A program made the translations under genes and the position numbers. From positions 1 to 40,429 of the IMG/VR virus record IMGVR_UViG_3300050821_011785: DNA of 40,429 nt. The stretch is one strand, 5' to 3'. Position 1 is the stretch's first letter; each line of letters opens with the position of its first letter. Positions 1-40,429 of the stretch are shown one piece after another. This DNA comes from a virus. The notes under the pieces are model-generated. The model had not been told where the DNA came from. It saw only the letters and a list, made by a program, of their open reading frames with translations, and made no database searches.

Positions 1-98
1 AAAACTAGTCTTTATATGGTTTAATACCAAAAATACGAATCTTGGTGGCGACACACCATTGGACTTGATTAAAGCGAATAAAGTTAAAAAGTTACTCT
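1..98. repeat. 98-bp terminal direct repeat, left copy
   Basis: These 98 bases are identical to 40332..40429. A reading frame entering at the window start continues in frame from the one leaving at the window end. That favours an assembly overlap of a circular or circularly permuted genome over a true long terminal repeat. Headful packaging, usual for P22-like phages, would give circularly permuted DNA. Confidence 0.95.
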
Positions 99-139
99 CC
101 TTCGTGACAAGCCCCGCCTTTCCTGGAACACTTAAATGA
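1..139 (+). CDS. MbcA/ParS/Xre-like toxin-binding domain protein, C-terminal part (gene crosses the genome join)
   Basis: This is the 3' part of a 68-residue protein that starts at 40264. The frame enters at base 2 and stops with TGA at 137-139, overlapping the next gene's ATG. The joined protein reads FIWFNTKNTNLGGDTPLDLI, which resembles the C-terminal domain of MbcA/ParS/Xre antitoxins (aromatic-N, LGG-TPLDL, short helix). Only this domain is present: there is no N-terminal HTH and no RES toxin next door. It may be a lone antitoxin against a host RES toxin or a reused fold; the role is inferred from the motif only. Confidence 0.65.
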   Translation, partial: KLVFIWFNTKNTNLGGDTPLDLIKANKVKKLLSFVTSPAFPGTLK

Positions 140-378
140 AAATCGTAATTGTATCTTGTGATCTTTGTAATAATGAAATGTCTAAATTTGATGGCTCTAT
201 ATATTCTATTACTCAATGGTTGGAGGGTGGCGCAAAGAGTGAGTATCCTACCATTGCTGCGTATCTGCGTGATCTAGGTTATAATGATATGCATAATAAT
301 TGTTTTCTTGATCTATTAGCTGAAATCAATAAAACTATTAATAGATATAAAGAACTATTAACTAAGGAGCAACGCTAG
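136..378 (+). CDS. Hypothetical protein, 80 aa
   Basis: The ATG overlaps the stop of the preceding MbcA-like gene, and the TAG overlaps the GTG of the next gene, so the three genes look translationally coupled. The protein is soluble and mixed-charge with Cys pairs near the N-terminus (CDLC). I recognise no family. Confidence 0.7.
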   Translation: MKIVIVSCDLCNNEMSKFDGSIYSITQWLEGGAKSEYPTIAAYLRDLGYNDMHNNCFLDLLAEINKTINRYKELLTKEQR

Positions 379-794
379 TGACACTTTCCACATGGTTATA
401 TCTTACGGGTCTACTTTCCAATATTGATATGATCAATAGCATTCTAGTAACATTATCTTGTTTCGCTTTTTTCATATTAATTATTTTTTATTTTGTACTA
501 TATGTTAACGAAGATGATAGTGGGAAGAATAAATTCAAGGAATTCGTTAAATTGCTAAGTAAGAAATGGTATCTTTTTATTTTATATATTATCTTTGCTT
601 GCGCAATTCCCTCCGAGAAAACAATGTATTTAATATTAGGTAGTAATTATTTGACATCATCGGATGTCCCAGCAAAAGTATCTAAAATATTAAATCTAAA
701 ATTAGATGAGCTTTTAGCTGATACGAATAAAGATAGTAGTAGCACTTCTTCATCAAAGAAATATATTAGGTTTGCAAGAAATGGTAATGACTAA
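378..794 (+). CDS. Phage membrane protein with two TM segments, holin candidate
   Basis: The start is GTG with AAGGAG eight bases upstream, overlapping the previous stop. Of 138 residues, about 18-45 and 62-82 are strongly hydrophobic, followed by the motif PSEKTMYLILGSNYL and a Ser-rich, basic tail. Small two-TM proteins with a P-S-x-K-T-M-Y-L motif occur in many tailed phages. Their function is not established as far as I know. With no other lysis gene visible, a holin-like role is possible but unproven. Confidence 0.7.
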   Translation: MTLSTWLYLTGLLSNIDMINSILVTLSCFAFFILIIFYFVLYVNEDDSGKNKFKEFVKLLSKKWYLFILYIIFACAIPSEKTMYLILGSNYLTSSDVPAKVSKILNLKLDELLADTNKDSSSTSSSKKYIRFARNGND

Positions 795-915
795 ACTTAT
801 TTGTATCTTTTGCCACAAAGAGCAAATTCTAGAATATGTTTATGAGCGCCAAAGCTATCTTGTTTGTTGCGCTGGATTACATGAAGCATTAATAAGATTA
901 AAGAGATATAAGTAA
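781..915 (+). CDS. Small Cys-containing protein, 42-44 aa
   Basis: The gene overlaps the end of the membrane-protein gene. ATG at 781 and ATG at 787 are both in frame. The protein has CIFC near the start and a later CC pair, giving a possible zinc knuckle, and ends in a basic helix. No Shine-Dalgarno site decides the start, so translation probably couples to the upstream gene. Function unknown. Confidence 0.55.
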   Translation: MVMTKLICIFCHKEQILEYVYERQSYLVCCAGLHEALIRLKRYK

Positions 916-935
916 TAAAACTAAGGAGATGTTAA

Positions 936-2009
936 ATGAAAAAAATGAAAATAAATAAAATAGTATTAAGTATAATAGCAATTGGCATAAGTACAAATGT
1001 AAATGCAGGATTCAAAGAATTAACATGGCATAGTCGTTCTAACTGTGCGCGAATTAATGAGTCCATCACGTGGCAATTTGGTCGTAACTTATGGCTAAAA
1101 ACCGAGGGGTATCATTATGCCCCAGGAAATAATAATAAAATTAATCATGCTAAATGCGAATTAAGCACCGGATGGCAAAATACGTGGCGCTCAGCAGACG
1201 TGCATTGGACGGAAGGAACAGGTGGTTGGTTAGTGTATGGTGACCACTACATTTTAGATAACAATAAGCAGCCACAATATCTTGGTGAAACAAAAGCAAG
1301 CGACTGTAATATTTACGATGGCTGGTGGGATCAAGATCCACCGAAAGATAAACCGAAGACTGCAAAACTAATTATAGCCAATCGCAGAGATAATATTAAA
1401 CCCATCAAAGGTATTCACATTGTTGATCCATCACAAATTGATATCCCCCTTGAATTAATAAAAGAAGAATCCAATAAGATTAAAGAAATGCATGCCAAGG
1501 GTTTTTATTCAATTAAATCCGATCGAGCCATAGAACTATTAGCCATGGATAAAGCTGATTATGTTGATCCAACAGAAAAATATGATACAGGATTAAAGCA
1601 TGATTTGAGTGCTATTAAACTTGCATTTAACTTTACTGGTATCCGTGATATTGAAGCACCAAATATTATTGGCTATGCCGTTCAAGGAACTTATCTTGAA
1701 CGTGGTTGGACAGGTATCGCGGAATATTATAAAGACAAAGATCTTGGAGTGTGTACGTATGTTATTAGCAATATTGAGCTTACTGGTGGTGGTATTAATC
1801 TTCGATCTGATCTTGTTAGTTATGATATTAAATCTAAACCAACAATTATCACGACTGAAGGAAATGTTTCTAATGGATTTCTTACATCGATAGAGTGGTT
1901 TGATAATACCTATATCAAAAAATTGGAATGTGCCTCATCAAATCTTGATAGCAATATTAAAACGAAACTTATTAATCGTGCGAATGAGTTAGAGGATTAT
2001 TTAAGATGA
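936..2009 (+). CDS. Secreted protein of unknown function with Sec signal peptide (moron candidate)
   Basis: The gene has a strong site (AAGGAG) before the ATG. The 357-aa product begins with a basic stretch, a hydrophobic core (IVLSIIAIGI) and a likely cleavage site after NVNA, then a mature chain with Trp, Tyr and several Cys residues that could form disulphides. Residues 25-115 form a Trp/Cys-rich domain; the rest is mixed alpha/beta. No phage structural family is recognised, and a Sec signal is unusual in a late operon. Export to the periplasm or medium during infection, or a virulence-type cargo gene, is inferred from the signal alone. Confidence 0.75.
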   Translation: MKKMKINKIVLSIIAIGISTNVNAGFKELTWHSRSNCARINESITWQFGRNLWLKTEGYHYAPGNNNKINHAKCELSTGWQNTWRSADVHWTEGTGGWLVYGDHYILDNNKQPQYLGETKASDCNIYDGWWDQDPPKDKPKTAKLIIANRRDNIKPIKGIHIVDPSQIDIPLELIKEESNKIKEMHAKGFYSIKSDRAIELLAMDKADYVDPTEKYDTGLKHDLSAIKLAFNFTGIRDIEAPNIIGYAVQGTYLERGWTGIAEYYKDKDLGVCTYVISNIELTGGGINLRSDLVSYDIKSKPTIITTEGNVSNGFLTSIEWFDNTYIKKLECASSNLDSNIKTKLINRANELEDYLR

Positions 2010-2269
2010 TTCTACAGTTGAACCCGCCAATACCAGTAACCTGTCCTAAAGGGGCGGGTTATGCGCTCTTCTTAATTGATTATGGCCAAGAACATCATCT
2101 TATGTGGACAATAGCAATCGATGATACGGGTGAAATCTGGACTTATCAGAATCCACATGTGCGCGTGCAAAAGAATGTTACGATGGATCGATTAACAAAA
2201 CCCAATCCTCTAACAAAACCCAATCCTCCAAGCTTTGTAACAGGTATGACCAATACGGTATTGCTATGA
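2006..2269 (+). CDS. Hypothetical protein, 87 aa
   Basis: The start overlaps the stop of the secreted-protein gene and the end overlaps the next ATG, so it sits in a tightly coupled operon. The sequence contains TYQNPHVRVQKNVTMDR, a pattern I associate with small uncharacterised genes near terminase in other phages, and a tandem LTKPNP repeat near residues 64-75. Function unknown. Confidence 0.7.
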   Translation: MILQLNPPIPVTCPKGAGYALFLIDYGQEHHLMWTIAIDDTGEIWTYQNPHVRVQKNVTMDRLTKPNPLTKPNPPSFVTGMTNTVLL

Positions 2270-2460
2270 ATAGATATAAAGTATTTATCCGCTATAATGC
2301 GCATATCTATTTTGAAGAATATGTAGATGCATCGAATGATAATGCAGCAATGAAGCAAGCAGAACGTCATATAGATATTAAATTGCGATCTATTTGTGAG
2401 ACCTATGATATTAATGATGATGAGGTATATATAGAAAAAATGCCAAAGGTTAATGAATGA
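2266..2460 (+). CDS. Hypothetical protein, 64 aa
   Basis: A small acidic protein, coupled by overlaps to both neighbours (ATGAA at the start, TGA overlapping the next ATG). It begins MNRYKVFIRYNAHIYF, probably a beta strand pair, followed by a helix. No family recognised. Confidence 0.65.
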   Translation: MNRYKVFIRYNAHIYFEEYVDASNDNAAMKQAERHIDIKLRSICETYDINDDEVYIEKMPKVNE

Positions 2461-2699
2461 ATCTTAAGCCTTATCCAAGACGTAAACGTCAGATAAAAAT
2501 TAATTATATACTTCCGCGTAATATCGATTGGTCACTATTAAATAAAAATCAAACTAAAGTGATTAAAATGCGTTGGGGGATAGATGAATACAAGATTAAA
2601 TACAATATGCGAGAAATAGCAGAGATGATGAACACAACGCTTGCGTTAGTGACAAAGTATGAACGCGAAGCACTTAAGATATTAAGAGCAAAATCATAG
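2457..2699 (+). CDS. Sigma-70 region-4-like HTH protein, probable late transcription regulator
   Basis: 80 aa. Residues 28-80 follow the pattern of sigma-70 region 4: KNQTKVIKMRWGIDEYKIKY, then MREIAEMMNTTLALVTKYER and EALKILR. The MRWGID turn and the closing ALKILR match the conserved features of that domain (compare RMRFGID and ALRKLR in RpoD). Region 2 is absent, so it cannot act as a complete sigma factor. It lies directly upstream of the terL leader, which fits an activator or sigma appropriator for late genes; that role is inferred. Confidence 0.7.
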   Translation: MNLKPYPRRKRQIKINYILPRNIDWSLLNKNQTKVIKMRWGIDEYKIKYNMREIAEMMNTTLALVTKYEREALKILRAKS

Positions 2700-2867
2700 A
2701 TGGAAGTTGCCAAAGAGCATTGCGCAATCTCGTTTGGTAGACGAGACCGAAGCCAGACAAGGTGTGCCAGGACGTTAAACGAGAGTCCCGATGCTGGTAA
2801 TCGTGACAGCCTGGAGAGACAGGCAAATGATTAAATAGAATTCCAGAATCGAGAGCGAATAATACGG
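2700..2867 (+). promoter_or_regulatory. Structured non-coding leader upstream of terL
   Basis: This 168-base gap is GC-richer than its surroundings. It holds a perfect 10-bp palindrome ATTGCGCAAT (2719-2728), a CTCGT/ACGAG hairpin and a GCCTG-GAGAGA-CAGGC hairpin, with a longer-range CCAGG/CCTGG pairing. No convincing sigma70 promoter is visible. It may be an RNA processing site, a regulatory leader or a pac-type site. Confidence 0.45.
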
Positions 2868-4424
2868 ATGTCAGAACAAAAATATACGAAGGAAGAAGTA
2901 TTAGCAAAGATTAATGCCTATAGAAAAGAGTGCTTATCAAGTTTTCTACGCTTTACAAAAGCTATGTATAAGTTACGCACTGGTAGGGATTTTGAGATAT
3001 CGCAACCACAGGGGCGCGAGTCCCACTATATTACGATCGCTAAAGAGCTATCATCAGTCGTTCGTGGTGAAAATCAAAATCTCATTATTAACGTTCCGCC
3101 GCGCTATGGAAAAAGTGAATTAGCTATCCACTTTGTCGCTTGGACATTAGCGATGTATCCCGATAGTAATTTTCTTTACATATCTTATTCGCATGAATTA
3201 GCCGCTAAGCAAACATCTACAATTCGTTCTATCGTTACAATGCGCGATTATCGAAATGTTTTCGGTGTGTTTTTGAAGGAAGAATCTCAAGCCAAACATA
3301 ATTTTGAAACAATTCGGGATGGTTCAGTATATGCAGCTGGTGCTGGCGGTACGATTACGGGTCGTGGTGCGGGTGTTCGTGGAATTATCGATAGATTTAG
3401 TGGTGCCATCATCATCGATGATATCCACAAACCAGATGAGGCAACCTCTGATACGATTCGTGAGGGTATTTTTGAGTGGTACTACAATACGATGATTTCT
3501 CGTAAGAATAATGCGAAGACTCCCATCATTTTTATTGGTCAACGTGTTCATGAATCAGATCTTGCCGCGCATTTGATGAAAGAAGAAGGATTTAAACTCG
3601 TCTCTATTCCTGCAATTGATAAAGCGGGTAATATTCTCCATCCAGGACTGCATACACGTGAAATGCTAGCTGATATGGAGGCTCGTACCCCTTATGTTTA
3701 TGCCGCCCAATATCAACAAGATCCACAACCAGCAGGTGGTGGTATTTTTAAGCCGGACTGGTTCTATCTCATGGATGAAGATCCCGAAATATTAGCGACA
3801 TTTATCACTGCCGATACTGCTGAAACCGACAAAACCTATAATGATGCTACCGCTTTCTCCTTTTGGGGTATCTATAGGATTAAAAATGAGAGAGCGCAGA
3901 CTGATGAATTTGCACTCCATTGGCTAGATTGTCGTGAAGTGAGGGTTGAACCCAAGGATTTGGAGGCAGAGTTCATGGATTTCTATACGCTATGCTGTCG
4001 CCATATGGTGCCACCAATGATTGCCGCTATTGAAAAGAAATCAACGGGGGTCACGCTAGCATCTACTCTCAAAAAATTACGTGGTCTTCGAATTATGGAG
4101 ATCGAGCGCACACGAGGAAGCGGATCTAAGATTGAACGATTCTTGCGCATTCAACCTCATGTAGCTAGCCGCCTCATTTCAATAAATTCCAGAGCTTTCC
4201 ATAAAGATGTGGTCGTGGAACATATGCGAAAAATCACCGCTAACTTATCCCATGCCCACGATGATATAGCTGATACTGTCGTTGATGCCGTAACTCTCGC
4301 ACTAATTGACAAAGTAATAGTCAGCCGTATCATTACTTCTACAGATAACAATCTGCAAGCGAAATCAATTATGTCTACCTATACTAAAATCAATGAATTA
4401 CGTAAGAGTGCTTATAAGCCATGA
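2868..4424 (+). CDS. terL: Terminase large subunit
   Basis: 518 aa, full length for the family. The N-terminal ATPase has Walker A in NVPPRYGKSE (about residue 76), Walker B in IIIDDIH (about 184) and a coupling motif near IFIGQR. The C-terminal RNase-H-like nuclease has the acidic residues TADTAETD (about 314), IEKK (about 388) and HDDIADTVVDAV (about 465). It packages DNA into the prohead through the portal and cuts the concatemer, working with the small subunit at 38272. The stop overlaps the next start. Confidence 0.95.
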   Translation: MSEQKYTKEEVLAKINAYRKECLSSFLRFTKAMYKLRTGRDFEISQPQGRESHYITIAKELSSVVRGENQNLIINVPPRYGKSELAIHFVAWTLAMYPDSNFLYISYSHELAAKQTSTIRSIVTMRDYRNVFGVFLKEESQAKHNFETIRDGSVYAAGAGGTITGRGAGVRGIIDRFSGAIIIDDIHKPDEATSDTIREGIFEWYYNTMISRKNNAKTPIIFIGQRVHESDLAAHLMKEEGFKLVSIPAIDKAGNILHPGLHTREMLADMEARTPYVYAAQYQQDPQPAGGGIFKPDWFYLMDEDPEILATFITADTAETDKTYNDATAFSFWGIYRIKNERAQTDEFALHWLDCREVRVEPKDLEAEFMDFYTLCCRHMVPPMIAAIEKKSTGVTLASTLKKLRGLRIMEIERTRGSGSKIERFLRIQPHVASRLISINSRAFHKDVVVEHMRKITANLSHAHDDIADTVVDAVTLALIDKVIVSRIITSTDNNLQAKSIMSTYTKINELRKSAYKP

Positions 4425-4732
4425 TTAATGAAATATGTTATGAAGAGGTAAGGGATCGTCTACGAGACGACTTAAGATTATATGATGAATTAACATTGGA
4501 GCGCGTTAACGATCAATTAAATGATATTCGTCATATGTGGGAAACTTTTAAACATTTACATGCTAGAATTGAAGCCTGCGAAAAGATGGTTACTAGCTAT
4601 TCAGTTGGAGTCCAAAATGTTTATAATGAGTTCAAGATGTTGGAAGAGAAATATGGCGATCTCTCAAAAGTGATACATAGTAGGAAAATAATTAATCGTT
4701 TACGGGAATTGAAGGAAATATTCTCAGAATAA
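4421..4732 (+). CDS. Hypothetical helical protein between terL and portal, 103 aa
   Basis: The gene overlaps the terL stop by four bases. It is almost wholly helical and charged, with heptad-like spacing, and is probably a coiled coil. Such small genes between TerL and portal are common in P22-like phages without known function. Confidence 0.65.
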   Translation: MINEICYEEVRDRLRDDLRLYDELTLERVNDQLNDIRHMWETFKHLHARIEACEKMVTSYSVGVQNVYNEFKMLEEKYGDLSKVIHSRKIINRLRELKEIFSE

Positions 4733-4747
4733 CATAAGGATCGGAAC

Positions 4748-6868
4748 ATGGATGTTCCAGCCCAACGTTACCAAGATCGACTTCAATCGATCAAGGATAA
4801 AGTTAAGAATACGTATGAATCATTTAGATCAAATTATGATCGTTTTAATAAGTTTCGTAAATTTGTATTTGATACATCTTTGCGAGATGAGGAGATCTCT
4901 CTTCTAGCGACCATCGGTAAGCCACAGCTAGAATTCAATGTTACGGAAGCCTATATTTCTCGTCAGCTTGGTGAATTTTCTAAACACGAGCCGAGCATTC
5001 AAGTATCAGCAGAAAACGAGGATCAAGTCGATCCTTTGACAATCAAAGTTGTTGATATGCATATGCGCCATCTTCTCTCTGATTCTAAGAGTCGCCATGC
5101 CTCCTACAATATTCACAAGGATCTTTTATCTGGCGGCTTCTCTGTCTTTAAGATAACGACTGACTACGCTAATCCGATGTCTATGGATCAAGTAATCAAC
5201 ATTGATCGAGTATATGATCCAACTATGTGTGGTTTTGATCCACTCGCTCGATATTCCCATAAAGGAGATGGTCGTTTCTGCTTCGAACTCTTTCCGATGT
5301 CGAAAGAAGAATTTGAGGAAACATATCCTGATGTGGATATTGATGAACTCGCTTTTACGAGAGGGTTTTCTGGCTTTAATTGGTCATACCTTAATGATAA
5401 TACACCTACATTAATCGTAGCTGATTATTACGAGAAGAAGAAAAAGAAGACTAAGATTGTTTCCGTTAGATCCCCTAATGGCCAAAAACCAAAAGTCATG
5501 ACACTTGAAGCCTATAATAAAAAGAAGGCATCATGGGATGGTATGGAACAGTTTCCTGGCATTATTGGCAAGCCACGTGAAACCATGATTGAAACTATTT
5601 GTCGCTATCGTTTAATTGAAAACATGGTGATTGAATATGTGGAAACTGATTTTGGTATGTTCCCTCTTGTATTTGCTGATGGCAATAGTGTTATGTTACG
5701 CATGCCTAAAAACGGGAACATGCGCCAGTTTACCAAGCCTTACATTTATCATGTAGAAGGTGCGCAACGACTTAAGAACTTTGCTGGGATTGCACTTGCC
5801 AATGAAATTGAAAACATGGTGCAACATAAGTTTAAAGTCTCCAAAGAATCACTCCCCAAAGAGGAAGAATTTTTACAAGCCTATAAAGATGTGCAGAAAG
5901 CATCGGTGCTTGTCTATAATGAATTTTTTGAACAAGATCCAAATGCAAGAACTACGCCGCCACAAGAAATAGCGAGAGTTCCACCCCCTGCTGAAGTTCT
6001 TCAAACCTTTGTTGGTACAGATTCTTTAATGCAAAACATTTTGGGTAGCTATGATGCTTCCCTGGGTATTAACGATAATCAGTTATCTGGTGTAGCAATC
6101 GTAGAAGCCGCCACACAATCAAATGCTGCTGCCATGCCATATATTGTTGGATATCTACAGGCACTTCAACGGGTAGCTGAAATCGTTGTTGATCTAATAC
6201 CTAAATATTATAAGACGGCTAGAACTATTCCCATCCTTGATGAGCAAGGCAAACGAAACTTTGTTAAAATCAATCAAGAGAATGGCGTTGATATGTTCTA
6301 CGATGAAAATGCGCTAAACGTAAAAGTCGAAGCTGGCGCCAACTTCCAAATTCAAAAGAGTCGTGCACTTCAGCAAATCATTATGTTATGTCAAGCCTCT
6401 CCATTATTCGCAGAATTTGTTAATACTAAGGGTCTACCAATTCTCTTGGATAACATAGAGATTCGTGGCATCGATCAAATTAAATTAGTGGCTGAAGATT
6501 GGTTACAAGAAGTAGAGAAACAGAAGGCGCAACAACAACAAATGCAGCAACAACAAGCAATGAATATGCCAGCTATGTTAAAAGCTAAGAATGATGCAAT
6601 GAAAATTCAAGTCGATGCACAAACATCTGCACAAGAAGCGCAAGTTAAGATGTATGATACGCAGATGAGAGCGCAAGCCGAACAAGCAAAAGCTGATGCA
6701 GAAAAAGCGCGAGCTGAAGCGGATATTGTTTTGAAAAATTTAGAAGTTAACTCCCGAATTAAACACGAACAAATAAAGATGGCACACGATCATGCGAAAA
6801 ATATCGCAGATCATCACGTGAATATGCAGAAAATTAAATATCAAGCAAAACAAAGGGAAACAGAATAA
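4748..6868 (+). CDS. Portal protein, P22-like
   Basis: 706 aa, close to P22 gp1 (about 725). The dodecameric portal forms the DNA channel at one capsid vertex and docks TerL and then the gp4-like adaptor. Residues 1-590 have the portal organisation, with FEQDPNARTTPP and SGVAIVEAATQSNAAA typical of the family. The C-terminus (about 597-700) is Gln-rich followed by a long Ala/Gln/Lys coiled coil, like the barrel extension of P22 portal. Confidence 0.9.
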   Translation: MDVPAQRYQDRLQSIKDKVKNTYESFRSNYDRFNKFRKFVFDTSLRDEEISLLATIGKPQLEFNVTEAYISRQLGEFSKHEPSIQVSAENEDQVDPLTIKVVDMHMRHLLSDSKSRHASYNIHKDLLSGGFSVFKITTDYANPMSMDQVINIDRVYDPTMCGFDPLARYSHKGDGRFCFELFPMSKEEFEETYPDVDIDELAFTRGFSGFNWSYLNDNTPTLIVADYYEKKKKKTKIVSVRSPNGQKPKVMTLEAYNKKKASWDGMEQFPGIIGKPRETMIETICRYRLIENMVIEYVETDFGMFPLVFADGNSVMLRMPKNGNMRQFTKPYIYHVEGAQRLKNFAGIALANEIENMVQHKFKVSKESLPKEEEFLQAYKDVQKASVLVYNEFFEQDPNARTTPPQEIARVPPPAEVLQTFVGTDSLMQNILGSYDASLGINDNQLSGVAIVEAATQSNAAAMPYIVGYLQALQRVAEIVVDLIPKYYKTARTIPILDEQGKRNFVKINQENGVDMFYDENALNVKVEAGANFQIQKSRALQQIIMLCQASPLFAEFVNTKGLPILLDNIEIRGIDQIKLVAEDWLQEVEKQKAQQQQMQQQQAMNMPAMLKAKNDAMKIQVDAQTSAQEAQVKMYDTQMRAQAEQAKADAEKARAEADIVLKNLEVNSRIKHEQIKMAHDHAKNIADHHVNMQKIKYQAKQRETE

Positions 6869-7119
6869 TGCTTCGGGAACAAAATGATAAACCAACTGTT
6901 AATATTGAAATTATTTGCGACATGATAGGTGAAAATGCACAAATGACTTTTACTAGAATAGTTGAATCAATTCCATTTAATACTTCTTTTATGTTTACTG
7001 CGAAAGAATTGGGATTGAAAAAAAAGGATTTTCAAAGAGTAATGGCGGTGTTAGCAGATTGTTTTAGGGCCGCTTCTTTTGAAATGGATCACCATATAAA
7101 AGGGAAATTAAATGTCTGA
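6868..7119 (+). CDS. Hypothetical protein, 83 aa
   Basis: The start overlaps the portal stop by one base. It shows no TM segment and ends in a His-containing tail. The central KELGLKKKDFQRVMAVLAD could be a small helical DNA- or protein-binding unit. No family recognised. Confidence 0.6.
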   Translation: MLREQNDKPTVNIEIICDMIGENAQMTFTRIVESIPFNTSFMFTAKELGLKKKDFQRVMAVLADCFRAASFEMDHHIKGKLNV

Positions 7120-7291
7120 TAATTACAAGAAAGTTCACTTCAATGACATTCGTGATGGAACGCAAGTTGAATTAAAGAAAACCTATAAACTCGGTTTGCG
7201 TGATATGGAAAAAGCGGTGCGTCAACATTTAGATGGTGCAAATGCACAAGAACGACGTGATTTTTACGATAAATTTTATAGGAGAAAATAG
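7112..7291 (+). CDS. Small basic hypothetical protein, 59 aa
   Basis: The ATG at 7112 overlaps the previous gene by eight bases and follows AGGGA. The product is charged and helical with a basic end (YRRK). It lies in a run of tiny basic genes between portal and scaffold. Function unknown. Confidence 0.6.
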   Translation: MSDNYKKVHFNDIRDGTQVELKKTYKLGLRDMEKAVRQHLDGANAQERRDFYDKFYRRK

Positions 7292-7292
7292 G

Positions 7293-7454
7293 ATGAAAGC
7301 TAAAATGTCTCACCACCATAAAAAAGCAGCGCATCATATGGAAAAGGCTGCTAAACATCATGAAAAAGCTAAAGAACATATGGAAATGATTAAACATGAA
7401 AAAAAAGAAAAAAAGTTAATCGGTAAATTATCTAGTATGCATAAAAAATATTAG
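7293..7454 (+). CDS. His/Lys-rich small protein, 53 aa
   Basis: AGGAG lies nine bases before the ATG at 7293. The protein is a low-complexity amphipathic helix with HHHKKAAHH and KHHEKAKEH. The His clusters suggest metal binding or interaction with nucleic acid. Similar short His-rich proteins occur near capsid genes in other phages; function unknown. Confidence 0.6.
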   Translation: MKAKMSHHHKKAAHHMEKAAKHHEKAKEHMEMIKHEKKEKKLIGKLSSMHKKY

Positions 7455-7462
7455 GAGTTTAT

Positions 7463-7648
7463 ATGGCGGAAAAGAAGAAATGGATTTCTGGCGCTATCAA
7501 GCACAAAGGTGCGTTGCATAAAGAATTGGGTGTGGCTGAAGGAAAGAAGATTCCCGCTAAAAAGCTATCAAAAGCGGCTAAAGCGGGTGGGAAGCTAGGT
7601 CAACGCGCGCGCTTGGCTGAGACTCTTAAACACATGAGGAAAAAATAA
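7463..7648 (+). CDS. Conserved small phage protein of the KGALHKELGV type, 61 aa
   Basis: Preceded by AGGAG. The motif IKHKGALHKELGV with KIPAKKL and RARLAETLK near the end is one I recognise as widespread beside head genes of many phages, always small and basic. It may bind DNA or the capsid interior; its function is not known. Confidence 0.7.
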   Translation: MAEKKKWISGAIKHKGALHKELGVAEGKKIPAKKLSKAAKAGGKLGQRARLAETLKHMRKK

Positions 7649-7649
7649 T

Positions 7650-7799
7650 ATGGGTATCAAAGATGAGGTCGCTATCGTTATTAATGCAATTGAAGCTATC
7701 ATTGCTTTGGCTGAAAAACTTGATCCAAATGCTGCAAATAATGTGTTGGTAGTTGAAGCACAAAAAGTATTAAACTTTCTTAAAATTTTTTTAGGATAA
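7650..7799 (+). CDS. Hypothetical helical protein, 49 aa
   Basis: The ATG follows the previous TAA directly. The sequence is strongly hydrophobic and helical (VAIVINAIEAIIALAEKL), ending in a second hydrophobic helix. It could associate with membrane or another small virion protein. No family recognised. Confidence 0.55.
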   Translation: MGIKDEVAIVINAIEAIIALAEKLDPNAANNVLVVEAQKVLNFLKIFLG

Positions 7800-7803
7800 A
7801 GTT

Positions 7804-7947
7804 ATGCCATTTAAATCTAAGGCTCAGCAGCGAGAAATGTTTGCTAATCAACCTAAGATTGCAAAGCGCTGGGCTAAAGAAACACCAAATATTAAGGCTT
7901 TGCCGGAACACGTAAAAAAGAAAAAAGCGAAGACTAGGAAAAAATGA
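7804..7947 (+). CDS. Conserved small basic phage protein of the MPFKSKAQ type, 47 aa
   Basis: It begins MPFKSKAQQREMF and contains IAKRWAKETP and LPEHV, a signature I recognise from small phage proteins encoded near head genes. It ends in a Lys-rich tail. The TGA overlaps the next ATG. Function unknown, possibly DNA binding. Confidence 0.7.
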   Translation: MPFKSKAQQREMFANQPKIAKRWAKETPNIKALPEHVKKKKAKTRKK

Positions 7948-8084
7948 GTCCTAATTTCTATGATGTAAATGAAGAATATGTATGTGATTATTGCTGCAAG
8001 CCAGTAGAGGAAAAATACCTCTATTGTTCAGAGGAATGTAGTGAGTTAGCGAATATGGATGATAGCAATGATAGCAACATGTAA
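7944..8084 (+). CDS. Small zinc-ribbon-like protein, 46 aa
   Basis: The ATG overlaps the previous stop (ATGA). It has CDYCC and CSEEC separated by 12 residues, a likely four-Cys zinc site like those that recognise incomplete Cys-rich proteins. The C-terminus is acidic. Function unknown. Confidence 0.6.
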   Translation: MSPNFYDVNEEYVCDYCCKPVEEKYLYCSEECSELANMDDSNDSNM

Positions 8085-8466
8085 TTGTGGATGTCATATA
8101 GGGGCGGGAAAAAATATAGGTTGCTGTACCTGTCCAAAAGATGAAGAAAGAAAATCATATTTGAATCAAACAACGATTGATTCCGTAAATTTTGGTCAAT
8201 CTTATTGTATTTGCCATAATCCCTGGAATGGTACGGTACCACCACAATGCTATTGTACGTGTAATGTTCAAGTTCAATATCAGCCTTGGAATTGGCAAGA
8301 AGAATTAAAGAAACTTTGTCAACCTCAATTTTCTGAAAAAGATGAGAAAGTTAAAAAATTAGAAGAAAAAGTTACAAAGTTAGAACAATCTTTAGAGGAA
8401 TTACTAAAAGATAAAAAAATCATCAAATGTATTATCTGTGATGGGAAAGGGGTTGTGTGGGGATAA
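8059..8466 (+). CDS. Cys-rich protein with C-terminal coiled coil, 135 aa
   Basis: The gene overlaps the previous one by 26 bases. The first 75 residues carry many Cys and His (CNCGCH, CCTC, CICH, CYCTC), probably a multi-zinc domain. Residues 90-120 form a Lys/Glu coiled coil, followed by a last CIICDGKG knuckle of the DnaJ-like C-x2-C-x-G-x-G type. Function unknown. Confidence 0.65.
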   Translation: MIAMIATCNCGCHIGAGKNIGCCTCPKDEERKSYLNQTTIDSVNFGQSYCICHNPWNGTVPPQCYCTCNVQVQYQPWNWQEELKKLCQPQFSEKDEKVKKLEEKVTKLEQSLEELLKDKKIIKCIICDGKGVVWG

Positions 8467-8473
8467 TAACAAG

Positions 8474-8508
8474 TTATCCACAAGTTTTTGCACACCTTCT
8501 GTGGATAA
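8474..8508. promoter_or_regulatory. Two perfect inverted DnaA boxes
   Basis: TTATCCACA at 8474-8482 and its reverse complement TGTGGATAA at 8500-8508 face each other across 17 bases in the gap between two late genes. Both match the E. coli high-affinity DnaA consensus. The pair can also form a 9-bp RNA stem, so a terminator-like or RNA role is the alternative. Confidence 0.6.
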
Positions 8509-8559
8509 AGTTGTGGGTATTGTGTTTAAATATTGTTAATTTCACGGAGGAAATGACAA

Positions 8560-8730
8560 ATGGATAAGTTTAACGATAATCGCAAAGTTAATGATAACCA
8601 CCAACAAGGTATTGAACGCGTTAAGATGCGTAAAGGTGACCTTGTAAAAGGCCAGGGTGGTAAAATGCATAATGCTGGTTCTGCTGATTGGTCACGCAAA
8701 GGTGGTGGTTTAACACCTCGCAAAGCCTAG
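8560..8730 (+). CDS. Small basic Gly/Lys protein with VKMRKGDL motif, 56 aa
   Basis: Preceded by GGAGG. Residues 17-36 read GIERVKMRKGDLVKGQGGKM, which nearly repeats in the next gene. Basic and Gly-rich, probably disordered. The two copies look like a duplication within the head-gene cluster. Function unknown. Confidence 0.6.
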   Translation: MDKFNDNRKVNDNHQQGIERVKMRKGDLVKGQGGKMHNAGSADWSRKGGGLTPRKA

Positions 8731-8741
8731 GAGCGAATGCT

Positions 8742-8966
8742 ATGGATAGCAAGCCCAACATGAAAGCTCGCGAATTTGCTGCTAAAGAAAATGCGAAAAA
8801 ATTACCTGAAAAAAACTGGCAGGATCGTCGTAATATTAAAGGCGAGAAGCGTGCCCAAGATGGCTCCAAAATTAGTGTAAAACCCGCAGAAGGAATTGAT
8901 CGAGTTAAGATGCGAAAAGGCGATCTTAAGGCAGGTCAAGGCGGTAAGATGGGCAATAGAAAGTAA
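8742..8966 (+). CDS. Basic protein with VKMRKGDL motif, 74 aa
   Basis: The start at 8742 (MDSKPNMKAREF) follows a GGAGCG site; the upstream in-frame extension overlaps the previous gene and lacks a site. The C-terminus has GIDRVKMRKGDLKAGQGGKM, paralogous to the preceding gene. Highly basic; perhaps a DNA-condensing internal head protein, which is inferred from charge only. Confidence 0.6.
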   Translation: MDSKPNMKAREFAAKENAKKLPEKNWQDRRNIKGEKRAQDGSKISVKPAEGIDRVKMRKGDLKAGQGGKMGNRK

Positions 8967-8993
8967 ACCGTTAACGCATAAGGATATGCAGCA

Positions 8994-9905
8994 ATGGCAC
9001 AAATTATTTCTTTATTTGTAGATACAGCAGCACAGATTGGCGAAAGTCCACGTCGAGTAAAATGTATTTCTCTTGATAATTTATCAACTGTTACAACAGC
9101 AGCTTGGATCAATCCGGCACTTCTTGTTTATGGTGTTTCCCTATTACCGACCGATATCATCGATATGGTATATAGCTATAATGCGCAGTCGAATAGCGGC
9201 ACCTATGGTGAATTTTTAGTAGCTATATCGAATGGTGTTGTAACCTTAAGTCAGCAAGTTAATAGCGGAAACGTTTTATTACCTGTTGTTAATAATCATA
9301 TTGCTGTCTTTAATGGCACATCTGGTCAAATCAAAGATGGCGCATCTACTGCAATCAATTTAGGCAATTTACAGGCTGGTGCTTCCGGTACTGCCGGTAC
9401 AGTTGCATCGTTTCCAGCAACAGCAGCAAATGGTTCCTTAATTTTGGCTGCCGTCAATGCAGGTGGTGCATTTAATACCACAATTAGTAATTCGGTAATG
9501 GGACAAGCTAGCGTCATCAGTATTCCTGATCCAGGCGCAGCTACCGCTAAATTTTTATTAGATAGTGGTGTTCAATCCATGGCAGCTGGTAGTCGTCTCA
9601 CACTCGCTAAAGTGAATGGGACAGAAGCTGCAAATGCTGTCACCACTGTTAACGGTAATGCAGGTGTTATCACAACATCGGCGTTAACAACGGCAGCTGG
9701 CGCAAGTTATGCTATTACTTGGACAAATACTGCTATATCCGCATCTTCATCTATTTTGTTATCACTTATGGGTGGAACTAATACGGTAAAAAATATGCAA
9801 TTCCAAGCAACCGCAGGTTCCGGTACATCAACTTTAACTATCTACAATACTGATCCAGCAGCAGCATTAAATGGAACAGTATTAATAGGTTATGCCGTAC
9901 TTTAA
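8994..9905 (+). CDS. Probable virion decoration or fibre protein, 303 aa
   Basis: An Ala/Thr/Ser/Gly-rich sequence with alternating beta pattern and no catalytic motif. LQAGASGTAGTVASFPATAA and the terminal TIYNTDPAAALNGTVLIGYA are typical of phage surface proteins. Its position between portal and scaffold is unusual; such proteins are commoner near the tail genes. Head decoration is the best guess. Confidence 0.6.
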   Translation: MAQIISLFVDTAAQIGESPRRVKCISLDNLSTVTTAAWINPALLVYGVSLLPTDIIDMVYSYNAQSNSGTYGEFLVAISNGVVTLSQQVNSGNVLLPVVNNHIAVFNGTSGQIKDGASTAINLGNLQAGASGTAGTVASFPATAANGSLILAAVNAGGAFNTTISNSVMGQASVISIPDPGAATAKFLLDSGVQSMAAGSRLTLAKVNGTEAANAVTTVNGNAGVITTSALTTAAGASYAITWTNTAISASSSILLSLMGGTNTVKNMQFQATAGSGTSTLTIYNTDPAAALNGTVLIGYAVL

Positions 9906-9915
9906 TGGAGTAAAA

Positions 9916-10158
9916 ATGAATAAACAGGCTTTATTAGATCGATTAGCACTTATTAATAAATCATTAGAACAAATAAGTGCTAATTTCCAAGCTACACAAG
10001 GTAGTAAACAAGAAATTCAATATTGGTTGACCTTACTTGAAACAGAAGAGCATCAGAAGCTTGAATCCACTGTTGAAATTAAGCTTACACCCGAGGAATT
10101 GCCGAAATTAAAAAAAAGCAAATCTGAGGTTAAACGAGTTAACAGTCAAGCGAATTAG
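9916..10158 (+). CDS. Hypothetical coiled-coil protein, 80 aa
   Basis: The ATG at 9916 has GGAG upstream; an earlier in-frame ATG lies inside the previous gene. Residues 1-50 are helical with heptads, and the end is Lys/Glu-rich. It precedes the scaffold gene and could be an assembly cofactor. No family recognised. Confidence 0.6.
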   Translation: MNKQALLDRLALINKSLEQISANFQATQGSKQEIQYWLTLLETEEHQKLESTVEIKLTPEELPKLKKSKSEVKRVNSQAN

Positions 10159-10294
10159 ATTGATTTTATAGTACTTGAATATTAAGATGATGGTAATTTA
10201 TGACGCAGCCATGCGGATAAAATGACCGATACCATCACGGATGATGGGACGAAATAACCACCGTAGCGGGGTTAAAAGCTAGAAGGATCTAGAA
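10159..10294 (+). promoter_or_regulatory. Structured leader upstream of scaffold gene
   Basis: A 136-base gap with a GATGGTA/TACCATC stem (10189-10195 with 10230-10236) enclosing a CGCA-GCCA-TGCG hairpin, then further short complementary stretches. No good promoter is seen. Similar structured gaps precede terL and the coat gene. Probably a regulatory or processed leader. Confidence 0.4.
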
Positions 10295-11038
10295 ATGTCG
10301 GATGAATCTGTAGGAACACAGAATCAAGATACTAATTCAGCACCTGTTCAAGATGTAAATATTTCCACAGCAGCAGACTCAACACCTGCTTCTGATAAAT
10401 CGGAAAGGCTTTTTACGCAGCAAGAAGTAAATGATTTAATTGGGAGAAACAAGAGAGAAGCTGTGGAACGATATCAACGCCAACAAATGGCGCGGCTATC
10501 ACAAACACAGTCTGAACCTGGACAAGGTTCACAGCAAACTTCTCAATATGCATCACCCGATGACATCAGGAGGATTGCAGCGGAAGAATCTCAGAAGCTC
10601 ATGGAAAAGAGCACGTTAGATGCGCAACGGAAGGCGCAGCAGGAACAAGCGAGCAGGATCGCTACTGAGTTCTTCACTAAGCTAGGAACAGGTAAAGAAA
10701 AGTATCAAGATTTTGAAAAGGTGATGAGTGATGTGGAGTTTCAAACTATTCCACACGTTGTTGAACTAGCGAATATGACGGAAAACACGGCTGATGTGAT
10801 GTATGAACTCGGCAAAAATCCGTCGAAAATTGCTAATCTTCAACAGCTGATCTCGATATCACCAAAACTTGCTTATGCTGAAATGCAACGTTTATCTCAA
10901 TCAATTAAAGATAACGAATCAGCAGCAAGTACAAAGCTTCCTAGAGATCCACTTTCGCAAATTAGACCTTCTTCTAACACTGGTACGGATAATGGTGCTA
11001 TGTCAGTTAGAGATTTGCGATCTAAATACAGGGTGTAG
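10295..11038 (+). CDS. Scaffolding protein
   Basis: 247 aa, immediately before the coat gene as in P22-like phages (P22 gp8 is 303). Low-complexity N-terminus rich in Asp/Ser/Thr/Gln, then FTQQEVNDLIGRNKREAVER (a motif common in phage scaffolds) and a long Gln/Glu helix. The basic C-terminal segment DLRSKYRV would contact the coat. It directs prohead assembly and exits before DNA packaging. Confidence 0.8.
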   Translation: MSDESVGTQNQDTNSAPVQDVNISTAADSTPASDKSERLFTQQEVNDLIGRNKREAVERYQRQQMARLSQTQSEPGQGSQQTSQYASPDDIRRIAAEESQKLMEKSTLDAQRKAQQEQASRIATEFFTKLGTGKEKYQDFEKVMSDVEFQTIPHVVELANMTENTADVMYELGKNPSKIANLQQLISISPKLAYAEMQRLSQSIKDNESAASTKLPRDPLSQIRPSSNTGTDNGAMSVRDLRSKYRV

Positions 11039-11111
11039 ATAGACGTAAATCAGCTGACGCTCAATTGCACTGTTTCCGAACGAATAATGGATTACTCGTT
11101 AGGAGATAACT

Positions 11112-12428
11112 ATGGCTGTTTTCCCAAATAATATTTTAGAGACAGTGCAAACATATCAACGCTCATCGCTCGCGTTGTTATTAAACTTGTGCTGCCATTT
11201 GTCGACTGCGAACATGAAGTTCAAAGATTTCGACAAAATCCAAGCTAACCTTGGCTCAAGCGTCACCTTCGATTTACCACCAAGAGCTACAACCGTCGCT
11301 GGTTTAGTTGCATCTTTCCAGTCCGCTGTTCAACGTGTTTTGACCCTAAATTGCGATCAAGCTAATAACTCCAGTTTTGCAGTAACAGCTCAACAAAGAA
11401 TCTTCAACTTAGAAAAAGGTGAGGAAGATTACATGCGTGTTTTCGGTAAGAGTTTTATCGCCGAACTCGCTAATCTTGTTGAAGCTAATATCGCGTTAAA
11501 CTGGGCGAGTGGCGTTACATCGCAACTTGATGGAAGTTTAAATACTTTCTCCGGCCCATATCGATTCTTTGGCGATGGTGCTACACCAATCAGCTCTTAT
11601 CAACAACTTGCTACTGCAATCATGTTCTTCAAGAACTATGGTGCTGTAGCAGAAGGAATCAAGGTATACCTCCCTGATACTGTTATTCCTGCAATCGTTG
11701 GTAATGGTTTGAATCAATTTGTTCCACGCAGAAACGATGACATTGCAATGTCATGGGAAGTTGGTGATTTCGGTACACCGCTTGTTCAATATTATCAATC
11801 GAACTTAATGCCAATTCACGTTTCTGGTGATACTGGTGTTAACGCTCAAACCTTGACCGTTATTAGTGTTGATGATCCAACTGGACAGAACGTTACTCAA
11901 ATTACAGTTTCAGGTGCAACAGCATCAGATGCGTCAGCTGTATTTGCTGGTGACCTCTTCCAATTTAAGGATGGCGTAGCTGGTCAACCCAATATGCGTT
12001 ATTTAACATTTATTGGTCACCAACCATCGGCAAATCCTGTGCAAGTTCGCGCAGTAGCAAATGCAGGCGCAAATGCTTCAGGTAACGTAACAATTAGTAT
12101 TACTCCAGCGCTTAACTGGGCGGGTGGACAAAACCAAAATCTCAATAATCCAATTGCTGCTGGTATGCAGTTATTGACCTTCCCAAGCCATCGTTGCGGT
12201 GGAATCTTAGGAGGTGATGCTCTGTATTTAGCGATGCCGCAATTACCGGAACAAAGTCCATACCCAACTGCGAATGAATATGATCCAGACACTGGCGCAA
12301 GTTTGCGTTTGACATACGGTTCGCTCTTTGGACAAAACCAAACAGGGATGATCTACGATGAAACTCACGGTTCTGTGATTGTGCCTGAGTATTCAAGCCG
12401 TTACTTGATCCCATTGAGCCAAGGTTAA
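11112..12428 (+). CDS. Major capsid protein, P22 coat-like
   Basis: 438 aa, near P22 gp5 (430). Preceded by a GGAG site and a short structured leader. The N-terminus NNILETVQTYQRSSLALLLN and the downstream FDLPPRATTV follow the P22 coat pattern. A HK97-type fold with an inserted domain is expected from the family. It forms the icosahedral shell with the scaffold encoded just upstream. Confidence 0.85.
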   Translation: MAVFPNNILETVQTYQRSSLALLLNLCCHLSTANMKFKDFDKIQANLGSSVTFDLPPRATTVAGLVASFQSAVQRVLTLNCDQANNSSFAVTAQQRIFNLEKGEEDYMRVFGKSFIAELANLVEANIALNWASGVTSQLDGSLNTFSGPYRFFGDGATPISSYQQLATAIMFFKNYGAVAEGIKVYLPDTVIPAIVGNGLNQFVPRRNDDIAMSWEVGDFGTPLVQYYQSNLMPIHVSGDTGVNAQTLTVISVDDPTGQNVTQITVSGATASDASAVFAGDLFQFKDGVAGQPNMRYLTFIGHQPSANPVQVRAVANAGANASGNVTISITPALNWAGGQNQNLNNPIAAGMQLLTFPSHRCGGILGGDALYLAMPQLPEQSPYPTANEYDPDTGASLRLTYGSLFGQNQTGMIYDETHGSVIVPEYSSRYLIPLSQG

Positions 12429-12441
12429 GGAGAATACGATA

Positions 12442-13290
12442 ATGGCTAATCCACAAGTTCAGAATGATCCGATTTATTCTTTGCCACATCTCTATATTGA
12501 TGGCTTGAATATTTCGGTAGCTTCAACAACCGTTCTTGCCGTGGGCCCAGGTCAAGCACGTGATAGCAGTGATAATATTGATATGCCGGTCAGCTTTCCT
12601 AATTTACAGGGATTAGTTGTACCGCCCGTCCTATTTCAAAATTATCTACAGCCATTGTTTATTAACAGTGCGGTTGTTGGTGCAAATGGTATTGATTCCG
12701 GTGCATTAATTGCGACAATGGATTATGGCGTCTATTTAATTGGTGATTCGCGCGGCTATAAACCCGTTGCAGCAATCATTTCATTAACTAGCAATGCATT
12801 TCCATTACTACCATTAGGTTATGACTCTTATCGTTTAATTGGATTTGTACAAACAGATGGTTCTGCGCATTTTGTTGCATCATCTACTAATCCATTAAAT
12901 GCTAGAAATTTAAAAGCATACTACCTATCACCAGCTGTATCGGTGTTATCTGGTGGTAATGCAACTTCGTTTACCGCTATTGATTTATCAACACCAATTC
13001 CAACCACAACATCACGTGATGTCATCGCCTTTTTATTAGTGACATTTATTCCATTAGCGGTTGGCGATACTGTTCAGTTTCGTCCAACAGGTGAAGGTAC
13101 ACCTCAAACTGCTGGTCTTGTCACAATTACTGGTGTTGCTGCTGGTGTTGCGCAAACACAATATGTTGCCGTGATTTGCGGTGTTGCATCGAGTAAACCT
13201 GAGATTGATTACAAGGTTTCTGTTTCAGGTGATTCGGTAAGCGTTTCAGTAGTTGGATATGCGTATATTCCAACAAGCTATGTTCCTTAA
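12442..13290 (+). CDS. Hypothetical virion protein, 282 aa
   Basis: Starts 13 bases after the coat gene with a GGAG site. Beta-rich, Ser/Val/Gly-rich with no recognised motif. Between coat and gp4-like adaptor, it probably forms part of the head, perhaps decoration. Not matched to a named P22 protein. Confidence 0.6.
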   Translation: MANPQVQNDPIYSLPHLYIDGLNISVASTTVLAVGPGQARDSSDNIDMPVSFPNLQGLVVPPVLFQNYLQPLFINSAVVGANGIDSGALIATMDYGVYLIGDSRGYKPVAAIISLTSNAFPLLPLGYDSYRLIGFVQTDGSAHFVASSTNPLNARNLKAYYLSPAVSVLSGGNATSFTAIDLSTPIPTTTSRDVIAFLLVTFIPLAVGDTVQFRPTGEGTPQTAGLVTITGVAAGVAQTQYVAVICGVASSKPEIDYKVSVSGDSVSVSVVGYAYIPTSYVP

Positions 13291-13307
13291 TTAATTAGGA
13301 GCGTGTT

Positions 13308-14063
13308 ATGGCCTATACTGCAAGAGAGCTTATTACACGCTCCTGGTTTTTATCAGGAATTGTTTCACGCAACTTGCAAGTCCCAACTGGCGATCAAATA
13401 TCAGATGGACTTGTACTCCTAAATGCATTACTCGATTTCAAACAAGTCGAAACAGATTTAATCCCCTATTGGCAATACATTGAATTGCCAATGGTCGCTG
13501 GTCAGGAAAATTATTTCCTACCATTTGTAGCTGAAATAGAATCAGCTACCTTTAATTTAGATGTCGTCCGTTATCCAATGGATTTTGTAACTAGACGAAA
13601 CTATTATGGGTCTGCACGTGTCGATAATATTGCAGCTCTACCATTTAGCTATAACTATGATAGAGCTTTAGGTGGGGGTAATTTTTCTACATACTTCTTA
13701 CCGGAAAGTGCGTTTCCTCTAAAGTTAATGGCTAAGATTTTCTTAGTTGATGTAGATCTAGATACGGATCTAACGAATATATCTGAAACTGTACCCTATA
13801 CTTTTGTCCATAGTTCTAATCAAGGTTATGACACCTCCTATATAGAATATCTTCGTTATGCATTAGCGCAATATATGTGTAGCGAATATGGCATCCTATT
13901 TAATCCACAATCAGAGAAAAAGCTGATACAGATGCAACGCATGTTAATGTATTTATCACCTCCTGATTTAAGCATGATTAAAGTCACCGTTTTAGCTAAG
14001 GATAGTAATACGGGTTATAACTGGGGTGATGTTAATATCGGACATGGCTGGCGTCCAGATTAG
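13308..14063 (+). CDS. Head-to-tail adaptor, P22 gp4-like
   Basis: 251 aa, longer than P22 gp4 (166). It opens with ARELITRSWFLSGIVSRNLQ and has GDQISDGLVLLNALLDFKQ, the helical signature of gp4-like tail accessory factors. It binds below the portal and closes the head after packaging. Followed by the gp10-like gene, the expected order. Confidence 0.8.
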   Translation: MAYTARELITRSWFLSGIVSRNLQVPTGDQISDGLVLLNALLDFKQVETDLIPYWQYIELPMVAGQENYFLPFVAEIESATFNLDVVRYPMDFVTRRNYYGSARVDNIAALPFSYNYDRALGGGNFSTYFLPESAFPLKLMAKIFLVDVDLDTDLTNISETVPYTFVHSSNQGYDTSYIEYLRYALAQYMCSEYGILFNPQSEKKLIQMQRMLMYLSPPDLSMIKVTVLAKDSNTGYNWGDVNIGHGWRPD

Positions 14064-14077
14064 GGAGTAAGCCATAA

Positions 14078-15829
14078 ATGATTACACGTGGAGAAAATTT
14101 TAAAACAATTCCACTGAATATCGTTGGTTCTTCAACTTTTGGTCGCTATTTCAAAATCTCTCATGAAATTACGCGAAACATGTTTATCAGCGATAAGTGG
14201 CTTGTCGATTATGCGGGATATCAAAAAGTAGTTTTCACGGAAGATCTAGGTTCAGTTGGTCGTGGTATTTTTACAAGTACTAAATTAAATAGGTTGATAG
14301 CCGTTGTTGATGCTAATGTTTGGTTATTAAATATTTTCTACGATCAAAATAGTCAGACTACTATTACATCACCCCCAATATTAATTGGCACTTTGCAGAC
14401 TGCAACTGGTGTTGTATACATTACTGAAAATAATAAACCACAGGTTGTTATTTCTGATAGCGTACAAATCTATTTTTATGATCCAGCGTTAACTCCAACA
14501 TTTCAAATAGCAACACAAGATGGAACGACGCCAATTTCATTTACGCCTGGCTATATTTCATTCCATGACACACGTATTTTAGCGGCTGCTAGAAATGATA
14601 CAGGAGCTGGCCCCGTTACATTAAATAATACGTGGCGACTAGGTATATTAGATCCAGCAGGTTCAGGTAAATTAATCTTTCCGAATTCCCCCGATAATAT
14701 TAGCTATATTGGTGCTATACAAAGAAAACCCGACAATACACAGGCAGCAATCCCTATTCCATCAAAAGGTAATATGGTGTTGATATTGGGGAATATTGTT
14801 GGTGAAACATTCTTTGATACAGGTGCACAGAAATTTCCATATCAAGTTTTTAATCAAAATGATTTTGATTATGGCACATTGAATCCTGCAACTGTTGCAT
14901 ATCTTGATGAATTAGTTGTGTGGCTCGCAATCAATGAAAAATCTGGGCCAATAATTGTTTATACAAACGGAAGTGATCTACAAAAGATTACGACAGATGG
15001 TATCGATTACCTATTTTCACAACTTCAAACGCCGCAGGATTCACAGGGATTTCTATATCGCCAAGATGGTCATCTAATTTATCATATTAATTTTTATAGT
15101 GATAATCTATCGCTATTCTATGACTTTAATACAAAGAAATTTTTTCATGCTTCAGATGAAAATGGTAATTATTTTATTGCTGCACAAATAGCCTTTTTTA
15201 ATAATCAATACTATTTTGTTACGAAGAATAATGGGAATATTTATGCATTTGATACTATTTATCCAACCTATGATGGTGCGGAAATTCCACGTGAACGTAT
15301 CCCAGGTCATATTAATGCGATAGATCAAGGCTATAATATTATGAATGATATGGGCTTCACTATTGAGCAAGGTGAGAATAATCCATTCCCTAATAGTGTT
15401 AATAATCTATTAATATTAAATGGTGGTTCTGGATATACAACAGCAACACTAATGTTTGTTGGCGGTAATGGTAGTGGAGCTACTGCAACTGCTACAATAA
15501 CAAGCGGCGTAATTACAGCTATAACACTAACTAATCCAGGCGTTAATTATACGTTTCCTCCTACTGTCATTATTACGGGGGATGGAAGTGGTGCAGATAT
15601 TGTAGCAACACTTGCTGCAACCAGTGCACGTATTGATTTATCTATGTCCTATGATGGTGGTCAAACATTTGGAAATGATTCCCAATATATTCTTAATCCT
15701 GATGGTCAACGAATGAATAGATTAATGTGGTGGAATTTAGGGATCGCAAATGATGCAGTACCGAGATTTAGATTTTATGCACTTGGAAGATTTGTAGCAT
15801 ATGATGGTGAGGTTAATTTAAGACGATGA
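14078..15829 (+). CDS. Packaged-DNA stabilisation protein, P22 gp10-like, with inserted beta domain
   Basis: 583 aa, compared with 472 in P22 gp10. Residues 1-440 look like the gp10 propeller-like tail hub; GRGIFTSTKLNRLIAVVDAN is typical. Residues 445-515 hold an inserted module with GGSGYTTATLMFVGGNGSGA and TNPGVNYTFPPTVIITGDGS, a repeat type found in many phage surface proteins. The end resumes DLSMSYDGGQTFGN. It joins the gp4-like adaptor to the tail fibres. Confidence 0.8.
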   Translation: MITRGENFKTIPLNIVGSSTFGRYFKISHEITRNMFISDKWLVDYAGYQKVVFTEDLGSVGRGIFTSTKLNRLIAVVDANVWLLNIFYDQNSQTTITSPPILIGTLQTATGVVYITENNKPQVVISDSVQIYFYDPALTPTFQIATQDGTTPISFTPGYISFHDTRILAAARNDTGAGPVTLNNTWRLGILDPAGSGKLIFPNSPDNISYIGAIQRKPDNTQAAIPIPSKGNMVLILGNIVGETFFDTGAQKFPYQVFNQNDFDYGTLNPATVAYLDELVVWLAINEKSGPIIVYTNGSDLQKITTDGIDYLFSQLQTPQDSQGFLYRQDGHLIYHINFYSDNLSLFYDFNTKKFFHASDENGNYFIAAQIAFFNNQYYFVTKNNGNIYAFDTIYPTYDGAEIPRERIPGHINAIDQGYNIMNDMGFTIEQGENNPFPNSVNNLLILNGGSGYTTATLMFVGGNGSGATATATITSGVITAITLTNPGVNYTFPPTVIITGDGSGADIVATLAATSARIDLSMSYDGGQTFGNDSQYILNPDGQRMNRLMWWNLGIANDAVPRFRFYALGRFVAYDGEVNLRR

Positions 15830-16209
15830 CTATCAATTTATTAGATGCTCAACCATCCTCCGTATTCCCAGATCTTCCTCGCACTCAACAAATTAGTATA
15901 AAAGACGGAATTTTACATCCAGATTGGAGCCTTGGTTTAGCAGCTCTCTTTCAAATATGTCAGAAACAATTCTCTAATGAGGGCTATCAATTTCCTCGTT
16001 TAACGCCGATAGAACAGGCCGCTATTCAATCTATCTATCAACCCTATATTGTTGGCGTATTGCCACTACCAATTGATGTACCAGACATCAGTAGTGCCAT
16101 GATCTATGATCCAGTGAACTTCGTACCTAAAATGTTTATAATTACATTCAATACAGATCCAGAACCAAAAGTTTTAACGGCGTCATGGAAGACGTTCACA
16201 TTGACTTAA
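15826..16209 (+). CDS. Hypothetical tail-region protein, 127 aa
   Basis: The ATG overlaps the gp10-like stop. A mostly soluble protein with PLPIDVPDISSA near the end. It sits where P22 encodes its tail needle and gp14, but it lacks the long coiled coil of a needle. No family recognised. Confidence 0.6.
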   Translation: MTINLLDAQPSSVFPDLPRTQQISIKDGILHPDWSLGLAALFQICQKQFSNEGYQFPRLTPIEQAAIQSIYQPYIVGVLPLPIDVPDISSAMIYDPVNFVPKMFIITFNTDPEPKVLTASWKTFTLT

Positions 16210-16221
16210 AAGGATTTTTTT

Positions 16222-16821
16222 ATGGCTTTCGATTGGAATAATGCTTCCCAATATGGTCTTTTAGGTGGTTTCCTCCCTGGAAATCAAGATCCATCTAGCG
16301 CTGCAAGCCCATATTTTGAGCAAATACCTGGAGCCGTAAGTCCCTATTTAAAGCCATACTCAGATGCAGGTGCTGGTGCAATTCCCACACTCCAGGGTCA
16401 ATATAGTAGTCTTTTGAATGATCCCTCTGGCATGGTTGATAAGATTGGTGCGGGATATAAACAATCCCCTGGCTTTAAGTATGCACTTCAACAAGCGCTA
16501 GCGGGAAGCGATCGAGCGGCGGCAGCAGGTGGCTACACTGGGCTTCCGCAACATTCAGCGGAGAGCATGGAGGCAGCAGAGGGGCTAGCATCCAAGGATT
16601 TCAATAGCTATCTACAGGCTGTACTCGGCCAATATAATCATGGTCTGGAGGGTGAGCAAGGACTCTATAGCGGCGGTGTCTCATCTAGTAATGCAATGGC
16701 ACAAGCTATCGCTCAAGCTCTAGCTACTCAGGGATCTCTCGCATTCCGTGGCGCTGAAGACAAAAATGCACAACAGAATAATTTTATGGGTGGTCTTAGC
16801 AATTTAGCTGCATTCTTATAA
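16222..16821 (+). CDS. Probable DNA ejection protein, P22 gp7-like
   Basis: 199 aa, Gly/Ala/Ser-rich and amphipathic: PYLKPYSDAGAGAIPTLQGQ, with QQALAGSDRAAAAGG downstream. This composition is typical of small ejection proteins encoded after the tail hub. It would leave the head with the DNA and help form a conduit across the envelope. Assigned by position and composition. Confidence 0.65.
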   Translation: MAFDWNNASQYGLLGGFLPGNQDPSSAASPYFEQIPGAVSPYLKPYSDAGAGAIPTLQGQYSSLLNDPSGMVDKIGAGYKQSPGFKYALQQALAGSDRAAAAGGYTGLPQHSAESMEAAEGLASKDFNSYLQAVLGQYNHGLEGEQGLYSGGVSSSNAMAQAIAQALATQGSLAFRGAEDKNAQQNNFMGGLSNLAAFL

Positions 16822-16831
16822 GGAGTAGCGC

Positions 16832-18100
16832 ATGTTTTCAATGCCAAATTTTTTATCGGGTACTCCTGGAGAAGGGTCACTTAATCCTCTTGGTTCTATT
16901 TTAAAGGGTTATCAACAGGGTCAACAAATACAGGTGCAAAGAGCTGCACTTCAGCGAGCGCTATTAGCTAATCAAAAATCCCAAGCTGAGCAACCATATT
17001 GGAGTGATCAAGCTCAAGCTAATCTTCAGTTAACACAAGGGAAGATTCCCTATCAACAAGCGCAAACCGCGGAATTACAGCAAAAGACAAAATATACACC
17101 ACTAGAATTAGCTATCAAAGCCCAGAATAGTGCTAGAGAAAATTCGCGATTTAATGGAGCATATCAATTAAATAAAACATTAAGTGAAATGCCACAAGCA
17201 GATCGTTCGGGATGGATAGCGAGACATCCAGAAGAATACAATTTGATGTTAAACAACTTGTTAGAAGCATCTAGAACTCCGTTGCCAGATTATATTACAC
17301 AAACTGCGAAGGGTTTACTTCCACAAAACCCACAAAACCCAATGCTGTCTCAACAATTGCAGCAAACGCAATATCAAGATAGACCGGTTGCTGGCAAAGC
17401 ATTTCAAGAAAATGTTAATCAAACAGATCAAAATAATCAGACTAACCAAAATAATCCCAATACTGATATGTCAGATTCGGATGCTTTAAAATATGGTCTA
17501 CAAGATAGCGCGAATAAACAAGCTACTACAGGTCAAACTAGACAAAGAGCTGAAGCAGCTGTTACCTATGAACAATGGTTAGATAAAAATCGTGAAAAAT
17601 ATTCAAAGGCTATCAGAACATCCGCCAAATATGCAGGATGGGCTGGAAAAGGTCAGGAATATTTAGATAAATTATCTGGATCAAATCCTGATGACTATAA
17701 TGATCTTGTATGGTTAAAAACATCATTTGTACCTAATGCTATTAATCAAGTACGAAGATTAGAGGGGTTATCTTCATCAAATAAACAGCGTCAAGAATTG
17801 CATGAAACATTAGGTGCTTTGCAGCGTTTTGATTTAGATCCCGAAAATGCATTAAAGGCATTCAATTCGCAATTGAATACTACTCGCGAAATATCTGATG
17901 CAGTTATTAATACAGCAGAACCGAGGTTTAAAGGTGTAATGCGAAGAATGGCTGGAATCAAACCTATTAATGGTGACTACGTTTTATCTGATCAAGGCGT
18001 CAAACCTTCAGCTAACGCTAAACCCGATAAAGTTAATATATTAAACGGCAAAGAATATCACCAGATTGGTAAGCAATGGTTTCCAGTGGAGGCTAAATAA
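16832..18100 (+). CDS. Probable DNA ejection protein, P22 gp20-like position
   Basis: 422 aa. The N-terminal 90 residues are Gln-rich helix (YQQGQQIQVQRAALQRALLA), a low-complexity Asn/Gln stretch lies near 190-215, and the C-terminal half is charged and helical. The ATG follows AAGGAG. The next gene overlaps by one base. Ejection protein by position and composition; no enzymatic motif. Confidence 0.6.
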   Translation: MFSMPNFLSGTPGEGSLNPLGSILKGYQQGQQIQVQRAALQRALLANQKSQAEQPYWSDQAQANLQLTQGKIPYQQAQTAELQQKTKYTPLELAIKAQNSARENSRFNGAYQLNKTLSEMPQADRSGWIARHPEEYNLMLNNLLEASRTPLPDYITQTAKGLLPQNPQNPMLSQQLQQTQYQDRPVAGKAFQENVNQTDQNNQTNQNNPNTDMSDSDALKYGLQDSANKQATTGQTRQRAEAAVTYEQWLDKNREKYSKAIRTSAKYAGWAGKGQEYLDKLSGSNPDDYNDLVWLKTSFVPNAINQVRRLEGLSSSNKQRQELHETLGALQRFDLDPENALKAFNSQLNTTREISDAVINTAEPRFKGVMRRMAGIKPINGDYVLSDQGVKPSANAKPDKVNILNGKEYHQIGKQWFPVEAK

Positions 18101-20190
18101 TGCCTAAATATGGAACTGCCATTACAGATGAAGATCTATTATCTCAATTGAATAATCAATCCTTCTATGGTGAGGCCGTTAATGATCCAGATGTAATCGC
18201 ACAATTAGAGGGACGAAAATCTAAGGTTACAAATCCTTTCGCTTTTGCGCTACCAAAAGCTATGCGAGAACAAGCAGAGGGACAACGTGAGGTTGGTAAG
18301 AATGTTTTAGCTGGTTTTTTAAATAATTTAAAAGAAAGTGCACAGCCAGTAGCGGCATTAATAAATCCAGAGAATTATCCTATTGATTTAAAAAAAGCAT
18401 TGCCTGATTTCACTCAACCATTTAACCCATTTTCAAATAAAGCACCTGAACATAGAGATGAAATTCAGGCACTAGCTAATAGATTTAATATTAATTCAAA
18501 TCCCTATAATGCAGTTGGCGTAGAAGAAAAGCCATTTAGTACACCTGAAGGTAAGGCGCAAACTATTGGTGAATTTGGGCCTGCTGCAATAGGCATGGCA
18601 AAATTATTGGCTGAATCACCGGCTATGCTTGCAAAATTATTACGTCGAGGAAAAATATCACCAGAATCGATAACCAATTTTGGTAGAGAATTACCGGAGA
18701 ATTATTCGTACCATAATCCGAGTGAAAATCCACAACTTGGTGTTCAAGCTACGAATAAAGAAGGTCAGCCGATTCCATTAGGGGAAGAAGGTCAAGAAAT
18801 TAATCTTCCTGGAAGACAGAATTTTGAAGCAAAGGTATCTCAAGAAGAACCATCTTGGCCACCAAAAGCTACATTTAAAAATACTGAATCTGAAGTTAAT
18901 AAAAATATATTCCAGGTTCCAGAAACTCTACAACCACGTGATGTGGCGAAAGATTCAGAAGTACTTGCGCAGCAATTAGGTGAACATTTAACGCAAGGTA
19001 AGGAACTTGAGGAGCAAGGGAAAGAAGCTGCGACACATTTAAAAAATACGTTTGTGCCAAAAGAAGCTAATGCTAAACAAAAATATAATTTAATTTGGAC
19101 ACATCCAGATGTTGAAGGTCGTAAATTTGAAGCATCATCTTTCGAAGCATTAAGACCTGAATTCCCAGAAAATACGGATGTTAATAATGCCCTAGAAAAA
19201 TATAGGAGTGATAAATCACTACAGAATATGCATGATCTAAAACAAGAAATTGGTGCAGAAGGCGCATGGTATAAAAACCAATCTAGATTTAGATCATTAA
19301 CGCCAGAAGAAAGAAGATTAAAATCTTTATACGATAAGTCTTACGCTGCTTTATCAAAAGATATAAATACAAATTTAAGTGCTGCTGCTCCAGATCTTGA
19401 AGATACATATGCTGATGCAACATCATATTGGCTTAAAGAAGTTCGGCCATACCTTGCTGATAAAGATTTAAAGGCTATTGTTAAAGGGAATATTACGAAT
19501 CCAACTACTTCGCAATTTAAATCTATTTTTAAAAATCCTGAACCAGATGAAATTGGTAAAGTTGCCCAAGATATTGGTGAAGTTGGTCGAAATAAGATAG
19601 TACATCTTGCTACCGGCCTATTACCTGAAGAAAATGATTTAGCCTCTATTTCAAAAGCACATAATGCATTACGTAAATCTGGATTAAGCTCATATTTATC
19701 GCCTGAATTTCAGGCAAATATAGCTCAAGCTAAAACTTTGTCTAAAGAAGAAAAAGCAGCCGAAGTAAGGGAAGCACAAAAACCAAAACTTATTGCAGCC
19801 TTAAGAAAAGAATGGGAAAAGAATCAACCTAAGGGTGAGGCGCTTGAGAAATTTAATCCTGAAAAAGAGCGACAAACGACTATTAACTTTTATCAAAAAC
19901 AAATTGATAAAGAACGAGAAGCACTACAGGCATCAATCGTGAAATCAAGAGAGGCTCAGGCCAAAGTTGAGAAGAATAGGACAACAGCAAATAAAGAAAT
20001 GGCTGCTAAAACTAAACAAGATGTTAACGTTGCACAAGCTAAAATTGATTTATTAAAGAAATCAATTATTGAAGCGAAGAAAAATAAATCTGATGCAACA
20101 CATCGTATTGTGAAGGGATTAGCACAAGAAGCAGCTTATCAAACGGGTGGTTTACCGGCTTATATTGTTGCTAAAAATATATTGAAGTAA
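18100..20190 (+). CDS. Probable DNA ejection protein, P22 gp16-like position
   Basis: 696 aa, the largest of the three putative ejection proteins (P22 gp16 is 609). Mainly helical, with acidic and coiled regions (about 560-670). Residues 150-185 contain a hydrophobic segment (TIGEFGPAAIGMAKLLAESP) that could insert in membrane. No lytic transglycosylase motif is seen. Role inferred from gene order. Confidence 0.6.
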   Translation: MPKYGTAITDEDLLSQLNNQSFYGEAVNDPDVIAQLEGRKSKVTNPFAFALPKAMREQAEGQREVGKNVLAGFLNNLKESAQPVAALINPENYPIDLKKALPDFTQPFNPFSNKAPEHRDEIQALANRFNINSNPYNAVGVEEKPFSTPEGKAQTIGEFGPAAIGMAKLLAESPAMLAKLLRRGKISPESITNFGRELPENYSYHNPSENPQLGVQATNKEGQPIPLGEEGQEINLPGRQNFEAKVSQEEPSWPPKATFKNTESEVNKNIFQVPETLQPRDVAKDSEVLAQQLGEHLTQGKELEEQGKEAATHLKNTFVPKEANAKQKYNLIWTHPDVEGRKFEASSFEALRPEFPENTDVNNALEKYRSDKSLQNMHDLKQEIGAEGAWYKNQSRFRSLTPEERRLKSLYDKSYAALSKDINTNLSAAAPDLEDTYADATSYWLKEVRPYLADKDLKAIVKGNITNPTTSQFKSIFKNPEPDEIGKVAQDIGEVGRNKIVHLATGLLPEENDLASISKAHNALRKSGLSSYLSPEFQANIAQAKTLSKEEKAAEVREAQKPKLIAALRKEWEKNQPKGEALEKFNPEKERQTTINFYQKQIDKEREALQASIVKSREAQAKVEKNRTTANKEMAAKTKQDVNVAQAKIDLLKKSIIEAKKNKSDATHRIVKGLAQEAAYQTGGLPAYIVAKNILK

Positions 20191-20202
20191 GGGAGCCTAC
20201 GG

Positions 20203-22122
20203 ATGGGCATTATCAATAGTTTATTTATACAAGATGCATCGTTACAAGAATATCTTGTAGATAAAACAACAGGCGAACCACTTGCTGATGGTATCGTGTA
20301 TTTTTATGAAGATACATCACGCACGACATTGAAACCCGTCTATGTTCAAACAGGTAGTCCAGGTTCGTATACCTATATTCAATTACCTAATCCCCTCATA
20401 TTAAGTTCAGTCGGTACTACACAATATCTTGGACAAGATATTAAGATATTCTATTATCCATATGATGTGACATCTACAAGTCAAAATCCTCCCGTACAAC
20501 CCTACTATGTTGCCGTATTTAATTCACAGAATGTTCCACAATTTGTTCGTGAAAATTGGCCGTTCTTAAATGCAAGTTCTATTGGGAATGTTGTTATACC
20601 AACACTTGGTAATGTTGTTGTGAATAATGAGTTTTGGAGAAATATAGGAACAATTGCTAGTATAAATGCAAATACGTTAACTATTGCACCATCACAACAT
20701 GATGGATTTCGCTATCCTGATATTACATATGAAACTGATTTTACGGGACAAACAGATTCCCTAACTTTCACACGCTTTGCTGCTGGAAGTAATGTATTAA
20801 CGGATGATATTCAGCCAGAATTTTATTTAAACTTCACATCAAACGGTGTTGGTTCTGGAACATTTAAACGAATCAAAATCCCATTATCGCTTCATCTATT
20901 AACACTAGGTGGTGTTCCAAATTCAACAATAACACTCCAAGGTCAATCCGTTAGTGGCGGAGCCACCATTACTCTTGAAATATTAAGAGATACAGGTAGT
21001 GGAGCATCAACACCAAGTGATAGCACACAGATTGGGCCTTCCGTTACATTTAATACCTCTTGGACAAAAGAAATTAGTGAAACATTTACTTTTCCAGCAG
21101 CACTTCCGCAAGGAGATTTAGGTGCAGGTGGAGATGATGCATTTTATCTATTAATCACCCTACCTAATAATGCGACAAGTATTAATATTGCTAAACCATC
21201 CTTATATCTTAGCGCAACTGTTCCAACTAATAATTTTCAAACCTATGATGTTATTGATTCTGTTATAAATTCACCACGTACAGGTGATACACGTACAAGC
21301 CTAAATTCATTTAATCCCTATGGTTGGGTGCTCTGTAATGATGGTGTTATTTCTGATGCCTCTGGAACAATTACACCTCCGACTGGTATTGCTGTAGCAC
21401 GCGCTAATCAAGATACATGGCAACTCTATAGTCTACTTTGGTCTAATACGTTAACACGAATCTACGATAATACGGGTGCTTTTACGACCAAAGGTGCAAC
21501 TGCTATAGCTGACTTTGCAGCATTTAAGCAATTACTGTTACCGCTAACATTAGGTCGAGCCTTACTTGGATTACCACCAGCGTCTACGTTTACCTATGAC
21601 CATACAACATCACTATTAACGATTACTAATGCCTCTTTAGTTCCATTGTTTTATATGGGCTCTATCGTTAGTCTATCAAGTACAGGAACACTATCGGACG
21701 CATTTACTGCAAATACCATTTATTACGCAATCCCGAATAATTCAACGACGATAAAATTGGCATCATCATACGCTAATGCTTTAACAGGAACGGCTCTAGC
21801 AGCAGGAACGACTAATGGTACCGGAACACAAACAATTAATTTTGTGTTGGGGGCTAACGATCCTAGTATAGCAACAACATCGGGCGGATTCGGGCAAGCA
21901 CGACATACTCAATTAGAGATCGAGTTAGCAACCCATAGTCATCCAGGATCAACGGTAGCTGGTGTAAATGGTACGGCAACAGCGCCACCATTTAATTCAG
22001 CACTAGGGACATCGACCGCTGAACAGCAACCTATAGCACTTGTAATACAACCCGATGGAAGTAGTACACCATTTAATATTGTTCAACCATCGAGCTATCT
22101 GAATTTATTTTTTAAGCTATAA
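20203..22122 (+). CDS. Tail fibre or spike protein with collar-like C-terminus
   Basis: 639 aa. The N-terminus (SLQEYLVDKTTGEPLADGIV and VYFYEDTSRTTLKPVY) is a common virion-attachment head of podophage tail proteins. The middle is beta-rich. Residues 570-639 resemble the phage tail collar domain (ATHSHPG, then a final PSSYLNLFFKL like the collar ending). It probably binds the host receptor. Confidence 0.75.
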   Translation: MGIINSLFIQDASLQEYLVDKTTGEPLADGIVYFYEDTSRTTLKPVYVQTGSPGSYTYIQLPNPLILSSVGTTQYLGQDIKIFYYPYDVTSTSQNPPVQPYYVAVFNSQNVPQFVRENWPFLNASSIGNVVIPTLGNVVVNNEFWRNIGTIASINANTLTIAPSQHDGFRYPDITYETDFTGQTDSLTFTRFAAGSNVLTDDIQPEFYLNFTSNGVGSGTFKRIKIPLSLHLLTLGGVPNSTITLQGQSVSGGATITLEILRDTGSGASTPSDSTQIGPSVTFNTSWTKEISETFTFPAALPQGDLGAGGDDAFYLLITLPNNATSINIAKPSLYLSATVPTNNFQTYDVIDSVINSPRTGDTRTSLNSFNPYGWVLCNDGVISDASGTITPPTGIAVARANQDTWQLYSLLWSNTLTRIYDNTGAFTTKGATAIADFAAFKQLLLPLTLGRALLGLPPASTFTYDHTTSLLTITNASLVPLFYMGSIVSLSSTGTLSDAFTANTIYYAIPNNSTTIKLASSYANALTGTALAAGTTNGTGTQTINFVLGANDPSIATTSGGFGQARHTQLEIELATHSHPGSTVAGVNGTATAPPFNSALGTSTAEQQPIALVIQPDGSSTPFNIVQPSSYLNLFFKL

Positions 22123-22152
22123 TAGCTACAAATTAGATAAAAGGATTTATCT

Positions 22153-22506
22153 ATGTCTACATTTCTAACATTCGGCCGCGATACGCAAGGATATAACGCA
22201 TTTGCGCCTGCCCGATCTAAAGATATTTACAAGGCTGATTTAGCGACCGGAGTTGCTGCAAGTATTATTGTTCCAAGTAATCATGAGGTATGGATAGTCG
22301 TATTTTCGATTCAACCAGGTACAGATGTCTGGGTGGATCTTTCTGGAGCAACTGCTGCTGGCCCTGGATCTGGGGCATTTGTATCAACAACGTCTGAACT
22401 TAATCCTGGTTCCCGTATTGTTTTAGCTGGCGATACTATTAGCTGTATTACAACTAGTGCAGCTTCTGAAGTTAGTGTTGCCCTCTATGCTGTTTCTTAT
22501 CCCTAG
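22153..22506 (+). CDS. Hypothetical tail or decoration protein, 117 aa
   Basis: Small beta-rich protein with PSNHEVWIVVFSIQPGTDVW and SEVSVALYAVSYP; resembles short surface proteins encoded after phage fibres. AAGGA site upstream. No precise family. Confidence 0.6.
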   Translation: MSTFLTFGRDTQGYNAFAPARSKDIYKADLATGVAASIIVPSNHEVWIVVFSIQPGTDVWVDLSGATAAGPGSGAFVSTTSELNPGSRIVLAGDTISCITTSAASEVSVALYAVSYP

Positions 22507-22514
22507 GAGCGCAT

Positions 22515-22706
22515 ATGAATAATAGATCAGGTAGTAGATTTACATTTGATGCAAACTTTAGTTTAACAAGCAAAGATAATGTGTTCCTTAATAATCATGA
22601 AGAATTAGCGCCACCATTCCCGATTGTCGCAGCTAAGATGTTATTTTTAACAGGCGATGCACAGCTTTTTCTTGATGGTGGAAAAATGGAATATTTAGGA
22701 GAATAG
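22515..22706 (+). CDS. Hypothetical tail-region protein, 63 aa
   Basis: Starts eight bases after the previous stop with AGGAGCG. No motif; the central LAPPFPIVAAKMLFL is hydrophobic. Function unknown. Confidence 0.5.
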   Translation: MNNRSGSRFTFDANFSLTSKDNVFLNNHEELAPPFPIVAAKMLFLTGDAQLFLDGGKMEYLGE

Positions 22707-22709
22707 ATC

Positions 22710-23204
22710 ATGGCAGATCGCAATTGGCATCAACAATTTATTCTAAATCCTGCCACTAGTCTTCAAGATAATGATCTATTCTATTTTCCTAGATCACCCT
22801 ATTTAACTGACGGCAGTGATGATTTTGTTATTAACTGGCAGAATTTTTTATTAAGTATTCAAACTCAGTTACCAGGTGGTATGGATTGGGTGGATGTAGT
22901 CGGTACAACTCAATTAATGGTGCCCAATACCGGCTATGTTACCGATAATGTTGCTCTCATCACCTTCACAATGCCTGCAACTGCGGCATTTGGTACAGTG
23001 AATCAAATTACGGGTTTAAGTGCTGGTGGTTGGCTGATTCAATTAAATACTGGCCAACGTATCCACTTCGGTAATGACGAAATTACGGTGAGTACAGGCA
23101 CACTCTTTTCTACGCATGACCATGATTGTGTAACATTAAGATGTGTCGTGCCAGACCAAGAATGGGTTGTAGAATCATCGCAAGGAAACTTAAGTTTCAC
23201 CTAA
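22710..23204 (+). CDS. Tail fibre accessory or receptor-binding protein, 164 aa (paralogue 1)
   Basis: The last 100 residues align with the next gene: NTGYVTDN, TMPATAAFGTV, SAGGWLIQ, DCVTLRC, and a final GNLSFT. This beta module is frequent at the ends of phage fibre and decoration proteins and probably trimerises. The N-terminal 60 residues differ between paralogues, perhaps for separate attachment. Confidence 0.65.
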   Translation: MADRNWHQQFILNPATSLQDNDLFYFPRSPYLTDGSDDFVINWQNFLLSIQTQLPGGMDWVDVVGTTQLMVPNTGYVTDNVALITFTMPATAAFGTVNQITGLSAGGWLIQLNTGQRIHFGNDEITVSTGTLFSTHDHDCVTLRCVVPDQEWVVESSQGNLSFT

Positions 23205-23244
23205 ACGAATTAATTGCACGTAATGAACAAAAGGAATTGTTCGT

Positions 23245-23739
23245 ATGGCTACAAATAACGCAAATAATAATGCTACCCCCAATGTCGCAGCGCATTCTGT
23301 CCTCATATCTGAAGCAGGCTCTCCAGTCGTTGGAGTTTTGTTAGCTACTGGTCAAGTATTAGTAGGTGTTACAGGTGCAGATCCTGTTGCTCAAACCTTA
23401 GCAAATGTTAACAAATGGGTCGATCAAACAACAGGCTCTGTAACAATGGCCATTAATACCGGCTATGTTACTGATAACGGCGCATCTCTTGTTACCTATA
23501 CGTTGCCCACTACCGCCGCTCTTGGTTCTGTGATGGAAATCGTCGGTCAATCAGCGGGTGGTTGGACGGTAGCTCAAGCTTCTGGTCAATCGATTGGTCT
23601 AGGTAGCCAAGTAAGTACAACTGGCGCTGGTGGCTCTATTTCATCGAGTAATGCTGGTGATTGTGTGCGCATCGTATGTGTCACAGCTAATACTACATTC
23701 AGGGTTGTATCTGGCTGGGGAAATATCACATTTGTTTAA
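23245..23739 (+). CDS. Tail fibre accessory or receptor-binding protein, 164 aa (paralogue 2)
   Basis: Paralogue of the preceding gene, sharing NTGYVTDN, LPTTAALGSV, SAGGWTVAQ, DCVRIVC and GNITFV. The leader with AAGGAATTGTTC before the ATG recurs before the next gene, pointing to duplication of gene plus leader. A surface role is inferred. Confidence 0.65.
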   Translation: MATNNANNNATPNVAAHSVLISEAGSPVVGVLLATGQVLVGVTGADPVAQTLANVNKWVDQTTGSVTMAINTGYVTDNGASLVTYTLPTTAALGSVMEIVGQSAGGWTVAQASGQSIGLGSQVSTTGAGGSISSSNAGDCVRIVCVTANTTFRVVSGWGNITFV

Positions 23740-23781
23740 TTATAGGATTGAAATACAATCTGAGCAGAAGGAATTGTTCAA

Positions 23782-24537
23782 ATGACAACCAATAACCCAG
23801 TTAATGTGAATTTATCTGGTCAAACGGGTACAGTTCATTTTGTTGGTTCAACATCCCCTACTTTTATTACACCAACATTAGGTGCAGCTTTAGCTACTAG
23901 CATACAATTTAATAATAATAATGGGTTATTGGATCAAAACAGTAATTTGGTATTAGAAGTTCTTGCGACCACTACCGCTACAGACCATATACAAGTAGTC
24001 AATGGATCGACTGCCGCCCCATTTATTGCATTAAATATGGTTGGTACAGATTCGAATATTGCATGTACTATAGTTACTAAAGGTACGTCAGGTGTCAATA
24101 TCAAGGGCACAGGTCTTAATGATTCTGCTACTGCTGGTTACGTTGGTGAATATATTTCATCCGTTATTTTAACAGGAAGCGCAGTCAGCTTGGTTAATGC
24201 AACGGCAAAAACAATTACTTCGATCACTTTAACGCCAGGTGATTGGGATATAACTGCAAATATGATTACAAAACCTGCTTCAGGTACTACTACTACATCT
24301 ATTAATGCAGGTATTAGTTTAACTAATAATACCTTTGGTACACTCGGCTCTGATGCAGAGCCAACCACAGCTATACAAGGTATTGCGACACCTGCAACTG
24401 TGACTGATGCTCTACCTGTTTCAACAGCGCGTATGACTGTATCAGTAAATACTACAGTTTATTTAATAGCCTCAGTAACATTTGCTGTTTCTACAATGGC
24501 GGCATTTGGTTATATAGCTGCGAGACGTCGACGTTAA
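23782..24537 (+). CDS. Tail or fibre-like surface protein, 251 aa
   Basis: The N-terminal half is Thr/Asn/Ser-rich beta. The C-terminal half (about 135-251) has TLTPGDWDITANM and ends GYIAARRRR, a pattern I recognise from many phage tail proteins. Last gene of the late block, followed by a strong hairpin. Confidence 0.65.
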   Translation: MTTNNPVNVNLSGQTGTVHFVGSTSPTFITPTLGAALATSIQFNNNNGLLDQNSNLVLEVLATTTATDHIQVVNGSTAAPFIALNMVGTDSNIACTIVTKGTSGVNIKGTGLNDSATAGYVGEYISSVILTGSAVSLVNATAKTITSITLTPGDWDITANMITKPASGTTTTSINAGISLTNNTFGTLGSDAEPTTAIQGIATPATVTDALPVSTARMTVSVNTTVYLIASVTFAVSTMAAFGYIAARRRR

Positions 24538-24544
24538 GAATTAA

Positions 24545-24570
24545 GGCTGCTACTCTATTTAGTAGCAGCC
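24545..24570. terminator. Bidirectional hairpin between convergent operons
   Basis: GGCTGCTACT, a 6-base loop and AGTAGCAGCC form a perfect 10-bp stem. It lies between the last plus-strand late gene and the end of the minus-strand ssb operon. No long T tract follows on either side, so it may need a factor, but the position is right for stopping both transcripts. Confidence 0.75.
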
Positions 24571-24598
24571 TAGTAATAAAATAGTAACCAAATAATAA

Positions 24599-24997
24599 TC
24601 AAAAAGGTATGTCCTCAAATCCAAGAGGCGCTACAGCGGGATTCAATACTGTACCTAATGGCGGCATATCACTCGTTTTCTTACTATTCAAAATCTGAAG
24701 TGAACTTGCGATAATATCAGGCGATACATGTTCACGACCTTCTTTATCCGTCCATTTATTAATTTGTAGCCTGCCTTCAACATAGACTTTCGCACCTTTT
24801 GTTACATAATCGCGTGCGATCCCAGCAAGTTTTCCAAATGCAGTGATATTATGCCAATCAGTTTTCTCTATTTTATCTCGACCTACTTCGGTTGTTGCTA
24901 GACTTAATTTTGCAACACCTTCGCCACTCTCAATATATTTAACATCTTTACCGACATTACCAATCAAGATAACTTTATTTAGCGTTCCTTTAGCCAT
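24599..24997 (-). CDS. ssb: Single-stranded DNA-binding protein
   Basis: 132 aa OB-fold SSB: it begins LNKVILIGNVGKDVKY and has TDWHNITAFGKLA, VYVEGRLQ and the acidic tip ending FEDIPF that recruits partner proteins. It protects single-stranded DNA during replication and recombination. It overlaps the RecT-like gene stop by one base, a usual partnership for annealing proteins. Confidence 0.95.
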   Translation of the reverse strand: MAKGTLNKVILIGNVGKDVKYIESGEGVAKLSLATTEVGRDKIEKTDWHNITAFGKLAGIARDYVTKGAKVYVEGRLQINKWTDKEGREHVSPDIIASSLQILNSKKTSDMPPLGTVLNPAVAPLGFEDIPF

Positions 24998-25740
24998 TAT
25001 ACTTTTCCTTCTATATATTTTGTTTCTAGATCTGCTTTGCGTCTATCTTTGATATCAGTAATATCTTGCATTAACTCAACGTTACCGCCATGTGCTACCC
25101 ATGCATGTTTATAGGCATCCTGTAATTGATCAATATTAGCAGCATACATAACGTTTTCAACGAGTTTAGCCCTTGCTAATTCTTGCCCAGGAAGGGTCGG
25201 CAATGCCTTAGCATCAATAATTTCGCCTGTCTCATGATTAACGGCGACAGGTGTAGATCCAGGGATTGAATCAATCTCCGATTGATCTGTAAAACCGAGT
25301 CCACAGATCGACAGTGTAACGCGTCTCTTGGCCTTAGTTTCAGCTTTCATACAAGCATTGCTAAGCGCATCACCTTTTAAATTAGCGGTTGCTACGGCAC
25401 CTGTAGCGACATCTTCTTTGCCATCAGCGGTGCGAGCATATGCTGTGACTACAAAAACATCATTAAATAATTCTTTTTCCATTTTGTATATGGAAACTTT
25501 ATGGAGGAAGCGTAGTTGCTCCGAAGCCTCTTTTCTAGCATATAAAACAACCTTACCATTGAAGCGTTGATATTCAAAAGGACGGGTCAGAGGTTCCAAT
25601 CCAGTCTTCTTACAAATATGGTAGTAGTATTCCACGCGTTGCTTAGGCGTTAATTTTGATAGATCGCCATCAGCAATAATATTTTCCATAATTTTATAGC
25701 TTGAATCATCTCTTAAACTATCTGTCATGACTGCATTCAT
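24997..25740 (-). CDS. RecT-like single-strand annealing protein
   Basis: 247 aa. CKKTGLEPLTRPFEYQRFNG and VVLYARKEASEQLRFL match the core of RecT-type proteins in arrangement, and CMKAETKAKRRVTLSICGLG resembles the conserved basic helix of annealing proteins. It pairs complementary single strands for phage recombination and replication. No paired 5'-3' exonuclease gene is adjacent. The exact superfamily (RecT or Rad52/ERF) should be settled by profile search. Confidence 0.7.
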   Translation of the reverse strand: MNAVMTDSLRDDSSYKIMENIIADGDLSKLTPKQRVEYYYHICKKTGLEPLTRPFEYQRFNGKVVLYARKEASEQLRFLHKVSIYKMEKELFNDVFVVTAYARTADGKEDVATGAVATANLKGDALSNACMKAETKAKRRVTLSICGLGFTDQSEIDSIPGSTPVAVNHETGEIIDAKALPTLPGQELARAKLVENVMYAANIDQLQDAYKHAWVAHGGNVELMQDITDIKDRRKADLETKYIEGKV

Positions 25741-25778
25741 CCTTGATGCCCTTGTTATCTAAATAATTAGGTGCCACA

Positions 25779-25807
25779 ATGCTAACACTTTTGCGTTACA
25801 CTCACAA
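25779..25807 (-). promoter_or_regulatory. Early promoter of the annealing protein/ssb operon, with embedded operator
   Basis: On the minus strand -35 TTGTGA (25802-25807), a 17-base spacer and -10 TAGCAT (25779-25784). The dyad TAACAC-TTTT-GCGTTA (25783-25798) fills most of the spacer and recurs at 38160-38175. A repressor bound there would block RNA polymerase. The divergent XRE gene begins 34 bases beyond. Confidence 0.65.
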
Positions 25808-25840
25808 TAACAATTATTAATCATAACGTTGGTGAATGAT

Positions 25841-26143
25841 ATGGATTTAGTAGATTTATCGGTAACACAAGAAATAGCGGAAGATGTTAAAACGAGGGTG
25901 CTCATTGCTGATCGATTAACGTGGTTACGAGTTGAAATATTTCAAATGACGCAGGAACAGCTAGCCCAGGAATTTGGTTGGAAACATTATCAGACGATTA
26001 GTAAATATGAAATAGGGGCGCTAAAGCCATCTATTAAGCGTTGTGGCATCTATATACATCTCGCCTCTCAATTTGGACATGATATTAAATACGAATGGCT
26101 TAGACCGGATTTATATGTGAAGCCAGCGACTTTAACCACCTAA
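25841..26143 (+). CDS. XRE-family HTH regulator, candidate early repressor
   Basis: 100 aa from ATG 25841 (an in-frame TTG at 25829 is less likely). The HTH is RVEIFQMTQEQLAQEFGWKH with QTISKYEIGALKPS as turn and recognition region. It is divergent from the annealing-protein operon, separated by the 16-bp dyad that also lies at 38160. It is the obvious candidate to bind both sites. No SOS-type peptidase domain is present. Confidence 0.75.
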   Translation: MDLVDLSVTQEIAEDVKTRVLIADRLTWLRVEIFQMTQEQLAQEFGWKHYQTISKYEIGALKPSIKRCGIYIHLASQFGHDIKYEWLRPDLYVKPATLTT

Positions 26144-26182
26144 GAAGCTAAAGCCGTGGTGATGTTTTTATACCCAGACACA

Positions 26183-27619
26183 TTAAATATAGCAGGTACC
26201 ATCTTTGTAGACTAGTTTTAGCTCATTATCGGGCTGGTGAAATTCATCCCAGGAACAATTTTGTTCTACGTGGAACGTTGAGCCATGTGCTCCCGCTACT
26301 TTGACGACCTTTAAAATACCAGAGTGTGATTTTTTTGTACCATCATCGGTTACCGGATCTTTCGTTATAGGATAGCCAACACCGTGCCGCTCGCAATAGG
26401 TGCTTTTCATTGCCCACCCAAGTGTATCGCGAGTATTATATTGATAAGTATAGCTGCCAATACCAAAGACAATATTGGAAGCGGCGAATCCTTTCCGTTC
26501 CAACCGTTCAAGAATATCTCTAGCGCGATCAAGAGTGATTGAATCACTATAAATACAGCCAATATGTGGATCAAGGACTTTATACCCCTCTGAATTAATT
26601 GTTCCACCAAAAATGTTCCACAGACATTCGATGACACCTTTACAAACATAATCATTAAAACCGATACATTCTCTATAGAAATCAGAAAATGAATCAAGAC
26701 CGCATATTATTTCTACAGGATCGCCACTATCAGGTCTAATAACAACTCTGCCATCTCTAGCCATAATTCTGTCTTTGAGCCGAGGCAAAAAATCAGTAAT
26801 AACAGTCCAAAGATTCCAAGTATCACTAACGATGGAAATAAAACCGGATGGATAGACATCGCAAATTAATCTTTTAAAGGTATCAAATTCGCTATCTTTG
26901 CCACCAGCAGACATCACACTATGTTCGGTTGCTGGAATTGACGCAATTTGGAATGGCGTATGATAGTGTTGATTTCTTGCTATCAATGCTGGGATGCTAT
27001 CTGTACCCTTAAAATATTGTAGATGCGCCATACCAGAGATAATAGCTGCCTCTAATCCGAACATACCACGCATACTAAAATCATGTGCCTGATAATCAAC
27101 GTGTGCGTTGTTATCGCAAGTTTTGACGGCAAATTCATCTAATAACCAACGATATTCTCGCGCAATGGTAGCTGAGGTGCATGCACCCCACAATGTACAG
27201 GATAAGATAGTTTCAAGCATATTGGGTAGCCAGAAAAACTCAGGATGAGTATTAAACATCACGAGCGCTGGCACACCACATGGCACGACTGTACCTTCTG
27301 GTAACGCATATACTGCGAGCGGAAGGTGGCCTAAATTGCATAGCTTCTCTATATGATCAAATGACTTATCTGTACCTAATGTTTTACGCATAATAAGAGA
27401 ATAGTAGTTATGGAGATGAGAGGAACCAATTGCAGAATAGAATTCAAATGCGTTTAGATATTTATCAATAAAATATTTTAATCCAAAGAAAACTGCATGA
27501 TTTATACCAGGCATTCTCGATTTACGTGGCGTAAAATTACTAAAGATTAATTCGGTGCCTTCGGGGTATTGATCGATATGCCCCACCTTATAAAAATCTT
27601 TTAAAAATAAGGGATTCAT
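26183..27619 (-). CDS. nadV: Nicotinamide phosphoribosyltransferase
   Basis: 478 aa from the ATG at 27619, which overlaps the previous stop by one base. It makes NMN from nicotinamide and PRPP. Family motifs: LKDFYKVGHIDQYPEGTELI (N-terminus), HDFSMRGMFGLEAA, FKGTDSIPAL, PATEHSVMSAGGKDSE with the catalytic His, and VVIRPDSGDPVE. Full length with key residues kept, so probably active. It ends the Ro/Y-RNA operon. Phage NAMPT is known to restore NAD+ after host NADase defences; here no NMN adenylyltransferase is visible, so a host enzyme would finish the pathway. Confidence 0.93.
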   Translation of the reverse strand: MNPLFLKDFYKVGHIDQYPEGTELIFSNFTPRKSRMPGINHAVFFGLKYFIDKYLNAFEFYSAIGSSHLHNYYSLIMRKTLGTDKSFDHIEKLCNLGHLPLAVYALPEGTVVPCGVPALVMFNTHPEFFWLPNMLETILSCTLWGACTSATIAREYRWLLDEFAVKTCDNNAHVDYQAHDFSMRGMFGLEAAIISGMAHLQYFKGTDSIPALIARNQHYHTPFQIASIPATEHSVMSAGGKDSEFDTFKRLICDVYPSGFISIVSDTWNLWTVITDFLPRLKDRIMARDGRVVIRPDSGDPVEIICGLDSFSDFYRECIGFNDYVCKGVIECLWNIFGGTINSEGYKVLDPHIGCIYSDSITLDRARDILERLERKGFAASNIVFGIGSYTYQYNTRDTLGWAMKSTYCERHGVGYPITKDPVTDDGTKKSHSGILKVVKVAGAHGSTFHVEQNCSWDEFHQPDNELKLVYKDGTCYI

Positions 27620-28074
27620 TATGGCATATCCTTCATTGAGTTCTGGAGGCAGAGAACCCCATTTCTGCGCCACATACCTACACACTCTTCTTTATCATCT
27701 ATTGCTAATAGAATCTCAGTACCACTACGTTTTAAGTGACGTAAGACTTCTTCTTTATATTCCCAAGGTTTACCCTGATTTCCATCTTTATCTTTATAAT
27801 CATCTTCACGCATGAATAAATACTCAAAAGGAATCTCATACTGAACTAACCAAGAATTCGTCATAGATCGATATGATTCTGGTCGAGCTGTAACCAAATA
27901 AATATCATGGTGCTGATTTAATCTTCTAACTAATTCAGCGGTAGGTTTAATAGGTAGATCTTTCTTCATGGCATTAAAGAATGAATTCCAATCTTGCTTA
28001 TCATCTGTAACGAAATGTCTACGATGACGACAATCTGCAATAGTCCCATCTATATTAACAATGATAGTGCTCAT
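27619..28074 (-). CDS. HAD protein of the polynucleotide-kinase 3'-phosphatase type, with Asn at the nucleophile position
   Basis: 151 aa. Motif I reads IIVNIDGTIAD, where DxDGT is expected, so the nucleophilic first Asp is Asn. Motif II is LVTARPESYRSMT, motif III Lys lies near KPWEYKEEVL, and motif IV is LLAIDDKEECVGMWRRNGV, close to the phosphatase half of T4 Pnkp. The kinase half is absent. Known Pnkp phosphatases remove 3'-phosphate from RNA ends. With Asn this copy may be inactive, bind RNA ends only, or depend on deamidation. It is coupled to nadV by a one-base overlap. Confidence 0.8.
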   Translation of the reverse strand: MSTIIVNIDGTIADCRHRRHFVTDDKQDWNSFFNAMKKDLPIKPTAELVRRLNQHHDIYLVTARPESYRSMTNSWLVQYEIPFEYLFMREDDYKDKDGNQGKPWEYKEEVLRHLKRSGTEILLAIDDKEECVGMWRRNGVLCLQNSMKDMP

Positions 28075-28331
28075 TTATACCCCTTGGATTTTAGAATATT
28101 AAAATATGTTTTATTGATTATACCTTTTGGATTAACGATAGGAGATAACCATCCATTAACGGTAGATGGCGCAATACCGATAATTTTAGAAACTGCATCT
28201 TGTGTGAGACTATATTTTTTCATCAGTCGCGTTAATCGATTAATATCAGCTGTATCTTTTAAGGGACGTGGCCCTCGCTTTAATTTAGCACCACAAGCTT
28301 TACAAATACGTGGTTTGACTTTTTTATACAT
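28071..28331 (-). CDS. HTH regulator with N-terminal zinc-knuckle-like CxxC, 86 aa
   Basis: The N-terminus has CKACGAKLKRGPR, and residues 35-60 form a helix-turn-helix (YSLTQDAVSKIIGIAPSTVN, then GWLSP). The start overlaps the previous stop and the end overlaps the HAD start. It may autoregulate this operon or control phage development; target unknown. Confidence 0.65.
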   Translation of the reverse strand: MYKKVKPRICKACGAKLKRGPRPLKDTADINRLTRLMKKYSLTQDAVSKIIGIAPSTVNGWLSPIVNPKGIINKTYFNILKSKGYK

Positions 28332-28501
28332 TAAATTACCTCTATTACATGTAGATTTTTAGGTAATGGTTGATCCAAAGGCTGTTTTGGATCATTAAAA
28401 TATGCTAGATCAAGAGTAAGACTATACTGACCATCAGGATAGCAAATAATATTGCAATGATCGACATTGGCATCTTTGAGTACTACCTTCATTGAATTCA
28501 T
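28331..28501 (-). CDS. Hypothetical protein, 56 aa
   Basis: ATG at 28501, TAA overlapping the next ATG by one base. Contains VDHCNIICYPDGQYSLTLDL, probably a beta pair. No family recognised; placed by operon coupling. Confidence 0.55.
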   Translation of the reverse strand: MNSMKVVLKDANVDHCNIICYPDGQYSLTLDLAYFNDPKQPLDQPLPKNLHVIEVI

Positions 28502-28504
28502 AAA

Positions 28505-28654
28505 CTATTTTTCCGCTCTTAATGCTGCTATTCTTTTTGTTATTTTTTCTTGAAGATTACTCGGAACTTCAGCTTCGAATAAAGCGATACGTAACCATTC
28601 ATACATTTTATTTAGGCCTTCATCGAATAAATCTATTTCAGTGTCCTTATTCAT
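28505..28654 (-). CDS. Hypothetical helical protein, 49 aa
   Basis: ATG at 28654 overlaps the preceding gene's end. Acidic N-terminus, then two helices ending in a basic tail. No family recognised. Confidence 0.55.
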   Translation of the reverse strand: MNKDTEIDLFDEGLNKMYEWLRIALFEAEVPSNLQEKITKRIAALRAEK

Positions 28655-28880
28655 ATATAATTTTATCCGTTAAATTTTCGATTTTTTTAGCAATTTCAGC
28701 AGCTTTAGATTTTAAAAAATCAAAATCATAATCATCTCCATAATCTGTCAGAGAGATCGTCATGAAAGCCCCAAGACAATAGCCTAGCATGATACTAATT
28801 TCTTGCCATAGTCTATAATTAATCGTAACGGCTTGATCTTTTATTATCATTGTATGTTCGTTGATTTTTTTCTTGCTCAT
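28647..28880 (-). CDS. Hypothetical protein, 77 aa
   Basis: The middle is hydrophobic (ISIMLGYCLGAFMTISL), giving one possible TM segment, followed by an acidic patch and a coiled end. Its start lies inside the 28819-28998 gene in another frame. Function unknown. Confidence 0.55.
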   Translation of the reverse strand: MSKKKINEHTMIIKDQAVTINYRLWQEISIMLGYCLGAFMTISLTDYGDDYDFDFLKSKAAEIAKKIENLTDKIIYE

Positions 28881-28998
28881 GTACGCATTTGTCCTCTTTG
28901 AAGAAGCTGAATACTTTAACGCGAAGTTTTAATAGGCTCCCAGGAAATGCGATTGCGTAACCTAGACCCAGACAAATTCCAAAAATAACTTCAATCAT
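28819..28998 (-). CDS. Small membrane protein, 59 aa
   Basis: ATG at 28998 with AAGGA seven bases upstream. Residues 2-20 form a TM segment (IEVIFGICLGLGYAIAF), then a basic and polar cytoplasmic tail with one Cys. It overlaps the next gene by 62 bases out of frame, a nested layout seen in compact phage operons. Function unknown. Confidence 0.55.
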   Translation of the reverse strand: MIEVIFGICLGLGYAIAFPGSLLKLRVKVFSFFKEDKCVHEQEKNQRTYNDNKRSSRYD

Positions 28999-29056
28999 AG
29001 ATTTTTCCTTATTGGATTACGGGGATGGAATCGTACCCAAGGAGATTTGTGCTATT

Positions 29057-29129
29057 TGCTGGAGATAGGAGTCGAACCTATAGTCGGCTATTTACAGGAA
29101 AGCTGCATTACCAATTATGCTACTCCAGC
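29057..29129 (-). tRNA. tRNA-Thr(UGU), with C at position 33
   Basis: 73 bases. The acceptor GCTGGAG/CTCCAGC is a perfect 7 bp, the D-arm GCAT/ATGC encloses AATTGGTA, the T-arm ATAGG-TTCGACT-CCTAT is perfect and the discriminator is A. The anticodon stem has one mismatch and the loop is CCTGTAA, so the anticodon is UGU and position 33 is C instead of the near-universal U. G1-C72 and C2-G71 fit threonine. No CCA is encoded. It lies inside the Ro operon. Confidence 0.8.
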
Positions 29130-29146
29130 ATAAATTAATGCCGCCC

Positions 29147-29211
29147 CATTGATCCCCGACTGGGCGGCTTAGTCGCTTCAAGGAGATTGGACGAGCCCCT
29201 TGGAATCAATG
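29147..29211 (-). ncRNA. Structured RNA element after the vWA gene
   Basis: In the minus transcript CATTGATTCC (from 29202-29211) pairs with GGGATCAATG (from 29147-29156) as a 10-bp helix with one G-U. It encloses hairpins CCAAGG/CCTTG and CGACT-AAGCCGCCC-AGTCG. An alternative GCCGCCC/GGGCGGC stem competes. The helix uses the last codons of the vWA gene. It may mark an RNA 3' end, a processing site or a terminator. Confidence 0.45.
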
Positions 29212-29859
29212 ATTTACAGCAGTGGCCGCTGTTAAGAACGATGTGTTCTCTAATCGCTCAATATGAAAGATATCATATTTAGTACGAGAATTTTCCAAAT
29301 TTTCATGTAAATCTTCTAAGAATTTTTGAAGCGAAGGTTCTAACGTACCAACCGTTAAAAAGGTGATATTGAATTCTTCAGCACTCGTAACTTTACCGGC
29401 AATACTGACGATAGCGCGTTCTGTCGCCATACGATTAGTCGGTGCGCCATCAGTGAAAACAAGAAGTACAGAACCAGGATGTTTCTCACCTTTAGTTCGA
29501 GCTTCTTCTTTCTCCTCACAATGTTTATTCCATGCAACATTGATGACAAGATCAATATTAGTTAATCCTTCAAAGCGTGGATTATTGAGGAGATTAGCGA
29601 CTGTTTCGTATTTTGCATGTTCATGAACATAAACATCTTTACCAAATAATAGAATGGTAGGAGCACCATGTTGATCAAAATCTTCTGCGCTTTTAATAAA
29701 ACTTTGGAAACTTTCTAGCATATATTCATAACGACTAACGCCACCACATGCAGGATCGACGGTCTGCATAGATGCGGAGATATCACCAGCAAGGAAATAT
29801 TCCTTATTTGGATTCACCTCAAATTGTGTGGTCTGTGTTTTTAATTTAGTGATTGACAT
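29206..29859 (-). CDS. vWA-domain protein, partner of Ro60
   Basis: 217 aa, essentially one von Willebrand A domain. The metal-binding MIDAS is kept: DISASM (about 27), the Thr near GLTNID and the Asp of FTDGAPTN. It resembles TerY-like vWA proteins rather than the Ro vWA. Only eight bases separate it from rsr, so the two are co-expressed and may bind each other or a shared ligand. Cytosolic, with no TM segment. Confidence 0.85.
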   Translation of the reverse strand: MSITKLKTQTTQFEVNPNKEYFLAGDISASMQTVDPACGGVSRYEYMLESFQSFIKSAEDFDQHGAPTILLFGKDVYVHEHAKYETVANLLNNPRFEGLTNIDLVINVAWNKHCEEKEEARTKGEKHPGSVLLVFTDGAPTNRMATERAIVSIAGKVTSAEEFNITFLTVGTLEPSLQKFLEDLHENLENSRTKYDIFHIERLENTSFLTAATAVNH

Positions 29860-29867
29860 AATTATCC

Positions 29868-31319
29868 TTAAAGTTTTGATTCTGGAACAATAAATTTTGT
29901 GGGAGCCGTTTTTACAGTAGGTTCTGCGCGCATCTTCTGACGCATTTCCTCATAAAGATAGATCCAATCAAGTGTAGCTGATGAAAAGCCATCGATATGA
30001 GACCACTTACCATAGCCGATCCCATTTTTATTAGTCGCGACATTAATAACATAACTATCTGGCGTCTTCGGATCAGGTACATCTGTTTGTGATTGCTCAT
30101 CAGTAATAACGATTAACCGATGTAGGCCAGATTCTCTATTGTATGGCGATGTATAATAGTCTTGGACAGCAATAACAGCTCTACGTAAATCTGTACCACC
30201 ATTGGGTTGAGAATTAATAATAGCATCACGTAACGCAAATCCGCGTCTTGGTGGAACTTGTTTGCATTGATTGCTAAACGTCCAAATATCAGGTGTCTCA
30301 CACATTTCTCGTAACATCATGGCTAGCGCACATGCGGCATCCATATACGTCATTTCAGATTTACTAGACATTCTGCCTGACATAGAGCCGGACACATCAA
30401 CTAAGATCACGGTTTTACCTTGAAACTTACGTTTGTGTTGAAATGAATTAAAAAGAGCTTGCTCTAATTCAGGTTCAAAAGTAGGAGCGTGCTTTGCAGC
30501 TGCAATATATTGGTATGGGAATATTTGTCGTTTTTTATCCCATGTTGGATGGCTAAACGCTGATTTAAGCTTCTCAAGATGATTATCAGATACACGATTA
30601 ACAATACAATTACGTAGGTTACGGAGTAGTGCTAGTTGATTGTTAATTTTTTCAGGTGTAACCCAAACATCGATAATTTTCTCCCATGTCTCACCCTTAT
30701 TTTCACCAACTTTTGCAGCAGATAATGTTTCCCACGTTTCAATAGCCGTAAGTTCATTATTAATTAATCGTTTCCAAACTTGCGCTTGTTCCTCATCTTT
30801 TGGTTTTGCATGACATAAGAATAGAACATCGCGCAATTTCACTGCTTTATCTAAGCGATTATATTTGCGTAAATCATATTCGCTGAATTTTTGGAATGCG
30901 AACGCCAGACCTGTTTTAACTTTTGATGATAGAGTTTTCTTCTTATTATTATCTTGCCAATAAAGGCTAACGAAATCCGTTAATTGATCGGGTCGAGTAA
31001 TGACGCGCGATAAGGTGCGGGATACATAGCGCTTGTATTGAGGTAGTCTCGCCATCTCACGAATAATTAATAGCGGAACATGTCTAAGCCCCATTTTTTC
31101 ACGTGCTTCTACCGCTAATTTAGAGACGATTAAGGGATCAACTTTTGCAATTAATTCTTTAATACATTCAGCAATATCTTGACCATTCTCATAGAAGCCA
31201 TTTTCAAATAGCATGCAGCTTAAGACGCTTCGTCTGAGTTGTTGTTCATAGGAAATATGTTTTGCGGTTGCACCTTCATGCGTTTTTAATATTGGAACTT
31301 TTTTATTTAATACAGACAT
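29868..31319 (-). CDS. rsr: Ro60-family TROVE protein (Rsr)
   Basis: 483 aa (human Ro60 is 538). Residues 1-300 form the alpha-helical TROVE ring (YKRYVSRTLSRVITRPDQLT and neighbours); residues 305-460 are a vWA domain with intact MIDAS: VDVSGSMSG, GGTDL and ITDEQSQTD. Bacterial Rsr binds Y RNAs on the outside of its ring and misfolded or decaying RNA inside, often with exoribonucleases in RNA quality control. Four Y-like RNAs lie just upstream on the same transcript, 18 bases before its ATG. Confidence 0.95.
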   Translation of the reverse strand: MSVLNKKVPILKTHEGATAKHISYEQQLRRSVLSCMLFENGFYENGQDIAECIKELIAKVDPLIVSKLAVEAREKMGLRHVPLLIIREMARLPQYKRYVSRTLSRVITRPDQLTDFVSLYWQDNNKKKTLSSKVKTGLAFAFQKFSEYDLRKYNRLDKAVKLRDVLFLCHAKPKDEEQAQVWKRLINNELTAIETWETLSAAKVGENKGETWEKIIDVWVTPEKINNQLALLRNLRNCIVNRVSDNHLEKLKSAFSHPTWDKKRQIFPYQYIAAAKHAPTFEPELEQALFNSFQHKRKFQGKTVILVDVSGSMSGRMSSKSEMTYMDAACALAMMLREMCETPDIWTFSNQCKQVPPRRGFALRDAIINSQPNGGTDLRRAVIAVQDYYTSPYNRESGLHRLIVITDEQSQTDVPDPKTPDSYVINVATNKNGIGYGKWSHIDGFSSATLDWIYLYEEMRQKMRAEPTVKTAPTKFIVPESKL

Positions 31320-31337
31320 CTATTAATCCTTATAAAT

Positions 31338-31476
31338 GGGAGAATAGTCGATAAGAAGCTTTTTGTGTCCCAGGTTTGACCGCTTCCTTTACTTAAGATG
31401 GAGATAAGGAGAGATTCGAACTCACGAAGCCAATAGGCAGGACATTTTGATGAAGTATTTCTTATCTTCGCTACCC
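31338..31476 (-). ncRNA. Y RNA unit D, with tRNA-like insert
   Basis: 139 bases, last in transcription order. 5' GGGTAGCGAA-GATAAGAA pairs with TTCTTATC-GACTATTCTCCC: an 8-bp perfect upper stem above a conserved internal loop and GGG/CCC base, the same plan as the other units. The insert holds a T-arm-like hairpin with loop TTCGAAT (31409-31425), a closed acceptor-like region and a D-arm-like GTC/GAC hairpin (31367-31380). Part of the insert (CTTATCT) could instead pair with the 5' strand AGATAAG, a possible switch. Confidence 0.75.
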
Positions 31477-31487
31477 TTAAATTAAAT

Positions 31488-31597
31488 GGGTGAATAATTG
31501 ATAATAGCGAACTCTTTCGAGTTATATGCTCCTTAACAGAGCTAACTTCCGTAAGGAAGTATTGGCACTGATGATGAAACTATTATCTACGCAACCC
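31488..31597 (-). ncRNA. Y RNA unit C, divergent insert
   Basis: 110 bases. 5' GGGTTGCGTA-GATAATAG pairs with CTATTATC-AATTATTCACCC; the upper stem is a perfect 8 bp. The insert has ACTTCC-TTAC-GGAAGT, directly followed by TA and a D-arm-like GCTC-TGTTAAG-GAGC, then a GAAA-tetraloop hairpin AACTC/GAGTT. This is the acceptor plus D-arm half of the mimic in unit B, without the T-arm. Confidence 0.7.
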
Positions 31598-31609
31598 TTA
31601 AATTAAAAT

Positions 31610-31740
31610 GAGGGCACAAACGATAGATGAAATTTTAGCGCTCTACCGACTGAGCTACACAATGCAAACAACACACAATGGCAGGACTCGAACCTGCGAC
31701 CTCTCACTAATAGGTGAAGTAACACCTATCTACGCCACTC
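31610..31740 (-). ncRNA. Y RNA unit B, YrlA-like with circularly permuted tRNA mimic
   Basis: 131 bases. Base: GAGTGGCGTA-GATAGGTG with CATCTATC-GTTTGTGCCCTC (8 bp, one G-U). The insert reads in permuted tRNA order: variable AGGTC, T-arm GCAGG-TTCGAGT-CCTGC, then CATTGTG, a 9-base loop, CATTGTG (self-complementary bar one U-U), TA, then D-arm GCTC-AGTCGGTA-GAGC. The Y stem takes the place of the anticodon arm. This matches the published design of bacterial YrlA RNAs, whose effector module folds like tRNA. Confidence 0.85.
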
Positions 31741-31773
31741 TTAAATTCTCTATCTACAAACGCAGAAATAAAT

Positions 31774-31839
31774 GGGAGAATATATGAAATTCGTGTCTGT
31801 ATCATTCCAATAATGAAGGAACGAATTTCTACGCCACCC
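31774..31839 (-). ncRNA. Y RNA unit A, minimal
   Basis: 66 bases, first in transcription order, about 27 bases after the -10. GGGTGGCGTA-GAAATTCGT pairs with ACGAATTTC-ATATATTCTCCC; the upper stem is a perfect 9 bp. The loop holds only a TCATT/AATGA hairpin, with no tRNA-like arms. It keeps the shared Ro-binding-type base, so it may be a Rsr ligand without an effector module. Confidence 0.75.
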
Positions 31840-31866
31840 TATAATTCGCTATTAAACAATGTGGCA

Positions 31867-31895
31867 ATAATAATAGCTGGTTAGGTATATGTCAA
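31867..31895 (-). promoter_or_regulatory. Near-consensus sigma70 promoter for the Y RNA/rsr operon
   Basis: -35 TTGACA (31890-31895), exactly 17 bases, -10 TATTAT (31867-31872), reading on the minus strand into Y RNA unit A. It is the best promoter match I see in the window. Its strength fits abundant RNA. It has no copy of the 16-bp dyad found at the other two early promoters, so this operon may be free of that repressor. Confidence 0.8.
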
Positions 31896-31914
31896 ATGTT
31901 ATAGGGGAATAATC

Positions 31915-32088
31915 GTGGTAGCAAAGATTAAATGTAGTGTTGAGTTATGCCATAGAAAGATGTGGTCAAAGAGTTTATGTAATGGCCATTATCAGCAGGT
32001 ACGAAGATATGGAAGAATTATGTCCAACAAGTTAAGGTTAAGGCGATCAAAAAGCTGTCTAAAGCGTAGAAAGATTAATCAAACTTAG
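31915..32088 (+). CDS. Zinc-finger protein like the N-terminus of phage HNH endonucleases, 57 aa
   Basis: GTG start with GGGG eight bases upstream. CSVELCHRKMWSKSLCNGHY and VRRYGRI match the four-ligand (C-C-C-H) unit that precedes HNH nuclease domains in many phages; the nuclease part is missing. It may be a remnant of a homing endonuclease or a stand-alone DNA-binding finger. Confidence 0.55.
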   Translation: MVAKIKCSVELCHRKMWSKSLCNGHYQQVRRYGRIMSNKLRLRRSKSCLKRRKINQT

Positions 32089-32103
32089 GTAAGCTTCAAA
32101 TTC

Positions 32104-32132
32104 AATCGGGAAAGTTTGCCGCTTCCCCGATT
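32104..32132. terminator. Hairpin between zinc-finger gene and next gene
   Basis: AATCGGGAA pairs with TTCCCCGATT (one bulge) in the 131-base gap after the zinc-finger gene. No T run follows on the plus strand. It could be a factor-dependent terminator or an RNA stabiliser. The rest of the gap shows no clear promoter. Confidence 0.4.
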
Positions 32133-32219
32133 AACAATAATTCCATTTACAAAGCAAAACCCATAAGTAATTGCATTGTAGATGGTTCGCAGAGATTTGC
32201 AACTATTTACGGAGCATCT

Positions 32220-32528
32220 ATGCCCTTACCTCCCTATGCTAAAATTCTTCTACAGTATCAAAAATATCAAATAGAGCTCGATTATCTTATTTTTTTATAT
32301 GTTGGCAAGGATGCATGGCGTGATTGCAAAAAGATGCTAACAACCGGCCAATATGCAATGTGTTTACCATATGATAGTGATGTAACTGATTACGAATGGC
32401 CAATCACTGGCCTCAAAATTTGCATTGTTGATACAGGCGGTATGACTCTTGATGCGCTTCGTCGCATTAGAGCTTATCTCTTGCTTGATAATCCTCAATA
32501 CCTACTTGTGCAAACCGACTTGCACTAA
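32220..32528 (+). CDS. Hypothetical protein, 102 aa
   Basis: Preceded by GGAGC. Contains DYEWPITGLKICIVDTGGMT and a helical end with LRRIRAYLLLDNPQYLLVQT. No motif recognised. Its place just before the RepA-like gene suggests a replication accessory role, unproven. Confidence 0.6.
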   Translation: MPLPPYAKILLQYQKYQIELDYLIFLYVGKDAWRDCKKMLTTGQYAMCLPYDSDVTDYEWPITGLKICIVDTGGMTLDALRRIRAYLLLDNPQYLLVQTDLH

Positions 32529-32551
32529 TCCCATTTTTATAAGGATATTTT

Positions 32552-33535
32552 ATGTTCAATGACCAAAAAGATATTCAAGAATTTTTTCCAAATGGCAAAC
32601 CAAGCAAAAAAAATAGCAAGGTAGAACCTATAATCAAAAATATACCTAATATTACGGCAAAATCTTTTAAAGAATTTATTAATAAGCCATATAAGCCTGT
32701 CATCGATCTATTATCGCCGTGGATGCAAGAAGCTAGTTTAAACATGATTGTTGCAGAATCAGGAGCAGGTAAAACTTATTTTTGTTTAAATGTAGCTTTT
32801 GCATTAGCGAGTGGTGCTATTTTTTTAGAATATCGAGCGAGTAGACCTGCTAAAATTCTTTATATTGATGGCGAAATGAAGGGTGCAGCTCTCCAGGCAC
32901 GCCTACTCTCTATTCGGGAACATTATCCTAATTTTATCCAGGAAAATCTAGATATCATTACCCCTGATGATATGCCCTCTTTTATTGTTCCTAAAATTTG
33001 CCAGCCTGAAACTCAAATGTGGCTGGATAATTTAATTGAAAAAAATAGGTATGAGGTGATATTTTTCGATAATTTATCCACTTTATCTACTATTGATGAA
33101 AATATAGCGCATGAATGGAATGAAATTCAAAATTGGTTCATTAGAATTAGAGCCCGTGGTTGCACGATTAATCTTGTTCATCATACGGGTATCGAAACTA
33201 ATCGGCAGCGAGGATCAAAAAAACGAGAGGATGTTTTAGATACTGTCATTTTATTAAAGAAAGGTCATATTTGCACTAACGAAACTCCGCTACATTTTAA
33301 TGTCTCCTATTCTAAACATCGAAATTTTTATGGTTCTAATACGCTCTCATTTGATGCTTTCATGACAAAAGATGGTTCATGGACAATGAAGGATTCCATT
33401 ACCTCCGTTAAAGAGATCGTTATTGAATATGCTGAGCTAAAAATGACTCAACAAGACATTGGTAAAGCTTTAGGCATATCTCAAGCTACTGTGTGTAGAA
33501 TAATCAAAGACGCAAAGAAAGTCGGCAAACTTTAA
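32552..33535 (+). CDS. RepA-like RecA-fold ATPase, replication helicase or initiator
   Basis: 327 aa. Walker A AESGAGKT (about 70), Walker B VIFFDNLSTL (about 171) and LVHHTGI (about 210) match the AAA_25/RepA hexameric helicase group; RGSKKREDVLDTV follows. The C-terminus (280-327) is an added HTH (MTQQDIGKALGISQATVCRI) that could bind DNA. The iteron array begins 21 bases after its stop, so it may both recognise and open the origin. Confidence 0.8.
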   Translation: MFNDQKDIQEFFPNGKPSKKNSKVEPIIKNIPNITAKSFKEFINKPYKPVIDLLSPWMQEASLNMIVAESGAGKTYFCLNVAFALASGAIFLEYRASRPAKILYIDGEMKGAALQARLLSIREHYPNFIQENLDIITPDDMPSFIVPKICQPETQMWLDNLIEKNRYEVIFFDNLSTLSTIDENIAHEWNEIQNWFIRIRARGCTINLVHHTGIETNRQRGSKKREDVLDTVILLKKGHICTNETPLHFNVSYSKHRNFYGSNTLSFDAFMTKDGSWTMKDSITSVKEIVIEYAELKMTQQDIGKALGISQATVCRIIKDAKKVGKL

Positions 33536-33556
33536 TATTTCCCCCTGGCACACCGG

Positions 33557-33850
33557 TGAATAATGAATAATTTGTCGGATATTGCATGTATCCGCTTGAT
33601 TCTATTCGGAAATAAATTATTCATAAAATTATTCACGATTATTCACGTTGGTCGATTTAGTGCCACTGTCCAAAATATACACGAAAATTATTCACGATTA
33701 TTCATAATTATTCATGTTTTATTCATGCTTTCTTACAATATATATAATATAATCATATATATATAAGAGCTTATTCAATTATTCACGGGTGTGTCGGGAA
33801 AATCGATGATATTATTCACGTAAATAATGCGATGAATAATTTGTGAATAA
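33557..33850. other. Iteron array with AT-rich core, probable replication origin
   Basis: Fourteen copies of TTATTCA or its complement in 294 bases, many extended to ATTATTCACG. Ten copies read forward and four inverted copies lie at the two edges (33557, 33564, 33833, 33844). Inner spacing is often 10-12 bases, one helical turn. A 29-base stretch of almost pure A/T (about 33738-33766) lies inside. It sits between the RepA-like gene and rusA. Features fit an iteron origin with an unwinding element. Confidence 0.75.
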
Positions 33851-33862
33851 GGATTTTAGGTC

Positions 33863-34246
33863 ATGGATGATATTGTGACATTTAAGCTACCGCTACCGCC
33901 GACGGTCAATCGAATGTATATACGGGTCAAGCGGCGAGTCATGCTGACTCGGGAGGCGCGAGAATATAAATGGACGGTGGAACGCGCTATGAATGAGTTT
34001 AAACCACCTAAATTTGCTCCAGATTCAATGATTGGATTTGGGATGTGTGTTTATCCATCTAATGGGAGAGAAGCGCTTAGGGATGTGGATAATGGCGTTA
34101 AAATCGTTTTAGATGGATTTCAGCAAGCTGGTTTGTATGCGAATGATCGACAGGTAAAAGAAATGCATGTAAAGATGATGCCAATTCAGCGGATGAATGA
34201 AGGATATATCGTTGTGACTTTTTATTCCTTGGACGTCGAGGTATAA
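33863..34246 (+). CDS. rusA: RusA-family Holliday junction resolvase
   Basis: 127 aa (E. coli RusA is 120). The N-terminal LPLPPTVNRMY and the catalytic stretch ALRDVDNGVKIVLDGFQQAG with YANDRQVKEM carry the family Asp residues (D-x-D-N and ND). It cuts four-way DNA junctions made by recombination before packaging. A stop 52 bases before a hairpin ends this transcript. Confidence 0.9.
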   Translation: MDDIVTFKLPLPPTVNRMYIRVKRRVMLTREAREYKWTVERAMNEFKPPKFAPDSMIGFGMCVYPSNGREALRDVDNGVKIVLDGFQQAGLYANDRQVKEMHVKMMPIQRMNEGYIVVTFYSLDVEV

Positions 34247-34298
34247 TTTATCGTGGATAAGTTAGCACTCCTGCTTATTCCCACTCCTTAGTAAACTG

Positions 34299-34329
34299 GG
34301 CGTGTCAATTATTGGTACGCCTACTTTTT
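34299..34329 (+). terminator. Intrinsic terminator after rusA
   Basis: GGCGT and ACGCC form a 5-bp stem around a 13-base loop, followed by TACTTTTT. It reads on the plus strand. The next plus gene begins only 12 bases later, so antitermination or read-through must express that gene. Confidence 0.6.
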
Positions 34330-34340
34330 GAGTAAATTTT

Positions 34341-34715
34341 ATGCAATCAAAGCGCTGTTGGTGTTGCCAGGGTTCCAAGCTTGTGATGGGTGGTGGCTGT
34401 GTATTTAAGGAATGCCATGTCTGTAGCGGAACTGGTGTTTTGGAAGAGACTGTTCCCCTAGAGAAGTTGAAGTTTGAAAGTTCGCCAGAAGTGATGGAAC
34501 GTGCGAAAAAGTTATCTGAATGGGCAGCACGCGAACTGGCAAAGCCAGAGATTAGTGTTGAAAAGAGAGTTGAAAATGATGTACTGCCGTTAACGGCAAT
34601 TGATCCAGGGAAAATGGCTAAGAATACTATTGAATGGCCGGTTGTACCTGCTGTTAAAAAGCGACCGTCTAAACCAAAGAAACGACCGCTTCATCCTGAG
34701 ACGCTAATTTTCTAG
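34341..34715 (+). CDS. Zinc-ribbon protein with two DnaJ-type knuckles, 124 aa
   Basis: CWCCQGSK and CHVCSGTG near the N-terminus form a DnaJ-like C-x2-C-x-G-x-G pair; the rest is charged and basic at the end. It starts directly after a terminator, a setting like that of phage antitermination proteins, but the sequence is not clearly a Q family member. It overlaps the convergent minus gene by 12 bases. Confidence 0.6.
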   Translation: MQSKRCWCCQGSKLVMGGGCVFKECHVCSGTGVLEETVPLEKLKFESSPEVMERAKKLSEWAARELAKPEISVEKRVENDVLPLTAIDPGKMAKNTIEWPVVPAVKKRPSKPKKRPLHPETLIF

Positions 34716-34988
34716 CTGTTTTAATTTAATGCTAATATTTTTTTCAAGCGACTCAAAATATTGCGGTAAAAAATTTAGCATTGGCACATCAAAATGCGAG
34801 ATAGCTAGACTTAATAGTATAGATGCAACAGAAGATAGTAGGCGTAATACGTAATCGATTTGATTCAAGTTGGGAAAATGTCGTATATCTTCATTCGCAA
34901 CTTTGAGGATAGTATCTATAATGATTTTTTTACTGCTATTAAATACCTGCTTTTCTTCTTTACTCATTCTGTATTCAATTTCTTTCAT
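34704..34988 (-). CDS. Hypothetical protein, 94 aa (paralogue 1)
   Basis: The last 55 residues (LLSSVASILLSLAISHFDVP, then MLNFLPQYFESLEK) align with the next gene upstream, so the two are a duplicated pair. One hydrophobic helix, otherwise charged. Last gene of the small early operon. Function unknown. Confidence 0.6.
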   Translation of the reverse strand: MKEIEYRMSKEEKQVFNSSKKIIIDTILKVANEDIRHFPNLNQIDYVLRLLSSVASILLSLAISHFDVPMLNFLPQYFESLEKNISIKLKQLEN

Positions 34989-35002
34989 AGCGCTACCTCT
35001 TC

Positions 35003-35302
35003 TTATTTTGATAACTTATATCGTTCAATACCGTAATCTACGGCTTCTTCCACTGTTTGAAAAAAGATGGGAACAATATTTAAAGCAGGAATATCGTATT
35101 CAGTGCATATACTTGATAGTGTTACGCCATTTAATGTAGAGAGAATTTGTAAGGTAAAGTTAAAAGAGCTAAGTCCTTTATCAAATTCTCGTTCCTTTAA
35201 TTCGCACTTACCTAATAATTTGAATATATCCCGTAAATATTCATCAAATCGCGCCTTAATTTCTTCCGAATATTTAAAATCTCTTATTTCTAGTGTTGTC
35301 AT
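35003..35302 (-). CDS. Hypothetical protein, 99 aa (paralogue 2)
   Basis: Paralogue of the 34704-34988 gene: QILSTLNGVTLSSICTEYDI and ALNIVPIFFQTVEEAVDYGI align in the C-terminal half. The N-terminal half differs. Function unknown. Confidence 0.6.
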   Translation of the reverse strand: MTTLEIRDFKYSEEIKARFDEYLRDIFKLLGKCELKEREFDKGLSSFNFTLQILSTLNGVTLSSICTEYDIPALNIVPIFFQTVEEAVDYGIERYKLSK

Positions 35303-35303
35303 C

Positions 35304-35483
35304 CTATATTCCTGTTGGGTATTTAAGCCAAAAGAAGCGACAATCGCAACAATTGCATTCTATGTGATGAAGGGATGCCGTCGTTAATCTTTTCGCATCT
35401 TCTAAAGTGTGAGTGGTTCGTTGTTTATCAATCCATTTTTGTAGTACTTCTGCTCTACAAAATTCTGCGTAGGTAATTGCCAT
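35304..35483 (-). CDS. Small Cys-rich protein, 59 aa
   Basis: ATG at 35483 follows AGGAAG. The C-terminal part has HHIECNCCDCRFFWLKYP, a dense His/Cys group that could bind zinc. The stop lies two bases before the next start. No family recognised. Confidence 0.55.
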   Translation of the reverse strand: MAITYAEFCRAEVLQKWIDKQRTTHTLEDAKRLTTASLHHIECNCCDCRFFWLKYPTGI

Positions 35484-35527
35484 AAAAGAGTCTTCCTTGG
35501 AAAACCCCTATTATGGCAAATATTTAG

Positions 35528-35779
35528 TTAATGCCTACATTGGTGTGATCTATAGTAGTCAACATCTGGATCTTTTCGTTCTTCTAGGATTTTAAAGATG
35601 ATTAAGAGAAGATCTTTGAGGCAAATGCTATTAATCCAATACATTGCGCCATAAAGATTATGGCTATGTTCAATTTTTTCAAAAGCTTTGAGTAGATTTT
35701 CAATTTTATCAAAATCAAGACATGCCAATTCTTCACTAGTAAACTTTTGTTTTAACTCTTCTATCATCTCGAAAATCAT
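35528..35779 (-). CDS. Hypothetical protein, 83 aa
   Basis: Helical, charged N-terminus and hydrophobic LKDLLLIIFKILEERK. Overlaps the upstream gene by 44 bases in another frame. Function unknown. Confidence 0.55.
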   Translation of the reverse strand: MIFEMIEELKQKFTSEELACLDFDKIENLLKAFEKIEHSHNLYGAMYWINSICLKDLLLIIFKILEERKDPDVDYYRSHQCRH

Positions 35780-35969
35780 GAAAAATAATCCCTGTTTGTT
35801 GAATAAAGAATCTATCTAGTATTTCCTGTAGTTCTATGTAAATTCCTAGATAGTATTCGCGTTCTGTTAAGCTTAATACATCATTCGTTAATTTCCGGCT
35901 AATAAAGTTATAGCGAAATCGAAAATATTTTTCGATATCAGATATAACATAGCCTCTCCTAATTGGCAT
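35736..35969 (-). CDS. Hypothetical protein, 77 aa
   Basis: Aromatic and basic (RGYVISDIEKYFRFRYNFIS) with no TM segment. Overlaps the downstream gene. Function unknown. Confidence 0.55.
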   Translation of the reverse strand: MPIRRGYVISDIEKYFRFRYNFISRKLTNDVLSLTEREYYLGIYIELQEILDRFFIQQTGIIFHDFRDDRRVKTKVY

Positions 35970-35973
35970 ATGT

Positions 35974-36432
35974 TTATACCTTTAATTTTAGCTGACTAAT
36001 ATCGATTATTAACGATTGATCGTTATATAGATCAAATGGCGTAGGCGTTGTTTTTAATTCTTTTAATATTAAGTTGCCATGATATCTAAAAGCTATGTAT
36101 GGTGTTTTTCCTTTTGTATACATACTTAATTTATAGCCGCTTCCTAAATCTGTCGTTTTTACTAATCTTAGTAAATGTGGTGAATTTACATCGGAAAAAA
36201 TTTTTAGATGTGATTCAAGAGGAATATTTAATAGCTCTAGAATTTCTTTACCGATATATATTGTTAATCTCATCGCTTTATTACGAAGATATTTAACTTG
36301 TGTTGCTTCTGATTTCAGAAAAACTTTATCTTGATCAAGTGAATGCGAAAAACAACGTTTACTTACACTCATCGGTTGCCAATCATGTGCTATCATCTTC
36401 GGTAATTGTGGTGCTTCTTTAACTTCCAACAT
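35974..36432 (-). CDS. Hypothetical protein, 152 aa
   Basis: ATG at 36432 chosen because AAGGAG lies seven bases upstream. An in-frame ATG at 36507 would add 25 basic residues, starting one base after the previous stop, and is the alternative. Mixed alpha/beta with RLVKTTDLGSGYKLSMYTKG; no known motif. Confidence 0.6.
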   Translation of the reverse strand: MLEVKEAPQLPKMIAHDWQPMSVSKRCFSHSLDQDKVFLKSEATQVKYLRNKAMRLTIYIGKEILELLNIPLESHLKIFSDVNSPHLLRLVKTTDLGSGYKLSMYTKGKTPYIAFRYHGNLILKELKTTPTPFDLYNDQSLIIDISQLKLKV

Positions 36433-36508
36433 GGTATTGCTCCTTAGTTGTTGATAATAGTATTTTCGTAAATGCCTAAATTCTTTGATATATGTTTTGT
36501 CCGCCATA

Positions 36509-36649
36509 TTAGTGTAAATGTAGGGCTATTGTTATGATTGAAAATATGAGTGTTGACCAAAACATAAAGCCAGCGAAATAGCTTGGAAAAAATTGTGCGA
36601 GGATAAACCATAGCGTTGAAATCATTAAGAATAGAATACCTATTATCAT
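36509..36649 (-). CDS. Small two-TM membrane protein, 46 aa
   Basis: ATG at 36649 with GGAG nine bases upstream, overlapping the previous gene. Two hydrophobic stretches (GILFLMISTLWFILAQFF and FMFWSTLIFSIITIAL) with a short turn. Holin-like size, but it lies in the early operon, so a membrane or exclusion role is more likely. Confidence 0.55.
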   Translation of the reverse strand: MIIGILFLMISTLWFILAQFFPSYFAGFMFWSTLIFSIITIALHLH

Positions 36650-36651
36650 TA

Positions 36652-36753
36652 CTATGCACTCCGTACTTCTAATATATCCAATGCAAAAACATGTAGCGCA
36701 ATAATGATGTAGCCAATAGCCGCCATTAATATGAGGTGATGATCTATTAACAT
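36652..36753 (-). CDS. Single-TM peptide, 33 aa
   Basis: ATG at 36753 after a run of G residues. LILMAAIGYIIIALHVFALD is a single TM helix. Placed between two coupled genes. Function unknown. Confidence 0.45.
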   Translation of the reverse strand: MLIDHHLILMAAIGYIIIALHVFALDILEVRSA

Positions 36754-36947
36754 ACATCCCCCCTATTTTTATTTATTGGATAAAGTATCTCTGCAATATC
36801 TTCTAATACATCCCAATTTATACCGATTGATGCATCATGGTTGTCTCGTACAAATTCTAATACTTGCATACTCTCACTATTATTTAAATCTGGTCTAATA
36901 GTTTTTATATCATCGATATGCCACATAACTGATATTGAATTTTTCAT
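36747..36947 (-). CDS. Hypothetical protein, 66 aa
   Basis: Acidic soluble protein with IRPDLNNSESMQVLEFVRDN. The start abuts the previous stop. Similar short acidic proteins occur in early phage regions. Function unknown. Confidence 0.55.
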   Translation of the reverse strand: MKNSISVMWHIDDIKTIRPDLNNSESMQVLEFVRDNHDASIGINWDVLEDIAEILYPINKNRGDVC

Positions 36948-37418
36948 TTATGCCGCCTCAAAAGATAATAGAGCTTCCAATGTATTATAGACGGAGAAAT
37001 ATACTTCTGTTTTTTCTTTGATATATCCATATTGGATGTATTCAATGATAGAGATAGGAGCGACACCTAATTCTTCTATTGCTTCATCACAATAGCCTGG
37101 ACGATAGGCATGTGAGCTAAGCCATTGACACAATTTATTATTATATATCTCTGCTTCTATCTCGTTAGTAATGTCATGAAAATCTATATCGCTATCGTCC
37201 TCACAAATATCTGCTTCTATTAAATCGCGTAGAGCTTCTACGATGAAATAGTATCGATAATCATCCGGTGCCATTCCGTTATGTGCGCTATATATTAATT
37301 GGTGTAAATCATCCTCATAATTATTTTCTTTACGACAATAGTATGTACTATTGTTCGCGCGTGTTTTAAGCTCAAATTCATCTAGGTATTGTTGTGCTAA
37401 TTGCTGAATTGCGTGCAT
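36948..37418 (-). CDS. Hypothetical acidic protein, 156 aa
   Basis: The largest gene of this early run apart from 35974-36507. Strongly acidic, with DICEDDSDIDFHDITNEIEA in the middle and helical ends. Acidic early proteins sometimes mimic DNA to block host enzymes; that is a guess from charge alone. The leader contains the 19-base repeat. Confidence 0.6.
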   Translation of the reverse strand: MHAIQQLAQQYLDEFELKTRANNSTYYCRKENNYEDDLHQLIYSAHNGMAPDDYRYYFIVEALRDLIEADICEDDSDIDFHDITNEIEAEIYNNKLCQWLSSHAYRPGYCDEAIEELGVAPISIIEYIQYGYIKEKTEVYFSVYNTLEALLSFEAA

Positions 37419-37424
37419 ATTGTT

Positions 37425-37443
37425 TGTCCTTTGATTTAGAAGT
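37425..37443 (-). repeat. 19-bp leader repeat, copy 1
   Basis: The 19 bases here equal 37640-37658. Read on the minus strand it is ACTTCTAAATCAAAGGACA, which includes the ribosome site (AAGGACA) of the next gene. A duplicated translation leader or a binding site for a regulator. Confidence 0.8.
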
Positions 37444-37449
37444 GGTAAT

Positions 37450-37632
37450 TTATTTTTGACAAAATGTTAAACTTTCATGTCGTATGTTTTTTTCAATATC
37501 TATATGTACTGATTTAACTAGATAACCATTTCGATATTCTGCTTCTTCCGCCCATTCGTTTGTTAATAAGCTACCATCTGTATCTAACTCTTCGAAATAG
37601 TAGATTGTTTTCCACTCGAGATTGTTTTTCAT
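37450..37632 (-). CDS. Hypothetical protein, 60 aa
   Basis: Acidic and aromatic (WKTIYYFEELDTDGSLLTNE), probably beta-rich. Expressed behind the 19-base leader repeat. Function unknown. Confidence 0.55.
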   Translation of the reverse strand: MKNNLEWKTIYYFEELDTDGSLLTNEWAEEAEYRNGYLVKSVHIDIEKNIRHESLTFCQK

Positions 37633-37639
37633 ATGTTTA

Positions 37640-37658
37640 TGTCCTTTGATTTAGAAGT
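37640..37658 (-). repeat. 19-bp leader repeat, copy 2
   Basis: Second exact copy of the 19-base leader, just upstream of the 60-aa gene and carrying its AAGGACA ribosome site. Confidence 0.8.
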
Positions 37659-37668
37659 TTATTTGTTG

Positions 37669-37788
37669 TTATTTATTGCAGTTATCACATATATATTTAC
37701 GTGGTACTTTAATGCCAAGCTTAATTTGTAGAATTGGTTGAATGATTGTGTATCTCTTTTTACATATGCGACATAGACGTTTAATCAT
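37669..37788 (-). CDS. Zinc-ribbon peptide, 39 aa
   Basis: ATG at 37788. Two CxxC pairs (CRIC near the start and CDNC at the end) separated by a basic stretch, a typical treble-clef or ribbon zinc site. The start overlaps the previous TGA. Function unknown. Confidence 0.6.
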   Translation of the reverse strand: MIKRLCRICKKRYTIIQPILQIKLGIKVPRKYICDNCNK

Positions 37789-37961
37789 GTTATCTCTTCC
37801 TTTGCATTTGCTACTACCTCATCTAATGCAGTAATGGGTAGTATATCGACTAACCAATCTATTAATTCAGCGCGATTATAGTCTCTTTCTAAAATATCTT
37901 TAACTTGTGATTGTAGGTCTAATATTTTATCTCTACATATCGAACGTTCAAATTTAGCCAT
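37785..37961 (-). CDS. Hypothetical helical protein, 58 aa
   Basis: ATG at 37961, four bases after the frame that ends at 37965. Charged helices with a hydrophobic core (ELIDWLVDILPITALDEVV). Coupled to the next gene by ATGA. Function unknown. Confidence 0.6.
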   Translation of the reverse strand: MAKFERSICRDKILDLQSQVKDILERDYNRAELIDWLVDILPITALDEVVANAKEEIT

Positions 37962-37964
37962 GAT

Positions 37965-38116
37965 TTATACTCTATAGAATTTATATTTTTGTCCTAGCTC
38001 ATTTCTTAGTGCTGCAATTAATGATGCTTGCTGGATAGTAGTTTTAATATAGACATAAAGGACTTCACTACAGCGGTTGGGGCTTTGACTGGCTTAACGA
38101 ATACGTGGTATTGCAT
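37965..38116 (-). pseudogene. First early-operon gene, apparently frameshifted (about 50 aa if joined)
   Basis: From ATG 38116 (AAGGA upstream) the frame gives MQYHVFVKPVKAPTAVVKSF and stops at 38018. A second frame, with no start codon of its own, carries EVLYVYIKTTIQQASLIAAL then RNELGQKYKFYRV and stops at 37965, four bases before the next ATG. Together they would make one coherent small protein. A GCCCC run lies in the zone of overlap. Either a recent indel, a sequencing error or programmed frameshifting. Confidence 0.55.
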
Positions 38117-38155
38117 GGCTATCTATCCTTTTGTTTATCTTGATGAAGTGGGGAA

Positions 38156-38184
38156 AATGTAACGCAAAAGTGTTAGAGCGTCAA
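38156..38184 (-). promoter_or_regulatory. Early promoter of the small-gene operon, with embedded operator
   Basis: Minus strand: -35 TTGACG (38179-38184), 17-base spacer, -10 TACATT (38156-38161). The dyad TAACGC-AAAA-GTGTTA (38160-38175) occupies the spacer and touches the -10. The same 16 bases, with one extra matching base each side, lie in the promoter at 25779-25807. Strong case for one repressor acting on both. Confidence 0.75.
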
Positions 38185-38204
38185 TACCTTATTTTAATTA
38201 TTTT

Positions 38205-38213
38205 TGCTATACT
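38205..38213 (+). promoter_or_regulatory. Extended -10 promoter for the small terminase gene
   Basis: TGCTATACT is an extended -10 on the plus strand; no good -35 is seen. Just downstream, direct repeats of GTGCAACAT/GGTGCAACAT (38219-38243) could bind a regulator or the terminase itself. Confidence 0.5.
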
Positions 38214-38271
38214 AAAATGGTGCAGTGCAACATGGTGCAACATAAACTATAGACGCTTGAGAGTATCTAAA

Positions 38272-38748
38272 ATGGATTATGCGATGAGTGATAAGGGAAT
38301 ACATGAGGATGATAAATCGTTGATTGTAGAGCAATCACGGTCTTCCTATCACAAACCGCGTTCTAAGATACGATTGTCACAGAAACAAGCGGCATTTGTG
38401 TTCGAATATCTTAAGACGAATGATTTGAAACAAGCTGTGCTTAATGCGGGATATGTAACGAAGTGGCCTTTGGAACAAGCGAAAACGCTCTTAAGTTCTC
38501 AACTTGTGCAGGAAACGATTAAAAAATCTACATTACGAGTAAATCCCGATACGCTCGTCACGTTTGAAGAGATAACAAATGTTCTAAAAGATCATTTAAT
38601 GTGCGGTGATAGAGAGATAAGTATCAGGGCTGCGGCAGAATTGAATAAGATGCGCGGATTCTATGCACCAACGAAAGCAATCAATATGAACTTAGATCTA
38701 ACTCTGGAAGCATTCGAAACACTCGATATTAAAATAGAAGATTGTTAA
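38272..38748 (+). CDS. terS: Terminase small subunit
   Basis: 158 aa from ATG 38272; the longer in-frame extension runs through the promoter and is rejected. The N-terminal HTH-type region KIRLSQKQAAFVFEYLKTND, then QAVLNAGYVTKWPLEQAKTL and LLSSQLVQETI, matches small terminases that scan for Ala-Gly-Y and a V-x-x-x-I helix. It recognises the packaging site and activates TerL. It is separated from terL by the tRNA cluster, about 5 kb on the circular map. Confidence 0.75.
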   Translation: MDYAMSDKGIHEDDKSLIVEQSRSSYHKPRSKIRLSQKQAAFVFEYLKTNDLKQAVLNAGYVTKWPLEQAKTLLSSQLVQETIKKSTLRVNPDTLVTFEEITNVLKDHLMCGDREISIRAAAELNKMRGFYAPTKAINMNLDLTLEAFETLDIKIEDC

Positions 38749-39134
38749 GCAATACGATTGCTTGATGACCATTGATAACTAGTTACTTTCTATAAATTTA
38801 ATTATAGATAGTTACTTTGTTTAATGTTTGTTGAGTTGCTTTTGATCGATATCATTAAATGATGATTGAATCGTATTGCCGATATTGGTTTGGCGAGATA
38901 TTTGAGGCCGACGGGAGTGCCACCCCATATCCTCTGGAGATATATATACGTCTATACCATATATACGAAGCCCCTATTTATCCCCGTATACCTATTTAAA
39001 TTTATAAAATTACATATCCCCATATACATATCTAAATCTATAATCGTTATATATATTCCACATCACACATATATATATTCGTAATATCAATATCGCATAT
39101 TGGTAAAATATACATATATATAAAGTATAGTATT
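38749..39134 (+). other. AT-rich non-coding gap with long inverted repeat
   Basis: No credible gene. GCAATACGATT (38749-38759) pairs with AATCGTATTGC (38869-38879), and between them lie a TCTATAA/TTATAGA hairpin and two copies of AGTTACTTT. From 38930 the sequence is nearly all A/T with short ATATCCCC-like repeats. It may hold a terminator, a pac site or an untranslated RNA. Confidence 0.5.
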
Positions 39135-39143
39135 TGCTATAAT
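39135..39143 (+). promoter_or_regulatory. Extended -10 promoter for the RNA and tRNA cluster
   Basis: TGCTATAAT is a perfect extended -10, about 35 bases before the first short gene. No clear -35. It probably drives the peptide genes, the RNA cluster and the genes across the join. Confidence 0.65.
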
Positions 39144-39178
39144 TACGTAGATTCGTGATGATGCAAAGGAGTTCATAT

Positions 39179-39250
39179 ATGGAAGAATTAGGTGAAGAGT
39201 TTTCAGAAGTTTATTGGCGTTATCGCTGGGAGTTATATGAGTATTGCTAA
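39179..39250 (+). CDS. Short peptide, 23 aa
   Basis: AAAGGAG eight bases before ATG. Acidic then aromatic: MEELGEEFSEVYWRYRWELY. The next gene starts inside it in another frame. Possibly a regulatory or inhibitory peptide. Confidence 0.5.
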   Translation: MEELGEEFSEVYWRYRWELYEYC

Positions 39251-39311
39251 CAAGATGGCTATTATTTTAATATTCATCACGCTAATCTGGATGGCAGTTA
39301 AATATAGTTAA
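39237..39311 (+). CDS. TM peptide, 24 aa
   Basis: Starts within the previous gene. MSIANKMAIILIFITLIWMA is a single TM helix with a short polar tail. It resembles small inner-membrane peptides; a lysis or stress role is speculative. Confidence 0.5.
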   Translation: MSIANKMAIILIFITLIWMAVKYS

Positions 39312-39317
39312 AGATTA

Positions 39318-39392
39318 ATGGCCGACGATACTTTTAAAGAGATACAATGGCAAGCCTTAGTGCTCGATGTGTATAATCGGAAGGGAAAATAA
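39318..39392 (+). CDS. Short peptide, 24 aa
   Basis: Six bases after the TM peptide. MADDTFKEIQWQALVLDVYN, then a basic end. Soluble helix. No site decides the start; support is from coupling only. Confidence 0.35.
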   Translation: MADDTFKEIQWQALVLDVYNRKGK

Positions 39393-39417
39393 GCCGTTCT
39401 AAAAAATAGAAATCTCG

Positions 39418-39438
39418 CCGCATGTGTAGCGCATGCGG
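39418..39438 (+). ncRNA. Hairpin at the head of the RNA cluster
   Basis: CCGCATG-TGTAGCG-CATGCGG, a perfect 7-bp stem with 7-base loop. It follows the last peptide gene and may protect or process the RNA transcript. A factor-dependent terminator is the alternative. Confidence 0.5.
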
Positions 39439-39452
39439 TTATACTGAGTGAA

Positions 39453-39507
39453 AATGCCTTTTACTTGACGAATGAGTATCACTCATAGGATGAGAGTAAC
39501 GGGCATT
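39453..39507 (+). ncRNA. Structured RNA element with nested stems
   Basis: AATGCC pairs with GGCATT, TTAC with GTAA inside it, and ATGAGT-ATC-ACTCAT forms the tip. The three nested helices are too regular for chance. Not identifiable as a tRNA. Part of the same transcript as the tRNAs. Confidence 0.45.
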
Positions 39508-39509
39508 AT

Positions 39510-39567
39510 GGCAATCGGTTGTATGTCGAGACGTCCAGTTATTAGCTAAGATGACTGGCCGATTGCC
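39510..39567 (+). ncRNA. Degenerate tRNA-like RNA, copy alpha
   Basis: GGCAATCGG pairs with CCGATTGCC (9 bp) at the ends. The interior has GAGACGTCC and CCAGT/ACTGG. It shares the ends, GAGACGTCC, CTAAG and CTGGCCGATTGCC with the RNA at 39919, so the two are paralogues; this one is nine bases shorter and has lost the T-arm-like hairpin. 58 bases, too short for a normal tRNA. Confidence 0.5.
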
Positions 39568-39582
39568 AAAAGAACCCCGACT

Positions 39583-39655
39583 GCTCATAGGTGGCTCGAC
39601 GGTTATAGGTAGTTGTCATGACAACTACTACCGCTTTAAATATCGAGAATAGAGC
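39583..39655 (+). ncRNA. Long nested hairpin ending in a 20-bp perfect palindrome
   Basis: Nested pairs GCTC/GAGC, CTCGA/TCGAG and CGGT/ACCG enclose GTAGTTGTCATGACAACTAC (39609-39628), a perfect 20-bp palindrome. As RNA it is a long stem; as DNA the palindrome could be a dimeric protein site. Between two tRNA-like RNAs. Confidence 0.55.
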
Positions 39656-39663
39656 ATGGTTAT

Positions 39664-39748
39664 GCGTCCCGTACATGAAGGTGAACCATTTTGGTGACGT
39701 CAACCAAATGGTAAATCTACGATGGGTTAAAATCCCTGGGGCGCACCA
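39664..39748 (+). ncRNA. tRNA-like RNA with encoded CCA and extended anticodon arm
   Basis: GCGTCCC pairs with GGGGCGC (7 bp, one G-U), followed by A and an encoded CCA. The T-arm-like hairpin is GGG-TTAAAAT-CCC. In place of a 5-bp anticodon stem there is a 10-bp stem with one bulge (ACCATTTTGGT with ACCAAATGGT) closed by the 7-base loop GACGTCA. No U33, so unlikely to decode. It could be a decoy or structural tRNA mimic. Confidence 0.5.
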
Positions 39749-39756
39749 GTTTATAT

Positions 39757-39828
39757 AGCCGATTAGCGCAGCGGTAGCGTATATGCCTTGGGCGCATAGG
39801 GTCGTCAGTTCGAATCTGGCATCGGCTA
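39757..39828 (+). tRNA. tRNA-Pro(UGG)
   Basis: 72 bases. Acceptor AGCCGAT/ATCGGCT perfect, D-arm GCGC/GCGT, anticodon stem TATGC/GCATA perfect with loop CTTGGGC (anticodon UGG), T-arm GTCAG-TTCGAAT-CTGGC, discriminator A. No CCA encoded. Likely functional. Confidence 0.9.
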
Positions 39829-39836
39829 ATGATTAT

Positions 39837-39909
39837 TGCGGGATGGTGTAGAGGTCAACATAATGCGCTCATAACGCAAAGATCGTCGGTTCAAATCCGA
39901 CTCCCGCAA
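39837..39909 (+). tRNA. tRNA-Met(CAU), initiator-like
   Basis: 73 bases. Acceptor TGCGGGA/TCCCGCA, D-arm GTGT/ACAT, loop CTCATAA (CAU), T-arm GTCGG-TTCAAAT-CCGAC. The stack of three G-C pairs next to the anticodon loop (GCG/CGC), the weak U1-A72 pair and the GTCGGTTCAAATCC T-arm resemble initiator tRNA, while U11-A24 is elongator-like. An isoleucine role after lysidine modification is the other option. Confidence 0.85.
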
Positions 39910-39918
39910 AAGATTAAT

Positions 39919-39986
39919 GGCAATCGCGGCATAAAGGAGACGTCCTCTATAAAGACCTAAGCCAGTGCAATTCTGGCCGATTGCCT
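39919..39986 (+). ncRNA. Degenerate tRNA-like RNA, copy beta
   Basis: GGCAATCG pairs with CGATTGCC (8 bp). A T-arm-like hairpin GCCAG-TGCAATT-CTGGC is present, but the D and anticodon arms are irregular; CTCTATAAA could be a 9-base loop between GTC and GAC. Shares GAGACGTCC and both ends with the 39510 RNA. A broken tRNA, a suppressor-type tRNA (CUA within the loop) or a tRNA mimic. Confidence 0.5.
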
Positions 39987-40215
39987 ATAATACCTTCATG
40001 ATCAAAGATATCAGTGGCCCGAGACAACTTCCTATCGCAGCTCCCGCCTCATTCTCTGGCTGACGCCCTTGTTTTTGGATAGAATTCGAGGCTACATTAA
40101 CATCAGCCGTTCCGAAGATTGAGAAAGCACGTAGTGGGGAATTAATGACCGTTTTATTACCGCAAGCATCTACCTCATTGGTAGCGCTACTCTTGATATC
40201 AGGTCTGCTAAGCAT
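39985..40215 (-). CDS. Hypothetical protein on the opposite strand, 76 aa
   Basis: ATG at 40215 with GGAGGT four bases upstream, one of the best sites in the window; the upstream in-frame extension lacks one. The protein is polar with a hydrophobic C-terminus (GAAIGSCLGPLISLIMKVL). It is the only minus gene in the late block and converges on the tRNA cluster. Function unknown. Confidence 0.55.
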   Translation of the reverse strand: MLSRPDIKSSATNEVDACGNKTVINSPLRAFSIFGTADVNVASNSIQKQGRQPENEAGAAIGSCLGPLISLIMKVL

Positions 40216-40263
40216 ATCCACCTCCAATAAGGAAGCCGATAAACTATTGTCTGAAGGAATATT

Positions 40264-40429
40264 ATGGCCAAAAATGTGAAGGAAATACAAGCTGCATATG
40301 ATGCCGTGAATAGAGCATTCCATGGTGATAAAAAACTAGTCTTTATATGGTTTAATACCAAAAATACGAATCTTGGTGGCGACACACCATTGGACTTGAT
40401 TAAAGCGAATAAAGTTAAAAAGTTACTCT
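40264..40429 (+). CDS. MbcA/ParS/Xre-like toxin-binding domain protein, N-terminal part
   Basis: ATG 40264 with AAGGAA upstream. The frame runs off the window end and continues at base 2 of the window, ending at 139, to give 68 aa. The short N-terminal helix (VKEIQAAYDAVNRAF) leads into the toxin-binding domain. See the first entry for the family argument. Confidence 0.65.
   Translation, partial: MAKNVKEIQAAYDAVNRAFHGDKKLVFIWFNTKNTNLGGDTPLDLIKANKVKKLL
40332..40429. repeat. 98-bp terminal direct repeat, right copy
   Basis: Exact copy of bases 1-98. Joining the ends restores one intact gene, supporting a circular map of about 40,331 bp. Confidence 0.95.

Follow-up and report, generated by a model that had tools for sequence, protein, structure and literature searches.

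Covarying families of small structured RNAs, one with tRNA-like ends, in the tRNA arrays of uncultured phages

Introduction

Within its tRNA cluster, phage T4 encodes the stable RNAs C and D, which are not tRNAs. GOLLD and ROOL are likewise structured phage RNAs often found near tRNA islands (PMC12286853), and phages are known to rely on their own tRNAs against defences that cut tRNA (PMC10264068). Some RNAs also imitate tRNA itself, including tmRNA, in which tRNA-like ends flank other sequence replacing the anticodon arm, and the Y RNAs (YrlA, RF02553) that accompany Ro60 and provide a tRNA-mimicking RNA in phages.

Where a phage tRNA array shows gaps, these are readily dismissed as pseudogenes. 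Here, we analyze an array at the right end of a 40,429-base IMG/VR record of a soil phage with genes for a P22-type portal and a large terminase (this whole stretch of DNA being referred to as the window), in which such gaps are filled by covarying RNA families. These families recur across dozens of contigs from uncultured phages and are missing from Rfam, and no description of such array RNAs was found in the open-access PMC literature. Their consensus structures and loops are defined exactly here, as are the predicted cut sites, and may help to test the reasons for which phages maintain tRNA arrays.

Results and discussion

Structured elements around two tRNA genes

ARAGORN and Rfam called only tRNA-Pro and tRNA-Met in the array. 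Besides both tRNAs, we detected five structured elements between positions 39453 and 39985, and a sixth (e0) upstream at 39319-39396. A first-pass annotation had proposed five structured elements plus these two tRNAs within 39453-39986, a layout now borne out by folding, ARAGORN, and Rfam, while e0 had been overlooked. The features of the array are listed below, with folding z-scores computed for each element against 200 dinucleotide shuffles:

39319..39396, + strand: e0, family B element (detailed below)
39417..39439, + strand: perfect 10-bp hairpin between e0 and e1; z -3.6
39453..39507, + strand: e1, structured, no relative found; z -4.8
39509..39568, + strand: e2, with a 10-bp perfect closing helix; z -5.0
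39569..39659, + strand: e3 (family C), a variable middle flanked by constant parts (39569-39611 and 39626-39659)
39663..39748, + strand: e4, tRNA-like as read from the sequence, ending in ACCA; z -2.4
39756..39829, + strand: tRNA-Pro (UGG), called by ARAGORN and Rfam
39836..39910, + strand: tRNA-Met (CAU), called by ARAGORN and Rfam
39919..39985, + strand: e5, short variant of family A with an 8-bp closing helix; z -2.7

Overall, folding on the + strand is stronger in the array stretch (mean z -1.05) than elsewhere in the window (-0.22). For e3, the z-score was -2.2 (calculated over 39573-39660), and its middle includes a perfect palindrome at 39609-39628. The e2 closing helix, TGGCAATCGG/CCGATTGCCA, is as in family A, with a 9-bp hairpin and 6-nt loop at the place of the family A T-arm-like hairpin. 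The acceptor of e4 is GCGTCCC/GGGGCGC followed by A and CCA, and is combined with a short T-arm-like hairpin and a long middle hairpin; this element received no tRNA call from ARAGORN and no Rfam tRNA match even at E<=10. Sigma-70 promoters and terminators were no more frequent in the region than in shuffled sequences.

The elements starting near 39510 and 39919 (e2 and e5) had been described as paralogues with an acceptor-like helix of 8-9 bp, and both indeed carry GGCAATCG / CTGGCCGATTGCC, with a score as high obtained in 1 of 2000 shuffles. The accompanying argument that perfect helices exclude decay is weak when taken alone: in relatives, perfect 8-bp helices show no enrichment around such arrays (1.55 vs 1.40 per kb), and we thus did not count generic helices as evidence. 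Instead, the real proof of such predicted elements is covariation in relatives.

Relatives of the array in uncultured viral contigs

Searching named phages directly with the array DNA yielded a match to tRNA-Pro alone, and a capsid gene search of 50,697 named phage records returned no close relative. The same capsid gene identified 80 close relatives among uncultured viral contigs, two of which matched e5, and both displayed a longer RNA with the same ends. A T-arm/acceptor-strand pattern then matched 29 viral contigs, compared to ~3 expected by chance according to our own estimate. Single-protein searches gave no match for the Ro60 protein encoded in the window, and only a 100% identical fragment for TerL. 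A separate pattern, GGCAATCG..GCCGATTGCC, was rejected: none of its 69 loci in viral contigs was an array element, and these matches were thus attributed to chance.

Family A carries tRNA-like ends and a variable insert

The longer RNAs define family A, which was detected in ~28 contigs from both related and unrelated ~40-kb phages. Its members are built from an 8-bp acceptor-like helix, 5-bp D-arm-like and 5-bp T-arm-like hairpins with invariant loops GACAGUGA (D-like) and UGCAAUU (T-like), and a variable insert of 30–160 nt standing where a tRNA has its anticodon domain. Without any demand on pairing, elements were selected by the two loops only (GACAG[CT]G[AG] and [AG]TGCAA[CT]TC). Among the 35 places retrieved, 28 pair almost fully, 2 (in contigs L159 and L274) show partial pairing, and the remaining 5, without pairing, are chance matches. 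Very different acceptors all pair, including GGCAATCG/CGATTGCC, GAGACGCT/AGCGTCTC, GGAAATAG/CTATTTCC, and GAAATCCT/AGGATTTC. In an alignment of the family A ends (n=27), 98.9% of cells were paired, a percentage inflated because alignment rows were picked partly by pairing. Compensatory changes are better evidence for the family: both sides had changed in 14 of 18 pairs, and covariation reached 0.472, against 0.146 for shuffled alignments and <=0.10 when slid.

We next evaluated the place of e5 in this family with a covariance model (R1) built from relatives alone, the window being left out. This model recovers e5 at 42.2 bits (E 4.8e-12), and e2 scores 13.1 bits (E 0.078), through its closing helix alone. 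Of 42 contigs, 23 contain a match to the model, several of these having been picked by capsid gene alone. The e5 element keeps the 8-bp acceptor-like helix and the T-arm-like hairpin GCCAG-TGCAATT-CTGGC, while 32 nt replace the D-arm-like hairpin and the insert. Window copies of array elements are partly shortened. An acceptor helix stacked on a 5-bp T arm with a 7-nt loop is a feature of both e5 and family A.

The inserts themselves displayed little common structure. No convincing fixed third helix or anticodon arm was found after the D arm, and inserts of the 27 aligned elements (32–163 nt long) fold no more than shuffled sequences (mean z -0.32). When 38 family A elements were compared, only 4 groups of similar inserts emerged, the others being mutually unrelated at the cut-off used. 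A guide or antisense role was rejected, as the excess of 14-mer matches elsewhere came largely from duplicate loci and homologous elements; together with the lack of folding beyond shuffles, this leaves any role of the insert unsupported. A host chromosome origin was likewise set aside: among 36 genomes of the matched order, the family A structure was found in a single one, and this only match in the genome collection lies on a 36-kb contig that also carries genes for endolysin and tail fibre.

Constant ends around unrelated inserts, along with a scattered presence in non-homologous gene neighbourhoods, could also be expected from mobile units at the DNA or RNA level. We regard this as distinctly improbable, since helices maintained by compensatory change would be needless for a DNA site, and an unsystematic look revealed neither target-site duplications nor an encoded enzyme.

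Families B and C in the same arrays

Family B comprises 32 elements in the fetched contigs, and a pattern for its loop matches 27 viral contigs. Its member in the window, e0, includes a TGGCC / (A)GCC closing helix around a conserved internal loop, GACGATACT ... GGGAAAATA, and a variable inner stem, and is slightly decayed with 4 of 5 closing pairs. Across the family, this inner stem differs in sequence between elements yet covaries (0.367 vs 0.157, a value reached in 0 of 500 shuffles); the covariation was also checked against a re-dealt control. Sequence comparison shows that families A and B are conserved as structures, with e5 and e0 as their respective members.

Family C is represented by e3 and by its near-identical relative in another phage contig, L265. 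The two are 100% identical over 43 nt (4837-4879 in L265) and 34 nt (4934-4967), while their middles differ. Further search identified no third copy.

These families bear directly on whether the elements are simply decayed tRNA genes and chance hairpins left in a tRNA array. In these genomes, perfect 8-bp helices often arise by chance, the D-arm-like hairpin of family A has been lost in e5, and comparison with other contigs revealed no convincing relatives for e1, e2, and e4, which may be decay products. However, families A and B covary over many contigs, and e3 matches a copy from another phage without a difference over 77 nt, so that decay is improbable as an explanation of the array as a whole. 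The proposal in the first-pass annotation of more than decayed tRNAs is supported for e5. Similarly, its suggestion of tRNA mimics is supported for e5, whose family has covarying acceptor-, D-, and T-like arms. It had also named a lack of compensatory changes in relatives as part of the grounds for dismissal; given the 14 of 18 pairs with double changes in its family, this is excluded for e5.

Comparison with known RNAs

At gathering scores, Rfam 15 matched only tRNAs in ten array contigs, and a segment with two family A elements had no match at E<=5. No Rfam match to tmRNA (RF00023), GOLLD, or ROOL was obtained in array sequences. Family A is like tRNA (RF00005) in its acceptor-, D-, and T-like arms and in the CCA at the 3' end of some copies, and tRNAs share arrays and strand with the array elements. 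Unlike tRNA, however, it has an 8-bp acceptor helix, the D-loop GACAGUGA, a T-loop with G where tRNA has U55, and an insert in place of the anticodon arm, and it is unseen by ARAGORN and Rfam. The likeness to tmRNA lies in tRNA-like ends around other sequence replacing the anticodon arm, whereas the 30–160-nt insert is mostly unrelated between copies and showed no conserved tag frame when the frame from the leader ATG alone was followed. While Y RNAs share with array elements a likeness to tRNA, the Ro60-stem signature is missing from the array, and a TROVE gene from nearly all relatives that carry such arrays. GOLLD and ROOL are large single RNAs, in contrast to an array of many short units from several families, one with tRNA-like ends. 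T4 RNAs C and D, as non-tRNA RNAs located in a phage tRNA cluster, may offer a further parallel.

By analogy, the array RNAs would work most like tRNA mimics such as Y RNA and the tRNA-like domain of tmRNA, while their location is most like that of GOLLD and ROOL. Since the comparisons above place them in none of these four, we consider them new families within a known broad kind, phage tRNA-mimicking or tRNA-island RNAs.

Array organisation and proposed processing

The organisation of these arrays is illustrated by L265 positions 3900-5400, where, as read by eye, ~13 units from families A, B, C, and others follow each other in 1.5 kb. A UUUAU leader precedes the elements (T 42, T 46, T 40, A 51, and T 57 at positions -5 to -1, n=60), CCA directly follows 15 of 32 family B elements, and NCCA directly follows only 4 of 28 family A elements. 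Every tRNA located up to 800 bp from an element (15 tRNAs in 11 contigs) has the orientation of that element. From the leader, the encoded CCA, and the same-strand tRNAs, we infer co-transcription and tRNA-type processing. Since some array-bearing contigs have no detectable relative of the capsid gene of the window, the arrays extend beyond a single phage lineage.

The array thus probably, if by no means surely, represents the end of a tRNA operon consisting mostly of non-tRNA structured RNAs, which would be co-transcribed and processed, and would combine a constant scaffold with a changeable middle. Most units would be tRNA-like and other small structured RNAs from several phage families, and the whole array would yield a single precursor transcript. 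RNase P, along with RNase E/Z-type enzymes, may cut this precursor at the UUUAU leader that precedes each closing helix. Cleavage would then generate stable RNAs, with tRNA-like ends that may protect them or recruit a tRNA-binding factor, and in family A a tertiary contact between D-loop and T-loop is predicted. The changeable middle could act on a partner that itself changes, which would most likely be a factor of the host or of a rival phage encountered during infection.

More tentatively, these arrays may be part of a widespread phage RNA system that acts in trans during infection. Its polycistronic tRNA-like units would each combine an exchangeable middle with a scaffold kept constant for processing and recognition. 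If so, a phage could carry up to a dozen different units, as a modular RNA counterpart of phage protein effectors. The array families, with their variable middles, are candidate RNA effectors.

Alternatively, in line with the first-pass annotation, these RNAs could be tRNA decoys, titrating tRNA-cutting or tRNA-modifying defence enzymes that recognise the acceptor, T arm, or elbow. The maintenance of acceptor-, D-, and T-like arms by compensatory change would fit such a role, the tRNA-based countering of tRNA-cutting defences provides a precedent (PMC10264068), and mostly unrelated middles are consistent with an arms race. However, family A has no fixed anticodon-like hairpin, and families B and C share the arrays though not tRNA-shaped, and overall we consider decoys rather unlikely. 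The missing anticodon arm argues against decoys of anticodon nucleases, but not against decoys of acceptor or elbow enzymes.

The leader is also relevant to the suggestion that elements are short coding genes starting with ATGG and encoding peptides such as MAIAAWTVTR, as AT precedes the first G in nearly all elements. Yet third codon positions diverge least in the constant ends, frames stop after 10–34 codons, some copies have ACG, and changes track base pairing, which makes a coding function extremely unlikely.

A Ro60 gene with its own candidate Y RNAs

A TROVE/Ro60 protein is encoded at 29868-31319 (-), ~8 kb from the array, and four tandem Y RNA-like elements are found just upstream of this gene:

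31774-31839, - strand: Y RNA-like element
31608-31740, - strand: Y RNA-like element, matching Rfam YrlA over 31608-31738 at 32.4 bits, below the cut-off of 69
31488-31597, - strand: Y RNA-like element
31338-31476, - strand: Y RNA-like element

Similar Y RNA ends are found upstream of Ro60 genes in other phages, and a comparable gene and RNA layout is present in Xanthomonas phage Olaya, Caulobacter phage CcrPW, and uncultured contigs. Because the phage encodes Ro60 and Y RNAs mimic tRNAs, the array could in principle provide the Y RNAs of this Ro60, and L159 has TROVE and a family A-like element together. However, the conserved Y RNA ends present beside the Ro60 gene (31338-31839, -) are absent from the array, which has no Rfam YrlA match either, and TROVE was detected in just 1 of 50 related or array-bearing contigs. 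This explanation is thus very unlikely, Y RNA identity being ruled out by the absent end signature, and with 49 of 50 contigs devoid of TROVE, the tRNA-like RNAs of the array represent a set of their own.

The window also encodes a separate VWA-domain protein (29206-29859, -), its gene lying directly downstream of that for Ro60. In Xanthomonas phage 10KY502B, an annotated tRNA-Thr (L074 19792-19859) lies just upstream of a TROVE gene; this site resembles the Y RNA region of the window, and is probably a Y RNA misannotated as a tRNA. Upstream of another phage Ro60 gene, a 73-nt sequence (L086 9112-9184) matches tmRNA ends at 65 bits and is too short for a full tmRNA.

Other observations

Elsewhere in the window, a nicotinamide phosphoribosyltransferase gene and an overlapping partner ORF (26183-28074, -) form a possible NAD-restoring counter-defence pair.

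Several further tRNA-like units were observed in other contigs. Two of them, missed by ARAGORN (L265 3977-4070 and L280 3048-3135), combine T-loops UGAAANN and an enlarged D region with anticodon-like loops reading UUA, which would decode the UAA stop, and UUG. A tRNA-like gene with a shortened anticodon arm, located close to a family A element, scores 42.7 bits (L254 4288-4355, -). In Rhizobium phage RHph_X2_28B, an element closed by a 7-bp acceptor-like helix lies between tRNA-Asn and tRNA-Thr (L079 3787-3868), and has GTCCTCTATAAA in common with e5 of the window. At L251 12027-12330, a unit resembling family A has the canonical D- and T-loops of tRNA; behind it lie a short ORF and then a second 3' half made of T arm and acceptor. 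After the tRNA array of Klebsiella phage KpLz-2_45, ~1.1 kb of unannotated sequence (L290 1936-3060) includes a match to a unit of the L265 array, which recurs in other ~300-kb Klebsiella phages. Finally, L265 5280-5390 and L252 15335-15455 represent a further unit type, with GAGATCGCCGG ... TAGATCG ... GGATGTAGG in common and different closing helices.
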